Shown here piece after piece: positions 1-64,000 of a DNA stretch of 64,000 nucleotides (the first letter of the stretch is position 1; each line of letters opens with the position of its first letter). Location of the stretch: assembly GCA_025869435.1 (NCBI GenBank), contig JAOZVS010000058.1, positions 18,780-82,779 on the forward strand, written 5' to 3'. The position numbers and the translations under genes were made by a program. Origin of the DNA: Zavarzinia sp. (GTDB taxonomy: Bacteria; Pseudomonadota; Alphaproteobacteria; Zavarziniales; Zavarziniaceae). The notes under the pieces were generated by a model. That model had not been told where the DNA came from, made no database searches, and saw only the letters and a program-made list of their open reading frames with translations.

Positions 1-123
1 CAGACCCAGAACGCCATGATGCGCGACGCCGTGCAGCGCAGCCTCGAAGACCAGCAGATGGCCATGCTGGCGCGGCGTTACCTGCGCGATCTGCGCCGGA
101 CGGCGACGATCGAGGTCCGCTGA
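1..123 (+). CDS. surA: C-terminal end of SurA-like periplasmic peptidyl-prolyl isomerase (5' truncated by window)
   Basis: Open frame from base 1 to TGA at 121-123, ...MAMLARRYLRDLRRTATIEVR*; SurA-type C-terminus and surA-pdxA-rsmA gene order. Confidence 0.7.
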   Translation, partial: QTQNAMMRDAVQRSLEDQQMAMLARRYLRDLRRTATIEVR

Positions 124-127
124 CCCC

Positions 128-1132
128 ATGCCGGACCTCGCCCCGCTGGCCCTGACCTGCGGCGAGCCGGCGGGCATCGGGGCGGAAATCGCCCTCAAGG
201 CCTGGATCGAGCGCGGCGAGCATTCGCCGCGCTTCGTCCTTCTGGACCAGCCCGCCCGCCTTGCCCGTCTTGCCGAACGTCTCGGCCTCAACGTGCCGCT
301 GGCGCAGGTCGGCAGCCTGGCCGAGGTCGACGCCCAGCTTTTCGCCGAAGCCCTGCCGGTCCTGCCGCTCGAAGCCCCGATCCATGGCGAGGCGGGCCGG
401 GTGGACGAAGCCGACGCGCCCGCCATCGTCGAATCGATCACGCGGGCCGTGCGTCTTGCCCAGGCCGGCGAGGTCGCGGCCGTCGTCACCAATCCCATTC
501 GCAAGCAGTCGCTGAAAGCGGTCGGTCTCGACCATCCCGGCCATACGGAATTTCTCGCCGCCCTTGCCGGCGGTGGCGCCCGCTCGGTCATGATGCTGGC
601 CTCGCCGCGCCTCCGCGTCACGCTGGTCACGGTCCATGTGCCGCTGGCGGCGGTGCCCGGCCTCTTGTCGGTTCCGGCCATTCTCGAGGTCGCGCGGGCG
701 ACGGCGCGGGCGCTGCGCCAGGATTTCGCCATCGCCGCCCCTCGCCTCGCCGTCATCGGGTTGAACCCCCACGCGGGCGAGTCTGGCCTTCTCGGCCGCG
801 AGGAGATCGAGATCATCGCCCCGGCGATCGCCACCCTGCGGGCCGAGGGGATCGATGCCTTCGGCCCGGTGCCGCCCGATGCCGCCTTCCACGCCGCCGC
901 CCGCAACCGCTATGACGCCGCGATCTGCATGTATCACGACCAGGGCCTGATCCCGCTGAAGACCCTCGATTTCGACGAAGGGGTGAATGTCACCCTGAAC
1001 CTGCCCTTCGTCCGCACCTCGCCCGATCATGGCACCGCCCTCGATATCGCCGGCACCGGCAAGGCCAATCCGCAGAGCCTGATGTCCGCCCTCGCCATGG
1101 CCGCCGCCATGGCCAAGGCCCGCGCCGTATGA
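128..1132 (+). CDS. pdxA: 4-hydroxythreonine-4-phosphate dehydrogenase
   Basis: 334 aa; [30 protein letters not shown] motifs typical of PdxA. Confidence 0.95.
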
Positions 1133-1965
1133 GCATCGACGACCTGCCCCCCTTGCGCGACGTGATCGCGCGCCATGGCCTTGCTGCGAAAAAGACGCTG
1201 GGCCAGAATTTCCTCCTCGATCTCAACATCACCGCGCGGATCGCCCGGGCGGCCGAAATCGTGCCCGGCGACCTTGTCTATGAAGTCGGCCCCGGCCCCG
1301 GCGGGCTGACCCGCGCCTTGCTCGCGGCAGGCGCGACGGTGGTCGCGGTCGAGCGGGACGAGCGCTGCCTGGAAGCCCTGGCGGAAATCGCCGCCGCCTA
1401 TGAGCCGGGCCGGCTGACCGTGATCCCGGGCGATGCCCTCGAGATCGACGAAGCGGCGGTGCTGGGCGGGCAGCCGGCGAAGATCGTCGCCAATCTGCCC
1501 TATAACGTCGGCACCGCCCTGCTCATCCGTTGGCTGTCGGCCGATCCCTGGCCGCCCTGGTGGCGCTCGCTCACCCTGATGTTCCAGCGCGAGGTGGCCG
1601 AGCGGCTGACCGCGGCACCGCGCGACGACGCCTATTCCCGTCTGTCGATCCTGGCGCAATGGCGGTGCCGGGTGCGCCATCATTTCGACCTGAACCCCAA
1701 GGCCTTCGTGCCGCCGCCCAAGGTCACCTCGACCGTCGTCGGCCTGTGGCCGATGGCGGCGCCCGAGCATGACTGCCGCCTGTCGTCGCTGGAGCGGGTG
1801 ACGGCCCAGGCTTTCGGCCAGCGCCGCAAGATGCTGCGCCAGAGCCTGAAGGGCCTCGGCATCCCGCCCGAGACCCTGCTGGAGACGGCGGGGATCGCCC
1901 CGACCGCGAGGGCCGAGGAACTCGGCATCGCGGAATTCGCCCGCCTCGCCCGGCAGTTGCCCTGA
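1129..1965 (+). CDS. rsmA: 16S rRNA (adenine1518-N6/adenine1519-N6)-dimethyltransferase
   Basis: 278 aa; [39 protein letters not shown]; overlaps pdxA stop (ATGA). Confidence 0.95.
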
Positions 1966-2060
1966 AGATTGGATCCCGTCCGCTGCATGACACACCCGCC
2001 CGGGCGGCTGATGCCGGCCCGGGGTGTCGCTGTTAGGCTTGCCCGCCCTGCCCGGAAGCC

Positions 2061-3296
2061 TTGCCCGTGACCGTCCTGCCCGATGATGCCCTCCCCTTGT
2101 CGCTGCGCCGATCGCCGCCCTTCATCATGTTCTGGATATCGCGGGTGCTCGGCTCCCTCGCCTTCCAGATGTCGTCGGTCGCCTTCAGCTGGCTGATCTA
2201 CGATCTGACCGACAGCGCCTATCTCCTGGGATTGGCGGGGCTTGCCCAGTTCCTGCCCATGGTGCTGCTGACCTTCGTCGTCGGCTCGGTCGCCGATCGT
2301 TTCGACCGGCGGCGCATCGTCAGCCTGTCGCAGATCGTTCAGGGCCTGACCATCGCCGTGCTGACGGTCGGCACCGTGACCGGCCTGATGGGCGTTTCGG
2401 CGATTTTCACCGGGCTGGTCATCCTCGGCGCCGCCCGCACGTTCGAGCGGCCGGCCATGGCCGCCCTGCTGCCCGGTATCGTGCCCCTGTCGGTCCTGCC
2501 GCGCGCGGTCGCTGTTTCCTCCTCGGCGATGCAGACGGCGACCATCCTCGGCCCCTCGCTAGGCGGTCTCCTGTTCGCCTTCGGTGCCTATGTCCCGCTC
2601 GGCCTGTCCGCCCTTCTGTTCCTGTTTGCCGCCGTATCGCTCGTACCCCTGCGCCTGCGCGAGAAACCGCGCCCCGCCGAGCCCATGAGCCTGTCGACCG
2701 CCTTTCTCGGCCTGTCCTTCATCCGCCGGCGCCCGATCCTGCTGGGTGCCCTGTCGCTCGACATGGTGGCTGTGCTGCTGGGCGGCTTCACCGCGCTTCT
2801 GCCGATCTTCGCGCGCGATATCCTCCACGCCGGTCCCTGGGGCCTCGGGCTGCTGCGCGCGGCACCGGCCGTTGGCGCCGTGCTGATGTCCGTTTTCATC
2901 GATCGCCTGGATCTCGAGCGGGGCGTGGGCACCAAGCTCTTCGCCTCGGTCGTCGTCTTTGGCCTGTGCACCGTGATCTTCGCCGCCTCGACCAATCTTG
3001 CCCTGTCGATCGCCGCGCTGATCGTCCTTGGCGCCGCCGACAATATCTCGGTCGTGATCCGTCAGAGCCTCGTCCAGTTGTCGACACCCGACGACATGCG
3101 CGGCCGGGTCAATGCCGTGAATTCACTGTTCATCGGCGCCTCGAACCAACTGGGCGAATTCGAGTCCGGCATGACCGCGGGCCTGTTCGGCGTGGTCGAG
3201 GCCGGCATCATCGGCGGCATCGGCACGATCGCTGTCGCGATCGCCTGGATGCATCTGTTTCCCAGCCTGAGAAAGGCGGAAAGACTGGCGCCCTGA
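2061..3296 (+). CDS. MFS transporter (EntS-like)
   Basis: 411 aa, about 10-12 hydrophobic segments, MFS loop VADRFDRRRIV. Confidence 0.85.
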   Translation: MPVTVLPDDALPLSLRRSPPFIMFWISRVLGSLAFQMSSVAFSWLIYDLTDSAYLLGLAGLAQFLPMVLLTFVVGSVADRFDRRRIVSLSQIVQGLTIAVLTVGTVTGLMGVSAIFTGLVILGAARTFERPAMAALLPGIVPLSVLPRAVAVSSSAMQTATILGPSLGGLLFAFGAYVPLGLSALLFLFAAVSLVPLRLREKPRPAEPMSLSTAFLGLSFIRRRPILLGALSLDMVAVLLGGFTALLPIFARDILHAGPWGLGLLRAAPAVGAVLMSVFIDRLDLERGVGTKLFASVVVFGLCTVIFAASTNLALSIAALIVLGAADNISVVIRQSLVQLSTPDDMRGRVNAVNSLFIGASNQLGEFESGMTAGLFGVVEAGIIGGIGTIAVAIAWMHLFPSLRKAERLAP

Positions 3297-3302
3297 GCCG
3301 CT

Positions 3303-4424
3303 TCAGGCGCTGCGACCGCGCGCCTCGACCGGCCAGATGTCGACCAGCGTGTCGCCGTCGAGGACGTGGATGACGTCGTGGAGGTTCACTGTCGGATCGC
3401 AATGCGGCGCCTGCAACCGCACGAGGCCGCCAAGGGGCAGGGCTGCGAAGATGGCGCCATGCTCGTCGCCCATGAAGGCGAATTCGCTGTCCGCAGGCGC
3501 GCCGGCGACAACCCGGGGCTTCGGCCCATCGGTGGCGAAGGATTTGTAACCGGCATCGACCGTGACGAAATCGGCGGTATTGGCGCTGATCACCCGGGCA
3601 TCGACGAAGAGCGCGGCGCGGAACGGCCCCGCGCTCCCGGCCTCCAGCGCGACCGCGTCATATTCGACATCCATGAAGACATAGGAACCGGCCTGCAACT
3701 CCGTCAGGACACCAAACCCGGCTTCCTGCGCGAATGTGCCGGTGCCGCCGCCGGTCAGCATGGGCGGCGGCAGGCCCTCGTCCCGCAGCATATCCGCCGC
3801 CGCCGCCATGTCGGCGAGGGCCATGCGGGCGATCTCGGCCCGTGTCGCGAAATCCTCGATATGCTGGGCATGGCCGGCATAGCATTGCAGCCCGGCGAAC
3901 CACAGGCCCGGCAGATTGGCGACCGTCCTCGCCAGCGCCGCCGCCGCCGCCGGCCCGGCAACGCCGGTCCGATGGATGCCGGGATCGATATCGACGACGG
4001 CACCGATGCGCACCCCGGCCCTGGTGGCCGCGGTGGACAGGGCCCTGGCCCCGGCGTCGCTGTCGACGGCCACCAGAAGCTCGGGCAACCGCGCGGCGAC
4101 GCCCGCCAGCCTTGCCAGTGCCGAGGCGCCGATCACCGGGGAGGTCACGAGCAGACTGCGCAACCCCGGGGTCGAGGCCAGCGCCTCCGCTTCGCCGGTC
4201 TTGGCGACGCAGAGACCGATGGCCCCCGCCGCCAGCTGGCGGGCCGCGATGGCCTGGCATTTGTGGGTCTTGGCATGGGGACGAAGGGCGAGGCCGGAGG
4301 CCCGCGCCGCCGCCGCCATGGCCGCCAGATTATGCTCGAATGCCGCGAGATCGAGCACCAGCGCCGGTGTCGCCAGGTCCGCCCGCCCCCCGGGGACGCC
4401 GATCAGGGCGCGGTTGGGATGCAT
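3303..4424 (-). CDS. D-threonine aldolase/alanine racemase N-terminal domain (DSD1 family) PLP enzyme
   Basis: MHPNRALIGVPGGRADLATPALVLDLAAFEHNLAAM...LRPHAKTHKC; start trimmed from the longer computed ORF. Confidence 0.85.
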   Translation of the reverse strand: MHPNRALIGVPGGRADLATPALVLDLAAFEHNLAAMAAAARASGLALRPHAKTHKCQAIAARQLAAGAIGLCVAKTGEAEALASTPGLRSLLVTSPVIGASALARLAGVAARLPELLVAVDSDAGARALSTAATRAGVRIGAVVDIDPGIHRTGVAGPAAAAALARTVANLPGLWFAGLQCYAGHAQHIEDFATRAEIARMALADMAAAADMLRDEGLPPPMLTGGGTGTFAQEAGFGVLTELQAGSYVFMDVEYDAVALEAGSAGPFRAALFVDARVISANTADFVTVDAGYKSFATDGPKPRVVAGAPADSEFAFMGDEHGAIFAALPLGGLVRLQAPHCDPTVNLHDVIHVLDGDTLVDIWPVEARGRSA

Positions 4425-4426
4425 CG

Positions 4427-4969
4427 CTATTCCGCCGCCAGGTCTTTGGCGCGCGGCAATTCCTTGTAGAAGAACACCGTGTCCTCCAGCCTGCCGGTCG
4501 AGGCGCGGGCATAGCGCGGCACCCGGCCGACCTCGGTCCAGCCCATGGCGCGATAGAGTTTCTCGCTCTTGTCGCCGGCCCTCGTGTCGAGGGTGAGCAG
4601 GGTTCGCCCTTCCTTCGCCGCCTGCGATTCGGCCACCACCATCAGGCGCTTGCCGACACCGTGCCGGCGCACCTCGAGGGCGACGATCAGCATGGCGATT
4701 TCCGCCCGGTGATTCTGGTTGGGTGTCGGAACGAGGTCGAGATAGACGCAGCCGACGAGGCGGTTGGCTTGTTCCGCGACGATCAGGATCCGCTGCCCAT
4801 GGGCGACACTCCCGGCCACTTCGGTCCAGAACGCCATGGCGTCGCCGAACTCCAGGGGCGCCATGAAGGAAACCGAAGCCCCCGCGTCCACCGCTTCGAC
4901 CAGAAGGTCGGCGAGAGCGGGAATGGCGGCCCAGGCTTCGGCCGCATCCAGGGTGCGAATTGTGATCAT
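4427..4969 (-). CDS. GNAT family N-acetyltransferase
   Basis: MITIRTLDAAEAW...AEIAMLIVALEVRRHGVGKRLMVVAE; typical GNAT motif A. Confidence 0.85.
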   Translation of the reverse strand: MITIRTLDAAEAWAAIPALADLLVEAVDAGASVSFMAPLEFGDAMAFWTEVAGSVAHGQRILIVAEQANRLVGCVYLDLVPTPNQNHRAEIAMLIVALEVRRHGVGKRLMVVAESQAAKEGRTLLTLDTRAGDKSEKLYRAMGWTEVGRVPRYARASTGRLEDTVFFYKELPRAKDLAAE

Positions 4970-5026
4970 GCGGCACTCACAATAAACCGAACGCAAAAAT
5001 CATGGCTACGGTCGGTTCTTCCATTC

Positions 5027-5476
5027 ATGACGGATATGGTACAAGGCCAAATGACCAACCGCGCAACCGATTTCTTGCTCGACCCTCGCCTGGCCGCCGA
5101 CACGGTGACGCTGGGTGAGCTGCCGCTGTGCCGCGTCCTGATGATGAACGAGCGCCGCTACCCTTGGCTTATCCTTGTGCCGCGCCGCGCCGGCCTGGTC
5201 GAACTGCTGGATCTCGAACCGGATGAAGCCCGGATGCTCTGGGAGGAATTGCACCAAAGCATGGCTGCCCTGCGGGATCTGGGAACAAAAATCAACATGG
5301 GCGCCCTCGGCAACATGGTCCGCCAGTTGCACATCCATGTGATCGCGAGGACCGAGGGCGACCCGGCCTGGCCGGGTCCGGTCTGGAGCCATTCCCCGCG
5401 CGAGCCCTGGCCCGACCCGGCCGAATCGGCGGAAACGCTGCGTCGGCGCCTGAAATTGCCGCAGTGCGGCATTTGA
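5027..5476 (+). CDS. HIT domain protein
   Basis: ...NMVRQLHIHVIARTEGDPAWPGPVW; HxHxH-type HIT motif (HIHVI). Confidence 0.85.
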   Translation: MTDMVQGQMTNRATDFLLDPRLAADTVTLGELPLCRVLMMNERRYPWLILVPRRAGLVELLDLEPDEARMLWEELHQSMAALRDLGTKINMGALGNMVRQLHIHVIARTEGDPAWPGPVWSHSPREPWPDPAESAETLRRRLKLPQCGI

Positions 5477-5486
5477 GCGCAGCGCG

Positions 5487-6665
5487 CTAGGACAGCAGGG
5501 CCAGCGTCTCGGTGACGATGACCGCCTCTTCGTCGGTCGGAATGACGAAGCCGCTGATTCGGCTCTCGGCCGAGGTGATGCGAGGCCCGTTCGCCTCATT
5601 GGCAGCAGCATCGAGTTCGGCGCCAAGGAAACTCAGCCCCTCGATCACCCGGGCGCGCACGGGCGCGGCGTTCTCGCCGATCCCCGCCGTGAAGACGATG
5701 CCGTCCAGCCCGCCCAGCACCATCATCAGCGAGCCGATCTCGCGCAGGATACGGTGCACGAACAGATCGACCGCCTCGGCCGCCGCGGGCTCCGGCGAGG
5801 CCAGGAGATCGCGCATGTCGTTGGAAATGCCCGAGACGCCGAGCAAACCCGACTCGCGATAGAGCATGTCGGCGATCCGTGCCGGGCTGTAGCCCTTCTG
5901 TTCCATCAGATAGAGCACGACGCCGGGATCGATGGTGCCCGAGCGCGTGCCCATGACGAGACCGTCGAGCGCGGTGAAGCCCATGGTGGTGGCGACCGAC
6001 TTTTCGTTGTCCATCGCGCACATGCTGCAGCCGTTACCGAGATGGGCGACGATCACCTTGCCCCGCGCCCCCTCGCCCATGATCGGCGCCATGCGCCCGG
6101 CGATCGCCTGATAGGACAGGCCATGGAAGCCGTAACGGAACACGCCTTCGTCGATCAGGGCGCGCGGAATGCCGAACAGGCGCGCGACCCGGCTCTGTCC
6201 GAAGTGAAAGGCCGTGTCGAAACAGGCGACCTGCGGCAGATCGGGACGCAAGCCCTCCAGCGTGCGGATGGCCGCGAGATTATGCGGCTGGTGCAGCGGC
6301 GCCAGCGGCACCAGCGCCTCCAGCCGATCGAGCACGCTGTCATCGACGAGGATGGGCCTGTCGAATTCCAGCCCGCCATGCACCACCCGGTGTCCGGCGG
6401 CCAGAATGGGCCGCCCCGGCAGACGCTCAGCCGCGAGGGCGAGCAACAGGTCGAGGGCGTCTTCCTGCTCGTCCATCTGCTCGGGGGCGAGATGCATGGG
6501 GATGGCCTTGCCCTCGCCATCCTTCAGCTTGAAGGCGGGATGGCTGCCGATGCCGCTGATCGAGCCCTCATAGAGCGCCCTGCCCTTCACGTCGGCGATG
6601 CGGAACTTGACGCTGGACGAGCCGGCATTGATGACGAAGACGATACCCTCGGGATCGACCGTCAT
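5487..6665 (-). CDS. ackA: acetate kinase
   Basis: VFVINAGSSSVKF, GHRVVHGG, FDTAFH, IVAHLGNGCSMCA, GTRSGTIDPG, FTAGIGENA; GTG 9 bp upstream is an alternative start. Confidence 0.93.
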   Translation of the reverse strand: MTVDPEGIVFVINAGSSSVKFRIADVKGRALYEGSISGIGSHPAFKLKDGEGKAIPMHLAPEQMDEQEDALDLLLALAAERLPGRPILAAGHRVVHGGLEFDRPILVDDSVLDRLEALVPLAPLHQPHNLAAIRTLEGLRPDLPQVACFDTAFHFGQSRVARLFGIPRALIDEGVFRYGFHGLSYQAIAGRMAPIMGEGARGKVIVAHLGNGCSMCAMDNEKSVATTMGFTALDGLVMGTRSGTIDPGVVLYLMEQKGYSPARIADMLYRESGLLGVSGISNDMRDLLASPEPAAAEAVDLFVHRILREIGSLMMVLGGLDGIVFTAGIGENAAPVRARVIEGLSFLGAELDAAANEANGPRITSAESRISGFVIPTDEEAVIVTETLALLS

Positions 6666-6666
6666 G

Positions 6667-8058
6667 TCATTCACCCTTGGCGGGCGCGCAGCGCACCCGC
6701 AGGACGGCGAGGGCGGCCGAGGCGGCGCGGGCCGCCGGCCCATCGGCGCGACTGGTCAGGATGATCGGCACCCGGGCGCCGAGGACGATGCCCGCCGCTT
6801 CGCCGTCGGCGAGATAGCCCAGCTGCTTGGCGACCATGTTGCCGGATTCGAGATTGGGGCAGAGCAGGATGTCCGGTTGGCCCGACACCGGCGAGACGAT
6901 ATGCTTCGTCCGCGCCGCCTCGGCCGAGATCGCATTGTCGAATGCCAGCGGACCATCGACGATGCCGCCGGTGATCTGGCCTCGCTCGGCCATCTTGGAC
7001 AGGGCCGCCGCCTCGACGGTCGAGGGAATCTTGGACGTCACGGTCTCGACGGCGGAGAGGACGGCGACCTTGGGCGACTCGATCCCCAGCGCCAGCGCGA
7101 GGTCGATCGCATTCTGCGCGATGTCGCGCTTTTCCTCGAGGGTCGGGGCGATATTCACCGCCGCGTCGGTGACTGCCAGCAGCTTGGGGTAATTCGGCAC
7201 ATCCATGACGAAGACATGGGACAGGCGCCGGTCGGTGCGCAGGCCGCCCTTGTGGCCGACCACCGCGCCCATGATCTCGTCGGTGTGGAGGCTGCCCTTC
7301 ATCAGGCCCTCGACCTCGCCCGCCTGGGCCAGTTCGACCGCCATGTCGGCCGCGGCATGGGAATGCTCGACCGGGACGATGCGCATTCCCTCCAGCGAAA
7401 CCCCCATTTTTTCCGCGACGGCCCGGATGCGCGCCTCGGGGCCGACCAGCACGGGGTCGATCAGACCGAGGTCCCGGGCTTCGATCGCGCCGCCCAGCGA
7501 CGAAGCGTCGCAAGGATGCACGACGGCGACCTTCAGCGAGGGGAAGGTCACCGCCCGCTCGATCAGACCGGCCAGGCGCGCGCCCTTCCGCAACAGGCGG
7601 ATCTCGGGCAGGCCCATCGCCTCGCGGCGGATCTTCTCCTGCGGGGCAAGCACCTCGACGCTACCGGTCAGCACCGGATGCCCCGGGCTGGTCTCGCCTT
7701 CGACGCCGAGGACGACGCGGCGTCCCTCGGCCTTTTCCAGCACCTTGATCGTCAGCCGCAGCGTGTCGTCGAGCCCGACCGGCCGGCGGTATTCGAGACG
7801 CTGCGAAAGGATGATGGTCCCCGGCCCCGGCAATCTGGTACCGATCACCGCCGAGACCAGCGCCACGGCCCAGGGCGCCGGCGCGACGGGCTCGCCATAC
7901 CTGTGCGCGGAGGCGAAGGCAGGGTCGACGAGGAAGGGATTGAGGTCCCCGGTCAAGGATGTAAGGGTTGCGACATCCTCGCGGGTGAGGCGACGTTCGA
8001 TCACGGCGGCATCGCCGACGGACAGTTCGTCAAAGGGGCGGTTTTCGATCATCGTCAT
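6667..8058 (-). CDS. bifunctional MaoC-like enoyl-CoA hydratase/phosphate acetyltransferase fusion
   Basis: N-terminal MaoC-like hot-dog (LTGDLNPFLVDPAFA...RYGEPVAP), C-terminal PTA/PTB domain (GLMKGSLHTDE, LLCPNLESGNMVAKQL). Confidence 0.9.
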   Translation of the reverse strand: MTMIENRPFDELSVGDAAVIERRLTREDVATLTSLTGDLNPFLVDPAFASAHRYGEPVAPAPWAVALVSAVIGTRLPGPGTIILSQRLEYRRPVGLDDTLRLTIKVLEKAEGRRVVLGVEGETSPGHPVLTGSVEVLAPQEKIRREAMGLPEIRLLRKGARLAGLIERAVTFPSLKVAVVHPCDASSLGGAIEARDLGLIDPVLVGPEARIRAVAEKMGVSLEGMRIVPVEHSHAAADMAVELAQAGEVEGLMKGSLHTDEIMGAVVGHKGGLRTDRRLSHVFVMDVPNYPKLLAVTDAAVNIAPTLEEKRDIAQNAIDLALALGIESPKVAVLSAVETVTSKIPSTVEAAALSKMAERGQITGGIVDGPLAFDNAISAEAARTKHIVSPVSGQPDILLCPNLESGNMVAKQLGYLADGEAAGIVLGARVPIILTSRADGPAARAASAALAVLRVRCAPAKGE

Positions 8059-8120
8059 GGGGCAAAGATTACCCCCGGCACGGTGACAACAAGAAGAACA
8101 AGATGCGGGAGCTGGACTAA

Positions 8121-8495
8121 ATGATAAAACTGATGGTCTGCATGAGGCGCCAGCCGGGCATGAGCCGGGAGCAGTTCCTGAAATACTGGCGTAATGTCCA
8201 CGGTCCCATGGCGGCCGAGCGGGCCAAGCTGCTGGGCATTCGCCGCTATGTCCAGAACGTGACGGCGCACGAGGAAATCTCCCAGGCCCTGACCGCCGCG
8301 CGCGGCACGCCCCAGCCCTATGACGGCATCGACGCGCTATACTGGGATTCGATCGGCGCCATGCTCGATCACCTGAGCACGCCCGAAGGCGGCCGTGCCG
8401 CTTCGGAGCTGTTCCTCGATCACATCAATTTCGTCGACTACAGCGACTCGCCCATCTTCATCGGCGAGGAAATCGACGTCTACAACGCGGCCTGA
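8121..8495 (+). CDS. EthD-domain protein
   Basis: MIKLMVCMRRQPGMSREQFLKYWRNVHGPM...; ferredoxin-like EthD fold motif. Confidence 0.8.
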   Translation: MIKLMVCMRRQPGMSREQFLKYWRNVHGPMAAERAKLLGIRRYVQNVTAHEEISQALTAARGTPQPYDGIDALYWDSIGAMLDHLSTPEGGRAASELFLDHINFVDYSDSPIFIGEEIDVYNAA

Positions 8496-8501
8496 GCCGG
8501 T

Positions 8502-8525
8502 CCGGCCCCCGCGGACGGGGGCCGG
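8502..8525. terminator. GC-rich hairpin between convergent genes (possible bidirectional terminator, no U-tract)
   Basis: CCGGCCCCCG-CGGA-CGGGGGCCGG, perfect 10-bp stem. Confidence 0.5.
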
Positions 8526-8533
8526 GAGGCACC

Positions 8534-10216
<1,683 letters not shown>

Positions 10217-10379
10217 CGGCCCTGCCCTCTATTCGCTTAACATAGCTGGATTGGATTGACGCCCTTGTAGCCCAGCCGCCGGGGTGCCGCAATGGCAGGG
10301 GTTGATTTGCCATCTTCCGCGGACCATATTGCCAACGCTATTGCGAACCATTTGCATGAATTTGCATCGGAGGATCTGG

Positions 10380-11393
10380 ATGCGCCGTCTGATCGCCACT
10401 CTCGCCCTGGGTCTCGGCCTCGTCGCCGGCCAGGCACGGGCCGAGGAGCTGAACATCTATTCGTCCCGTCACTATCCGTCCGACGAAATCCTGTTCGGTA
10501 AGTTCAAGGAAGAGACCGGTATTTCCGTCAACCTGATCCAGGGCAAGGCGGCGGAACTGGTCGAGCGGATGAAGCTCGAAGGCGCCAACAGCCCGGCCGA
10601 TATCTTCATCACGACGGATGCCGCCAACCTGTGGCGTGCCCAGGCCGCCGGCCTGTTCCAGCCCGTGACCTCGGACAAGCTCCAGGCCGCGGTGCCGGAC
10701 CAGTTCCACGAGCCGAGCGGTCTCTGGTACGCCTTCGCCACCCGCGCCCGCGTCATCGTCTACAACAAGGACAAGGTGAAGCCCGGGCAGCTCTCGACCT
10801 ATGAGGCGCTGACCGCGCCCGAATGGAAGGGCCGCGTGCTGTCCCGTTCGTCCAACAACGAATATGTCCAGTCGATGACGGCGGCCATGATCGCCCATCT
10901 GGGCGAAGCCAAGGCCGAGGACTGGGCCAGGGGCATCGTCGCCAATTTCGCCCGCGCCCCCAAGGGCGGCGATACCGACCAGATCAAGGCGGTCGCGGTC
11001 GGCGAGGCCGATGTCGCCATCGTGAACCACTATTACTTTGCGCGCATCGCCGCCTCCGACAAGCCGGAGGACAAGGAGATCGTCGCCAAGGTCGGGATCT
11101 TCTTCCCCAATCAGGAGACCTTCGGCACCCATGTGAACGTCTCGGGCGCCGGCGTCGCCGCCCATGCCCCGGACAAGGCGGCGGCGATCAAATTCCTCGA
11201 ATATCTGGCCAGCCCGGAAGCGCAGGAGATTTTCGCCGAGGCGAACAATGAATTCCCGATCCTGAAGGGCGTCTCCCCCTCCTCGGTCGTGCAGGGCTTC
11301 GGCGACTTCAAGCGCGACACGCTGCCGATCGACGAACTCGGCAAGAACAACGCCGCCGCCGTCCAGCTGCTGGACCGCGCCGGCTGGCGGTAG
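10380..11393 (+). CDS. Fe(3+) ABC transporter substrate-binding protein (FbpA-like)
   Basis: Signal peptide MRRLIATLALGLGLVAGQARA, then EELNIYSSRHYPSDE...; iron-binding YYF motif (NHYYFARI). Confidence 0.9.
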   Translation: MRRLIATLALGLGLVAGQARAEELNIYSSRHYPSDEILFGKFKEETGISVNLIQGKAAELVERMKLEGANSPADIFITTDAANLWRAQAAGLFQPVTSDKLQAAVPDQFHEPSGLWYAFATRARVIVYNKDKVKPGQLSTYEALTAPEWKGRVLSRSSNNEYVQSMTAAMIAHLGEAKAEDWARGIVANFARAPKGGDTDQIKAVAVGEADVAIVNHYYFARIAASDKPEDKEIVAKVGIFFPNQETFGTHVNVSGAGVAAHAPDKAAAIKFLEYLASPEAQEIFAEANNEFPILKGVSPSSVVQGFGDFKRDTLPIDELGKNNAAAVQLLDRAGWR

Positions 11394-11413
11394 GCTGCCG
11401 CCGGCAACCGCCC

Positions 11414-11920
11414 TCAAGGCTTCAGAGCCGACAGGGCGGTTGCCACAGGCAAATAGAGCCGGCGTGGCTGATCCTTCAGGGCGGTGAAGCCATAGGCCTC
11501 ATAGAAGGCCAAGGCCGGAGCATCGATCGCATCGGCAAAGATGGCATGGGCGCCAATTGGGGCCATCGCGACCGTCTTGATTGCATCGAACAGAAGGGCT
11601 TCGCCAAGCCCGATCCCTGCGAAGTCGCGATCGCGCGCCAGCCAGCCGATTAGCACCGCGGGCACTGAGGGATAGCGCGGTAGTTTCATCGCGAAATGGG
11701 CCGGCACTTCGGTCAGCGGAACATGGCTGGACGACAGCGTATAGAAGCCGCAGACCCGGCCCGAAGATAGCTCGCGGGCAACGAAGCATGTCGCGTATTT
11801 CCGCTTCACATCCTGCGACACAGCAGTCCGGAAATAGCTGTCGATCCTCTCGTTGCCGCAGACGAAGGCCGCCCGGTCATGGTCCCTGGACAGGGCCTCG
11901 ATCGCGAACCGGTGGCTCAC
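11414..11920 (-). CDS. tacT: GNAT toxin of TacT/DUF1778-associated type II TA system
   Basis: 168 aa; FVCGNERIDSYFRTAVSQDVKRKYATCFVA..., IGWLARDRDFAGIGLGEALL; overlaps upstream antitoxin by 4 bp. Confidence 0.85.
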   Translation of the reverse strand: MSHRFAIEALSRDHDRAAFVCGNERIDSYFRTAVSQDVKRKYATCFVARELSSGRVCGFYTLSSSHVPLTEVPAHFAMKLPRYPSVPAVLIGWLARDRDFAGIGLGEALLFDAIKTVAMAPIGAHAIFADAIDAPALAFYEAYGFTALKDQPRRLYLPVATALSALKP

Positions 11921-12204
11921 CTTGGTTCGATGAGGCTCTTGTGCCGCCGGGCGGCGCGCAGCAGCCGGGCATTGGGCTCCGCCGGCTGGACCAGCGCCTC
12001 GGCGAAGCGTTGCTGTTCGGCCCGGGAGAGGCGCATGATCTCGGCATCCTCGACCACACGGCGTGCATCCTCGCCCGCTGTCGCCATCAGATAGCCGGTC
12101 AATGTCATGCCACGAAGCTGAGCCGCCCGCTGCATGGTCTCATAGACCTGCTGCGGAATGCGGGCCTCCAGCCGGGCCATGGGAATGTCTGCCGTCTTGG
12201 CCAT
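11917..12204 (-). CDS. tacA: DUF1778 (TacA-like) ribbon-helix-helix antitoxin
   Basis: 95 aa; ARLEARIPQQVYETMQRAAQLRGMTLTGYLMATAGEDARRVVEDAE. Confidence 0.85.
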   Translation of the reverse strand: MAKTADIPMARLEARIPQQVYETMQRAAQLRGMTLTGYLMATAGEDARRVVEDAEIMRLSRAEQQRFAEALVQPAEPNARLLRAARRHKSLIEPR

Positions 12205-12231
12205 GGAAGCATTCTCCTGCTGGGCTCAAGA

Positions 12232-12250
12232 ATACGGCAATTTGCCGTAT
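12232..12250. promoter_or_regulatory. palindromic candidate operator for TacA/TacT
   Basis: ATACGGCAA-T-TTGCCGTAT, perfect 9-bp inverted repeat, 27 bp upstream of the antitoxin ATG. Confidence 0.65.
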
Positions 12251-12349
12251 GCAACAAGCTCGTCCCTGTTAAAGGCCAGCAGCAACCCACCCCGTGACGA
12301 CTCGGCCCGCTTCGCCCATGATGGCTGCCGGCCAGCACATACGGACATC

Positions 12350-13669
12350 ATGAGCGACAAAATCGACGAAGCCGCCCGGCAGAAGGCGGTCGAGGGGGAG
12401 CGGGCGACCATTCACATGGACCCGAGGGACCGGCGGCGGGCCTTTCTGGTCCTGACCATCGGCCTGATGTGCACGGGATTCAGCCAGTCGGTGGTCTATG
12501 CCATCCTGCCGCCCATCGCGCGCGACCTCGGCCTGTCCGAAATGCAGGTGGGCAGCATTTTCGTGCTGTCGTCCCTGTTCTGGGTGCTGACGACGCCCTG
12601 GTGGGGCCGGCGCTCCGACAGGTTGGGGCGGAAACTGTCGGTGCTGATCGGGCTGTTCGGCTTTTCCCTGTCGATGCTGCTCTTCACCCTGGCGCTGGAG
12701 GCGGCGCAGGCGAAATGGCTGACGATCGGGGCGGCCTTCCCCATTCTGATCCTGACCCGCTCGCTCTATGGTCTCATCGTCTCGGCGGCCAATCCTTCGG
12801 CCCAGGCCTATGTCGCCGACCGGACGACCCGGGACGAGCGGACACGGGCGGTCGCCACCATCGGCGCCGCCTATGGCCTCGGCGCGACCATCGGGCCGGG
12901 GCTGTCGGCCAGCCTCGTCATCATCGGCATCCTGGTGCCCTTCTATTTCTGCGTGCTGCTCGGGCTCCTCAGCGCGGCGCTGATCTGGCGCTATCTGCCC
13001 GAGAAGGAGCGGCCGCTGCCGACCCATGCCAAGGTGAAGCTGCGCCTGTTCGACCGGCGGATCGTGCTGAACCTCGTGAATGGCGGGCTGATGTCCTCGG
13101 CCCAGGCGATCATGATCCAGACCGTCGCCTTCTACATGATGGACCGCCTTGCCCTGCCCCTCGACCATGCCGCGCAATATGCCGGCATCGGCCTGATGGC
13201 GGCTTCCATGGCGGCGCTGTTCGGCCAGCTGGTGATCGTCCACCGCTTCCGCATGTCGGCGCCCATGCTCGAGCGCAGCGGGCTGCTGATCGCGGCGGGC
13301 GCCTTCCTCGCCATGGCCTTCGCCAACCAGATCGGCCCCCTCGTCTTCGCGCTGACCATGATCGGCCTTGGCCAGGGCATGTCCCGGCCGGGCAATGTCG
13401 CCGTCGCCTCCCTCATCGTCCGCCGCCACGAGCAGGGGGCGATCGCAGGCCTCAACAACGCGACCAATGCCTTCGGCTTCCTGATCATGCCTTTCATCGC
13501 CATGCCGGCCTACAAGCTGGACCCGTCCCTGCCCTATCTGATCGGTGCCGGCCTGCTGTTCGTCGCCATGATCATTTCCTTCGCCGATCCCAATGCCCGT
13601 CTTGCCGCGACCAGGGGCGGCGATCATTACGAGAATGAAGACATGGACGATCCCGCGCGCCCGCTCTGA
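12350..13669 (+). CDS. MFS transporter
   Basis: 440 codons from ATG at 12350; GRRSDRLGRK MFS signature, multiple TM. Confidence 0.85.
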   Translation: MSDKIDEAARQKAVEGERATIHMDPRDRRRAFLVLTIGLMCTGFSQSVVYAILPPIARDLGLSEMQVGSIFVLSSLFWVLTTPWWGRRSDRLGRKLSVLIGLFGFSLSMLLFTLALEAAQAKWLTIGAAFPILILTRSLYGLIVSAANPSAQAYVADRTTRDERTRAVATIGAAYGLGATIGPGLSASLVIIGILVPFYFCVLLGLLSAALIWRYLPEKERPLPTHAKVKLRLFDRRIVLNLVNGGLMSSAQAIMIQTVAFYMMDRLALPLDHAAQYAGIGLMAASMAALFGQLVIVHRFRMSAPMLERSGLLIAAGAFLAMAFANQIGPLVFALTMIGLGQGMSRPGNVAVASLIVRRHEQGAIAGLNNATNAFGFLIMPFIAMPAYKLDPSLPYLIGAGLLFVAMIISFADPNARLAATRGGDHYENEDMDDPARPL

Positions 13670-13737
13670 CGCGCTTTTGCCCTTGAACTCGGGCGTGTCC
13701 GTCCCCAGTTTCGCGCCCGTGTTCCCTGGGGGTTTTC

Positions 13738-14271
13738 ATGCTCGAGAGACTGATCGAACAGGCCATCCTGGCCAGCCGCTGGCTTCTGGTGCCGCTCTAC
13801 CTCGGCCTCGCGCTGATGCTGCTGGTGCTGATCTGGCAATTCTATGCCGATTTCTTCCATGTCATCGGCACGCTGGGCGTCGCGGATGATTCCGCGATCA
13901 TTCTCGAGACCCTGGCCCTGATCGACCTCGTGCTGGTCGCAGGCCTGATCACCATGGTGGTGATCAGTTCCTACGAGAATTTCGTCTCGAAAATCGACGT
14001 GAAGGAAGGTTCGGACACGCCGCCCCTGTTCGGCAAGCTCGACCCCGGCACGCTGAAGATCAAGCTCGGCGCGTCGATGGTGGCGATCTCGTCGATCCAG
14101 CTTCTCAAGGCTTTCGTCAGCGTCGACAAATACTCGTCGACCGAACTGGCCTGGCTGATCGCCATCCACATGACCCTGGTCGTCTCGACCCTGCTGATGG
14201 CCTTCATCGACAAGCTCGCCTTCTCGAAAGGCAAGGGCGAGAAGACGGAAAAGGAAAAGGCGGCCACCTGA
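13738..14271 (+). CDS. UPF0114/TIGR00645 (YqhA-like) membrane protein
   Basis: MLERLIEQAILASRWLLVPLYLGLALMLLVLIWQFYADFFHV...VVISSYENFVSKID. Confidence 0.85.
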   Translation: MLERLIEQAILASRWLLVPLYLGLALMLLVLIWQFYADFFHVIGTLGVADDSAIILETLALIDLVLVAGLITMVVISSYENFVSKIDVKEGSDTPPLFGKLDPGTLKIKLGASMVAISSIQLLKAFVSVDKYSSTELAWLIAIHMTLVVSTLLMAFIDKLAFSKGKGEKTEKEKAAT

Positions 14272-14307
14272 CCGCCCTTTCCGAATGTTTCCGACCGGCC
14301 TGCCCGC

Positions 14308-15186
14308 TCAATGGGCGAGCAGGACCGGGACCGGGGCGCCTTCCAGGATTTCCTGGGTCAGTCCGCCCAGCAGATATTCACGCACCCGGCTGTGAGTATA
14401 GGCGCCCATGACGATGAGATCGGCGTCAAGCTCCAGCACGCGGTCGAACAGGGCCTTCGACAGGAGATAACCCTCCGTCGCGATATCCGCCGTCCGCGCG
14501 CTCACACCATGAGCGGCGAGATAGGCGGCGACATCGTCAAGCCCGTCCTGGTCGACGGCCTTGTCGAAGGTGACGACATCGACCTGCCTGGCATCGACCA
14601 GCAGCGGCATCGCCGCGGTCAGCGCCCGTGTCGCTTCCAGGCTGCCGTTCCAGGCGACGAGAATGCGCGACGGCTTGCGGCCCGGCGCGGCGTCGCCCTT
14701 GCCGATGCCGGGAACGAAAAGCACCGGACGGCCGCTGGACCACAGGGCGCCGTTCAGGCTGTCGGTCTCGCCCCGGCTGACGCTGGCCGGGGTGCGGGCG
14801 ATCACCGCGACATCCGCCAGGCGGGCACGGCGACCCACCAGCCGCTCCGGCGCGCCGACCATGGTGCCGAAAGACAGGGAGAAGCCACGCTGGCGGCCGC
14901 GGGGGATATCGGCGCAGCCCAGTTCGGCCAGCACCTCGCCCATCATCGACTTGATCTCGCCCTTCAGCTCGTCGGCCGCTTGCTGGGCGCTGGCGATCAA
15001 TTCGGGCGCGAAGGCGATGCCCGACAGACCGTCGAACACCGGCGGCATCAGGAGGGCCGGATCGATCTGCGGATGAAAGAGTTCGACATGGGCATCCGCC
15101 TCGCGGGCGAATTCAATGGCGTGGCGCAACGCCGGCCGGGCGGTCTTCGGCCGCTCGACAGGCACGAGAATAGTCCTGAAAGACAT
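14308..15186 (-). CDS. universal stress protein, UspA family (tandem domain)
   Basis: RTILVPVERPKTARPALRHAIEFA..., C-terminal VMGAYTHSRVREYLLGGLTQEIL. Confidence 0.88.
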   Translation of the reverse strand: MSFRTILVPVERPKTARPALRHAIEFAREADAHVELFHPQIDPALLMPPVFDGLSGIAFAPELIASAQQAADELKGEIKSMMGEVLAELGCADIPRGRQRGFSLSFGTMVGAPERLVGRRARLADVAVIARTPASVSRGETDSLNGALWSSGRPVLFVPGIGKGDAAPGRKPSRILVAWNGSLEATRALTAAMPLLVDARQVDVVTFDKAVDQDGLDDVAAYLAAHGVSARTADIATEGYLLSKALFDRVLELDADLIVMGAYTHSRVREYLLGGLTQEILEGAPVPVLLAH

Positions 15187-15215
15187 GCTTAGCTCCCGGA
15201 ATGGCCTATCGCGGA

Positions 15216-15680
15216 CTAAAGGCTGCGGCGATTGCTGTCAATGGTCATGGCCCGGCGCCCGACCATCAGGCGTCCGGCGTCGTGCCAGGCATGATCGGAC
15301 AGAAGGGCCGTCAGCCATTCCGAATCGTGCGGCACGGCGAAGACGATTTCCTCGCAGGCATGGGCCCGGGCGATCGCCCGCGTGGCATCGGCGAGGGCGA
15401 GCGCCGCCCGTTCGGGAAACAGCAGCTCGAGCACGCCAACGGCGTTGACCACCAGTTCGAGACCGCCCTTCAGCGAGGGCACCATGCTATAGGCCAGCAG
15501 ACCCCGGATGTAACCATCCCGTTCCGCGACGATCAGGCCGGAGCTGTCCCCGTCTGCGTAACGCCTGGCGACCGCGCGCCAGGTGCCGAGGTCAGGCGTT
15601 CCGAGGCAGGCATGAGCGAGCGGAAAAGCCGCGTCGACCTGCCCTTCGCCCAGTGGTGACACCTGATATGCCGCTGCCAT
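15216..15680 (-). CDS. GNAT-like hypothetical protein
   Basis: 154 aa ORF; weak GNAT-like layout (SGLIVAERDGYIRGLLAY). Confidence 0.6.
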   Translation of the reverse strand: MAAAYQVSPLGEGQVDAAFPLAHACLGTPDLGTWRAVARRYADGDSSGLIVAERDGYIRGLLAYSMVPSLKGGLELVVNAVGVLELLFPERAALALADATRAIARAHACEEIVFAVPHDSEWLTALLSDHAWHDAGRLMVGRRAMTIDSNRRSL

Positions 15681-15735
15681 CGCGGACCTCTCCCTGATGT
15701 GATGGCGACCCTAGCAGGGGGCAATTGCAACCGCC

Positions 15736-15749
15736 TTGAGGTGGATCAA
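15736..15749. promoter_or_regulatory. FNR/FixK-like box
   Basis: TTGAGGTGGATCAA vs TTGAT-N4-ATCAA; 56 bp upstream of the start of 15216-15680(-), overlapping the Fnr gene stop codon. Confidence 0.5.
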
Positions 15750-16573
15750 GCGATCTGGTCGAAGGGGTGGAAGCACGCCACGCGGTCTTCCTGACCGGCG
15801 ATTTCGACGAGAGCATCGAGGTCGATGATGTCGACGCCGTGATTGCCTTTCAGCTGGATCACGCCCTCGCCCTTCAACTGGGTGAAGGTCCGGCTGACGG
15901 TCTCGGTGGTCAGGCCCAGATAGTCGGCGATATCGCCCCGCGTCATCGGCAGGTCGACCGGATTGCCCGGCCGGCCCCGCCGCACCGCCCGGTCGGACAG
16001 GGCCAGCAGGAAGGATGCGATGCGCTCCCGCGCGGTCTTGCGGCCGAGCAGCACCATCTGGTCCTGCGCCGCCATCAGCTCGTTCATGGCGAGGCCCAGC
16101 ATCTGGCGCTCGATCTTGGGCAATTCGTTGAACAGCCCGCGCAACTGCGGCCGCTGGAAGCGGCAGCAGGTCACGGGCGTGATCGCCGTCGCGCTATAGG
16201 CATAGGTGCCGCCACGCGACAGGCCGAGGAAATCGCCCGCCATCATGAAACCGGTGATCTGGCAGCGGCCGTCGGCCAGCAATTTGAAGACCTTGACCGT
16301 GCCGGACGTCAGGTTGAACAGGTCATCCGCCGGGGCGCCTTCCTCGATGAAGGTGGTGCCGGCGTCGAAGCGCTGATCCGACATGATCGCCGCGAGCCGC
16401 GCCAGTTCGTTCGGATCGAGCGCGTTGCACATGTTGAAGCCGCGCGCCTCGCAATGCTCGCAGGTATGCATGTCCGGGTGGCGTCGCCGGCTGGTGCCGG
16501 CATTGTCCTCGGCCGTGGCGCGCCCGGTCCTGCCTGCCTGCTGTGCCGCCATGTCCCGGCTCTTTTCCCGCAT
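15746..16573 (-). CDS. Crp/Fnr family oxygen-responsive regulator (FnrL/FixK-like)
   Basis: CEHCEARGFNMC (C-X2-C-X7-C) plus TCCRF, cNMP-binding fold and HTH RGDIADYLGLTTETVSRTFTQLK; start may be internal Met MHTCEHC. Confidence 0.92.
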   Translation of the reverse strand: MREKSRDMAAQQAGRTGRATAEDNAGTSRRRHPDMHTCEHCEARGFNMCNALDPNELARLAAIMSDQRFDAGTTFIEEGAPADDLFNLTSGTVKVFKLLADGRCQITGFMMAGDFLGLSRGGTYAYSATAITPVTCCRFQRPQLRGLFNELPKIERQMLGLAMNELMAAQDQMVLLGRKTARERIASFLLALSDRAVRRGRPGNPVDLPMTRGDIADYLGLTTETVSRTFTQLKGEGVIQLKGNHGVDIIDLDALVEIAGQEDRVACFHPFDQIA

Positions 16574-16635
16574 TCGCGCGCTCGATCGAAAGAAACATTC
16601 CCCGTGTAATTGGGGGCAGTCCGGGTCAACAATCC

Positions 16636-16649
16636 TTGACCTGAATCAA
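16636..16649. promoter_or_regulatory. FNR/FixK box between fnr-type gene and divergent kinase gene
   Basis: TTGACCTGAATCAA, one mismatch to TTGAT-N4-ATCAA. Confidence 0.65.
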
Positions 16650-16673
16650 TGCGGCGCATGTTACGGACGGGCT

Positions 16674-18191
16674 ATGGCCGATTGCTTGGACCAGACAGAG
16701 ACCATCACCTTCCTCGGTGCCGCCGGGACCCATGACGGCGTGTTGCCGCGCCGGATCGACACGTCCTGCGCCTATGTCTTCCTGGCGGGCGATTTCGCCT
16801 ACAAGATGAAGCGGGCGGTCAACCTCGGCTATCTCGACTTTTCCACCCTCGAAGGGCGGGAGGCGGCCTGCCGGGCGGAAATGGCCCTGAACCGCCGGAC
16901 CGCGCCCGAACTTTACCTGCGCCTGTCCCATGTCACGCGGGAAATGGACGGTCGCCTCGCTCTCGATGGTAACGGCACGCCGGTCGAGCCCATCGTGGTC
17001 ATGCGCCGCTTTCCCGACGATGCCCTGGGCACGCTTGCCCTCGCCGCCGGGCGCGTCGATCGCGCGATGGTCGCCGATCTCGGCCGGCGCCTTAAGCCCT
17101 ATCACGAGGCCTGCCCGATCCCGCCCCTGCCGCCCGCGCCCATGACCGCGCGGCTTGATCCCTGCCGCGCCCCCTTGCGGGCCATGGCGCCCGGGATTCC
17201 GGCGGCCCGGATCGAAGCCCTCCTCGGCCGTCTGACCCCGCATTTCGCCGCCGCCGACCGGATGATGGCGCAGCGCGCGGCTCTCGGCTTCTGGCGCCGG
17301 GGCCATGGCGACCTGCACCTGGGCAACATCTGCCTGATCGAGGGCCGCCTGGTGCCCTTCGACGCCCTCGAATTCGACGATGCCTTCGCGACCGCCGATG
17401 TGCTTTACGATCTCGCCTTCCTGGCCATGGACCTGCGCCGGCTGGGCCGGGGCGACCTCGCCCTTGCCCTGTTCGACGCCTATGGCGATGTCGGGCCGGG
17501 CGGGCCGTCGCTGATGCCGGGCTGCATGGCGCTGCGCGCCGCGATCCGCGCCTTCGTCGCCCATGCCCGCTGGCAGGCGACGGGCGGTCCCGCGCCCATC
17601 GCCGAAATCTCCGGCTTCCTCGATGCCGCCGAGGATTGCCTGGCCGACACGAAACCCCGCCTGCTCGCCATCGGCGGCCTGTCGGGCACCGGGAAATCCA
17701 CCCTCGGCCGGGCGCTGGCGCCGTACCTCGGCCCCGTGCCGGGCGCCCTGCACCTGCGCACCGATGTGATCCGCAAGGCGCTCAACGGCGTGGCCGAGAC
17801 CGAGCCGCTGCCGCCCGACGCCTATGGCCCGGGCAAGAGCGAAGCGGTCTATGGCGCGCTCTTCGAGCAGGCCGCCGCCGCCTTCGCCACCGGCCGCAGC
17901 GTCATTCTCGACGGGGTCTTCGCTCGTGAGGCGGAACGGGCGGCGGCGCGGGCGATCGCGCCCCAGGCCTTCACCGGCCTGTGGCTGGAAGCGCCCCTGC
18001 CCCTGCGCCAGGGCCGGATCGAGGGGCGGCGGGGCGATGCCTCGGATGCAACCCCCGCCGTCGCCGCTGCGCAGGAAAGCTACGACCTCGGCCGGCTCGA
18101 CTGGCGCCGCCTCGCCGCCGGCGGGCCGCTCGACACGCTGGTCGAGGCCGCCCTCGCCGCCTCAGGGGACGAGGACGGCGGCCCCCTGTAA
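16674..18191 (+). CDS. bifunctional aminoglycoside phosphotransferase-like/AAA (P-loop) ATP-binding protein
   Basis: APH-like HGDLHLGNICL and separate P-loop GGLSGTGKSTLGRAL. Confidence 0.88.
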   Translation: MADCLDQTETITFLGAAGTHDGVLPRRIDTSCAYVFLAGDFAYKMKRAVNLGYLDFSTLEGREAACRAEMALNRRTAPELYLRLSHVTREMDGRLALDGNGTPVEPIVVMRRFPDDALGTLALAAGRVDRAMVADLGRRLKPYHEACPIPPLPPAPMTARLDPCRAPLRAMAPGIPAARIEALLGRLTPHFAAADRMMAQRAALGFWRRGHGDLHLGNICLIEGRLVPFDALEFDDAFATADVLYDLAFLAMDLRRLGRGDLALALFDAYGDVGPGGPSLMPGCMALRAAIRAFVAHARWQATGGPAPIAEISGFLDAAEDCLADTKPRLLAIGGLSGTGKSTLGRALAPYLGPVPGALHLRTDVIRKALNGVAETEPLPPDAYGPGKSEAVYGALFEQAAAAFATGRSVILDGVFAREAERAAARAIAPQAFTGLWLEAPLPLRQGRIEGRRGDASDATPAVAAAQESYDLGRLDWRRLAAGGPLDTLVEAALAASGDEDGGPL

Positions 18192-19154
18192 TCGACCGCT
18201 GCGCAGGTCGCCCAGAGCCTCGTTCGCCCTGTCGAGGGGATAGGCCACGGTGGCAGCCTTCAGTGGGATCGCCGCCGCCAGCGCCATGAAGGCTTCGCCG
18301 TCCTTCCGCGTGAGGTTGGCGACCGAGCGCAGCACCCGTTCGTGCCACAGGATTTCATAGGGAAAACTGGGGATATCGCTCATGTGGATGCCGCCGCAAA
18401 CCACCGTGCCGCCCTTATCGACCCGCGACAGCGCGATCGGCACGAGTTCGCCCACGGGCGCGAAGATCAACGCGGCGTCGAGCACCTCGGGCGGCGCTTC
18501 GTCCGAGCCGCCGGCCCAGACGGCGCCAAGCCCCCGGGCGAAATCCTGCGCCGCGACATCGCCCGGCCGGGTGAAGGCATGGACACGCTGACCCTTGGCG
18601 ATGGCGATCTGGGCGATCAGATGGGCCGCGGCACCGAAGCCGAAAATGCCGAGCGCCGAGGCCGGCCCCGCCATCGCCCAGGTGCGATAGCCGATCAAGC
18701 CGGCGCAAAGCAGCGGCGCGGCCGAGCGATCGTCATAGCGATCGGGAATCGCCAGGACGAAATCCGCCTCCGCCACCATTTCCTCGGCATAGCCGCCAGC
18801 GGCGGTATAGCCCGTGAAACGGGCGGTCTCGCACAGGTTTTCCTGCCCGCGCAGGCAGTAGCGGCAGGTCCCGCAGGCATGGGCGAGCCAGGGCACGCCG
18901 ACCCGGTCGCCGGGGACCCAGCGGGTCACGCCCGCGCCGACCTCGATCACGCGGCCGATCACCTCGTGACCCGGCACCACGGCCCCGGCCACCGCCGGCA
19001 ATTCCCCGTCGACGAGATGAAGATCGGTTCGGCACACGCCACAGGCCGACACCTTGATCCGAACCTGCCCGGGACCGAGCGGCGGCCGCGCCAGTTCGCA
19101 TCGCACCAGCGGACGCCCGCGCCGCTCCGATGCCATTGCCCGAAATGTCGTCAC
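18162..19154 (-). CDS. zinc-dependent alcohol dehydrogenase (AdhA-like)
   Basis: CGVCRTDLHLVDGELP, GHEVIGRV, ACGTCRYCLRGQENLC; GTG start proposed, ATG at 19136 is alternative. Confidence 0.88.
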   Translation of the reverse strand: MTTFRAMASERRGRPLVRCELARPPLGPGQVRIKVSACGVCRTDLHLVDGELPAVAGAVVPGHEVIGRVIEVGAGVTRWVPGDRVGVPWLAHACGTCRYCLRGQENLCETARFTGYTAAGGYAEEMVAEADFVLAIPDRYDDRSAAPLLCAGLIGYRTWAMAGPASALGIFGFGAAAHLIAQIAIAKGQRVHAFTRPGDVAAQDFARGLGAVWAGGSDEAPPEVLDAALIFAPVGELVPIALSRVDKGGTVVCGGIHMSDIPSFPYEILWHERVLRSVANLTRKDGEAFMALAAAIPLKAATVAYPLDRANEALGDLRSGRLQGAAVLVP

Positions 19155-19235
19155 CCGGATTCGCGCCCCCGTTGTTTTCAATACTATGCGGCAAGCCGGC
19201 CGGGGTTGCGAGACGAACCGCATTCCATTCCGGCG

Positions 19236-20087
19236 TCACCGTCCCGCCAGGCGGAACAGCCAGCCGCGCAGACGCCGCAGCACCGCTTCCGCCGTGCGGT
19301 CCGCCGGAACGCCGCGCCGACGACGACAAATCTCGGCCACCAGCCAGGCAAGAATCGGCCGGGCGGCCTTGCCCGAGACGGCGCAATAATGCGCCAGATA
19401 GATTTCCGCCAGCCAGAAGCGGAAGGCCCTCTCCCCCCCGGCCAGCTGGCGGTCGTTGCCCTTGCCCAGCATCAGCCACGACAGGGTACGCGCGACATCA
19501 AGATCAGCCTCGCCCCGCCCCGCCCGCTCGAGATCGAGAATCAGGATGCGGCCGTGGTGAAGCCTCGCGTTCGCGCCGTTGAAATCGCCATGGCAGAAGG
19601 CAAGGCTTCGCTCCTCGCGCAGGATATCGCCGACCAGCGCGGCGAAGGGCGGATCGAGCCGCGACAACAGGCCCAGGGCATGATCGAGGCTCATCTGCCG
19701 GGCCGGCCGCTGGATCACGCCGGGTGCCAAATGAAACTGATGCTGGATCTCCGCCAGCCGGCGGATCAGGCCGAAGGACCGCCAGGGTTGGCGCATCATC
19801 ACCGCGCTGACATCCCGCCCGGGCACGAAGTCGCCGACGAGGCCGAAGCGCCCCGCCCATTCCCGCAGGTCATGAACCCGCCAGACCGGCAGGCCGGCGG
19901 CCATGGCCGCGCGCGTCAGATCGAATTCGTTGCGGCAGGTCTCGGCCCGGAAGCGCTCGTGATAGAGTTTGAGCACGCGGCCCTCGCCCAGATCATAGAT
20001 ATCGGACTTGCCGCCCGTGCCGATCTTGCCCGCGAGATCATCGGGAAGCGGTGTCGCGGCGGGTGAAGGGCGATCGTCGGTCGTCAT
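19236..20087 (-). CDS. phosphotransferase family (APH-like) protein
   Basis: 283 aa; FCHGDFNGANARLHHGRILILDLERAGRGEADLD. Confidence 0.8.
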   Translation of the reverse strand: MTTDDRPSPAATPLPDDLAGKIGTGGKSDIYDLGEGRVLKLYHERFRAETCRNEFDLTRAAMAAGLPVWRVHDLREWAGRFGLVGDFVPGRDVSAVMMRQPWRSFGLIRRLAEIQHQFHLAPGVIQRPARQMSLDHALGLLSRLDPPFAALVGDILREERSLAFCHGDFNGANARLHHGRILILDLERAGRGEADLDVARTLSWLMLGKGNDRQLAGGERAFRFWLAEIYLAHYCAVSGKAARPILAWLVAEICRRRRGVPADRTAEAVLRRLRGWLFRLAGR

Positions 20088-20232
20088 GGCGTGCCTCCGC
20101 TATAGCACGGGGACATCGCCCCGCGCAGTCCCCTTTGCCGGTGACGCAAGGGAGGCCCCCGCAGCCGGGTCTTGCCGATCCCCCCCGGGGCGACGCATGA
20201 TCGCCGCCCCATCCTCCCTGCAGGTTTCGCGC

Positions 20233-21603
20233 ATGACCCCCAGCGTCGCCGGCATCAGCACCCGCCAGATCGAAGCCTGCCTCGCGGCGGAAACCGCCCG
20301 CTTCATCGATTCGCACCCCCGCTCCAGGGTGCTGGGGCAGGAGGCGAAGGCGCATTTCCCCGACGGCGTGCCCATGCACTGGATGACCGACTGGGGCACG
20401 CCTTTCCCCCTTTTCGTCGCCCGGGCCGACGGCGCCCGCCTGACCGATGTCGACGGCAACGACTACCGCGACTTCTGCCTGGGCGATACCGGCTCGATGT
20501 TCGGCCATTCGCCGGCCCCGATCATGGAGGTTCTGGCGAAACAGGGTGGCCACGGCCTGACCTACATGCTGCCGACCGAGGATGTGCCGGTCATCGGCCG
20601 CCTGCTGGCCGAGCGTTTCGGCCTGCCCCAATGGCAGGTCGCGGCGACGGCGACCGACGCCAACCGCTTCGCCCTGCGCTGGGCGCGGGCGATCACCGGC
20701 CGGCCGAAGATCCTGGTCTTCAACGGCTGCTATCACGGCACGGTGGACGAGACTTTCGTCCGTCTGCGGGACGGCAGGGTCATTCACCGCCCCGGCCTGC
20801 TCGGGCAGGTCGCCGACCTGACGCAAACGGCCGCCGTCGTGGAATTCAACGACCTTCCGGCCCTCGAGGCCGCGCTGGCCGAGGGTGATATCGCCTGCGT
20901 GATCACCGAACCCGCGCTGACCAATATCGGCATGGTCCTGCCGGCGGACGGCTTCCTCGACGGTGTCCAGGCGGCCTGCCGGCGGACCGGCACCCTGTTG
21001 CTGATCGACGAAACCCATACGATTTCGACCGGCCCCGGTGGCTGGACCCGCAAGCACGGCCTGTCGCCCGATTTCTTCGTCGTCGGCAAGGCCATCGCCG
21101 GCGGCGTGCCCTGCGCCGTCTGGGGCTTCACCGACGCGGTCGCCGCCGCCATGAAATTCGCGCGGGAGAAAGCCGGCCCCGGCCATTCGGGCATGGGCAC
21201 CACCCTGTCGGCCAATGCCCTCGCCTTGCGGGCCTTGCGCGCCAATCTCGAACAGGTCATGACCGATGCCGCCTATGACCACATGCTGGCCATGTCGGCG
21301 CGGCTGGCGGCGGGCATCCGCGCCGTGATCGCCGGTAACAGCCTGCCCTGGCATGTCTCGGCGGTTGGCGCCCGGGCGGAATTCGTCTGCGGCCCGGTGC
21401 CGCCCCGCAATGGCGCCGAGGCCGCCGTTTCCATGCATGGCGACCTCGAAGCCGCGATCCATCTCTATCTGATGAACCGGGGCTTCCTCATCGCCCCGTT
21501 CCACAATATGACCCTGACCTGTCCCGCGACCACGGCCGAGGATGTCGACGCCCTGGTCGCCTGCATCGCCGCCGCCTGCGGCGCCTTGCTTGCCGGAGCC
21601 TGA
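20233..21603 (+). CDS. class III PLP-dependent aminotransferase
   Basis: DFCLGDTGSMFGHSPAPI, LLIDETHTISTGPGG, DFFVVGKAIAGGVPCAVWG. Confidence 0.88.
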   Translation: MTPSVAGISTRQIEACLAAETARFIDSHPRSRVLGQEAKAHFPDGVPMHWMTDWGTPFPLFVARADGARLTDVDGNDYRDFCLGDTGSMFGHSPAPIMEVLAKQGGHGLTYMLPTEDVPVIGRLLAERFGLPQWQVAATATDANRFALRWARAITGRPKILVFNGCYHGTVDETFVRLRDGRVIHRPGLLGQVADLTQTAAVVEFNDLPALEAALAEGDIACVITEPALTNIGMVLPADGFLDGVQAACRRTGTLLLIDETHTISTGPGGWTRKHGLSPDFFVVGKAIAGGVPCAVWGFTDAVAAAMKFAREKAGPGHSGMGTTLSANALALRALRANLEQVMTDAAYDHMLAMSARLAAGIRAVIAGNSLPWHVSAVGARAEFVCGPVPPRNGAEAAVSMHGDLEAAIHLYLMNRGFLIAPFHNMTLTCPATTAEDVDALVACIAAACGALLAGA

Positions 21604-21605
21604 TC

Positions 21606-22988
21606 TTGTCCTTCACCCATCCCGCCGCTTCCGATGGCGCCGAAGCCGCCGCCTTTTTCACCGCCAACCCGGATATCGAGGCGGTCCAGCTGGTGCTGAC
21701 CGATACCAGCGGCGTTGCCCGCGGCAAGACCGTGCGCCGGCACGAGCTGGCTTCGGTCTATACCAATGGCCGGCCCCTGCCCTGTTCCATCCTCGGCCTC
21801 GACGTCACCGGCGCCGATGTCGATGAAACCGGCCTCGTCTGGGAAGAGGGCGACGCCGACCGCCTGGCCTTCCCGGTGCCCGGCACCCTGCGCCGCGCGC
21901 CCTGGCTGCCCGTGCCCACCGCCCAGGTGATCCTGTCGGTCTGGCACCTCGACGGCCGGCCCGAGGAGGCGGACCCACGCCATGCCCTCGCCCGGGTGGT
22001 AAAGCGTTACGAGGCGCTGGGCCTCACGCCCGTCGTCGCGGCCGAGCTGGAATTCTATGTCGTCGACCCGGAGATCGGCGCCGATGGCATGATCCGCCTC
22101 GCCAAGTCGCCGCTGACCGGCCAGCGGCTGGTGACGACGCAAGTTTACGAGCTGAATGCGCTGGAAGAATTCGGCGCCTTCCTGACCGAGCTTCAGGCCG
22201 CGGCCGATGCGCAGGCGCTGCCGGCGGAAACCGCGATCAGCGAATTCGCCCCCGGCCAGTTCGAGATCACGCTGCGCCACCAGCCCGACGCGATGAAGGC
22301 GATCGACGAGGCGATCTTCTTCAAGCGCACCATTCGCGGCGTCGCCCAGAAGCACAATCTGATCGCCACCTTCATGGCCAAGCCCTTCACCGGGCGCACC
22401 GGCTCGGGGCTGCATCTCCATTTCTCGATGAACGACGAGACGGGCCACAACGCCTATGCCAGCGAGGAAGAACGCGGCCCCGCGATCATGCAGAGCGCGA
22501 TCGCCGGCCTGATCGAGACCATGCATGAGGCGACGGCGATCTTCGCGCCCGGCGCCAATTCCTATCGCCGCTTCCGTCTCGGCTCCTATGCCCCGATCGC
22601 GCCCTGCTGGGGCGTCAACAACCGCTCGGTCTCGGTGCGGGTGCCCATCGGCCCGGCGAACAGTCGCCATATCGAGCACCGGGTCTGCGGCGCCGACGCC
22701 AATCCCTATCTGGCGCTGGCCGCCGTCCTCGCCGGGGCCCATCACGGCATGGTCAACAAACTGACGCCGCCCGCCATCATCGAGCGGGACGGCTATGCCG
22801 AGACCGCCGAGCGCCTGCCGACCCAATGGGCGGATTCGATCGCGATCTTCGAGACATCCGCCCTGATGCGGGATTACCTCGGCGCGCGCTACGCCGAGGT
22901 CTTCACCGCGATCAAGAAGGCGGAACTCGACCGCTTCTACGCCCAGGTCTCGGCGCTCGACTACGTCTGGTATCTGCGCAACGCCTGA
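21606..22988 (+). CDS. glutamine synthetase family protein (PuuA/gamma-glutamylpolyamine synthetase-like)
   Basis: AELEFYVVDPE, MAKPFTGRTGSGLHLHFSM, RRFRLGSYAPIAPCWGVNNRSVSVRVP, EHRVCGADANPYL. Confidence 0.88.
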   Translation: MSFTHPAASDGAEAAAFFTANPDIEAVQLVLTDTSGVARGKTVRRHELASVYTNGRPLPCSILGLDVTGADVDETGLVWEEGDADRLAFPVPGTLRRAPWLPVPTAQVILSVWHLDGRPEEADPRHALARVVKRYEALGLTPVVAAELEFYVVDPEIGADGMIRLAKSPLTGQRLVTTQVYELNALEEFGAFLTELQAAADAQALPAETAISEFAPGQFEITLRHQPDAMKAIDEAIFFKRTIRGVAQKHNLIATFMAKPFTGRTGSGLHLHFSMNDETGHNAYASEEERGPAIMQSAIAGLIETMHEATAIFAPGANSYRRFRLGSYAPIAPCWGVNNRSVSVRVPIGPANSRHIEHRVCGADANPYLALAAVLAGAHHGMVNKLTPPAIIERDGYAETAERLPTQWADSIAIFETSALMRDYLGARYAEVFTAIKKAELDRFYAQVSALDYVWYLRNA

Positions 22989-23603
22989 TCAGTAGCCGAC
23001 GGTGAAGCGCCGGCGCACATGCTTCGGCGCTTCGATCTCGTCGACGAGGGCGATGGCGAAATCGGCGAAGGAGATCGAGCTGTTGCCATCGGCCGCCACC
23101 AGCAGACCATCCTCGCCAAGACGGAACTTGCCCGTGCGCGGGCCGTCGAAGAACAGCGCCGAGGGGGAGAGAAGGGTCCAGTTCAGCCCCTTCTCCGCCT
23201 TCAGAAGCTCGAGGAAGGCCGCGCCCTTCAGGGCCTCGCCCTTGTAGATCTCCGGAAATTCCGGCGTGTCGACGACGCGAAGCCCCGGGGCGGCTTCAAG
23301 GCTGCCGGCGCCGCCGACGACGACGTAACGCTTCACCCCGGCGGATTTCACCGCCCCGATCAGGGTTTCCGCGTCGCTGGCGAGGAAATGCACCGCCGAA
23401 ATCACGATGTCGTGGCCTTTCAGCGCCTCGGCCAGGGCCTTGCCATCATTGGCATCGACCGACAGCGGCCTGACACCGCTGAGAGCGGCGATCTTCGACG
23501 TGTCCCGGGCAATCGCCGTGACCGCATGGCCACGGGCAACCAGTTCCGCGAGAATTTTCGAGCCGGCATTGCCGGAGGCACCGATCAGCGCAATCTTTGA
23601 CAT
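22989..23603 (-). CDS. NAD(P)-dependent oxidoreductase (NmrA/YwnB-like atypical SDR)
   Basis: MSKIALIGASGNAGSKILAELVARGHAVTAIARD; Rossmann GASGNAG. Confidence 0.85.
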   Translation of the reverse strand: MSKIALIGASGNAGSKILAELVARGHAVTAIARDTSKIAALSGVRPLSVDANDGKALAEALKGHDIVISAVHFLASDAETLIGAVKSAGVKRYVVVGGAGSLEAAPGLRVVDTPEFPEIYKGEALKGAAFLELLKAEKGLNWTLLSPSALFFDGPRTGKFRLGEDGLLVAADGNSSISFADFAIALVDEIEAPKHVRRRFTVGY

Positions 23604-23721
23604 GACAGGCTTCCTTCCATCAGTTAGTTTCAGATGGAAACCAGATGCCACCCTGAAAGCTGCTTGTGAAGAAGGCACTTTCCAGTCATCAGGTTACCCT
23701 GACGAAACCCGGACCCATGCC

Positions 23722-24093
23722 ATGGACCAACCCGACGCCTTCAGCGCCCGATGCCCGACGCGGCAGATCCTCGACCGGATCGCCGACAAATGGACCGTGC
23801 TGCTCCTCGGCCTGCTGGCGAGCCGCACCATGCGCTTCAACGAACTCCGCCGGGGTGTCGACGGCCTGTCGCAGAAGGTCCTGTCCCAAACCCTGAAGAG
23901 CCTGGAACGCGACGGCCTGGTCACCCGCGCGGCCTATCCGACCGTGCCGGTCACTGTCGAATATGCCATCACCGATCTCGGCCGGACGCTGGCGGCGACC
24001 CTGGAGCCGCTGCGTCTATGGGCGGAGGGCCATATGGAAGCGGTGGAGAAGGCAAGAATTGATTTCGACCAGCGGCAGCAGGCGGCGGCGTGA
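23722..24093 (+). CDS. HxlR family transcriptional regulator
   Basis: CPTRQILDRIADKWTVLLLGLLASRTMRFNELRRGVDGLSQKVLSQTLKSLERDGLV. Confidence 0.93.
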   Translation: MDQPDAFSARCPTRQILDRIADKWTVLLLGLLASRTMRFNELRRGVDGLSQKVLSQTLKSLERDGLVTRAAYPTVPVTVEYAITDLGRTLAATLEPLRLWAEGHMEAVEKARIDFDQRQQAAA

Positions 24094-24155
24094 CGCCACC
24101 GAGGCGTTGATCTAGACTGCCCCCATCGCGATTCCGGCGCGACCGGGGGGAAAGA

Positions 24156-25397
24156 ATGTCGCTGTTTCCGCGCCTCGCCGGTGGGGTGTTCCTGATCCTC
24201 GGCCTGGCTTCTTCCCTGCCCGCCATAGCGCAGGAGCCAGCGGCATCATCCGCGCCGACGGCGGAACAACTGCGCACCGAGACCGAATTCCGTCAGGGCC
24301 TGCAGGCCGTCGCCGCCGGTGACTATGTCGGCGCCATCGCGATCTTCGACGCGATCCTGGTCCGTGATCCTGGCCTTGTCCGCGTCCGGCTGGAATTGGC
24401 CCGGGCACTGTTTCTCGCGGGCGATCAGGACGAACGCGCCCGCTTCCAGTTCGAGCGGGTGATGTCCGCCGACCTACCCCAGGCCGTGCAGGACAATATC
24501 GGCAAATTCCTGTCGGCCATCCGCAAGCGCCGGCTCTGGACCCTGTCGGCCGAATTCGCCATCGTGCCCGACAGCAACATCAATGGCGGCGCCGAAAGCC
24601 GGGAAGTCAATCTCGGCGGCCTGTCCTATTACCTCAACGAATCGTCGGTGAAGAAATCGGGGACCGGCCTGTTGACCGCGGTCAGGGGCACATATCGCTT
24701 CGCCGACGAAGGCCGCTGGCGCATCCAGACCGGGGGCGGCCTCACGCAGCGCTCCTATGAGGACAGCGAATACGACGACACGATCCTGAATTTCTCCGCC
24801 GGACCGCGCTACCTTCTCGACCGGGGGGAAATCGGCTTCGGTCTGAGCGGCTATTACCGCTGGTATGGCCTCGACCCCTATACCCTCTTCATGGGCATGC
24901 AGGTCGACGGCAATTATCTGCTGTCGAAACAGGTCAAATTGGAAGCCGCGCTGCGCCTCGGGCAGGTCACCAGCCAGGCCGATCCGGGCCGCGAAGGCGC
25001 CTCGAGCGATGGCTCGATCACGCTGCGCTACGCGGTGCGGCCCGACCTCCTGCTCTACAGCTCGCTCGATGCCCGGCGCGATGCCTTCGACAACGACCTG
25101 CTCGCCAATGATGGGGCCGGTGTCTCCGTCGGGGTCTACGGCGACCTGCCGTGGGGCTTCTCGGCCGGCGCTTCGGCCCGGCTTGGCAAGACCTGGTTCG
25201 AGGGCTTTTCGGACTTCTTCCAGACGACGCGCCGCGACGAGAACCGGCAATATGGCTTCAGCCTGCTGAACCGCAGCCTGATCTTCTGGCAGACAACGCC
25301 AAGCTTTCGCTACACCCATGTCGAGAATTCCTCGAACGTCGACATCTACACCTACGACCGCGACATTTTCCAGATCGGCCTGACGAAGGAGTTCTGA
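24156..25397 (+). CDS. Slam-like (surface lipoprotein assembly modifier, DUF560) outer-membrane protein
   Basis: Signal peptide, TPR-like N-terminal half, then beta-barrel-like half starting DSNINGG and ending ...DIFQIGLTKEF (terminal F). Confidence 0.8.
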   Translation: MSLFPRLAGGVFLILGLASSLPAIAQEPAASSAPTAEQLRTETEFRQGLQAVAAGDYVGAIAIFDAILVRDPGLVRVRLELARALFLAGDQDERARFQFERVMSADLPQAVQDNIGKFLSAIRKRRLWTLSAEFAIVPDSNINGGAESREVNLGGLSYYLNESSVKKSGTGLLTAVRGTYRFADEGRWRIQTGGGLTQRSYEDSEYDDTILNFSAGPRYLLDRGEIGFGLSGYYRWYGLDPYTLFMGMQVDGNYLLSKQVKLEAALRLGQVTSQADPGREGASSDGSITLRYAVRPDLLLYSSLDARRDAFDNDLLANDGAGVSVGVYGDLPWGFSAGASARLGKTWFEGFSDFFQTTRRDENRQYGFSLLNRSLIFWQTTPSFRYTHVENSSNVDIYTYDRDIFQIGLTKEF

Positions 25398-25496
25398 ATT
25401 TTCGCGCGAAGGCTGCGCTGTGTCATTTATCCGGCATCGGAAAGGCGATATCTTCCCTTGGTTGAATATCTTGAGGCGTAAGGACAGGGGGATAGG

Positions 25497-26549
25497 ATGA
25501 GCAGAACAGCCTGGAACACCTTGGCCGCGTTGGCGACCATGGGTCTCGCGGCCTGCGGTGGGGGCGGTGGCGACGGTGGCGGTGGCGGCGGAACCCCGCC
25601 GGTCAGCACGATCACATCTTTCCGGAGCATCATCACGCCCTTGGCGAGCGTCGATGCGACGGAACTGGCGGTCGGCAGTTTCGGCGGCACATTGCCCGGT
25701 GCCGCGCCAGCTCTAAGGGTTGCCAGCGACTCCCCCTTCCTCTTCTCCACCGCCTATTTCCAAGGCAGCAACACCCCGGACAGCCTGGTCCTGCAATGGA
25801 GCGAGCCGCTGGAAGATGGCCGCGAACACGCCATCAGGGCCCGCTTCCTTCACTGGGAGAATCTGTCGAGCCTCGCTTCGGGCCTGCGCCTCGGTTACAC
25901 GGACGTTGCGGACCTCCGCGGCTTTCGCGCCAGCGAATACGACCGGCCGGAAGGCGCACAGCTGGTGGGCGTTTTCTTTGACGGCTCGGGCACGGTCGCC
26001 CTCAGCTACACCAGCTTTGGCTATTGGTCGTTCTTCGATACTTTCACCGATGGATCCGACCAGTTCATCGCCTCGGGCGGCGTCTCGATCGGCGAGGTCA
26101 GCCCCGATCTGAACACGATCGCCAGCCTGCCGGCCACCGCGACCTACACCGGTATCACGGTTGGCTCGACTGTGGCGACCGATGCCAATCTCTCCCTTGC
26201 CCTTGCCGGCAAGATTGCGCTGACCGCCAATTTCGAGACCGACCGGCTGTCGGCGACGATCTCGGACATCAAATTCTACGATGGCGAGACTGTCCACCCG
26301 ACCGAACCCGGGGACACCATCGGCTTCAGCGGCGCCACCATCACGCCCGCCGGCGCCAGCTTCTATGGTGACACCGGAAATGGCATGGCGGTCATGATGG
26401 GGACCGAAACCCTCGACGGCAGCGGTGCCCTGGCCGGCCATTTCTACGGCCCAAATGCCGAAGAAGTCGGCGGCACCTGGGGCATCGTCGAAAACGATCC
26501 GGAGCTGGGCGCGATCCACACCTCGGGCTCCTTCGGCGCGAAGCGCTGA
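25497..26549 (+). CDS. poly-Gly-anchored lipoprotein with TbpB-like C-terminal beta-barrel; candidate Slam substrate
   Basis: Lipobox LAAC followed by GGGGGDGGGGGG; C-terminal GALAGHFYGPNAEEVGGTWGI motif of TbpB-type barrels. Confidence 0.8.
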   Translation: MSRTAWNTLAALATMGLAACGGGGGDGGGGGGTPPVSTITSFRSIITPLASVDATELAVGSFGGTLPGAAPALRVASDSPFLFSTAYFQGSNTPDSLVLQWSEPLEDGREHAIRARFLHWENLSSLASGLRLGYTDVADLRGFRASEYDRPEGAQLVGVFFDGSGTVALSYTSFGYWSFFDTFTDGSDQFIASGGVSIGEVSPDLNTIASLPATATYTGITVGSTVATDANLSLALAGKIALTANFETDRLSATISDIKFYDGETVHPTEPGDTIGFSGATITPAGASFYGDTGNGMAVMMGTETLDGSGALAGHFYGPNAEEVGGTWGIVENDPELGAIHTSGSFGAKR

Positions 26550-26568
26550 ATACCCGGCCGGGGTTGGT

Positions 26569-26883
26569 TCAGACCGATCCCGGCTGCTCGACGACGAGGA
26601 TGCGGGCGGGTCCCACGGGGTGGGCGACATGTTCCGCCCCGATGCCGGCATGGGCGATATCGCCCGCCTTCATGCGCGTTACGCGCTCGATCCCCTGCCC
26701 GTCCTTCCAATGCATGTCGACCGTGCCGTCGAGGAGGACGAAGACTTCCTCGCCGTCGTTCACGTGCCAGATGTAAGGCTTGTCGGTCCAGTGCAGGCGC
26801 ACCATCGCCGCCTCGAAACGGGTGATGTCGAGGGCGCCCCACGGCCGGTCGGCGGTGAAATCCCGCGGATCGATGAAGCGCAT
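26569..26883 (-). CDS. cupin-domain protein
   Basis: 104 aa; WHVNDGEEVFVLLDGTVDMHW...GDIAHAGIGAEHVAHPVG. Confidence 0.85.
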   Translation of the reverse strand: MRFIDPRDFTADRPWGALDITRFEAAMVRLHWTDKPYIWHVNDGEEVFVLLDGTVDMHWKDGQGIERVTRMKAGDIAHAGIGAEHVAHPVGPARILVVEQPGSV

Positions 26884-27224
26884 CACAGCAGGTCTTTCAC
26901 CGTTTCGGGCGGGCGGGTGGCCTTGCCGCCCTTCGGTGTCGTCACGATTGGGCGATTCAGCAGGATCGGATGGGCGGCGATCGCGTCGAGAATGGCGTCG
27001 TCGGAGGCCCCGGCCAGCTGCATTTCCTTCGCCAGCGGCTCCTTTGCGCGCAGCAGGTCGCGGGCGGACAGGCCCCTGGTCGCGGCCAGCTTGGCCAGAT
27101 CGGCCCGGCTGGGCGGCGTCTTCAGATAGTCGACCACGAGGGGTTCCACGCCGGCATCGCGGATGAGCTGAAGGGTGCTGCGCGATGTGCTGCATTTCGG
27201 ATTGTGATAGATTGTCACCGTCAT
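26883..27224 (-). CDS. arsC: arsenate reductase (ArsC/glutaredoxin family)
   Basis: MTVTIYHNPKCSTSRSTLQLIRDAG...HPILLNRPIV; CX3 catalytic Cys motif. Confidence 0.9.
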   Translation of the reverse strand: MTVTIYHNPKCSTSRSTLQLIRDAGVEPLVVDYLKTPPSRADLAKLAATRGLSARDLLRAKEPLAKEMQLAGASDDAILDAIAAHPILLNRPIVTTPKGGKATRPPETVKDLL

Positions 27225-27343
27225 GATCGGGTCCTGGAATCGCTGTTGGCGGCGAGAATAGCACCGCCAGCCGCCCCCCGCGTCATGTCGCGGAACATCA
27301 CCGGACGGCAAAGCACCGTCCGGGACCGAGGAGAGAAACACCC

Positions 27344-28468
27344 ATGCCCGCCCTGCAGCTTTATGGCGCCCCCTGCTCGCTTTACACCGCCAAGGTCCGT
27401 TCCGCCCTGCGCAAGCAGCGCGTGACCTTCCGTGAATATTTCGCCAGCCATCCCGAATACCGCGAGCGCATCCTGCCGGCTGCGCAGAACCAGCGCATCC
27501 CCGTGGTCGAATTCCCGGACGGCGCGATCGTGCAGGATTCGGCGGAAATTCTCGATCATATGGCCAATCTCGGCTTGCTGGGCACCGCGCCCTCGGGCGC
27601 CCTCCGCGTGGTCGAACTCTTCATCGAGGCTTACGCCGACCGGGCCATGCTGCGCCCCGCCATGCATTACCGCTGGAACTTCCGGGCGGAAAACGAAGCC
27701 TTCATCATCGGCGAATTCGCCCGGCTGGTGGCCCGGGGCGATACCGCCAAGGGTCTCGATACCGGGCGGATGCTGGCCGGGCGCATGGCCGCCTATCTGC
27801 CGCCCCTCGGCATCACGGAAAGCTCGATTCCCGCGATCGAGGCGCAATATCTCGCCCTGCTCGACCGTCTGGACCGGCATTTCTCGGCGGCGCCCTATCT
27901 CCTCGGCGGCAGTCCGTCGCGGGCGGATTACGGTCTGATGGGGCCGCTGCACGCCCACCTTGGCCGCGATCCGTTTCCGGCCGCGCTGATGCAGTCGAAG
28001 GCGCCCCTCGTCTATCGCTGGACCGAGCGGATGAACGCGGGCGAGGACACGTCGCCTGAATTTCCGGACACGGCGCCCGGTTTTGCCGCGAGCGATACGT
28101 TGCGCGCCGTGCTCGATCTGATGGCGGAGGAATTCGGGCCGGAGCTGCGCGAAACCCTGAAACTCTTCGCCAACTGGGCGGCCGAACATGCGGATCTGGC
28201 CGCCGGCAGCCCGGTCTCGCCCAAGGGCGTCGATCAGCCGAGTTTCGGTCCCATCCGCTTCGAGATCCAGGGCAGCACCGTCGAGGTCATGTCCGCCGGT
28301 CATTCCCTGTGGATGCTGCAGCGGGCGCAGGATGCCTTCGCCGCCCTGACGGAGGCGGAAAAGGCCGAGGCGCGGGACCTCTTGTCGGCCGGCGGCGTCG
28401 CTGCCCTGCTCGACGAAAAAATGCCCCGGCGGCTGGACCGCCAGGGCAACAAGTTGAGCGTCGCGTAG
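27344..28468 (+). CDS. glutathione S-transferase family protein
   Basis: LQLYGAPCSLYTAKVRSALRKQRVTF...; thioredoxin-fold N-terminus. Confidence 0.85.
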   Translation: MPALQLYGAPCSLYTAKVRSALRKQRVTFREYFASHPEYRERILPAAQNQRIPVVEFPDGAIVQDSAEILDHMANLGLLGTAPSGALRVVELFIEAYADRAMLRPAMHYRWNFRAENEAFIIGEFARLVARGDTAKGLDTGRMLAGRMAAYLPPLGITESSIPAIEAQYLALLDRLDRHFSAAPYLLGGSPSRADYGLMGPLHAHLGRDPFPAALMQSKAPLVYRWTERMNAGEDTSPEFPDTAPGFAASDTLRAVLDLMAEEFGPELRETLKLFANWAAEHADLAAGSPVSPKGVDQPSFGPIRFEIQGSTVEVMSAGHSLWMLQRAQDAFAALTEAEKAEARDLLSAGGVAALLDEKMPRRLDRQGNKLSVA

Positions 28469-28474
28469 GGAGAT

Positions 28475-29614
28475 TCAAAGGCTTCGGGCGATCACCATGC
28501 GCTGAACGTCCGAGGTGCCCTCGTAGATCTGGCAGACCCGGACGTCGCGATAGATCCGCTCCACCGGGTAATCCGCCAGGTAACCATAGCCGCCCAGGGT
28601 CTGGATGGCGACGGAACAGACCCGCTCCGCCATTTCCGACGCGAAGAGCTTGGCCTGGCTTGCCTCGATCAGGCAGGGCAGGCCGGCTTCGCGCAGGCGC
28701 GCGGCGCGGTGCACCATGAGGCGCGCGGCTTCGATCTGGGTCGCCATGTCGGCGAGCCGGAAGCCCACGGCCTGATGGTTCATGATCGGCTGGCCGAAGG
28801 TGACGCGCTCCTTGGCATAGGCGACGGCGTAATCGAAGGCCGCGCGCGCCATGCCGACCGATTGCGCGGCGATGCCGATGCGCCCGCCCTCGAGGTTGGA
28901 AAGGGCGATCTTGTAGCCCTCCCCTTCCTTGCCAAGGAGGTTTTCGGCCGGCAGCCGCAGGTCCTCGAAGATGATCTGGCAGGTATCGGAGGCGTGCTGG
29001 CCCAGCTTGTCCTCGACCCGCGCGACCTTGTAACCCTCCGTATCCGTCGGCACGATGAAGGCGGAAATGCCCTTCTTGCCGGCGGAAGGATCGGTCACGG
29101 CGAAAACGATGGCGACCTTGGCGTTCTTGCCCGAGGTGATGAACTGCTTGGTGCCGTTCAGCACATAGTGGCTGTTGCCGTCCCTGGTCGCGCGCGTCTT
29201 CAGGCCGGCGGCGTCGGAGCCGGCCTGGGGTTCGGTCAGCATGAAGGCGCCGATGGCCTTGCCCGCGGCCATGTCGGGCAGATACTTGGCCTTCTGCGCC
29301 TCGGTGCCGAACTTCAGGATCGGCAGGCAGCCGACGGAATTATGCACGCTCATGATGGTCGAGAGCGCGCCGCAGCCGGCCGCGATCTCTTCGAGCGCCA
29401 TGGCATAGGCGAGATTGCCGGTGTCCGAGCCGCCCCATGCCTCCGGCACGACCATGCCGAAGAAGCCGAGCTCGCCCATTTCGGCGACGGCCTGTGCCGG
29501 GAATTCGTGGTTGCGGTCCCAGTCGCCGGCGAAGGGCGCCAGCCGCTCGGCGGCGAAGGAACGTGCCGCGTCGCGAATCTGGACCTGCTCCTCGGTGTAA
29601 CCGAAGTCGCTCAT
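28475..29614 (-). CDS. acyl-CoA dehydrogenase
   Basis: [58 protein letters not shown]. Confidence 0.93.
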
Positions 29615-29615
29615 C

Positions 29616-30791
29616 TCAGTGCACCAGCTCGACCGCGAGGGCGGTCGCTTCGCCGCCACCGATGCAAAGCGAGGCGACGCCACGCTTCAGGCCGTATTTC
29701 TCGAGCGCGGCCATGAGGGTGACCAGGATGCGCGCACCCGAGGCACCGATGGGATGGCCGAGGGCGCAGGCGCCGCCATGGATATTCACCGCCGCGGGAT
29801 CGAGGCCAAGCTCGCGGATCGCCGCCATGGCGACGACGGCGAAGGCTTCGTTGATCTCGTAGAGGTCGACATCCTTCTTGGTCCAGCCGGTCTTGGCGAA
29901 CAGTTTCTCGATCGAGCCGATGGGCGCGGTCGGGAACAGGCTGGGCTTGTCGGCATGGGTGGCGTGGCCCCGGATGACGGCGATGGGGGTAAGGCCCCGC
30001 TTTTCCGCTTCCGAGCGCTTCATCAGGACGAGCGCGGCGGCACCGTCCGAGATGGAGGAGGAATTGGCGGCGGTCACCGTGCCGCCCTCGCGGAAGGCGG
30101 GCTTCAGGGTCGGGATCTTGTCCATCCGGGCCTTGGGCGGCTGCTCGTCGCTCGAAACCTCGCCGCCCTTCTTCAGGGTAACGGCGACGATCTCCTTGAC
30201 GAAGGAGCCGTCCTTGATCGCCGTCTGGGCCTTGGTCAGGGAGGCGATGGCATAGGCATCCTGGGCCTCGCGGCTGAACTGGAAGCTCTGGGCGCAATCC
30301 TCGGCGAAGGTGCCCATCAGGCGGCCCTTGTCATAGGCGTCCTCAAGGCCGTCGAGGAACATATGGTCCATGACCCTTCCATGGCCCATGCGATAGCCGC
30401 CCCGCGCCTTGTCGAGAAGATAGGGGGCGTTGGTCATGCTCTCCATGCCGCCCGCGACGGCGACATTGGCGGAGCCGGCCAGGATCAAGTCATGGGCGAA
30501 CATCGCCGCCTTCATGCCCGAGCCGCACATCTTGTTGACCGTGGTCGCGCCCGCGCCCAGCGGCAAGCCCGCGCCCAGCGCGGCCTGACGGGCCGGCGCC
30601 TGGCCCTGGCCGGCGGGCAGCACGCAGCCGAAAACGATCTCCTCGACCGCATCCGGCGACAGGCCGGCGCGGGAAAGCGCGCCCGTGATCGCGGTCGCAC
30701 CGAGCTGCGAGGCGGTGAAATCCTTCAGGTCGCCCTGAAATCCCCCCATGGGGGTACGCGCGGCACCGACGATGACGATGGGATCTTCCAT
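29616..30791 (-). CDS. acetyl-CoA C-acyltransferase (thiolase)
   Basis: [48 protein letters not shown]. Confidence 0.93.
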
Positions 30792-30805
30792 GATGCCTCT
30801 CCTTG

Positions 30806-31570
30806 TTACTTGGCGGCCATGCGAAGCGCGCCGTCGAGACGGATCACTTCGCCGTTCAACATGCGGTTCTCGGCGATATGCTTGACCAGCGCGGCGAATT
30901 CCTCCGGATAGCCGAGGCGGGAGGGGAACGGCACGAGCTTGCCCAGGGAATCCTTCACCTCCTGCGGCATCCCCGCCATCATCGGGGTCTCGAAGGTGCC
31001 GGGCGCGATCGAGACGACGCGGATGCCGGTGCGGGCCAACTCGCGCGCGATCGGCAGGGTCATGCCGACCACGCCGCCCTTGGACGCCGCATAGGCCGCC
31101 TGGCCGATCTGGCCGTCGTAAGCCGCGATCGAGGCGGTATTGACGATCACGCCCCGCTCGCCATCCTCGCCCGGCTCGTTCTTCGCCATGGCGAAGGCGG
31201 CGACGCGCAGCATGTTGAAGGCGCCGATCAGGTTGACGTTGATCACCTTGGCGAAACTGTCGAGCCTGTGGGGCGCGTCGCGCCCGACGACCTTCTCGCC
31301 GATGACGATGCCGGCGCAATTGGCGAGGCCATGCACGGCGCCGAATTTCGCGATCGCCGCATCGACCGCACTTTGCGCGTCGTCGGCGCTGGTGACGTCG
31401 GTCTTCACGAAAATGGCGTTGGGGCCAAGGCCCTCGGCGACCGAGGCTCCATTCGGATTGACATCGACGAGGACGGCGTTGCCGCCGGCCGAAACGACCA
31501 TCCGCGCGGTCGCGAGGCCGAGGCCCGAAGCGCCGCCGGTAACGATGAAGGTCTTGCCCGTGATCTGCAC
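30806..31570 (-). CDS. SDR 3-hydroxyacyl-CoA dehydrogenase (HSD17B10-like)
   Basis: [37 protein letters not shown]. Confidence 0.9.
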
Positions 31571-31607
31571 GTCAGGCTCCTGAAGAATTTAAGTCTATCG
31601 CTTTTAT

Positions 31608-31692
31608 CGTCGTCCCGGCGCAGGCCGGGACCTCGAGACGAAGGGGCACCTGGCGTCCCTCCCGCGAGATCCCAGGCTTCACCGGGATGACG
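31608..31692. repeat. intergenic palindromic element of the dispersed alphaproteobacterial type
   Basis: CGTCGTCCCGGCGCAGGCCGGGACC...GATCCCAGGCTTCACCGGGATGACG: internally palindromic ends in an otherwise AT-richer intergenic spacer. Confidence 0.55.
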
Positions 31693-31707
31693 CGGGAGGG
31701 AGCGAAA

Positions 31708-33357
31708 TCAGGCCGCCGAGGCGTCCTTGGTCTTGGCCACTTCCTGGTTGCGCAGGATGAAACGCTGGACCTTGCCGCTGGGGGTCTTGGGCAGGTCGGT
31801 CACGAATTCGATCTCGCGCGGGAATGAATGGGTCGACAGGCGCTTGCGGACATATTGCTGCAGTTCCTCGGCCAGCTGGTCCGACGGCTCGAAGCCCTTG
31901 GACAGGACGACGAAGGCCTTCACGATCTCGGTCCGCTCCGGGTCGGGCTTGCCGACCACGGCGGCTTCGATCACGGCGGGATGTTCGATCAACGCGCTTT
32001 CGACATCGAAGGGGCCGATGCGATAGCCGGCGGAGGTGATGATATCGTCCGACCGGCCGACGAAGCTGACCGAGCCGTCGTCGTTCAGCTCGACCGTGTC
32101 GCCGGTCAGGTAGTAATTGCCGACGAAGCTGGGGGTCTCGCGGTTCAGGTAGCCGGGGAACCAGAACAGCGGCGACTTGCTGCGGTCGATGGCGAGAATG
32201 CCGGGCTTGCCGACCGGCAGTTCTTCCTGGCCCTCGGGATCGACGACGACGGCATGATAGCCGGGCATCGACAGGCCGGCGGAACCCATGCGGATCGGAT
32301 GCTCGATGCCATGGTGGTTGTTGACCACCATGCCGAGTTCGGTCTGTCCGTAATGATCGTTGATCGGCGCCGCCAGATGCTCGGCGAACCAGCGGATGAC
32401 CTCGGGGTTCAACGGCTCGCCGGCGGAGGAGACGGCGCGCAGCTGGCCCTTGATCGGCGCGGCGGCTTCCGGCCCGGCCGCGATCAGCAGGCGGTAGGCG
32501 GTGGGCGAGCCGGCCAGATTGGTGATGCCCAGCTTCTTGATCAGGCCATAGGTCGATTCGACGGTGAAGGAGCCGTCGTAGAACATGGTCGTATGGCCGA
32601 GCAGCAGGGGGCCGGTGACGGCATAGTAGAGACCATAGGCCCAGCCCGGATCGGCGATGTTCCAGAAGATGTCTTCGGGCAGCAGCTCGACCGCGTCGCG
32701 CATGTAGACGCCGAAAGACAGCAGCGCCTTCAGCGGCACCGGCACGCCCTTGGGCAGGCCCGTGGTGCCCGAGGTGAACATTAGGAGGAAGGCATCGTCG
32801 GGGCCGCGCAGCACCGGCTCGAAGCTGGCCGGCTGCTTCGCCAGTTCCGCCTCGAAATTCAGGTCGCCGGCCGGCACGTCCTTGCCCACGGTCAGGACCG
32901 GCGGGCAATCGGGCACATCGTCGAGCTTCGAGCGATTGCCGAGGTCGGTGACGACGAAGCGGCTTTCCGCCGTCTTCACCCGGTGCTCGATCGCCTTGGA
33001 GCCGAAGGCGGTGAACAGCGGCTGGTAGACGCAGCCGGCCCGCCAGGTGCCGAGGATGGTGACCAGAAGCTCGGGCGTGCGGGGCAGCAGGCCCGAGACA
33101 CGGTCGCCGGGCTTCGCGCCATGGGCGACCAGGAAATTGGCGAATTTGGCCGACATGTCGCGCAGCTGCTCGAAGGTATAGTCGGCGCTGCCGCCGTCCT
33201 TGCTTTCGTAGTGCAGGGCGATCCTGCCGCCTTCCGCATGGGCGTCGCAGCATTCGACGCAGGCGTTCAGGCCCCCGGCGAGGCTGCCTTTCAGCAACTC
33301 CTTCTCGAGCGCGGCGACGGAAAACCCGGCAATGACGGAATCATAGGTACGCTTCAT
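31708..33357 (-). CDS. acyl-CoA synthetase (AMP-binding, acetyl/propionyl-CoA synthetase-like)
   Basis: LLMFTSGTTGLPKGVPVP, YYLTGDTVELNDDGSVSFVGRSDDIITSAGYRIGPFDVE, PKTPSGKVQRFILR. Confidence 0.93.
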   Translation of the reverse strand: MKRTYDSVIAGFSVAALEKELLKGSLAGGLNACVECCDAHAEGGRIALHYESKDGGSADYTFEQLRDMSAKFANFLVAHGAKPGDRVSGLLPRTPELLVTILGTWRAGCVYQPLFTAFGSKAIEHRVKTAESRFVVTDLGNRSKLDDVPDCPPVLTVGKDVPAGDLNFEAELAKQPASFEPVLRGPDDAFLLMFTSGTTGLPKGVPVPLKALLSFGVYMRDAVELLPEDIFWNIADPGWAYGLYYAVTGPLLLGHTTMFYDGSFTVESTYGLIKKLGITNLAGSPTAYRLLIAAGPEAAAPIKGQLRAVSSAGEPLNPEVIRWFAEHLAAPINDHYGQTELGMVVNNHHGIEHPIRMGSAGLSMPGYHAVVVDPEGQEELPVGKPGILAIDRSKSPLFWFPGYLNRETPSFVGNYYLTGDTVELNDDGSVSFVGRSDDIITSAGYRIGPFDVESALIEHPAVIEAAVVGKPDPERTEIVKAFVVLSKGFEPSDQLAEELQQYVRKRLSTHSFPREIEFVTDLPKTPSGKVQRFILRNQEVAKTKDASAA

Positions 33358-33468
33358 CGGCGCATCTCCCTTGGCTTGTTCCGGCCCTCGGCCTTTGGCG
33401 AACGGGTTAAGCCCATTGCGCGGTGGCTACAATGGCAGCAGGCTCCAAATTCAGCGACGGAATTTGCC

Positions 33469-34539
33469 ATGACGAACAAGGGGGAACGGCCGGGGGCCAT
33501 GATGCAACGCGGCACGATATCGGTTCATCTCGTCGAGGAAGCGCTGGTGGTCGCCCGCGGGCGGGGCCTCGATGTCGATGCCGTCCTGGCCGCATCCGGC
33601 ATCTCCCCGGCCCTGCTCGCCGATGAGGAAGCCAGGGTGCCGGCCAGCCATTACGCCGCGCTGTGGCTGCAGCTGGCGCGGGCGATGAACTGCGAATTCT
33701 TCGGCATGGACCACCACCCCATGCGGCCTGGCAGTTTCGCCCTGATGGCGCGCAGCGCGCATGGCGCCGAAACCGTGGGCCAGGCGCTGCGCCGGGCCCT
33801 GCGCTTCATTTCGCTGATCCTCGACGATTTCCAGCCCCGGCTGGTGCGGGAGGGCGAGCGGGCCTCGATCACCCTCGCCGAGACCGGAGCACCGCTGCGG
33901 GCTTTCACCTATTGCACCTTCTGGCTGGTCATCCACGGCCTGACCTGCTGGCTGGCCGGCCGGCGCATCCCGGTGACGGCGGCGGAATTCCGCTGCGCCG
34001 AGCCGCCCTATATCGACGACTATCGCACCCTCTTTACCCACGACCTGCGCTTTGGCCGCGCCCGCACCCGGCTGGAATTCGACGCGGCGACCCTCGATCT
34101 GCCGGTGAAGCGCAGCGAGGCCGAGTTGAAGAGCTTCCTGCGCCGCGCGCCCGCCAACATCCTGGTCAAATACCGCTCCAACGACAGCCTGACGGTTCAT
34201 ATCCGCCGCAGCCTGCGCCGTGTCGCGGTGGCGGAATGGCCGGATTTCGACAGTCTGGCGGCGGGACTTCACATGTCCCCTTCGACCCTGCGCCGCCGGC
34301 TCGACGGTGAAGGACAGAATTATCAGGCGATCAAGGACTCGCTGCGGCGCGATCTCGCCATCCGCTGCCTGACCGACAGCGGTAACAGCGTGGCCGACAT
34401 CGCCGAGCGGCTGGGCTTCGCCGATCCCAGTTCGTTCCATCGCGCCTTCAAGAAATGGACGGGAATGCTGCCCGGCGAATTCAGGCGCGGGGCAACCGCG
34501 GAAAAGCCGTCCCAGACCGACAAGGGCGAGGCGGCGTGA
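33469..34539 (+). CDS. AraC family transcriptional regulator (OruR/ArgR-type N-terminus)
   Basis: C-terminal HTH: GLHMSPSTLRRRLDGEGQNYQAIKDSLRRDLA...SVADIAERLGFADPSSFHRAFKKWTGMLPGEFR. Confidence 0.92.
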   Translation: MTNKGERPGAMMQRGTISVHLVEEALVVARGRGLDVDAVLAASGISPALLADEEARVPASHYAALWLQLARAMNCEFFGMDHHPMRPGSFALMARSAHGAETVGQALRRALRFISLILDDFQPRLVREGERASITLAETGAPLRAFTYCTFWLVIHGLTCWLAGRRIPVTAAEFRCAEPPYIDDYRTLFTHDLRFGRARTRLEFDAATLDLPVKRSEAELKSFLRRAPANILVKYRSNDSLTVHIRRSLRRVAVAEWPDFDSLAAGLHMSPSTLRRRLDGEGQNYQAIKDSLRRDLAIRCLTDSGNSVADIAERLGFADPSSFHRAFKKWTGMLPGEFRRGATAEKPSQTDKGEAA

Positions 34540-34745
34540 CCACCCCCGCCACGCGATTCGTCGCATGGCGACCACGCCCCATCCCTTCCGCCTTAACCTG
34601 TCCTTAAAGGTATGACCGCAACTCTTCTGCCGTAGCCACTCCTGGCGCAGGCCCGGGCGCCGTGATTTGAAATGACACATTGTCTCGTCCTCCGCAGTTT
34701 GCGTTCACCTCCTGGCGGCTTCGTCGGGACGGGGGGTCTTGTTCC

Positions 34746-37700
34746 ATGACCGGCATAACCGCGCACGATACGTCGCCTCCTTCGGCGCTCGCCCGCCTCG
34801 GCGGCGGACGTCGGGCGGCTGGCCAGATGGCTTGCGCGACCGGTTCGGGCGTTTTCTACCTGCTGCTGGCCCTGATCGGCGCCCGTCTGGCGCCCATGGG
34901 CAATGTGCTCATGGCCATTTCCCTCGCCAACGCCGCCATGGTCGCCATTCTGTGGCGCAGTCCCTGGTCGCGCCTCCCGGCCCCCATCGTCGGGATCGCT
35001 CTTGCCGGCCTGCTGTTTTGCCTCGTCAGCGGCGTGACGCCGCTGCCCGCCGTGGGCCTCGCCCTGTGCATCAGCATTCATGTCGGCGCAACGCTTGGCC
35101 TCTCCCGGCAGCGCACCGCCGGAAAGCAGGGCATCGCCGGTGAATTCCGGAGCCTGCTGATCGCGGCCACGGCCGTCCCCCTGCTGACCGGACTTCCCGT
35201 CGCGGCGAGCGCCACGATACTGATGCAGGGCGACCTGCCCTTCCTGAGCATATGGTGGTTGTGGTGGCTGTCCTCCTGTGTCGGCACCATCATTTTCCTG
35301 CCCATCGGCTTTGCCTATGATCTCGCCGCCGCCCGGCGCATGGTCGAGGGCTGGCGCGTCGCCGAGGTGATCGCCATTACCGTGGCCTGCACCCTCATCG
35401 CGGTATTCGTCGCGGGCCGGGCCAATGCGCCGCTCGTCCTCATCGCCATTTTCCTGATGCTGGCGTCGTTGCGCCTGTCCAGCTTCGCCATGGCGATGAC
35501 GGCCGCGATCTCCAATCTGCTGGCCATCGCGACCGTGGACGGCCGGATCGAGATTCCCGTGGACTGGGGCCAGATCCTGGCGCTTCTGCCGGCCTATCTT
35601 CCGACCATGGCCCTGCTGGCGGTTCCCTATACGCTTTCGCGCCTGCTTGAAGACCATCGCGCCAGCCGCCGGTCCCTGCTGGAAAGCGAACAGCGCTTTC
35701 GCGGCGCGATGGACAATGCCGCCATCGGCATGGCCTTCGTCGCGCCCGATGGCCATATCATCGAAAGCAACCGCTCCTTCGCCGAAATGCTGGGCTACAC
35801 GACGGCTGAGATGGCCGGCATCAATTTTCGCGACATCACCTATGCGGAAGATCTGAAGCACGACGAGAGCCAGCTGGAGCGGGTGCTGGAAGGCGTGATC
35901 GACAGTTACCGCATGGAGAAACGCTACCTCACGAGCGATGGCCGCGTGCTGTGGTGCAATCTCGCCGTCTCGGCCTCGCGCGATCCGGAGTCCCGGGAGG
36001 TCCGGCACCTGATCGCCCAGGTCGAGAATATCGACCAGCGCAAGAAGGCCGAAGCCGCCCTGAGCGAAAGTGAAAGCCGGTGGAGCTTCGCGCTCGAAAG
36101 CGCCCGCCATGGCGTCTGGGACCGGGATCTCGTCGCCGGCCACACCTTCTATTCGCCGATGTGGACCGCCATGCTGGGCCTGCGCCAGGAAGACTTCGGC
36201 GACGACGAGAACAAATGGCTGGAGCTGATCCATCCCGACGACCGCCGGGCCGCCCTGCAGCTCGATCAGGCCTGCATCACGGGCACCAGCGATACGTTCT
36301 CGGCCGAGTTCCGGATGCGCCATCGGGATGGCCGCTGGATCTGGATTCTCGACCGGGGCCGCGTGGTTTCCCGCGATGCCGGCGGCAGGGCCACGCGGAT
36401 GATCGGCACCCATGCCGACATCACCGCCCGCAAGGAAGCCGAGGAAAGCCTGCGCGATCTTTCCGCCGCCCTGTTCGAAGAAAAGGAAAGACTGCGGGTC
36501 ACCCTCTATTCGATCGGCGATGCGGTCATCTGCACGGACACGTCCGCGCTGATCACCTTCATGAATCCGGTGGCCGAACAATTGACCGGCTGGACCGCGG
36601 CCGAAGCCCTGGGCCTCCCGGTGACCGAAATCTTCCGTATCTGCGACGGGGCGACCGGGGCCGACCTGCCCAACCCGATCGAAACCTGCCTGCGCGCGCT
36701 GAAGCCCTATTACATGAAGGGCGACGCCAACATGATCAGCCGCGAGGGCCGGCGCCTGAGCATTCAGGATTCAGCCGCGCCCATCCGCAATGCCGAGGGT
36801 GAGCTTCTGGGCGCCGTGCTGGTGTTCCAGGACGTGACCAAGGCCCGCGCGCTCGAACAGGAACTGGCGCAGTCGGCGCGCCAGGATGTCCTGACCGGCC
36901 TGCCCAATCGTCTCGCCCTCGAACAGCGTCTGGGTGAAGCCAGCGCCGAGGTCCAGGCCACGCGGCGCCGCTTCGCCCTCGCCTTCATGGATCTCGACCG
37001 CTTCAAGATCCTGAACGACAGCGCCGGCCACGAGGCCGGCAATGCCCTTCTGGTCAAGGTCGCGAACTGCATCCGTCAACTCGTCGGCGAAGAGGATGTG
37101 ACGGTGCGCCTCGGCGGCGACGAATTCGCCATTCTCCTCGCCGATCGCAGCATCGAGGAAGCCGAGGGCGTCGCCCGCAACATCATCTGCGCCCTCTCGG
37201 CCCTGACCTTCTCGTGGGACGGCAAGCCCTATCATGTCACCGGCAGCATCGGCCTTGCCGAGATCGCCGATGGCAGCGTCGCGGTCAGCGAGCTGATGAG
37301 CCGGGCGGATGTCGCCTGCTATGCCGCGAAATCGACCGGGCGCAACCGGGTCTGCACCTATCGCGCCGACGAAAGCGATGCCGGGCGCTACCACCGGGAT
37401 ATCCAGATCGCCTCGGGCATCAGGGCCGCCATCGCCGCCGACCGTTTCCGCCTCTTTGCCCAGCGCATCGAATATCTGAGCGATCACACGCCGGGCCGGC
37501 GCTATTACGAGATCCTGCTGCGGATGCAGGGTGAAAATGGCGAGTTGCTTTACCCCGGCCATTTCATTCCGGCGGCCGAGCGCTACGACCTGATGGGTGA
37601 GATCGATCGCTGGGTCATCCGCACCACCTTGCGGCGTTATGGCCCCCGCCTTGGCAGCCTCGGCGACTTCGCCCTCGCCATCAACCTGTCGGCCAATTCC

Positions 37701-38171
37701 CTGAACGACCCCAACCTGTGGACCTTCGTCGGCCATGAGCTGGAGCTGTGCGGCATCGAGCCCCACCGCCTGCATTTTGAAATCACGGAAACGGCGCTGA
37801 TCGACAACATGGCCGCCGCCAATGATTTCGTCGCCCGCGCGAGGGCCACCGGCTGCGGCATCACGCTCGACGATTTCGGCGCCGGCCTCAGCTCCTTCTC
37901 CTATTTGCGGAAGTTCCCGGTCGACGAGTTGAAGATCGACGGCAATTTCATCAAGCAGATCACGACGAGCGCGGTCGATCGCGCCATCGTCGAATCCATC
38001 AACGACCTGGGCCACAAGTTCGGCGCCAACACGATCGCCGAATTCGTCGAGGACGAGGCGACGCTGGAGCTGCTGCGCGACATGGGCATCGACATGGCCC
38101 AGGGCTATGCCATCGCCCGCCCCGTGCCGATCGAACAGATCCTCGACGAGGCGGACGCGCGGAAGGCCTGA
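34746..38171 (+). CDS. membrane-anchored PAS-PAS-PAS-GGDEF-EAL cyclic-di-GMP protein
   Basis: Multi-TM MASE1-like N-terminus, PAS/PAC repeats, VRLGGDEFAILL, EILLRM, DDFGAGLSSFSYL; the in-frame ATG/TTG upstream (34680) is an alternative start. Confidence 0.9.
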   Translation: MTGITAHDTSPPSALARLGGGRRAAGQMACATGSGVFYLLLALIGARLAPMGNVLMAISLANAAMVAILWRSPWSRLPAPIVGIALAGLLFCLVSGVTPLPAVGLALCISIHVGATLGLSRQRTAGKQGIAGEFRSLLIAATAVPLLTGLPVAASATILMQGDLPFLSIWWLWWLSSCVGTIIFLPIGFAYDLAAARRMVEGWRVAEVIAITVACTLIAVFVAGRANAPLVLIAIFLMLASLRLSSFAMAMTAAISNLLAIATVDGRIEIPVDWGQILALLPAYLPTMALLAVPYTLSRLLEDHRASRRSLLESEQRFRGAMDNAAIGMAFVAPDGHIIESNRSFAEMLGYTTAEMAGINFRDITYAEDLKHDESQLERVLEGVIDSYRMEKRYLTSDGRVLWCNLAVSASRDPESREVRHLIAQVENIDQRKKAEAALSESESRWSFALESARHGVWDRDLVAGHTFYSPMWTAMLGLRQEDFGDDENKWLELIHPDDRRAALQLDQACITGTSDTFSAEFRMRHRDGRWIWILDRGRVVSRDAGGRATRMIGTHADITARKEAEESLRDLSAALFEEKERLRVTLYSIGDAVICTDTSALITFMNPVAEQLTGWTAAEALGLPVTEIFRICDGATGADLPNPIETCLRALKPYYMKGDANMISREGRRLSIQDSAAPIRNAEGELLGAVLVFQDVTKARALEQELAQSARQDVLTGLPNRLALEQRLGEASAEVQATRRRFALAFMDLDRFKILNDSAGHEAGNALLVKVANCIRQLVGEEDVTVRLGGDEFAILLADRSIEEAEGVARNIICALSALTFSWDGKPYHVTGSIGLAEIADGSVAVSELMSRADVACYAAKSTGRNRVCTYRADESDAGRYHRDIQIASGIRAAIAADRFRLFAQRIEYLSDHTPGRRYYEILLRMQGENGELLYPGHFIPAAERYDLMGEIDRWVIRTTLRRYGPRLGSLGDFALAINLSANSLNDPNLWTFVGHELELCGIEPHRLHFEITETALIDNMAAANDFVARARATGCGITLDDFGAGLSSFSYLRKFPVDELKIDGNFIKQITTSAVDRAIVESINDLGHKFGANTIAEFVEDEATLELLRDMGIDMAQGYAIARPVPIEQILDEADARKA

Positions 38172-38177
38172 GCCGGA

Positions 38178-38699
38178 TCAGGGCTTGTTGCGTTCCTGGC
38201 GGCGGCGTTCCTGTTCCTGTTCCCGCTGGCGACGCTCTTCCTGCTGCTGGGATTCCCGTTCGCGCGCCTTGCGCAGCTGTTCCATTTCGCGCTGGCGCCT
38301 CTCGACCTGCTGCTGCTGTTCGCGCTGCTGGCGCTCCAACTGCTGGCGCAATTCGATTTCGCGTTGCTGCTGCTGAAAACGCTCGCGGTCGCGATCCTTG
38401 ATCTGCTGTTCGCGTTGGCGCTGTTCGTATTCATAGCGCTGGCGTTCCTGCTCGCGGCGCTGGCGCTCCCATGCCGCGCGGCGGGCCGCGTCGTCGTTGT
38501 AGGAGCCGCCATAGCCGTAGCCGCTGGGATAGGGTTGACGATAGCTGCCGCCACCATAGCCGCCATTGCCGTAATTCCCGCCGCCATAGCCGCCGCCGTC
38601 GTAACCGTCGTCATAGGCGACACAGGCCGAAAGGCCGCCGGCCATCACAGCGGCTGCCATCAGCCGCAACGAACGCCGAACCCAAGTCTGCCTGATCAT
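38178..38699 (-). CDS. small lipoprotein with Gly/Tyr-rich segment and Q/R/E-rich coiled-coil tail
   Basis: MIRQTWVRRSLRLMAAAVMAGGLSACVAYDDGYDGGGYGGGNYGNGG... then QRREQERQRYEYEQRQREQQ... Confidence 0.75.
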   Translation of the reverse strand: MIRQTWVRRSLRLMAAAVMAGGLSACVAYDDGYDGGGYGGGNYGNGGYGGGSYRQPYPSGYGYGGSYNDDAARRAAWERQRREQERQRYEYEQRQREQQIKDRDRERFQQQQREIELRQQLERQQREQQQQVERRQREMEQLRKARERESQQQEERRQREQEQERRRQERNKP

Positions 38700-38807
38700 T
38701 CCCGTCACTCCCGGCGGTCCACCATCATCGGGACCATCCGCCGCATCAATGCGCCGGACGCCCGCCGGGTTGCAATGATCCCGATGAATTTGAACAGGCG
38801 CTTTCCC

Positions 38808-38843
38808 CAAACGAAAACGGGGCCGGCTTTCGCCGACCCCGTT
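38808..38843 (-). terminator. Rho-independent terminator of groEL
   Basis: Minus strand AACGGGGTCGGC-GAAA-GCCGGCCCCGTT followed by TTCGTTT. Confidence 0.75.
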
Positions 38844-38867
38844 CCGTGACTTGCCTGGAAGGCTGGA

Positions 38868-40520
<1,653 letters not shown>

Positions 40521-40555
40521 TCAAATCTTCTGGCGGGTCAGACGGACGAGACCGC

Positions 40556-40873
40556 TCACGCGGCCTTCTTGCCCTTCTTGGCGGTGGTCTCGAGGATCCC
40601 GAGGATGTCGGATTCCTTCATGATCAGGAGATCGGCGCCATCCAGCTTGATTTCCGTGCCCGACCACTTGCCGAACAGGATGCGGTCGCCGGCCTTCACG
40701 TCGAGAGCGACGAGTTCGCCCTTCTCGTTGCGGGTGCCGGAGCCGACGGCGACGACTTCGCCTTCCTGCGGCTTTTCCTTGGCGGTGTCGGGGATGATGA
40801 TCCCGCCCTTGGTCTTCTCTTCTGCTTCGATGCGCTTGACCAGGACACGGTCATGCAGGGGCCGAAAGCTCAT
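40556..40873 (-). CDS. groES: 10 kDa co-chaperonin GroES
   Basis: [44 protein letters not shown]. Confidence 0.98.
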
Positions 40874-40923
40874 GGGAACCTCCTCTAGGAATAGACAAAG
40901 GCCTGTTTATACCGGCCACGTTG

Positions 40924-40950
40924 TTAGCACTCCCAATTGGCGAGTGCCAA
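40924..40950. promoter_or_regulatory. CIRCE element (HrcA operator) upstream of groESL
   Basis: TTAGCACTC-CCAATTGGC-GAGTGCCAA; one mismatch to TTAGCACTC-N9-GAGTGCTAA. Confidence 0.93.
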
Positions 40951-41187
40951 CGGACGCAGCAGAGTTAGGCTCAGCCCCCGGCCCTGTCAAGGCGCCGGGC
41001 TCATATTTTCCGTGCTGCAACCGCACATTGGGCCACCGCGCTTCCATCGGAATCTGAGTGCCCTGTGACAAGCACTTGAATCTGAGGGAATTTTCTGGCA
41101 TTGATGGCAAATGTCGGACGGGCTCGCGCCCGTGCCGGCATGATGTGTTGGGGCTTATATCCATCAGGGCTTCGGCCGAATGGTCTC

Positions 41188-42003
41188 ATGAGCATGGATC
41201 GTCGCGACATTCTGCGCCTCGGGCTCGGCCTGCCGTTCCTTCTCTCGGGCGGCGCCGCGGAAGCCATCGCCGGTACCCTGGGCGAGCGGATGCCCGTGCC
41301 CACGCGAAAGCCGGCGCCGCCGCGCGCCCTGCCCGTGATCATGATCGACCCTGGTCACGGCGGTCACGACCCCGGCGCCATCGGGCCGAGCGGCGTCTTC
41401 GAAAAGGACATCACCCTCGACCTCGCCAAGCGGATCGCCGCCCGGATCGAGGCCGGCGGCCGCTGCAAGGCGGTGCTGACCCGCACAAGGGACGTCTTCG
41501 TCCCCCTGCAGGAACGCGCGGCCAAGGCCCAGACGGCCAAGGCCGATTTCTTCGTCTCGATCCATGCCGATTCGGCGCCGAACCCGGATGCCCGCGGCCT
41601 GTCGGCCTATACCCTGTCGGAAAAGGCGTCTGACGGCCTCGCCGCCGCCATCGCCGACCGCGAGAATGCCGCCGATCTGCTGCATGGCTTCGACATCGGC
41701 GTGTCGGACCCGCAGGTCGCCGCCATCCTGTTCGACCTGTCGCGGCGCCATTCCCTGAACACCGCCCTCGCCCGCAAGGCCCATATCGTCAAGACCGCGG
41801 GCGCCAAGCTGCGGCTCCTCGACAATCCGCGGCGCTCGGCCAATTTCGCCGTGCTGAAGGTGCCGGATGTGCCGGCCGTGCTGATCGAGACCGGCTTCCT
41901 GTCCAACACCAACGACGAATTGCTGCTGACCTCGGTCAAGAGCCGGTCGAGGATCGCCACCGTTCTGGCCGAAGCCTTCACCGGCGCGGTCACGGTCGGC
42001 TGA
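41188..42003 (+). CDS. N-acetylmuramoyl-L-alanine amidase (Amidase_3), probable Tat signal
   Basis: MSMDRRDILRLGLGLPFLLSGG; VIMIDPGHGGHDPGAIG, SIHADSAPNPDARG, VLIETGFLSNTNDE. Confidence 0.9.
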   Translation: MSMDRRDILRLGLGLPFLLSGGAAEAIAGTLGERMPVPTRKPAPPRALPVIMIDPGHGGHDPGAIGPSGVFEKDITLDLAKRIAARIEAGGRCKAVLTRTRDVFVPLQERAAKAQTAKADFFVSIHADSAPNPDARGLSAYTLSEKASDGLAAAIADRENAADLLHGFDIGVSDPQVAAILFDLSRRHSLNTALARKAHIVKTAGAKLRLLDNPRRSANFAVLKVPDVPAVLIETGFLSNTNDELLLTSVKSRSRIATVLAEAFTGAVTVG

Positions 42004-42377
42004 TGTCGCCGCTGTTTCGCCTCGCTATCATCATCGCCGCGCTCGACGGGCTGCTGGGCGTGGGGCTCGGTGCCTTCGCCGCCCATGGCCTGAAGGCGAC
42101 GGCGACGCCCGACCAGCTCGCCCTCGTCCAGACCGCCAGCCTCTACCAGATGATCCACGCCGCGGCGACCCTGGGCGTCCTGTGGCTGGTGGAGCGGGGC
42201 ATCGTCTCGGTCGCCGCGCCCCTCGCCCTTGCCGTCGGCGCCCTCGTCTTTGGCGGCGCCCTATATGCCATCGCCCTCGCGGAGCTTCGCCTCGGCATGG
42301 TCGCCCCCATCGGCGGCACCATGATGCTGATCGGCTGGGGCTGGCTGCTGGTCAGCGCCGCGATCCACCGTCGCTGA
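42003..42377 (+). CDS. DUF423 small membrane protein
   Basis: LLGVGLGAFAAHGLKATATPDQLALVQTASLYQMIHAAATL. Confidence 0.9.
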   Translation: MSPLFRLAIIIAALDGLLGVGLGAFAAHGLKATATPDQLALVQTASLYQMIHAAATLGVLWLVERGIVSVAAPLALAVGALVFGGALYAIALAELRLGMVAPIGGTMMLIGWGWLLVSAAIHRR

Positions 42378-42462
42378 TCTTCCCGCCGCTTGGCTTTGCG
42401 CTGCCAGCCGTTTCGGTCTAGAACGGGGCAAGCCAGACAAACCGGAACATCGGACCCGCGCC

Positions 42463-43608
42463 TTGAGCGTCTATTCCAGCCGTGAAGGCGACCGCATCCC
42501 CCTGGGGTCGCGCCTTCTCTCGATCAACTGGGGCCTCGTGCTTCTCGTCATCGCCATCGCGGCGATCGGCGTCGCCATGCTCTATTCCAGTGCTGGCGGC
42601 AAATGGGATCCCTGGGCCGGGCGGCAGCTGTTGCTCTTCATCATTGGCCTTGGGGTCATGGTCGTCGTCGCCCTGATCGATATCTCCGTCTATGCCCGCT
42701 ACGCCTATTTCCTTTATGGCGTCACGCTGGCCGGCCTGGTCGGGGTCGAGGTCATGGGGTCGATCGGCATGGGCGCGCAGCGCTGGATCGACCTCGGCTT
42801 CTTCCAGATCCAGCCGTCCGAAATCATGAAGCTGGCCCTCGTGCTCGCCCTCGCCCGCTATTTTCATGGCGTGATGCCGGAACAGATCGGCCGGCCGAGC
42901 GTGCTGATCGTGCCGCTGCTGATGGTGCTGGCGCCGGTCGCCCTCGTGCTGAAGCAGCCGAATCTCGGCACGGCGACCCTGCTGCTCGCCGGCTCGGGCG
43001 CCATCTTCTTCCTGGCCGGGGTACGGCTGTGGAAATTCGGCATCGTCATCGCCGCCGGCCTCGGCGCCCTGCCCATCGTCTGGGAATTCATGCATGACTA
43101 TCAGCGCCGCCGGGTGTTGACCTTCCTGAACCCCGAGGCGGATCCCCTGGGCGCCGGCTACAACATCCTGCAGTCGATGATCGCCCTCGGCTCGGGCGGG
43201 GTGTTCGGCAAGGGTTATCTGCTCGGCACCCAGAGCCAACTGCGCTTCGTGCCGGAAGTCCATACCGACTTCATCTTTCCCCAGCTCGCCGAGGAATTCG
43301 GCATGATCGGCGGTCTTCTGCTGATCCTTCTCTATATCTGCGTTTTCGGCTACGCGCTGGCGATCGGCCTCGGCTCGCGCCACCAGTTCGGCCGGCTGGT
43401 CGCGCTCGGCATCGGCACGCAATTGTTCCTCTATGTCTTCATCAACCTGTCGATGGTGATGGGCCTCATCCCGGTCGTCGGCATTCCGCTGCCCCTCGTC
43501 TCCTATGGTGGCTCGGCGACCATGACGCTGATGATCGGCGTCGGCCTGATCCTGTCCGTGTCCGTGCACCGCGAGCGGCGCCTGCCACGTCGTCTCGACC
43601 ACAGTTGA
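42463..43608 (+). CDS. rodA: rod shape-determining SEDS protein RodA
   Basis: SEDS signatures GAQRWIDLGFFQIQPSEIMKLALVLALARYF, AEEFGMIGGLLLILLY, GIPLPLVSYGGSATMTLM; TTG start. Confidence 0.9.
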   Translation: MSVYSSREGDRIPLGSRLLSINWGLVLLVIAIAAIGVAMLYSSAGGKWDPWAGRQLLLFIIGLGVMVVVALIDISVYARYAYFLYGVTLAGLVGVEVMGSIGMGAQRWIDLGFFQIQPSEIMKLALVLALARYFHGVMPEQIGRPSVLIVPLLMVLAPVALVLKQPNLGTATLLLAGSGAIFFLAGVRLWKFGIVIAAGLGALPIVWEFMHDYQRRRVLTFLNPEADPLGAGYNILQSMIALGSGGVFGKGYLLGTQSQLRFVPEVHTDFIFPQLAEEFGMIGGLLLILLYICVFGYALAIGLGSRHQFGRLVALGIGTQLFLYVFINLSMVMGLIPVVGIPLPLVSYGGSATMTLMIGVGLILSVSVHRERRLPRRLDHS

Positions 43609-44246
43609 ATGTGATGAAGAAACACCGTTCCAGCGTATTTCGCGAGCCGACCGCGGCCGAGACCCTGGTGGTCATGGCTTTCGGCTGGTCGCAAGAGCGG
43701 ATTTCCATCGGCGCCATCGTCGACATGCTGGCGGAACGCGGCTTCGGCCTCCTGATCCTGCTGCTGGCCCTGCCGACCTGTCTGCCGATCGCGCCGCCCG
43801 GCCTGTCGGCCATCGCCGGCTTTCCGATCGCCGTCATCGCCCTGCAGATGGTCGGCGGCCTGCCCCGGCCCTGGCTACCAAAGCGCATCCTGGCCCGGAC
43901 CATCGCGACGGAGGACCTGCGCAAGGTCGTGCGCGGCGGCCTGCCGGTGATCGGGCGGATGGAGAAAGTGCTGAAGCCCCGCCTGCCCCTGCTCACGGGA
44001 CCGATGGCCGAGCGGATGGTGGGCATCCTGATCGCCCTGCTCGGCCTGATGCTGGCGAGCCCCATCCCCTTCACCAATATCCCGATTTCTTTCGCCATCC
44101 TGTTCCTGGCCCTCGGCCTCATCGAACAGGACGGGTTGATGACCTCGATCGGGATCATCGGCGGCCTCGCCGCCCTCGGTTTCCTCGCCTATATGAGCGT
44201 GCTGTCGTGGGACGCGCTCAGCGGCTGGCTGGGCGGCGCCATCTGA
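43605..44246 (+). CDS. exopolysaccharide synthesis ExoD family protein
   Basis: RISIGAIVDMLAERGFGLLILLLALPTCLPIAPPGLSAIAGFPIAVIALQMVGG. Confidence 0.85.
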   Translation: MNVMKKHRSSVFREPTAAETLVVMAFGWSQERISIGAIVDMLAERGFGLLILLLALPTCLPIAPPGLSAIAGFPIAVIALQMVGGLPRPWLPKRILARTIATEDLRKVVRGGLPVIGRMEKVLKPRLPLLTGPMAERMVGILIALLGLMLASPIPFTNIPISFAILFLALGLIEQDGLMTSIGIIGGLAALGFLAYMSVLSWDALSGWLGGAI

Positions 44247-44252
44247 GAAGCC

Positions 44253-44639
44253 TCAGGGCTTGCGGGTCCATTCCTCGGTGCCGGCGGTCTTGGCGCCGAT
44301 CGGCGCCCAGCGGCCCTTCAGCCCGCCATCGGGCATCATGATATAGACGGCAACCGCCGCTTCCCTGGTCGCCGGATCCTGCCAGGTCACCGCCAGCGTA
44401 TCGCCGAGGCGAAGCCCGACGCCCTCGACCTTCTGGCCCTGAGCGTCCCAAGCCAGATGGTAGACATCGCCTTCCAGCGTCACCGCGACATCGGCGGCAT
44501 AGGTGCCCTGTTCGCCGCCGTTCTGGCCGGTGACGAGATAAGTGCCGGTCAGGTCCAGTCCCGCCTGGGCGAAGGCCGGCGCGGCAAGGGCGACAGCCAG
44601 GCCGGCACCAAGGGCAAACCTGCGGATCGTGAACTTCAT
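44253..44639 (-). CDS. exported hypothetical protein
   Basis: Signal peptide MKFTIRRFALGAGLAVALAAPAFAQA; LDLTGTYLVTGQNGGEQGTYAADVAVTLEG. Confidence 0.7.
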   Translation of the reverse strand: MKFTIRRFALGAGLAVALAAPAFAQAGLDLTGTYLVTGQNGGEQGTYAADVAVTLEGDVYHLAWDAQGQKVEGVGLRLGDTLAVTWQDPATREAAVAVYIMMPDGGLKGRWAPIGAKTAGTEEWTRKP

Positions 44640-44672
44640 TCCCGGACTCTCCCTCATATCCTCGCGCGGCGG

Positions 44673-45245
44673 TCAGGCGCCGCGTTCCGCTTCAAGGCTG
44701 CGCTCCAGCACCGCCAGTTCCGTTTCCAGCCGGGCGAGTTCCACCGCCCTGGCCGATTCGGCCCTGGCGGTGAAGGCGCCCGTCACCTCGTCCAGCATGG
44801 CGCCGATTTTGGCAAGACTGGGGTGGTCCGCGCCCCGCAGCTGATAAAGCCGCTGCCCATGCTCGCCCAGCCGCCGGCCAAGGCCGAGGTAAAAGGTCAG
44901 CAAGCGGCGCTGGTCCATGGCATTCTCGGGATGCTCCTGCACCCGGTAGACGACGGGCAGCGCCACATCCTCCAGCCGGCGCAGACGCGCGGCGAGAGCG
45001 GGCGGCGCCACCCCGGCGAGATGGTTGATGGCGTCGAGATGACCGTCGGCGACGGTCAATATGTCGACGGCCGCGCTGCCCGTTGGCGCGCCCGGCGCCA
45101 GGGCCCGGAAGATCAGCTGCACGGCGCCATAGGCGGCGAGCCCCGCCCCGATCGACAGGGACGGCGCGTCGCCAAGCCCCAGGTAGAAGATCAGGAAGGC
45201 GATACCGCCGCCAAGGCCCGACAGGACATGCCGGATCAGATCCAT
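44673..45245 (-). CDS. XpaC-like (5-bromo-4-chloroindolyl phosphate hydrolysis family) protein
   Basis: N-terminal membrane segment, then LRRLEDVALPVVYRVQEHPENAMDQRRLLTFYLG; adjacent to TelA. Confidence 0.7.
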   Translation of the reverse strand: MDLIRHVLSGLGGGIAFLIFYLGLGDAPSLSIGAGLAAYGAVQLIFRALAPGAPTGSAAVDILTVADGHLDAINHLAGVAPPALAARLRRLEDVALPVVYRVQEHPENAMDQRRLLTFYLGLGRRLGEHGQRLYQLRGADHPSLAKIGAMLDEVTGAFTARAESARAVELARLETELAVLERSLEAERGA

Positions 45246-45252
45246 GCCGCCC

Positions 45253-46371
45253 TCAGCCGCGGATCAGCCGGGCCTTCAGCTCGGATTCGATCTTTAGCAG
45301 CTCGCCCTCCGCCTGCTGGCGCCGGCCGCGGCCTTCGGCCTGGATCTTCATCACTTCGTCGATGGTCGAGATCAGATCGCGGTTCACGGTTTGCAGGGTT
45401 TCGATATCGACGATGCCGCGTTCCGCCTCGCGGGCGACGCCGATGGTGCCCTGCTTCAGCATCTCGGCATTCTTGCGCAGGAGATCGTTGGTCGTGTTGG
45501 TGACTTCCCGCTGCAATTCCAGCGCCCCTTGCGAGCGGGCGATCGAGATGGCGATGACCATCTGGTTCTTCCAGATCGGGATCGTGTTCAGGATCGAGGA
45601 CTGGATCTTCTCGACCAATACCGTGTCGTTGCCCTGGATCAGGCGGATCTGCGGCATGGTCTGCAGGGTAACCGTCTTCGACAGGCGCAGGTCCTGCAGC
45701 TTCTTCTCGAAACGGTCGAGGGCCTGACGGGCGTCCGCCAGCTTCTGGGCGTTCATCTGGGCGAGGCCGGGATCGGGATCATGGGCGGCGGCTTCCAGCG
45801 CCGGCAGCACATTCGAGCGCATGTCGGCCAGCAATTCCTCGCCGGCGCGGATATGCAGATTGAGCGCACGGAAATTCTCGAGGTTCCGCTCGAACAGCAT
45901 GTCGAGCATCACGACGTCGCGCAGCAGCTGGTCCTTCGCATCCTCGAGCTTCAGGACGATGCGGTCGATCTGGCTCGCCACCTTCTCGTAGCGGCCGAGG
46001 AATTTACCGACCTCATGGGTCGCGCTGCCGAACAGCCGGCCGATGAAGCCCGGCGATTTGTTCAGGCTTTCCGCGTCCAGACCGCGCACCTTCATCAGAA
46101 GATCGGACAGGGTTTCCCCCACCACCCCCGAATCCTTGGCCGCGACGGTTTTCAGGATGCCATCGGCGAATTCGGCGATGCCGGTCTGGACCTTGGTGCC
46201 GAACTGCAGGACGGCGGCACTGTCGGTGATATCGATCCCCTGCTTGATCTCGGTCACGAGCGCGGCATCCGCGGGCTCCAGCGCGACCGAGGGCGACGGG
46301 CTGCGCGACAGCTCGGTCTGCGCCAGCTCGATGTTCTTCGACGGCTGCGGCACCACGGGGGAGTTGGACAT
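45253..46371 (-). CDS. toxic anion resistance protein TelA family
   Basis: IDITDSAAVLQFGTKVQTGIAEFADGILKTV...; PQIRLIQGNDTVLVEKIQSSILNTIPIWKNQMVIAISIARSQGAL. Confidence 0.93.
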   Translation of the reverse strand: MSNSPVVPQPSKNIELAQTELSRSPSPSVALEPADAALVTEIKQGIDITDSAAVLQFGTKVQTGIAEFADGILKTVAAKDSGVVGETLSDLLMKVRGLDAESLNKSPGFIGRLFGSATHEVGKFLGRYEKVASQIDRIVLKLEDAKDQLLRDVVMLDMLFERNLENFRALNLHIRAGEELLADMRSNVLPALEAAAHDPDPGLAQMNAQKLADARQALDRFEKKLQDLRLSKTVTLQTMPQIRLIQGNDTVLVEKIQSSILNTIPIWKNQMVIAISIARSQGALELQREVTNTTNDLLRKNAEMLKQGTIGVAREAERGIVDIETLQTVNRDLISTIDEVMKIQAEGRGRRQQAEGELLKIESELKARLIRG

Positions 46372-46433
46372 TCACGCATCTCCGGCAATAGGCGATGGCC
46401 GCACTATAGCGGGCCGGCCCGGCCGAAGCGAGG

Positions 46434-47066
46434 TCAGGCCGCCTGAACACCCCCGGGTGGCGGCACCGGGTGGCCATCGGCATGGGCAAGGCCCGCCCTC
46501 ACCAGCATATCGAGATGGCGGGCGAAATGGCGGGCGGCGGTCGGCCGGTGCCAGCCTTCCAGCCAGTTCTGTTCGAGAAAGGCGAGAATGCCCGGCTGGC
46601 CCAGTTCCACTTCCCACAGGATGCCGAGGAGGGAGGCCTGGGTCTCCTCCTCCTCGCGCGTCGCGAAATCGGTGCAGAGGGCGGCATTCGCCTCTTCGAC
46701 CCGGCCCGACTCGGGGCCGGCGCCAAGGCCGAAATCCAGAAGCCCGCGCCGCTCGGGCGGGGAGACCAGGAAATGCGTGACTTCGTGAACGATCACGCTC
46801 GCTTCCGAGCGGGTGCGGAGAATGCGCCCGTCCCACGAGAAGGCTTGCTGCGGCGCCTCGTCCAGAGTCTCGAGGCCGAAGTCATGGGCAAGGCGTACCG
46901 CCTGGTCGCGGTGCTCGGCCGTATCGACGCCGAGGGGGATCAGCGCCGCGCTGTCCATGACGAAGGCGAAAGCGGCCCGCGCCCAGGGCGCCTCGGCTTC
47001 GAGATGGGCGTCGAAGGCGGCGCGGAGGGCCGGCAGATCGGCGATATCGACACGCGACAGGATCAT
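46434..47066 (-). CDS. HExxH-motif protein, possibly EpmC (EF-P hydroxylase)-like
   Basis: SVIVHEVTHFLVSPPERRGLLDFGLGAGPESGR. Confidence 0.6.
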   Translation of the reverse strand: MILSRVDIADLPALRAAFDAHLEAEAPWARAAFAFVMDSAALIPLGVDTAEHRDQAVRLAHDFGLETLDEAPQQAFSWDGRILRTRSEASVIVHEVTHFLVSPPERRGLLDFGLGAGPESGRVEEANAALCTDFATREEEETQASLLGILWEVELGQPGILAFLEQNWLEGWHRPTAARHFARHLDMLVRAGLAHADGHPVPPPGGVQAA

Positions 47067-47157
47067 GACCCGTGCTTTATGCCGAAGCGCCATGCCAAGG
47101 CAAGGCTGGCGGCGCCCTGCCCGCCCGCCTATTTTGTCGCAGCAACGATCATAAAGG

Positions 47158-47595
47158 ATGGGGGAAACCATGCCCTTGCCGGCACAGGCGGCCATGAACG
47201 CAAACGAAGTCCAGAGCTTCCTCGAACAGGTCTTCGAACAGGCGACGCATATTCTGGTGGAAGAGACCGCGCCCGGCTATTCGCGCTGCCGTCTGCCCTT
47301 CGATAGCCGGCATCTGCGGCCGGGCGGCACGATTTCCGGCCCCAGCATGTTCCAGCTCGCCGATTGCGGCCTCTATGCCATGGTGCTGGGCACCCTCGGC
47401 CCGGTCGCCCTCGCGGTGACGACCAATCTGAACATCAATTTCCTGCGCAAGCCCGGCCCCCGCGACATGATCGCCGAAAGCCGCGCGCTGAAATTCGGCA
47501 GTCGCCTCGTCATCGGGGAAGTGTCGCTCTATTCGGAAGGCGACCCGGAACTGGTCGCCCACGCCACCGGCACCTATTCGATTCCGCCGCGCTGA
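47158..47595 (+). CDS. PaaI family hot-dog thioesterase
   Basis: RHLRPGGTISGPSMFQLADCGLYAMVL...TTNLNINFLRKP. Confidence 0.88.
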   Translation: MGETMPLPAQAAMNANEVQSFLEQVFEQATHILVEETAPGYSRCRLPFDSRHLRPGGTISGPSMFQLADCGLYAMVLGTLGPVALAVTTNLNINFLRKPGPRDMIAESRALKFGSRLVIGEVSLYSEGDPELVAHATGTYSIPPR

Positions 47596-47599
47596 CGGC

Positions 47600-47788
47600 T
47601 CAGCGAAAGACGCGAAAGGCCAGCCAGGCGACGACGAGCACACCGCCGATCACCAGCAAACCATGGGTTGTCTGCGCCTGATCGATGAGGTCATCGAAGG
47701 AATTGCGGATCTCGATGGGCGGCAGGTCCGACCGGGTGATCAGCCAGTCGTAGAGGGCGGCCCAGACATAATTGGCGATTCCGGCCAT
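47600..47788 (-). CDS. 62-aa single-TM small protein
   Basis: MAGIANYVWAALYDWLITRSDLPPIEIRNSFDDLIDQAQTTHGLLVIGGVLVVAWLAFRVFR. Confidence 0.55.
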   Translation of the reverse strand: MAGIANYVWAALYDWLITRSDLPPIEIRNSFDDLIDQAQTTHGLLVIGGVLVVAWLAFRVFR

Positions 47789-47940
47789 GACTGCATTCCG
47801 ACTGTGGCGAATGTGCCTGCGCAGGGTAGAGCCAAACGGTGCCCCGCGCCAGCGCCGTGGCCAGCCTCCCGCCAGATTGGACACGCTCCGGGCCCGCCAC
47901 CAAAAGTCCTTGATTCCCCTGCGTCAATCGTGCTCATACC

Positions 47941-48148
47941 AAGGTCGTATGGCAGCATAATAAGAATCGCCTTCTTATGTTGCCACGCCGATAAGTGAAG
48001 CGATCTCTCCTCCGCTTGCTTGATCGGAACGGCCGCAGCGCAACGTCGGGTTGCCATCAGGGGCTTCGGCCCCCGGTTGCAGCTTTCGACGCGGCCCATA
48101 CTTAAAGCCCGCCGTTCACTCTGGCCCTCGAACGGCGGGCATTTTTTT
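47941..48148 (+). ncRNA. candidate structured small RNA ending in a strong intrinsic terminator
   Basis: Successive hairpins (47955-47983; 47998-48017 with loop ATCTCTCCTC; GGGGC-TTCG-GCCCC at 48060-48073) and terminator 48107-48148 on a strand with no upstream co-directional gene end. Confidence 0.5.
48107..48148 (+). terminator. Rho-independent terminator
   Basis: GCCCGCCGTTC-ACTCTGGCCCTC-GAACGGCGGGC-ATTTTTTT; perfect 11-bp stem plus U-tract. Confidence 0.85.
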
Positions 48149-48172
48149 GCGCATTTCCAGCATGGCCCGATC

Positions 48173-48208
48173 CAAAAATAATGGCGTCGACTGAACAATC
48201 GACGCCAT
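48173..48208 (-). terminator. Rho-independent terminator on minus strand, downstream of TetR gene
   Basis: Minus strand ATGGCGTCGA-TTGTTCAG-TCGACGCCAT-TATTTTTGG; perfect 10-bp stem plus U-tract. Confidence 0.8.
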
Positions 48209-48357
48209 CAAGTCGGCCCGTCGAAATTCGCGGGCTGCGTGCATAAGGGCTCACACGCCCGGGTTTGATAGCGCGCCCGCCGAACCTTGTCATTCGTCAA
48301 AGTTTGCACTTTGGGACCATTCGGCCTGCAAACGGCCGCAATCCCGACCGCGCCGGT

Positions 48358-49017
48358 TCATTCCCGGCTGTCTGGCTCCGCCGGCAGAAGTCGCCCCAGC
48401 AGGGTCTGCATCATGCCGAGGTCCAGCCCCCCGCCCAGCAGGATGTCGCGCAAGGGCGGCAGGGCGAAATTGATGGCGGACATCCCCACCATGGCGGCGA
48501 TGAACACGGAAGCCGGCACATTGGCGAGCACGCCAAAGCGATGGGCCGCGTCGATGTGCCGGGCCAGACCGGCGACCGTATCGTCGAGATAGTGGCGCGC
48601 CACCCAGTCGAGACGCTCTCCCCCCGCCGCGGATTCGCCGAACACGATCTGGATATGCTCGGGATGGGTGATGCAGAACGAGGCGTAATCGACGATCAGC
48701 TGGCCGACATTGGCGCTGGCTTCCGCCGGTGTCGTCGCCAGCGGAATATCCGCCGCCTTCGGCATGGCATCGAACAGCGCCGCGACCGCCGCCTGCCACA
48801 GATCCATCTTGGTCGAGAAATGATAGCCGAGGTGGCCAAGCTCGATTCCGGTCCGCCCCGCGATCATGCGCAAGGATGCCCCGGCATAGCCCTTGGCGGC
48901 GAATTCCTTGATCGCTGAATCGATGATCGCGCTTCGCAGCGCCTGCGTCCGCTCCGTCCGACCGGTCATCGGCCGGGGCGGCTTGGCCGGGACCGGCGTT
49001 TCGGCTTTCTTGCTCAT
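48358..49017 (-). CDS. TetR/AcrR family transcriptional regulator
   Basis: LRSAIIDSAIKEFAAKGYAGASLRMIAGRTGIELGHLGYHFSTKMDLWQAAV. Confidence 0.93.
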   Translation of the reverse strand: MSKKAETPVPAKPPRPMTGRTERTQALRSAIIDSAIKEFAAKGYAGASLRMIAGRTGIELGHLGYHFSTKMDLWQAAVAALFDAMPKAADIPLATTPAEASANVGQLIVDYASFCITHPEHIQIVFGESAAGGERLDWVARHYLDDTVAGLARHIDAAHRFGVLANVPASVFIAAMVGMSAINFALPPLRDILLGGGLDLGMMQTLLGRLLPAEPDSRE

Positions 49018-49242
49018 GATCGGCGGCTTGCCCCTTGGACGGTAACAGGTCGGGTTGCCGGTCGCGCCAGCACCAACGCATGTATCATGTTCTGTCACGC
49101 TAGGCGAAGACCGCGATACCTTCCGGGAAACTTGACGGCCGACCTAGTCTCGCGTCATTTCAGGGCGGCGATCAGGGAGGAACAAGGCGATGACCGGGCT
49201 GGGCCATGGCGGCGGCGGCGCAGGCGGCGGGGACAGGGCCCG

Positions 49243-50409
49243 TTGATCGAGGCCCTTGTCTATCTGTCCGGCCTCGTCGGGCTGGTGCTCGTCCCCGTGA
49301 TCGCCACGCGCATCCTGCTGGCGGGCGTGCCGGTGCCGCGCGCCTTGCGGCCGGATGGCCTGCTGCCGCCCCTGATCGCCGCGCGCAGCGCCGAAATCGG
49401 CCGCCGCGTCGGCGCCCTCAGCCTTGACGCGGTCGGGCCTCTGCGGGAGTTGGCGCTGGCGCTCGGCCCCGGGGATATCGCGACGAATGTGAACGCGGCC
49501 TTTGCCGCCGAGCGGGAGGCGATTCTCCACCGGGTCGCCACGGCTCATCTCGGCATGATGTGGCGCGGCCTGCCCGGCGCCGCCAAGGTGCAGTTCGAGG
49601 ACCATCTGGCACGCACGGTGCCCCGCGCGGTCGATCAGGCCATGGCCGAGATTGTCGCCTCCATCGACGATCTGATCGACATCCCCGCGATGCAGGAGCG
49701 GTATTTTGGTGCCCGTCCCCGGGAATTGGCGCGCATGGTCGCCCTGGTGGCGACGCCGGGTTTCCGCTCCCTGATGGCGGTCTTGCCGGGCCTTGGCCTG
49801 TTGCCCCTGCTGTTGCCCGTCTTCATTCCCGGCGCGCCGTCGATGCTGGCGGGGGCCTTGCTTGGTTATGGCGCCAGCCGTCTCGCCATCGACTGGCTGT
49901 TCACGCCGCCGCCCGCGCGCTGGCGCCACCGCCTGCCCGCGCGCTGCTTCACACCCCTGCTGCCGGCAAGGCCGATGATCACCACGCTTTACGTCGACAC
50001 GGTCGCGAATGAATCCTTCCGCCTCGATGTCGTGATCGACGAACTTGTCGCCGGACGGGGCGCGATCGGCACCCGCGCCATCGTGGAACGCCGGGTGGCC
50101 GCCATCTTCGCCCGCCTGCCCGGGGGTGGCCTGCTCAATCTCGTCATCCCGCGCCGGGCCATGCAGGGCATGATCGAAGCCGCGACCACGGAACTGCTCT
50201 CGCTGCTGCAGGTCACCGCGCGCGAGCCCGATCTCGTCGCCCGCTGCGCCGAACGGCTGCGCCTGCGGGTGCGGGACAAGCTCGACGCCCTCGATGAAAT
50301 GGCCTTCCTCGGTATGCAGCGGAATGTGCTGCGCAGCGAATTGCCTCTGATGCATGGCGCCGTCGCCGGGGTGTTTCTGGCGGTCGGCCTCGCCGCCGCG
50401 CTGCCGTGA
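49243..50409 (+). CDS. divergent DUF445-like membrane protein
   Basis: TTG start inferred; MMWRGLPGAAKVQFEDHLARTVPRAVDQAMAEIVASIDDLIDIPAMQERYF aligns with the DUF445 block of the next gene. Confidence 0.65.
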   Translation: MIEALVYLSGLVGLVLVPVIATRILLAGVPVPRALRPDGLLPPLIAARSAEIGRRVGALSLDAVGPLRELALALGPGDIATNVNAAFAAEREAILHRVATAHLGMMWRGLPGAAKVQFEDHLARTVPRAVDQAMAEIVASIDDLIDIPAMQERYFGARPRELARMVALVATPGFRSLMAVLPGLGLLPLLLPVFIPGAPSMLAGALLGYGASRLAIDWLFTPPPARWRHRLPARCFTPLLPARPMITTLYVDTVANESFRLDVVIDELVAGRGAIGTRAIVERRVAAIFARLPGGGLLNLVIPRRAMQGMIEAATTELLSLLQVTAREPDLVARCAERLRLRVRDKLDALDEMAFLGMQRNVLRSELPLMHGAVAGVFLAVGLAAALP

Positions 50410-50526
50410 GCGGATAAGCGCGCAAAGCCCCGAAAGCGGGAGGGTTCCGGCTTGGTCGCCATGGCCCCGCCGGGCTAATCATTCACGAGGCGGCGCAGAC
50501 CGCCCTCAAAAGTGCGGGGGAGACTG

Positions 50527-51759
50527 ATGGATCTGGGCGTGTTCTGGGCCGAGTTGACGAGCAGGCCCGATTTCTGGGGCTTCGTCAGCATTCCGATCGT
50601 CGCGGCCGTCGTGACCTGGGTCCATGTCTGGATGGCCATGCAGATGGTCTTCTACCCCGTCCATTTCGTCGGCTTCCTGGATCCCTTCCTCGGCTGGCAG
50701 GGCGTCGTACCGCGCAAGGCGCGCAAGATGTCGAACATCCTCGTCGACAAGACATTGGCCAAGATCGGCACCCTCAGCGACTTCATGCGCAAGATGGAGC
50801 CGGAGAAGATCTCGGAACAGGTGGCCAAGGCCGTCGGCGCCCGCATCGAGGATTATGTCGACGACCTGATGTCGGAACAGAGCCCGGTGCTCTGGGCCAA
50901 TCTGCCCCGCCTGGTGCGCAACCGCGTCTATAACCACGCCCGCGGCCAATTGACCAAGGTCATGGGCGCGATGATGGACGACATCATCGACCACGCCGAA
51001 GACCTCGTCGATATCCGCGAGATGATCGGCAATCAGGTCGAGGCCGACCGCAGCCTGGTCGTCCGCATGTTCATGGAGGTCGGCAACAAGGAACTGGCCT
51101 TCGTCATCCGCTCCAGCTTCTGGATCGGCCTCGCCTTTGGCGTCCTGCAGATGGTGCTGTTCTATTTCATCCCGGCCCATTGGCTGCTGCCCGCCTATGC
51201 CGCCGTCCTCGGTTTCCTGACCAACTGGATCGCGCTTTCCATGGTGTTCCGGCCCCTGAAGCCGGTGCGCATCGGCCCCTGGCGTTTCCAGGGCGTGTTC
51301 CTGCGCCGCCAGAACGAGATCGCCGACAAATTCGCCGAACTCGCCGCCAGCGAAATGCTGACCATCGGCCGCATCACCCGCGAGATCCTGGTCGGCCGGC
51401 AATCGGGCAAGACCCGGCTGATCATCAAGAAGCACCTGGCGCCGATGCTCGAATCGCCGGTCATCCGCACCACGCTCCAGCTCTCCATGGGGCCGGACGG
51501 CTATGCCGGGCTGAAATCCGCCATCGCCGAGAAATCGACCTTCATGGCCCTCGATCCGCTGGAGGACGAAGCCTTCAACAAGGAGCGCGCGAAATTCCTC
51601 TCCCGCTTCCTGGCCGAGCGAACGCGCGCGCTGTCCCCCGAGGAATTCCAGGACCTGCTGCGCCCGGCCTTTCAGGAAGACGAATGGATTTTCTTCGTCC
51701 TTGGCGCCGTTACCGGCTTCATCGCCGGCTCGCTGCAGCTCGCCCTCGGATTCCAGTAG
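50527..51759 (+). CDS. DUF445 family membrane protein
   Basis: MDLGVFWAELTSRPDFWGFVSIPIVAAVVTWVHVWMAMQMVFYPVHFVGF...LGFLTNWIALSMVFRPLKPVRIGPWRFQGVFLRRQNEIA. Confidence 0.88.
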   Translation: MDLGVFWAELTSRPDFWGFVSIPIVAAVVTWVHVWMAMQMVFYPVHFVGFLDPFLGWQGVVPRKARKMSNILVDKTLAKIGTLSDFMRKMEPEKISEQVAKAVGARIEDYVDDLMSEQSPVLWANLPRLVRNRVYNHARGQLTKVMGAMMDDIIDHAEDLVDIREMIGNQVEADRSLVVRMFMEVGNKELAFVIRSSFWIGLAFGVLQMVLFYFIPAHWLLPAYAAVLGFLTNWIALSMVFRPLKPVRIGPWRFQGVFLRRQNEIADKFAELAASEMLTIGRITREILVGRQSGKTRLIIKKHLAPMLESPVIRTTLQLSMGPDGYAGLKSAIAEKSTFMALDPLEDEAFNKERAKFLSRFLAERTRALSPEEFQDLLRPAFQEDEWIFFVLGAVTGFIAGSLQLALGFQ

Positions 51760-51894
51760 AGAGCAGCTCGGCCAACACCTTGATTCCCAAAGATTTGGGG
51801 GCTCTAAGTCCTTGAGTTGTGACGTCGCTTTGGCCAATGTGGCAACTGTCCGGCTCCGCGAGGGGCGGCACGGTCATCGGGGGCGGAGAGACAA

Positions 51895-54033
51895 TTGGAG
51901 CAGGGCGCGTCCACGCGAGCGGGGGCCAGATCGGCGCCAGCGGCAGCGCGTGGTGGATATACCGTTCGGGATCTGCTGATCTTCGCCTTCTACAGTTGGC
52001 GGACGATCGTGATCGTCGGCATGATCCCCGTGCTGATCGGTATCGCCGCCTCCCTGACCGCGAAGAAATATTACACGGCCAGCGGCCTTCTCCTCGTGCT
52101 CGTCAACCGCGAACACAGCGGATCCGACAGCGTGAGCGACGCCGGCCCCTCGGTCCTCTCGATCGAAGGCCTCAAGCTCGTCCAGTCCGAAGCGGAAATC
52201 ATCGTCTCGGACGGGGTGCTGGGCGATGTCGTGCGTCAGCTGCGACCCGAGGTGCTCTATCCTGAAATCGCCCGGCGCCGGATGCTGGGCATTCTGCCCG
52301 CCGTCGACGAAAGCCAATGGATCCAGCGCGCCGTCGAGAGACTGCGCGGCGACCTGAAGGCGCAGGTGCGCGAGGAAAGCAGCGTCATCGCCGTCACCTT
52401 CCGCCATGTCGACCCGGAGATTTCCGCCGCGGTCGCGGCGTCCGTGATCAAATACTACCAGGAACGGCGACGGAAGGTTTTCGATGTCGTCCGCTCCCCC
52501 CTGCTGACCGAGGAAGTGCGGCGTTTCTCCCAGGACCTGCAGGGGCTGGACGCGCAGATCCGGGCGGTGAAGCAGAAATATGGCGTCATCGAGATCGATC
52601 AGGACATCATCCTGGCTGTCAACCAGTCGGACGTGCTGCTGCAGCGCATCCGCCAGGCACAGGAGCGCCGCGCCACCGTCATCGAGCAGGTAACGACGGC
52701 CCGGGCCAAGCTGGCGGCCGAGCCTTCCCGCCTGTTCGATTATGGCGAGCAGACCAACCAGATCCTGAACGACGAGGATCGCAACCTCCTGACCAAGCTC
52801 GAACTCGAGCTGCAGGCGCTGAAGAAACTCTACGCGCCGGATTTCCCGCTTCGGGCCCAGACCGAGCAGCGCATCGCCCTCCTCAGGGAATCGATCCGGG
52901 AGAAGAAGAAACCGCAGTACCAGATCGACCGCGAGGTTCGGAACCCGACGCTCGATTTCATGAATTCGCGCCTGTTCGAACTTCAGGTCGAGAGCGATGG
53001 CCTGAACGACCAGATCGCCGAACTCGACCGGCTGGCCAAGGAATCGGCGGGGCGGGTCGACGTGCTGCGCGAGGCGCAATTCCTGCTGCACGAGCTGGGG
53101 CGGACGCGCAAGGTCATGGAAGATGTCTATCACCAGTACGCGCTGCGCGCCGAAGCTGTGAAGATGGACGAGAAGGCGGCGGCCGAGCAGACCAATAATG
53201 TCCGCGTGATCGAACTGCCGGAAATCCCGGTCACGGGCGCTACCATGGCCTGGAGCTTCCTGGCCGCGGGGCTCTTCGGCGGCCTGCTGGCCGGTATCGC
53301 CGGCGGCTTCCTCGCCAATCTCAACCGCCAGGTCTATCTGCTGCCCAGCGAGGCGGAGCGTCAGCTCGGCCTCGCCGCGCTGGCCAGCTTCATGCTGGGC
53401 GCCCCCCGCCCGCACGACCGCGCTTCCGACGAGGAACTGGGGCACCTGTCGTCCCTGATTCTCGACACGCGGGTGGGCGACCGCGGCCTGGGCAGCCTGC
53501 ATCTGATGCCGGTCGACAGCGATGCCGTGGACATCGCGCTCGTGCGCGGCCTGCTGACCGAATGCGCGGTGCACCGCGATCTCGAGGTCCTGCTGGTCGA
53601 CCTCAGCGACAATCAGGCCATGGCCAAATCCCTCGGGCTGCGGGCGAACACCCCGGCGGATGGCGTCACCGCCGAGGTCGGCCACACCGCCCTGCCCGAC
53701 TTCGACCGGGCGCGGGTCGCGATCGAGCCCCTGTCCAGCGCGGTTTTCGATCCGCGCGTTCCCCTGCACAAGGCGGTGGAGGGTGTCGCGGCCCTGCAGA
53801 AGTCGTTCGACCTCGTCATCCTGCTGGCACCGCCGCTGGCCCGCAGCCATATCGGGCGGCGCGCGTCCGCCATCGTCGATGCCACCATCCTGTTGCTGAA
53901 GGCCGAAAGCAGCCGCGGACCGGCGGCCGTCTGGACTCGGGACTCGGTGCTGGATGCCGGGGGTGATATCCTCGGCTTCATCATGGCCGGGCGCCGCTTC
54001 CATATTCCGTCAAGGGTCTACAAATGGCTGTGA
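51895..54033 (+). CDS. Wzz/GumC-type exopolysaccharide chain-length/transport protein with degenerate BY-kinase-like C-terminus
   Basis: Two TM segments flanking long coiled coil, GNVR-like EIPVTGATMAWSFLAAGLFGGLLAGI; C-terminal P-loop-like fold without GxxGxGKS/T; TTG start. Confidence 0.85.
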   Translation: MEQGASTRAGARSAPAAARGGYTVRDLLIFAFYSWRTIVIVGMIPVLIGIAASLTAKKYYTASGLLLVLVNREHSGSDSVSDAGPSVLSIEGLKLVQSEAEIIVSDGVLGDVVRQLRPEVLYPEIARRRMLGILPAVDESQWIQRAVERLRGDLKAQVREESSVIAVTFRHVDPEISAAVAASVIKYYQERRRKVFDVVRSPLLTEEVRRFSQDLQGLDAQIRAVKQKYGVIEIDQDIILAVNQSDVLLQRIRQAQERRATVIEQVTTARAKLAAEPSRLFDYGEQTNQILNDEDRNLLTKLELELQALKKLYAPDFPLRAQTEQRIALLRESIREKKKPQYQIDREVRNPTLDFMNSRLFELQVESDGLNDQIAELDRLAKESAGRVDVLREAQFLLHELGRTRKVMEDVYHQYALRAEAVKMDEKAAAEQTNNVRVIELPEIPVTGATMAWSFLAAGLFGGLLAGIAGGFLANLNRQVYLLPSEAERQLGLAALASFMLGAPRPHDRASDEELGHLSSLILDTRVGDRGLGSLHLMPVDSDAVDIALVRGLLTECAVHRDLEVLLVDLSDNQAMAKSLGLRANTPADGVTAEVGHTALPDFDRARVAIEPLSSAVFDPRVPLHKAVEGVAALQKSFDLVILLAPPLARSHIGRRASAIVDATILLLKAESSRGPAAVWTRDSVLDAGGDILGFIMAGRRFHIPSRVYKWL

Positions 54034-54788
54034 GTCAGGGCCGTCCCCGTCTGTTCGCGGCCATTCTGGTGGCGGGCGGCCTGTTGTCGGGCTGCACCGG
54101 CCAGGAAGTCTATATCCAGGAAGATGTGGTCAAGCCCGACCGTTTCTCGACCTGGGTCGACAGCAAGCCGCAATATCACATCGGGCCGGGCGATATCCTC
54201 CAGGTGAAATTCCTGCTGACCCCCGAGATGGACGACGAGGTGACGGTCAGTCCCGACGGCCATGTTGGCCTGCGCACCACCGGCCAGATCGAGGCCGCCG
54301 GCCTGACCCCCGGCGAATTCGAGAGCAAGATCAAGGTCGCCGCCCGGCGCTTCCTCGCGGCCGATGCCGTGGTCGCGGTCCAGGTGAAGACCTATGCCTC
54401 GTCCCGCATCTATGTCGGCGGCAGTATCGCGGCACCCGGCACCTATCTGGTCACCGGCCCCGTCACCCCGCTCGAGGCGATCATCAATGCCGGTGGTTTC
54501 CGCGACGAAGCCCGGCCCGACGAGGTCGTGCTGATCCGCCGCGCGCCCGATGGCAAGCCGATGATGCGCACCATCGACATCCAGAACTTCATCCAGCGCA
54601 TGGACCCGGCGGATGACGTCATGCTGGTCTCGGGTGATCTTCTGTTCGTGCCGCGCAGCCTGGCCGGCGAAGTCGGCCATTGGGTCGAGCAATATATCGA
54701 CAACACGCTGCCCTGGGATCCGCAGTTCAACTATTCGATCAACCGCACCTGGCAGACCGAGACCGGTCGCACCTTGCCGCCGCTATGA
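54024..54788 (+). CDS. Wza-type polysaccharide export lipoprotein
   Basis: Lipobox LLSGC; PQYHIGPGDILQVKFLLTPEMDDEVTVSPDGHVGLRTTGQIEAAGLTPGEFE. Confidence 0.92.
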   Translation: MAVSQGRPRLFAAILVAGGLLSGCTGQEVYIQEDVVKPDRFSTWVDSKPQYHIGPGDILQVKFLLTPEMDDEVTVSPDGHVGLRTTGQIEAAGLTPGEFESKIKVAARRFLAADAVVAVQVKTYASSRIYVGGSIAAPGTYLVTGPVTPLEAIINAGGFRDEARPDEVVLIRRAPDGKPMMRTIDIQNFIQRMDPADDVMLVSGDLLFVPRSLAGEVGHWVEQYIDNTLPWDPQFNYSINRTWQTETGRTLPPL

Positions 54789-55585
54789 CGACGCAGGACT
54801 TTCCCCCGGCCGTGGATTTCCTTGGCCTTTCGATCACCCCGATCGACGTCGAGGCGACGGCGGCGGCGGTCGCCGGGCGCGATCCCGGCGCGCCCCTCGT
54901 CTATGTCGTGACGCCCAACGCCCAGCATGTCGTCGCCCTCGACCAGGGCGACCGCAATTTCGCGACGGTCCATGCCCATGCCTGGCTCGTCACCTGCGAC
55001 AGCCAGATCCTGCGCCTGCTGGGCCGGCTGCTGTTCGGCCTTCACCTGCCGCTGGCGGCGGGCAGCGACCTGACCGCCCTTCTGCTGAAGCGCTACATCA
55101 AGCCCGACGACACGGTCGCCATCATCGGCGGCGACGAGAGGCTGTTCACCGAGCTGAAGGCGCAATATGGCCTGACGCGCATCGCCCACCATGAACCGCC
55201 GATGGGGCTGATCCGGAACCCGGTGGCGATCGAGGCGGCGGCGCGTTTCATCATCGCCAACCCGTCCCGCTATGTCTTCATCGCCTGCGGTTGCCCGCAG
55301 TCGGAAATGATCGCGCTGCGCGCCGTCGAACTGGGCGGCGCGGTCGGCGTCGCGCTGTGCATCGGCGGATCGCTGCATTTCGCCACCGGCCTCATTCCCC
55401 GGGCGCCGGCCTGGATGCGCCGTTTCGCGCTCGAATCCCTGCATCGTCTGATCCTGAACCCGCGCCGCCACGCCAAACGCGTGTTCCAGCAATCTCTCCC
55501 GGTGGTCTGGATCGCGCTGAAGGCCCGGCTCGGCCTGAAGCCCCACGCGCCGGCCCCCCTGCCCCCGGCCGAGAGCGGCAGGTGA
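54785..55585 (+). CDS. WecG/TagA/CpsF family (GT26) glycosyltransferase
   Basis: VYVVTPNAQHVVALDQG, GSDLTALLLKR, YVFIACGCPQSEMIA...GVALCIGGSLHFATGLIPRAPAWMRR. Confidence 0.9.
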   Translation: MTTQDFPPAVDFLGLSITPIDVEATAAAVAGRDPGAPLVYVVTPNAQHVVALDQGDRNFATVHAHAWLVTCDSQILRLLGRLLFGLHLPLAAGSDLTALLLKRYIKPDDTVAIIGGDERLFTELKAQYGLTRIAHHEPPMGLIRNPVAIEAAARFIIANPSRYVFIACGCPQSEMIALRAVELGGAVGVALCIGGSLHFATGLIPRAPAWMRRFALESLHRLILNPRRHAKRVFQQSLPVVWIALKARLGLKPHAPAPLPPAESGR

Positions 55586-56913
55586 CGGACGAAAGCGTCC
55601 GGGCCGTCCGGCGGCGGGGCCAGATCCTTCGCCCGGTCGGGTTGCCCGCGACACCCTCGACACCAGCCCCGACGCGGACGGGCCTGCCCGTCGAGGAAGA
55701 GCACCGCGCGGCGCTGGTTCTCCTGTTCGCGCTCACCTTGCCGATGTTCGGCCAGACGTTCCATTACCTGATCGACGTCATGCCGGCCTATTACCTCTCC
55801 AAGGCCTGGCCGGCCCTGACGCTGGCGCTGGTGCCGATCGGCCTGTCGCGGGCCAAGCCGCCCCTGACCCTGCCGTTCCTCGTCATGCTGACCTATGTCC
55901 TTGGCGTGACCCCGCTGGTCTCGATGATGCAGCTCGGCAACGGCCTGTTCGACGCCATGGCGACGACGGCCAAATCCTGGCCGCTGACCTATTATTTCTC
56001 GCTGCTGGGTCTGCTCATCCTGGCGAAACCGAAGGCATCCCATGTCGAGCGCTCGCTGGTGATCCTGGGGGCGACGACCTTTGGCATGATGGTCTTCCTG
56101 TGGATCGTCATGCCGGCCTCGGCCTATCAGGGCAACAACGCCGACAGCAAGCTGTTCATGTTCGAGTTCGAGCGCGGCTATCGCATCTACATGCCCATGT
56201 TCTTCGGCAATCTCTTCGTCTTCTGGTGCGCCCGTCAGGCGGTTTCCCGGCCGGGACGATTGTGGCTGCTGGGCTTTGTCGCCGCCTGCGTCATCGCCGA
56301 AGTCCTGATCTACAAGCAGCGGACGGCGATCGCCGTCACCCTGCTGCTGGTCGGCTGGTCGCTGTCGACGGCGCTGCCCCGACGCCTGCACAGTCTCGTC
56401 ATCTTCGGGGGCGCCATGGCGGCGGCGGCGCTGGTCTTCGTGCTGGCGACCGGCATGATCGGCGAAGCGGCCAAGAGCAACCTGGGCGGCTCGCTGACCA
56501 TCCGGCAGAACTCGCTGGCTCTCGCCACCCAGTTCATGTTCGGCGACCCCATCCGTCTGCTCTTCGGCGTCGGCTCGATCACCCGCTTCAGCGCCGTGAC
56601 CATGGCCGACGTCTTCGGCGATTCCCAGTTCTTCCTGGCCGATCTCGGCTGGGTCGGGATCATGTTCGAATATGGCCTGCTGGGGGTCCTGCTGATCGCC
56701 GGTTGCCTGCTCGGCTGTCTCCATGTCGCCTGGCGCAACGCGGGTGATGGCGATCCGATGGCGCTGGCGCTCCGCGATCTCATCCTCTATGTCTCGATCG
56801 CCAGCATCATCTATTCGGTCATGTTCACACCCGGGGAATTCGCGACAGCGGCCGCCCTGTCCGTCTATCTTGCCGGGCGCCGCCAACAGCGGGCATCTCC
56901 GGCCCCTCCCTGA
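55582..56913 (+). CDS. O-antigen polymerase/Wzy-like membrane protein
   Basis: GTG start overlapping previous stop; about 10 TM; VGSITRFSAVTMADVFGDSQFFLADLGWVGIMFEYGLLGVLL. Confidence 0.78.
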   Translation: MTDESVRAVRRRGQILRPVGLPATPSTPAPTRTGLPVEEEHRAALVLLFALTLPMFGQTFHYLIDVMPAYYLSKAWPALTLALVPIGLSRAKPPLTLPFLVMLTYVLGVTPLVSMMQLGNGLFDAMATTAKSWPLTYYFSLLGLLILAKPKASHVERSLVILGATTFGMMVFLWIVMPASAYQGNNADSKLFMFEFERGYRIYMPMFFGNLFVFWCARQAVSRPGRLWLLGFVAACVIAEVLIYKQRTAIAVTLLLVGWSLSTALPRRLHSLVIFGGAMAAAALVFVLATGMIGEAAKSNLGGSLTIRQNSLALATQFMFGDPIRLLFGVGSITRFSAVTMADVFGDSQFFLADLGWVGIMFEYGLLGVLLIAGCLLGCLHVAWRNAGDGDPMALALRDLILYVSIASIIYSVMFTPGEFATAAALSVYLAGRRQQRASPAPP

Positions 56914-56925
56914 CAGGTTCCCATC

Positions 56926-57801
56926 GTGCAGCGTCTGTTTCGCCGCGTCCGCAAACTCCTGTCCCATCCGGGGTTCCAGGCGGCCCCGCTCGCCACCCTG
57001 TGGCACGCCCTGACCTGGGTGTTCTGGGTCAGTCTGAAGCACGCCCCGGTCATTCGCCTTTCGGCCGGTGGCGGGCGGCTGCGCCTGCCCGCCGATTACC
57101 GTTACACCTCCATCTCCTGCTATCTGCTGCGGGACTGGGCCGAGACCGAACTTCATTATCTCGACCGCCTGGTCGGGCCGGGCGACGTGGTGTTCGACGT
57201 CGGCGCCAATATCGGCATCTACACCCTGCAGGCGGCCCCCCTCGTCGGATCCGGCGGGCTTGTCGTCGCGATCGAGCCCGGACAACTCTCGGCCGGGCGG
57301 CTGGCCGCCAATATCGCGCTCAACCCCGGGTTCAGTCAGGTCAGGCTCGTGCGCAAGGCGGCTTCGGACCATATCGGCCGGGCAGTTTTCTACCATGTCC
57401 CGCTCGGCGACGATCCCCAGACCTATTCGCTGCTGAACGACGGCAGTAACGCGGAGACGGAAGAGGTCGAACTGACGACCATCGATCAGTTGATGGCCGA
57501 ACTCGCCCCCGGCCGGCTGGATGTCCTGAAGATCGACGTCGAGGGGGCGGAAGCCCTCGTCATCGCCGGGGCGTCAGACACCATCGCCCGGCACCGGCCG
57601 ATCATCCTGTTCGAGGTGAACGCCGACCTGCAGAAGCAGCGCGGCGACGACACCGCCAGCGCTTTCCACGCCATCGCGGCCTTCGGCTATCAGTTCTTCA
57701 TCCGGCAGGCGGACGGAAGGCTGAGCCCCCGCGAAAGCGTGCCCGAGGAATGGGGCAATCTGACCGCCGTGCATCCCCAAGGCCGTCAGCCGCGCCGTTG
57801 A
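56926..57801 (+). CDS. FkbM family methyltransferase
   Basis: GDVVFDVGANIGIYTLQAAPLVG, RLDVLKIDVEGAEALVIAGA. Confidence 0.9.
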   Translation: MQRLFRRVRKLLSHPGFQAAPLATLWHALTWVFWVSLKHAPVIRLSAGGGRLRLPADYRYTSISCYLLRDWAETELHYLDRLVGPGDVVFDVGANIGIYTLQAAPLVGSGGLVVAIEPGQLSAGRLAANIALNPGFSQVRLVRKAASDHIGRAVFYHVPLGDDPQTYSLLNDGSNAETEEVELTTIDQLMAELAPGRLDVLKIDVEGAEALVIAGASDTIARHRPIILFEVNADLQKQRGDDTASAFHAIAAFGYQFFIRQADGRLSPRESVPEEWGNLTAVHPQGRQPRR

Positions 57802-57808
57802 GAGACGC

Positions 57809-58795
57809 TCAGGGCAACACGTCCCCGCAAGCGCCGAGGCCAAGGCCAAGGCAGATGGCCTGCAATTTCCGCCTCCCGTCCGGACTGCCGTCCGAGGTCC
57901 GCTGCAGGGCGGCATAGAGCATGGCGCCCGCCCCGGGATCGTCGACCGTCGCCAGGGTGGACAGCATCGCCTCGATGCGCGGCAGGCTCCAGTCGTCGCC
58001 CGGAATGCTGGAGACGACATTGATCCCGATCGTCAGCGGACCTTGCCAGTACTGGCGATAGGCCCTGAAGGCCTGAGCCGGATCGAACTGCGGCCCGGCC
58101 TCGTAACTCATGATCGAGAGCAGATCGACCGACGCCGCCTCGGGCGAACGCAGCAGGTCGAGCATCACGCCCGTATAGGGTGAAACCGGCCGGGCGGCGG
58201 CGAATTCCCCCTCGCCATAGGCACCAACGCTCCAGACCGGGATCGAGAGCATCAGGGGCCGGGGCAGCACCGCCCGCGTCCTGCGGACAAGATCGCGCCA
58301 GCTGGCGTCGCTGGCGCAGACCATGCGTCCCGCCTCGGCCGAGGGCCGGCAATCGGGTCGGGGCGGCTCGTAGTCGAGATCGATGCCATCGGCGCCCAGA
58401 TCGGCGACCAGACGGGCGGCGGCCACCGGGTCATAGGCGGGCCAGCCCTCCTTGTAACCATCGCCGCCGACGCCGAGCAGCACGCGGGTGCCCGGATTGC
58501 CGCGCTTCAGGAGGGCGATCGCCTCGCGCAGGATGGTGCCGCTGAATTGATACTCGAGGCCGGTCCCGCCGATGTCGAGTGCGCCGGGATAGACCAGGTC
58601 GGGCCGGGCGAAGGACAGCACGACGATATTGGCATAGGGCGGCATGAAGGCCAGGGTGGTGGCGATGCCCCCGGTCGCCGGTCGCTCCAGCCAGCTTTCA
58701 TGATAGACGACGAAGGGCCGCGCCTCCCCCGCCCGCGCGGGCGCGGCAAGGCCGAACAGGGCCGCGGCGAGACCCGCCGCCACCCGCAGCCACAT
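57809..58795 (-). CDS. secreted glycoside hydrolase family 18-like protein
   Basis: Signal peptide MWLRVAAGLAAALFGLAAPARA; LGADGIDLDYEPP (DxxDxDxE), LLSIMSYEAG. Confidence 0.85.
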   Translation of the reverse strand: MWLRVAAGLAAALFGLAAPARAGEARPFVVYHESWLERPATGGIATTLAFMPPYANIVVLSFARPDLVYPGALDIGGTGLEYQFSGTILREAIALLKRGNPGTRVLLGVGGDGYKEGWPAYDPVAAARLVADLGADGIDLDYEPPRPDCRPSAEAGRMVCASDASWRDLVRRTRAVLPRPLMLSIPVWSVGAYGEGEFAAARPVSPYTGVMLDLLRSPEAASVDLLSIMSYEAGPQFDPAQAFRAYRQYWQGPLTIGINVVSSIPGDDWSLPRIEAMLSTLATVDDPGAGAMLYAALQRTSDGSPDGRRKLQAICLGLGLGACGDVLP

Positions 58796-60207
58796 CAGAA
58801 CACGTCCCTGCCGAACAGGCCGACGATCACGGTCTTGGCCATGATCTTGATGTCCAGCCACAGCGACCAGTTCTCGATATAGGCGATGTCGAATTCGACC
58901 GCGCGACGGGCCTTTTCCACCGTGTGGATGCCGCCCCGAGCGCCATTGATCTGGGCCAGGCCGGTAACGCCCGGCTTCACCCGGCAGCGGAAGGCATATT
59001 GGCGCACCGCCTCGAGATAGGTGTTGTTGCCGACCAGCATGTTGGGAACATGGGGGCGCGGCCCCACCACCGACATGTCGCCCCGCAGGACATTGAAGAG
59101 CTGGGGCAGCTCGTCGATGCTGCTGCGGCGGAGAAAGGCGCCGACCCTGGTGATGCGCGGATTGTCCTTCGGCGTGCCGCGCGTGCCGTCGTCCAGGGGA
59201 TCGACGGTCATGGTGCGGAACTTGAAGACGTCGAAGGTCTGGTTGTTGAACCCCACCCGGCGCTGACGGAACAGGATGGGACCGGGCGAGGTCAGGCGAA
59301 TGGCGATCGCCGCCGCCAGCAGGATCGGCGCGGTCAGGGTCAGGCCGATGAGGGCCACCACCTTGTCCTCGGCCGCCTTCAGGACCCCTTGCGATCCCTT
59401 CAGCGGGCGATGCGCCATGCACAGGGAACGCATCCCGGCGATGGTGATGGTCGAGGCGAAGCTGGTCCGCAGGTCGCTGTTCTCGAGCGGGACGAGAAGA
59501 TCGGCGGCGAAGCCCTGCAGACGCTCCAGCATGCCGTCGATCCTTGTCATGGCGACCCAGGGCAGGGCCAGGATGACGACATCGACACTCGAGGCGCTGA
59601 CCGCCCGGCGCAGGTCCTCGACCTTGCCGAGAACCGGCACGTCCAGCACCTGTTCGGCCCGGCGGTCCGGCCCGCGATCATCATAGATGCCGACGATCTC
59701 ATACGTGTGGCGCTGGTCTTCCCGGCGCAGGCTCTCGATGATGTGTTCGGTCTTGTCGGTCACGCCGACGATGGCCACCCGGCGCTTCAGAAGGCCACTG
59801 TTGAAAGCCTTGGCCACCAGATATCGGGCGATGAAGCGGTTGATCGACAGGGCCACCACCGCCCAGCCCAGCCAGCGCAGCAATTCCCCGCCCAGCGCGA
59901 AGACCTCGGGCCGGTAGATGCCGACGATCGCGCCGGTCAGCGGCAGGGCGATCGCGGTCATCACCGCCGGACGCAGGATGGACGACAGCGGATTGCGGTA
60001 ACGCTCCACCCGGTAGCTGTTGGAGGCCTCCATCAGCTTGACGAAGAGGGTGAAGAACAGCACGCCGGCGACCGCATATTGCAGCAGGTTGAAATCGAGG
60101 CCCGGCCCCCGCCAGGTCACGCCGGTGGCGATGAAGGCGATGGCGATGGCAAACAGATCCCCCAGACGCACGAGGCGATTGATCAGTCCGTGTGTCCAGA
60201 AAATCAT
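58795..60207 (-). CDS. undecaprenyl-phosphate hexose-1-phosphate transferase (WcaJ/PHPT family)
   Basis: N-terminal TMs, CoA-binding-like domain, FKFRTMTVDPLDDGTRGTPKDNPRITRVGAFLRRSSIDELPQLFNVLRGDMSVVGPRPH. Confidence 0.95.
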   Translation of the reverse strand: MIFWTHGLINRLVRLGDLFAIAIAFIATGVTWRGPGLDFNLLQYAVAGVLFFTLFVKLMEASNSYRVERYRNPLSSILRPAVMTAIALPLTGAIVGIYRPEVFALGGELLRWLGWAVVALSINRFIARYLVAKAFNSGLLKRRVAIVGVTDKTEHIIESLRREDQRHTYEIVGIYDDRGPDRRAEQVLDVPVLGKVEDLRRAVSASSVDVVILALPWVAMTRIDGMLERLQGFAADLLVPLENSDLRTSFASTITIAGMRSLCMAHRPLKGSQGVLKAAEDKVVALIGLTLTAPILLAAAIAIRLTSPGPILFRQRRVGFNNQTFDVFKFRTMTVDPLDDGTRGTPKDNPRITRVGAFLRRSSIDELPQLFNVLRGDMSVVGPRPHVPNMLVGNNTYLEAVRQYAFRCRVKPGVTGLAQINGARGGIHTVEKARRAVEFDIAYIENWSLWLDIKIMAKTVIVGLFGRDVF

Positions 60208-60383
60208 GAAGGCTCCGGCGATTCCCGATACCCGAGCGGGTATATCCGGCCAGCATGGCGCCGCGGCGACAACAGTCAAGGCGCGTGGACACCCCGGGCA
60301 CGCAATGCGGGGCAAGACTGGCGCGGATCGCGAATATCGTGTCTTCTGACAGCATTGTCGCGACTTAACCGAAGGACAGAATT

Positions 60384-61205
60384 GTGCTGGCACATTTGAA
60401 GTCGCTGATCGAATCCCGCTTTCCCCGCCTGTTCGGCCTGCTGGCGGATATCCGCGACAGCCGCGCCCTGAAGGATGGCGAGCCGGAAATGCGGCTGTTG
60501 CCGCGCCTCGTCGCCCGCGGCGAGACGGTCTGCGACATCGGCGCCAATCGCGGTCTCTATACCTATTGGCTGCTGCGCCTCGGCACCCGGATCTTCGCTT
60601 TCGAGCCCAATCCCCGGCTGGTCCGGGTGATGCAGTTGCGCTTCGGCCGGGCCATCGCCGATGGCCGGCTGACGGTCGACGGCTGCGCCTTGTCGGACAC
60701 GGTCGGCGAGATCGTGCTGCATGTTCCCGTCGATGCCGCCGCCCTCGGCACGGTCGAGAGCACCGCCTTCGCCAAGCTGGGCGATGCCCCGATGGAAAGT
60801 TTCACCGTGCGGAAGCGCCGGCTGGACGACGTGCTGCGGGGAAAGATCGATTTCATGAAGATCGATGTCGAAGGTCACGAGATCGCGGTGATCGACGGTG
60901 GCCTTTCCATCATCGGGCGCGATCTGCCCACCCTGTTGATCGAGGCCGAGGAACGGCACCGGCCGGGCGCCGTCGCCTCCCTGCGCCAGCGGCTGGAGCC
61001 GCTGGGCTACACCGGCTATTTCCTGGACGGCACGGGCCTTCGCCCGATCGAGGCTTTCGATCCCGCCCTTCACCAGGATGTCGGCGCCCTGAACGAGGCC
61101 GGCACGCACCGGCTGGAAGGCCGGATCTACTATAATAATTTCATCTTCGTCGCCCGGGCGCAGGCCAGGGCGAAACTGACCGACCTCATCGTGGCCGACA
61201 GGTGA
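60384..61205 (+). CDS. FkbM family methyltransferase
   Basis: GETVCDIGANRGLYTYWLLRLG, KIDFMKIDVEGHEIAVIDGG; GTG start. Confidence 0.9.
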   Translation: MLAHLKSLIESRFPRLFGLLADIRDSRALKDGEPEMRLLPRLVARGETVCDIGANRGLYTYWLLRLGTRIFAFEPNPRLVRVMQLRFGRAIADGRLTVDGCALSDTVGEIVLHVPVDAAALGTVESTAFAKLGDAPMESFTVRKRRLDDVLRGKIDFMKIDVEGHEIAVIDGGLSIIGRDLPTLLIEAEERHRPGAVASLRQRLEPLGYTGYFLDGTGLRPIEAFDPALHQDVGALNEAGTHRLEGRIYYNNFIFVARAQARAKLTDLIVADR

Positions 61206-61566
61206 CCACCGCCCCGGCGACGGAATTCTGTTTCGCCTGAAGATCGATCTGGCGCAGCTTGTGCCAGACCGGATCGCTCGGCCCCGGGCAGAAGTTCAGC
61301 AAGGCGCCGCCGGGCGATCCCCGCCAGTTGTCGGGAATATGGATGGTGACCTCGTAACCGAGCGCGGTCGGCTGCGGGTCCTCGTGCCACCACATGGGCG
61401 GCAGGGCCCGGCGCAGGTAGACGCGGATATTCTCGCGCACATCCGGCGGCAGTTCATTGTTGAAGCGCGGCCGCGCCTGACCATCCTCCGCCCGGTCGGC
61501 GACCGCCGGGCCGGCGGCCAGGGCCGGCAGGAACATGATCAGCAACAGGGCGGGCAGGCGAGGCAT
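61186..61566 (-). CDS. exported hypothetical protein
   Basis: Signal peptide MPRLPALLLIMFLPALAAGPAVA; 126 aa ORF with two Cys (NFCPG, VTCRPR). Confidence 0.65.
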   Translation of the reverse strand: MPRLPALLLIMFLPALAAGPAVADRAEDGQARPRFNNELPPDVRENIRVYLRRALPPMWWHEDPQPTALGYEVTIHIPDNWRGSPGGALLNFCPGPSDPVWHKLRQIDLQAKQNSVAGAVVTCRPR

Positions 61567-61674
61567 GGCGCCAATCTGTCACGACGGCCGGCCGGGCGCC
61601 AGTCGCCGTGGCGCTCGACGCCGGGCGATGCCCTGCCTAGGCTGGGGACAAGGACCGATCCGGCGGAGTAGCCC

Positions 61675-62115
61675 ATGCAGCGCGTGACCATCACCCTCGA
61701 TCTCGAACTGACGGCCGAACTCGACGCCTTCATGGCCGCCCGCAACTACGAGAACCGCTCGGAAGTGATTCGGGACCTGGTGCGGGCGGGCCTGCGCGAA
61801 GCCCATCTGGCCGAGGATGGCGAGCACCCTTGCGTCGCCGCCCTCGTCTATGTCTTCGACCACGAGAAGCGCGATCTGGCCGCCCGCCTGACCCATGCCC
61901 ATCACGATCATCACGACCTGTCGCTGGCGACGACCCATGTCCATCTCGACGATGCCCATTGCCTGGAGGTCGCCCTGCTGCGCGGCAAGGTGGGCGAGGT
62001 TCGCCATTTCGCCGATCATGTGATGGCCGAACGGGGCGTGCAGCACGGCCGCCTGGTGCTGGTCCCGACCGAGGAAGCGGCGGACAGGCCCCCCACCCCT
62101 CACCGCCACCTGTGA
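61675..62115 (+). CDS. nikR: nickel-responsive transcriptional regulator NikR
   Basis: RHH QRVTITLDLELTAELDAFMAARNYENRSEVIRDLVRAGL; Ni-site residues HDHHD...THVHLDDAHCLEV. Confidence 0.93.
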   Translation: MQRVTITLDLELTAELDAFMAARNYENRSEVIRDLVRAGLREAHLAEDGEHPCVAALVYVFDHEKRDLAARLTHAHHDHHDLSLATTHVHLDDAHCLEVALLRGKVGEVRHFADHVMAERGVQHGRLVLVPTEEAADRPPTPHRHL

Positions 62116-62181
62116 CGCGCTTCATCGCGCCCGCGCCCGTCTTCGCGCCATAAGCGGCGGGTGTTTCCAGAGAAGCCGGAC

Positions 62182-63387
62182 ATGGACATCAGCACCATCG
62201 ATCTCGCGGGCCCTTTCTGGGCCGATATCCTGCTGCGCCTGATCGGCGCCTTCTACGTCTTCGCCGGGCTCGTCGCGCTGCGGGCGACGGTGTTCGGCAG
62301 CTTTCTCGACCGGGCGCTGGCGCAGATCTCCGGCAAGGCGGAGCCGGGCGCCGACCGCTTCCGCCGGCGCTGGCTGATCGGCGCCGCGATCCTGATCGCC
62401 CTCGGCGGTGCTTCGCTCATCCTGCTGTGGCGGGGGGCGCTGGCGCTGTTCATCGTGAATACGCTGGGCCAGGCGCTATATCTCGGCCTCGTCGCGCCCC
62501 ACTGGCTCGACCGCGACGATCCGCCGGAGCCGTCGGGCCGCCGCGCGACCTGGCGGGCCTTCGCCGTTTACGGCGCGGCGACGCTGGTGGTCGCCTCGGC
62601 GGCGGCGAATGGCCGCCTGCGCTCCCTTGGCGAGATTGATCCGGCGCTCATCGTCCTCGTCGTGCTCGGCCTTGCCGGCGCCCTCGGCTTCCAGCTTCGC
62701 CACCTCGTCCGCGCGCCGTCGCAGGACCTGTCGGCGGCGGCACCGGAGCCCCCGCCCCCGTATCTGATCCTCACCCCCGGGTGGGATGGCACCGGCCTCG
62801 TCGATGCCGCCGACGGCCGCCCCTGGGAATTCTGGTCCATGGGGGATCATGTCCCCGAGGCGCTTCAGGCGCGGCTGCGGGACTGGATCAAGCTGTTCAT
62901 GGCCCATGCCGACGAGGATGATCCCCGCCGCGCCGCCCTGCGCGACCCGTCCGCCCAGGACGAGATCACGGCGATGGGCGCCGAGCTGCTGGCACAGATC
63001 GCGCCCTGCCTGCCGGGCATCACCCTCGATTTCGCCCCCGTGGCCCGGCCCGGCCTGAACCGCTGGCCCGATGCCTCCAAGGTCAGGATCAACCCCCGCT
63101 GCCTGTCCTGGCCACTGCAGATCCCGGCCCTCGACCCCGACGAGGACGAACGGGACATCAACCCCGCCGACTTCGGCCTGTCCTACCGTCTCGCCGAAGA
63201 CCTCGTGGCCTGGAACATGAGCTTCGAGGAAGCGATCCCCGACCTCGAAGCCGGCGCGGAGCCGATCTGGTCGGACGAAGCCCGCGCCGCCTTCATCGCC
63301 GAAGGCAACGCCCTTACCACCCGCCTGCGCCGCGAACTCGACGCGACAGGGCGCGGCCATGTCGAGATCGAGACGGTGTTGAGTTGA
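62182..63387 (+). CDS. hypothetical membrane protein with soluble C-terminal domain
   Basis: About 5-6 TM then LTPGWDGTGLVDAADGRPWEFWSMGDHVPEAL...; GTG at 62161 is an alternative start. Confidence 0.7.
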   Translation: MDISTIDLAGPFWADILLRLIGAFYVFAGLVALRATVFGSFLDRALAQISGKAEPGADRFRRRWLIGAAILIALGGASLILLWRGALALFIVNTLGQALYLGLVAPHWLDRDDPPEPSGRRATWRAFAVYGAATLVVASAAANGRLRSLGEIDPALIVLVVLGLAGALGFQLRHLVRAPSQDLSAAAPEPPPPYLILTPGWDGTGLVDAADGRPWEFWSMGDHVPEALQARLRDWIKLFMAHADEDDPRRAALRDPSAQDEITAMGAELLAQIAPCLPGITLDFAPVARPGLNRWPDASKVRINPRCLSWPLQIPALDPDEDERDINPADFGLSYRLAEDLVAWNMSFEEAIPDLEAGAEPIWSDEARAAFIAEGNALTTRLRRELDATGRGHVEIETVLS

Positions 63388-63501
63388 GGGATCGATGGAA
63401 CCGGACCGGTACATGTTCTTATCTATCCGCTTTCGATCGATATGCCGTGACGTGCGAACGGGCGTTATTACATACTGCCTGAAGGCTCCAAGGACACCTC
63501 C

Positions 63502-63750
63502 ATGCGCACCCCCCGTCTCGGCAAGGTCGGCAACTCGACCGGCATCACGGTCCCCCGTTCGACCGGCATCACGGTCCCCCGTGAGGTGCTGGAGGAGGCG
63601 AATATGTCTCGCGGCGACGAGGTTACCCTGACGGTACGCGACGGCCGGATCGAGATCGCCAAGGCCCACGACGGTTACAACAAGGCGATGGAGGCCGGCC
63701 GGGCTTTCGCCGCCCGCTACCGCCGGACCATGGCGGTGCTGGCGAAGTGA
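63502..63750 (+). CDS. AbrB/MazE-like (SpoVT-AbrB fold) antitoxin with internal duplication
   Basis: RLGKVGNSTGITVPRSTGITVPREVLEEANMSRGDEVTLTVRDGRIEIAKA. Confidence 0.85.
   Translation: MRTPRLGKVGNSTGITVPRSTGITVPREVLEEANMSRGDEVTLTVRDGRIEIAKAHDGYNKAMEAGRAFAARYRRTMAVLAK
63535..63582 (+). repeat. two exact tandem copies of a 24-bp unit
   Basis: TCGACCGGCATCACGGTCCCCCGT x2 (63535-63558, 63559-63582). Confidence 0.97.
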
Positions 63751-63950
63751 AGGGGCCGGTTTTCCCGCCTGTGGAAGCCATCATTGATCTGCACAGCGAA
63801 TTGCTGGCCGAACATGGCGGAGCGTCTGGCCTTCGGGAACGGGGCGCCCTGGAGGCTTCCCTCGCCCGTCCCCACCAGATCATGGCCTATGCCGAGGGGA
63901 CCATTTCGGTATTTTCGACACCTCAGACACCCCATTCTGCAGGGGCTTAG
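63747..63950 (+). pseudogene. truncated Doc-like (Fic/death-on-curing) toxin
   Basis: VKGPVFPPVEAIIDLHSELLAEHGGASGLRERGALEASLARPHQIMAYAEGTISVF then non-Doc tail STPQTPHSAGA*; no HPFxDGNKR motif. Confidence 0.75.
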
Positions 63951-64000
63951 AGCCTGACCCAAAAGCCTATTGCGCCCGGCAGGGTTGTGTGATTCACCGA
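63950..64000. mobile_element. possible left end of an IS5-family-like element (continues beyond window)
   Basis: GAGCCTGACCCAAAAGCC... preceded by TTA (TNA-type target) at the point of toxin disruption. Confidence 0.4.

Follow-up and report, generated by a model that had tools for sequence, protein, structure and literature searches.

A tandem duplication in a MazE/AbrB-type antitoxin gene next to a truncated doc toxin gene in Zavarzinia: probable decay of a toxin-antitoxin module

The antitoxin and its described counterparts

Among the described systems with which our locus can be compared is TasA-TasB of Bacillus thuringiensis pGI1, a composite mazE-doc toxin-antitoxin system with homologues reported from many proteobacteria (PMC1626090). 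The locus in the window (the whole stretch of 64,000 nucleotides of Zavarzinia sp. DNA that was analysed) resembles TasA-TasB in having a MazE/AbrB-like antitoxin gene directly 5' of a Doc-type toxin ORF, of which the first 56 codons remain, and an antitoxin of similar size; it differs from it in that its toxin is truncated and its antitoxin carries an eight-residue duplication. Phd-Doc of phage P1 has the Doc-type toxin family in common with the window, but the window antitoxin is of the AbrB type and not a Phd. The literature on duplications or decay of antitoxins yielded only loosely matching papers.

The antitoxin ORF lies at positions 63502-63750 of the forward strand and encodes a protein of 82 aa, MRTPRLGKVGNSTGITVPRSTGITVPREVLEEANMSRGDEVTLTVRDGRIEIAKAHDGYNKAMEAGRAFAARYRRTMAVLAK, the N-terminus of which reads MRTPRLGKVGN-STGITVPR-STGITVPR-EVLEEANMS... 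It matches the Pfam family PF04014 (MazE_antitoxin) with 33 bits against a cutoff of 24.7, as expected of an AbrB/MazE fold. A profile built from the antitoxin and its relatives aligns with solved structures of the MazE of mazEF (PDB 1mvf, 1ub4, 2mrn) at positions 5-44, that is, over the N-terminal swapped-hairpin domain; in contrast to mazEF, the partner in the window is Doc/Fic rather than MazF, and the C-terminal half found no match in this comparison. The top NCBIfam match is TIGR02609 (doc_partner), but at 35.5 bits it falls below the cutoff of 55.9, and we make no claim to membership of that equivalog; what we claim is its kinship with the 74-aa relatives that adjoin doc genes.

The 24-bp duplication

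Two identical 24-bp copies, each encoding STGITVPR, stand in tandem on the forward strand at 63535-63558 and 63559-63582. Both Tandem Repeats Finder (TRF) and direct comparison of the copies reveal the array, which TRF reports as 63535-63582, period 24, 2.0 copies and a 100% match, with a score of 96 that is the highest in the window. No other perfect tandem duplication with a period of 12-60 occurs in the window, and none was seen in 20 windows simulated with a second-order Markov model. The earlier note on this DNA had described an exact, in-frame tandem repeat within the DNA-binding element of a MazE/AbrB-like antitoxin, and all of this holds: the copies differ at no nucleotide, the family assignment is supported by both the Pfam score and the profile match, and the repeat aligns with the swapped-hairpin domain of MazE.

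That note had also held the event to be recent and had ascribed it to slippage, and here the two claims part company. The set of close homologues consists of 24 loci with 15 distinct proteins (some loci represent the same genome in two collections), and in every one of the 24, among them relatives from Azospirillum, Nitrospirillum, Magnetospirillum and Skermanella and those added by surveying one family more widely, a single STGxTxPR copy is found in a protein of 74 aa. Since each close relative has one copy, the duplication is derived and, among the sequences compared, private to this genome, which agrees with a recent origin and rules out that two copies are an ancient, conserved state. The identity between the copies spans exactly 24 nt and extends into neither flank. 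The array is thus exactly 48 nt long, with zero microhomology at its junctions, and replication slippage at short direct repeats was rejected as its source; positive evidence for a simple homology-directed slippage is lacking. A weak hairpin in the repeat region (z = -2.0) is no proof of stalling. The structural effect of the duplication was also sought with AlphaFold, and nothing was concluded from the two models, which were both poor (pLDDT 69 and 72, pTM 0.40).

It is very improbable that the repeat is an artefact of assembly or consensus calling. Such an origin would be favored by the position of the repeat some 420 bp from a contig end that was itself caused by a repeat, and by the state of the assembly (171 contigs, 75.5% complete); against it, ordinary short reads span an exact array of 48 bp, and the reading frame is preserved.

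The operator-like element, the truncated toxin gene and the insertion sequence

A conserved promoter/operator-like element, present in 17 distinct versions at 24 homologous loci, precedes the antitoxin gene at 63447-63476 on the forward strand. It comprises a -35-like GTGACG, an imperfect inverted repeat GTGCGAACG-GG-CGTTATTAC and a -10-like TACATACT. In the relatives the consensus is TTGACGTAATAACGnnCGTTATTACATAAT, with the palindrome between the -35 and -10 boxes, about 25 bp 5' of the start codon; as far as sequence can tell, this is where autoregulation would predict a putative operator to lie. The parts of the literature that were examined contain no description of such a conserved palindromic operator-like element. 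The window version, GTGACGTGCGAACGGGCGTTATTACATACT, matches the consensus at 25/30 positions, which is within the normal range, and three positions carry a base that none of the relatives has (the first base of the -35, and an AA to GC change in the left half-site). Decay of the operator had been considered as support for decay of the window module; its score is ordinary, so that the claim is limited to these three private bases.

Most relatives have a Doc toxin gene directly 3' of the antitoxin. The corresponding Doc/Fic ORF of the window, at 63747-63950 on the forward strand, has a GTG start that overlaps the antitoxin stop, and its homology to Doc is confined to 63747-63914, the first 56 codons (against a 130-aa relative, tblastn aligns residues 1-56 only, with 79% identity). 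The ORF scores 22.8 bits against PF02661, just under the cutoff of 24, and the active-site motif (HPFVDGNKR / HPFxDGNKR; in general form HxFx(D/E)GNxxR) is absent, the Doc homology ending before it. The toxin gene is broken in this assembly. A search for the remainder of doc in the 75.5%-complete assembly gave only a non-significant match; the downstream segment may lie in the quarter of the genome that the assembly lacks, the far side of the adjoining IS element being unassembled.

Between the end of the Doc homology and this element lie 35 bp (63915-63949) that recur nowhere else in the genome and have neither a noteworthy plasmid match nor any other informative one. Their last three bases are TTA, which fits a TNA-type target, and the piece may be the mark of a deletion or of an earlier insertion. 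Then follows, at 63950-64000 on the forward strand, the terminal end of an IS5-family element (GAGCCTGACCCAAAAGCC...), inside which the contig, and with it the window, stops. Over 52 bp it shares 87% identity with the end of an element that is complete in genome G002, with both terminal repeats and ORFs for DUF4096 and DDE_Tnp_1 (an IS5-type transposase), and the terminal repeat is thereby recognized in the window. The likeness to the IS5 family consists of the shared terminal repeat GAGCCTGAC(C/T)CAAAAGCC and a fit to the TNA-type target, with only one end of the element present in the window; similar plasmid DNA is annotated as an IS5 family transposase, and we take the end to resemble the IS1031-like ends of that family. 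A second contig of the assembly, C139, ends in the same 54 bp. A contig break is the usual outcome of a repeated IS.

Decay of the module and the competing readings

We believe, with a probability of roughly three in four, that the locus is a mazE-doc module of the TasA-TasB type in decay, and that the duplication arose under relaxed selection after the loss of the toxin. Most likely we are dealing with the decay of an ordinary toxin-antitoxin pair rather than with a new regulatory design, and the best reading of the duplication is that it is neutral or a loss of function. Loss of the toxin would have freed the antitoxin from selection to bind both toxin and operator, so that its N-terminal hairpin could retain a duplication that kept the reading frame. 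Between the GN turn and helix 1, the eight extra residues would most likely add a loop or another beta-2-like strand, with a weakened or abolished binding of the operator as the predicted result. Altered operator binding by the 82-aa form, which the earlier note had proposed as an alternative to altered dimerization, is plausible; with no toxin to control, such a change, if true, would probably be of little consequence, and the cell would be affected slightly or not at all. It is highly doubtful that the duplicated STGITVPR forms a functional AbrB-type domain with a longer hairpin and an altered operator specificity, acting as a solitary regulator after toxin loss; a truncated toxin gene adjoining an IS5-family end is better explained by decay under relaxed selection than by a changed specificity.

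That the toxin was lost before the duplication occurred is what we infer, and a broader set of 53 homologous loci, 50 with a full-length doc and three without it (the window, L067 and L068), bears on the order. Two of the three loci without an intact doc, but none of the 50 with one, have an antitoxin indel longer than a single residue (Fisher P = 0.002 for loci, 0.003 for distinct proteins and 0.047 when the window is omitted, since it had prompted the test); this comparison was made after the window had been seen, and involves related sequences and a sample of three doc-less loci. The association between indels and doc loss supports relaxed selection but does not prove it. The window antitoxin has gained eight residues, and that of L068 has lost 15, beginning right after the same GN. 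The opposite order, in which the duplication came first and changed the operator binding or dimerization of a working module, whose toxin was later lost because its misregulated expression was harmful, is an unlikely alternative. The duplication does fall within the homologue of the MazE swapped-hairpin domain, and toxin loss is a usual escape from a deregulated toxin-antitoxin module, which also counts for this order; what speaks against it is that the 50 loci with an intact doc contain not one such indel.

Some features of the locus count against its decay. The antitoxin still has an open frame and a well-conserved C-terminal half, its dN/dS against the relatives is low (about 0.12-0.42, with one repeat copy omitted and dS near saturation) and the operator score is normal. 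The open frame, the conserved C-terminal half and the low dN/dS imply that decay is very recent or that some constraint is left. The same features, with the near-normal operator, would suit an antitoxin that has been retained as a solitary regulator or an anti-addiction protein, with the eight-residue insertion tolerated or even adaptive. We regard such retention as improbable: the protein has no known second target site, and decay rather than persistence is what the other doc-less relatives display. Three private substitutions of the window antitoxin at otherwise invariant sites (T4P, T7G and L27M) were discarded as support for decay, for equally isolated relatives with an intact doc have two each. 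If decay is the correct reading, the locus offers a possible snapshot of the process, in which the toxin is cut first and the antitoxin is then free to accumulate in-frame indels. It would be a small comparative case of relaxed selection on orphan antitoxins, involving no new mechanism and of modest weight.

As to the two other doc-less loci, L068 (about 1501-1677, minus strand) has its 15-residue antitoxin deletion in frame and no doc within 1.5 kb, and by its sequence would be an independent orphan antitoxin in decay. In L067 (1501-1722), the antitoxin homologue has many substitutions at otherwise conserved sites and no doc downstream. The putative operators of both are decayed, to 17/30 in L067, where the right half alone is recognizable, and 14/30 in L068.

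Upstream of the module, the ORF at 62161-63387 is conserved and belongs to no Pfam family; four further genomes of the genus carry relatives of it. In one genome of the genus, G001, this upstream gene is present and the module absent, the similarity stopping at window position 63392, which fits an accessory module.
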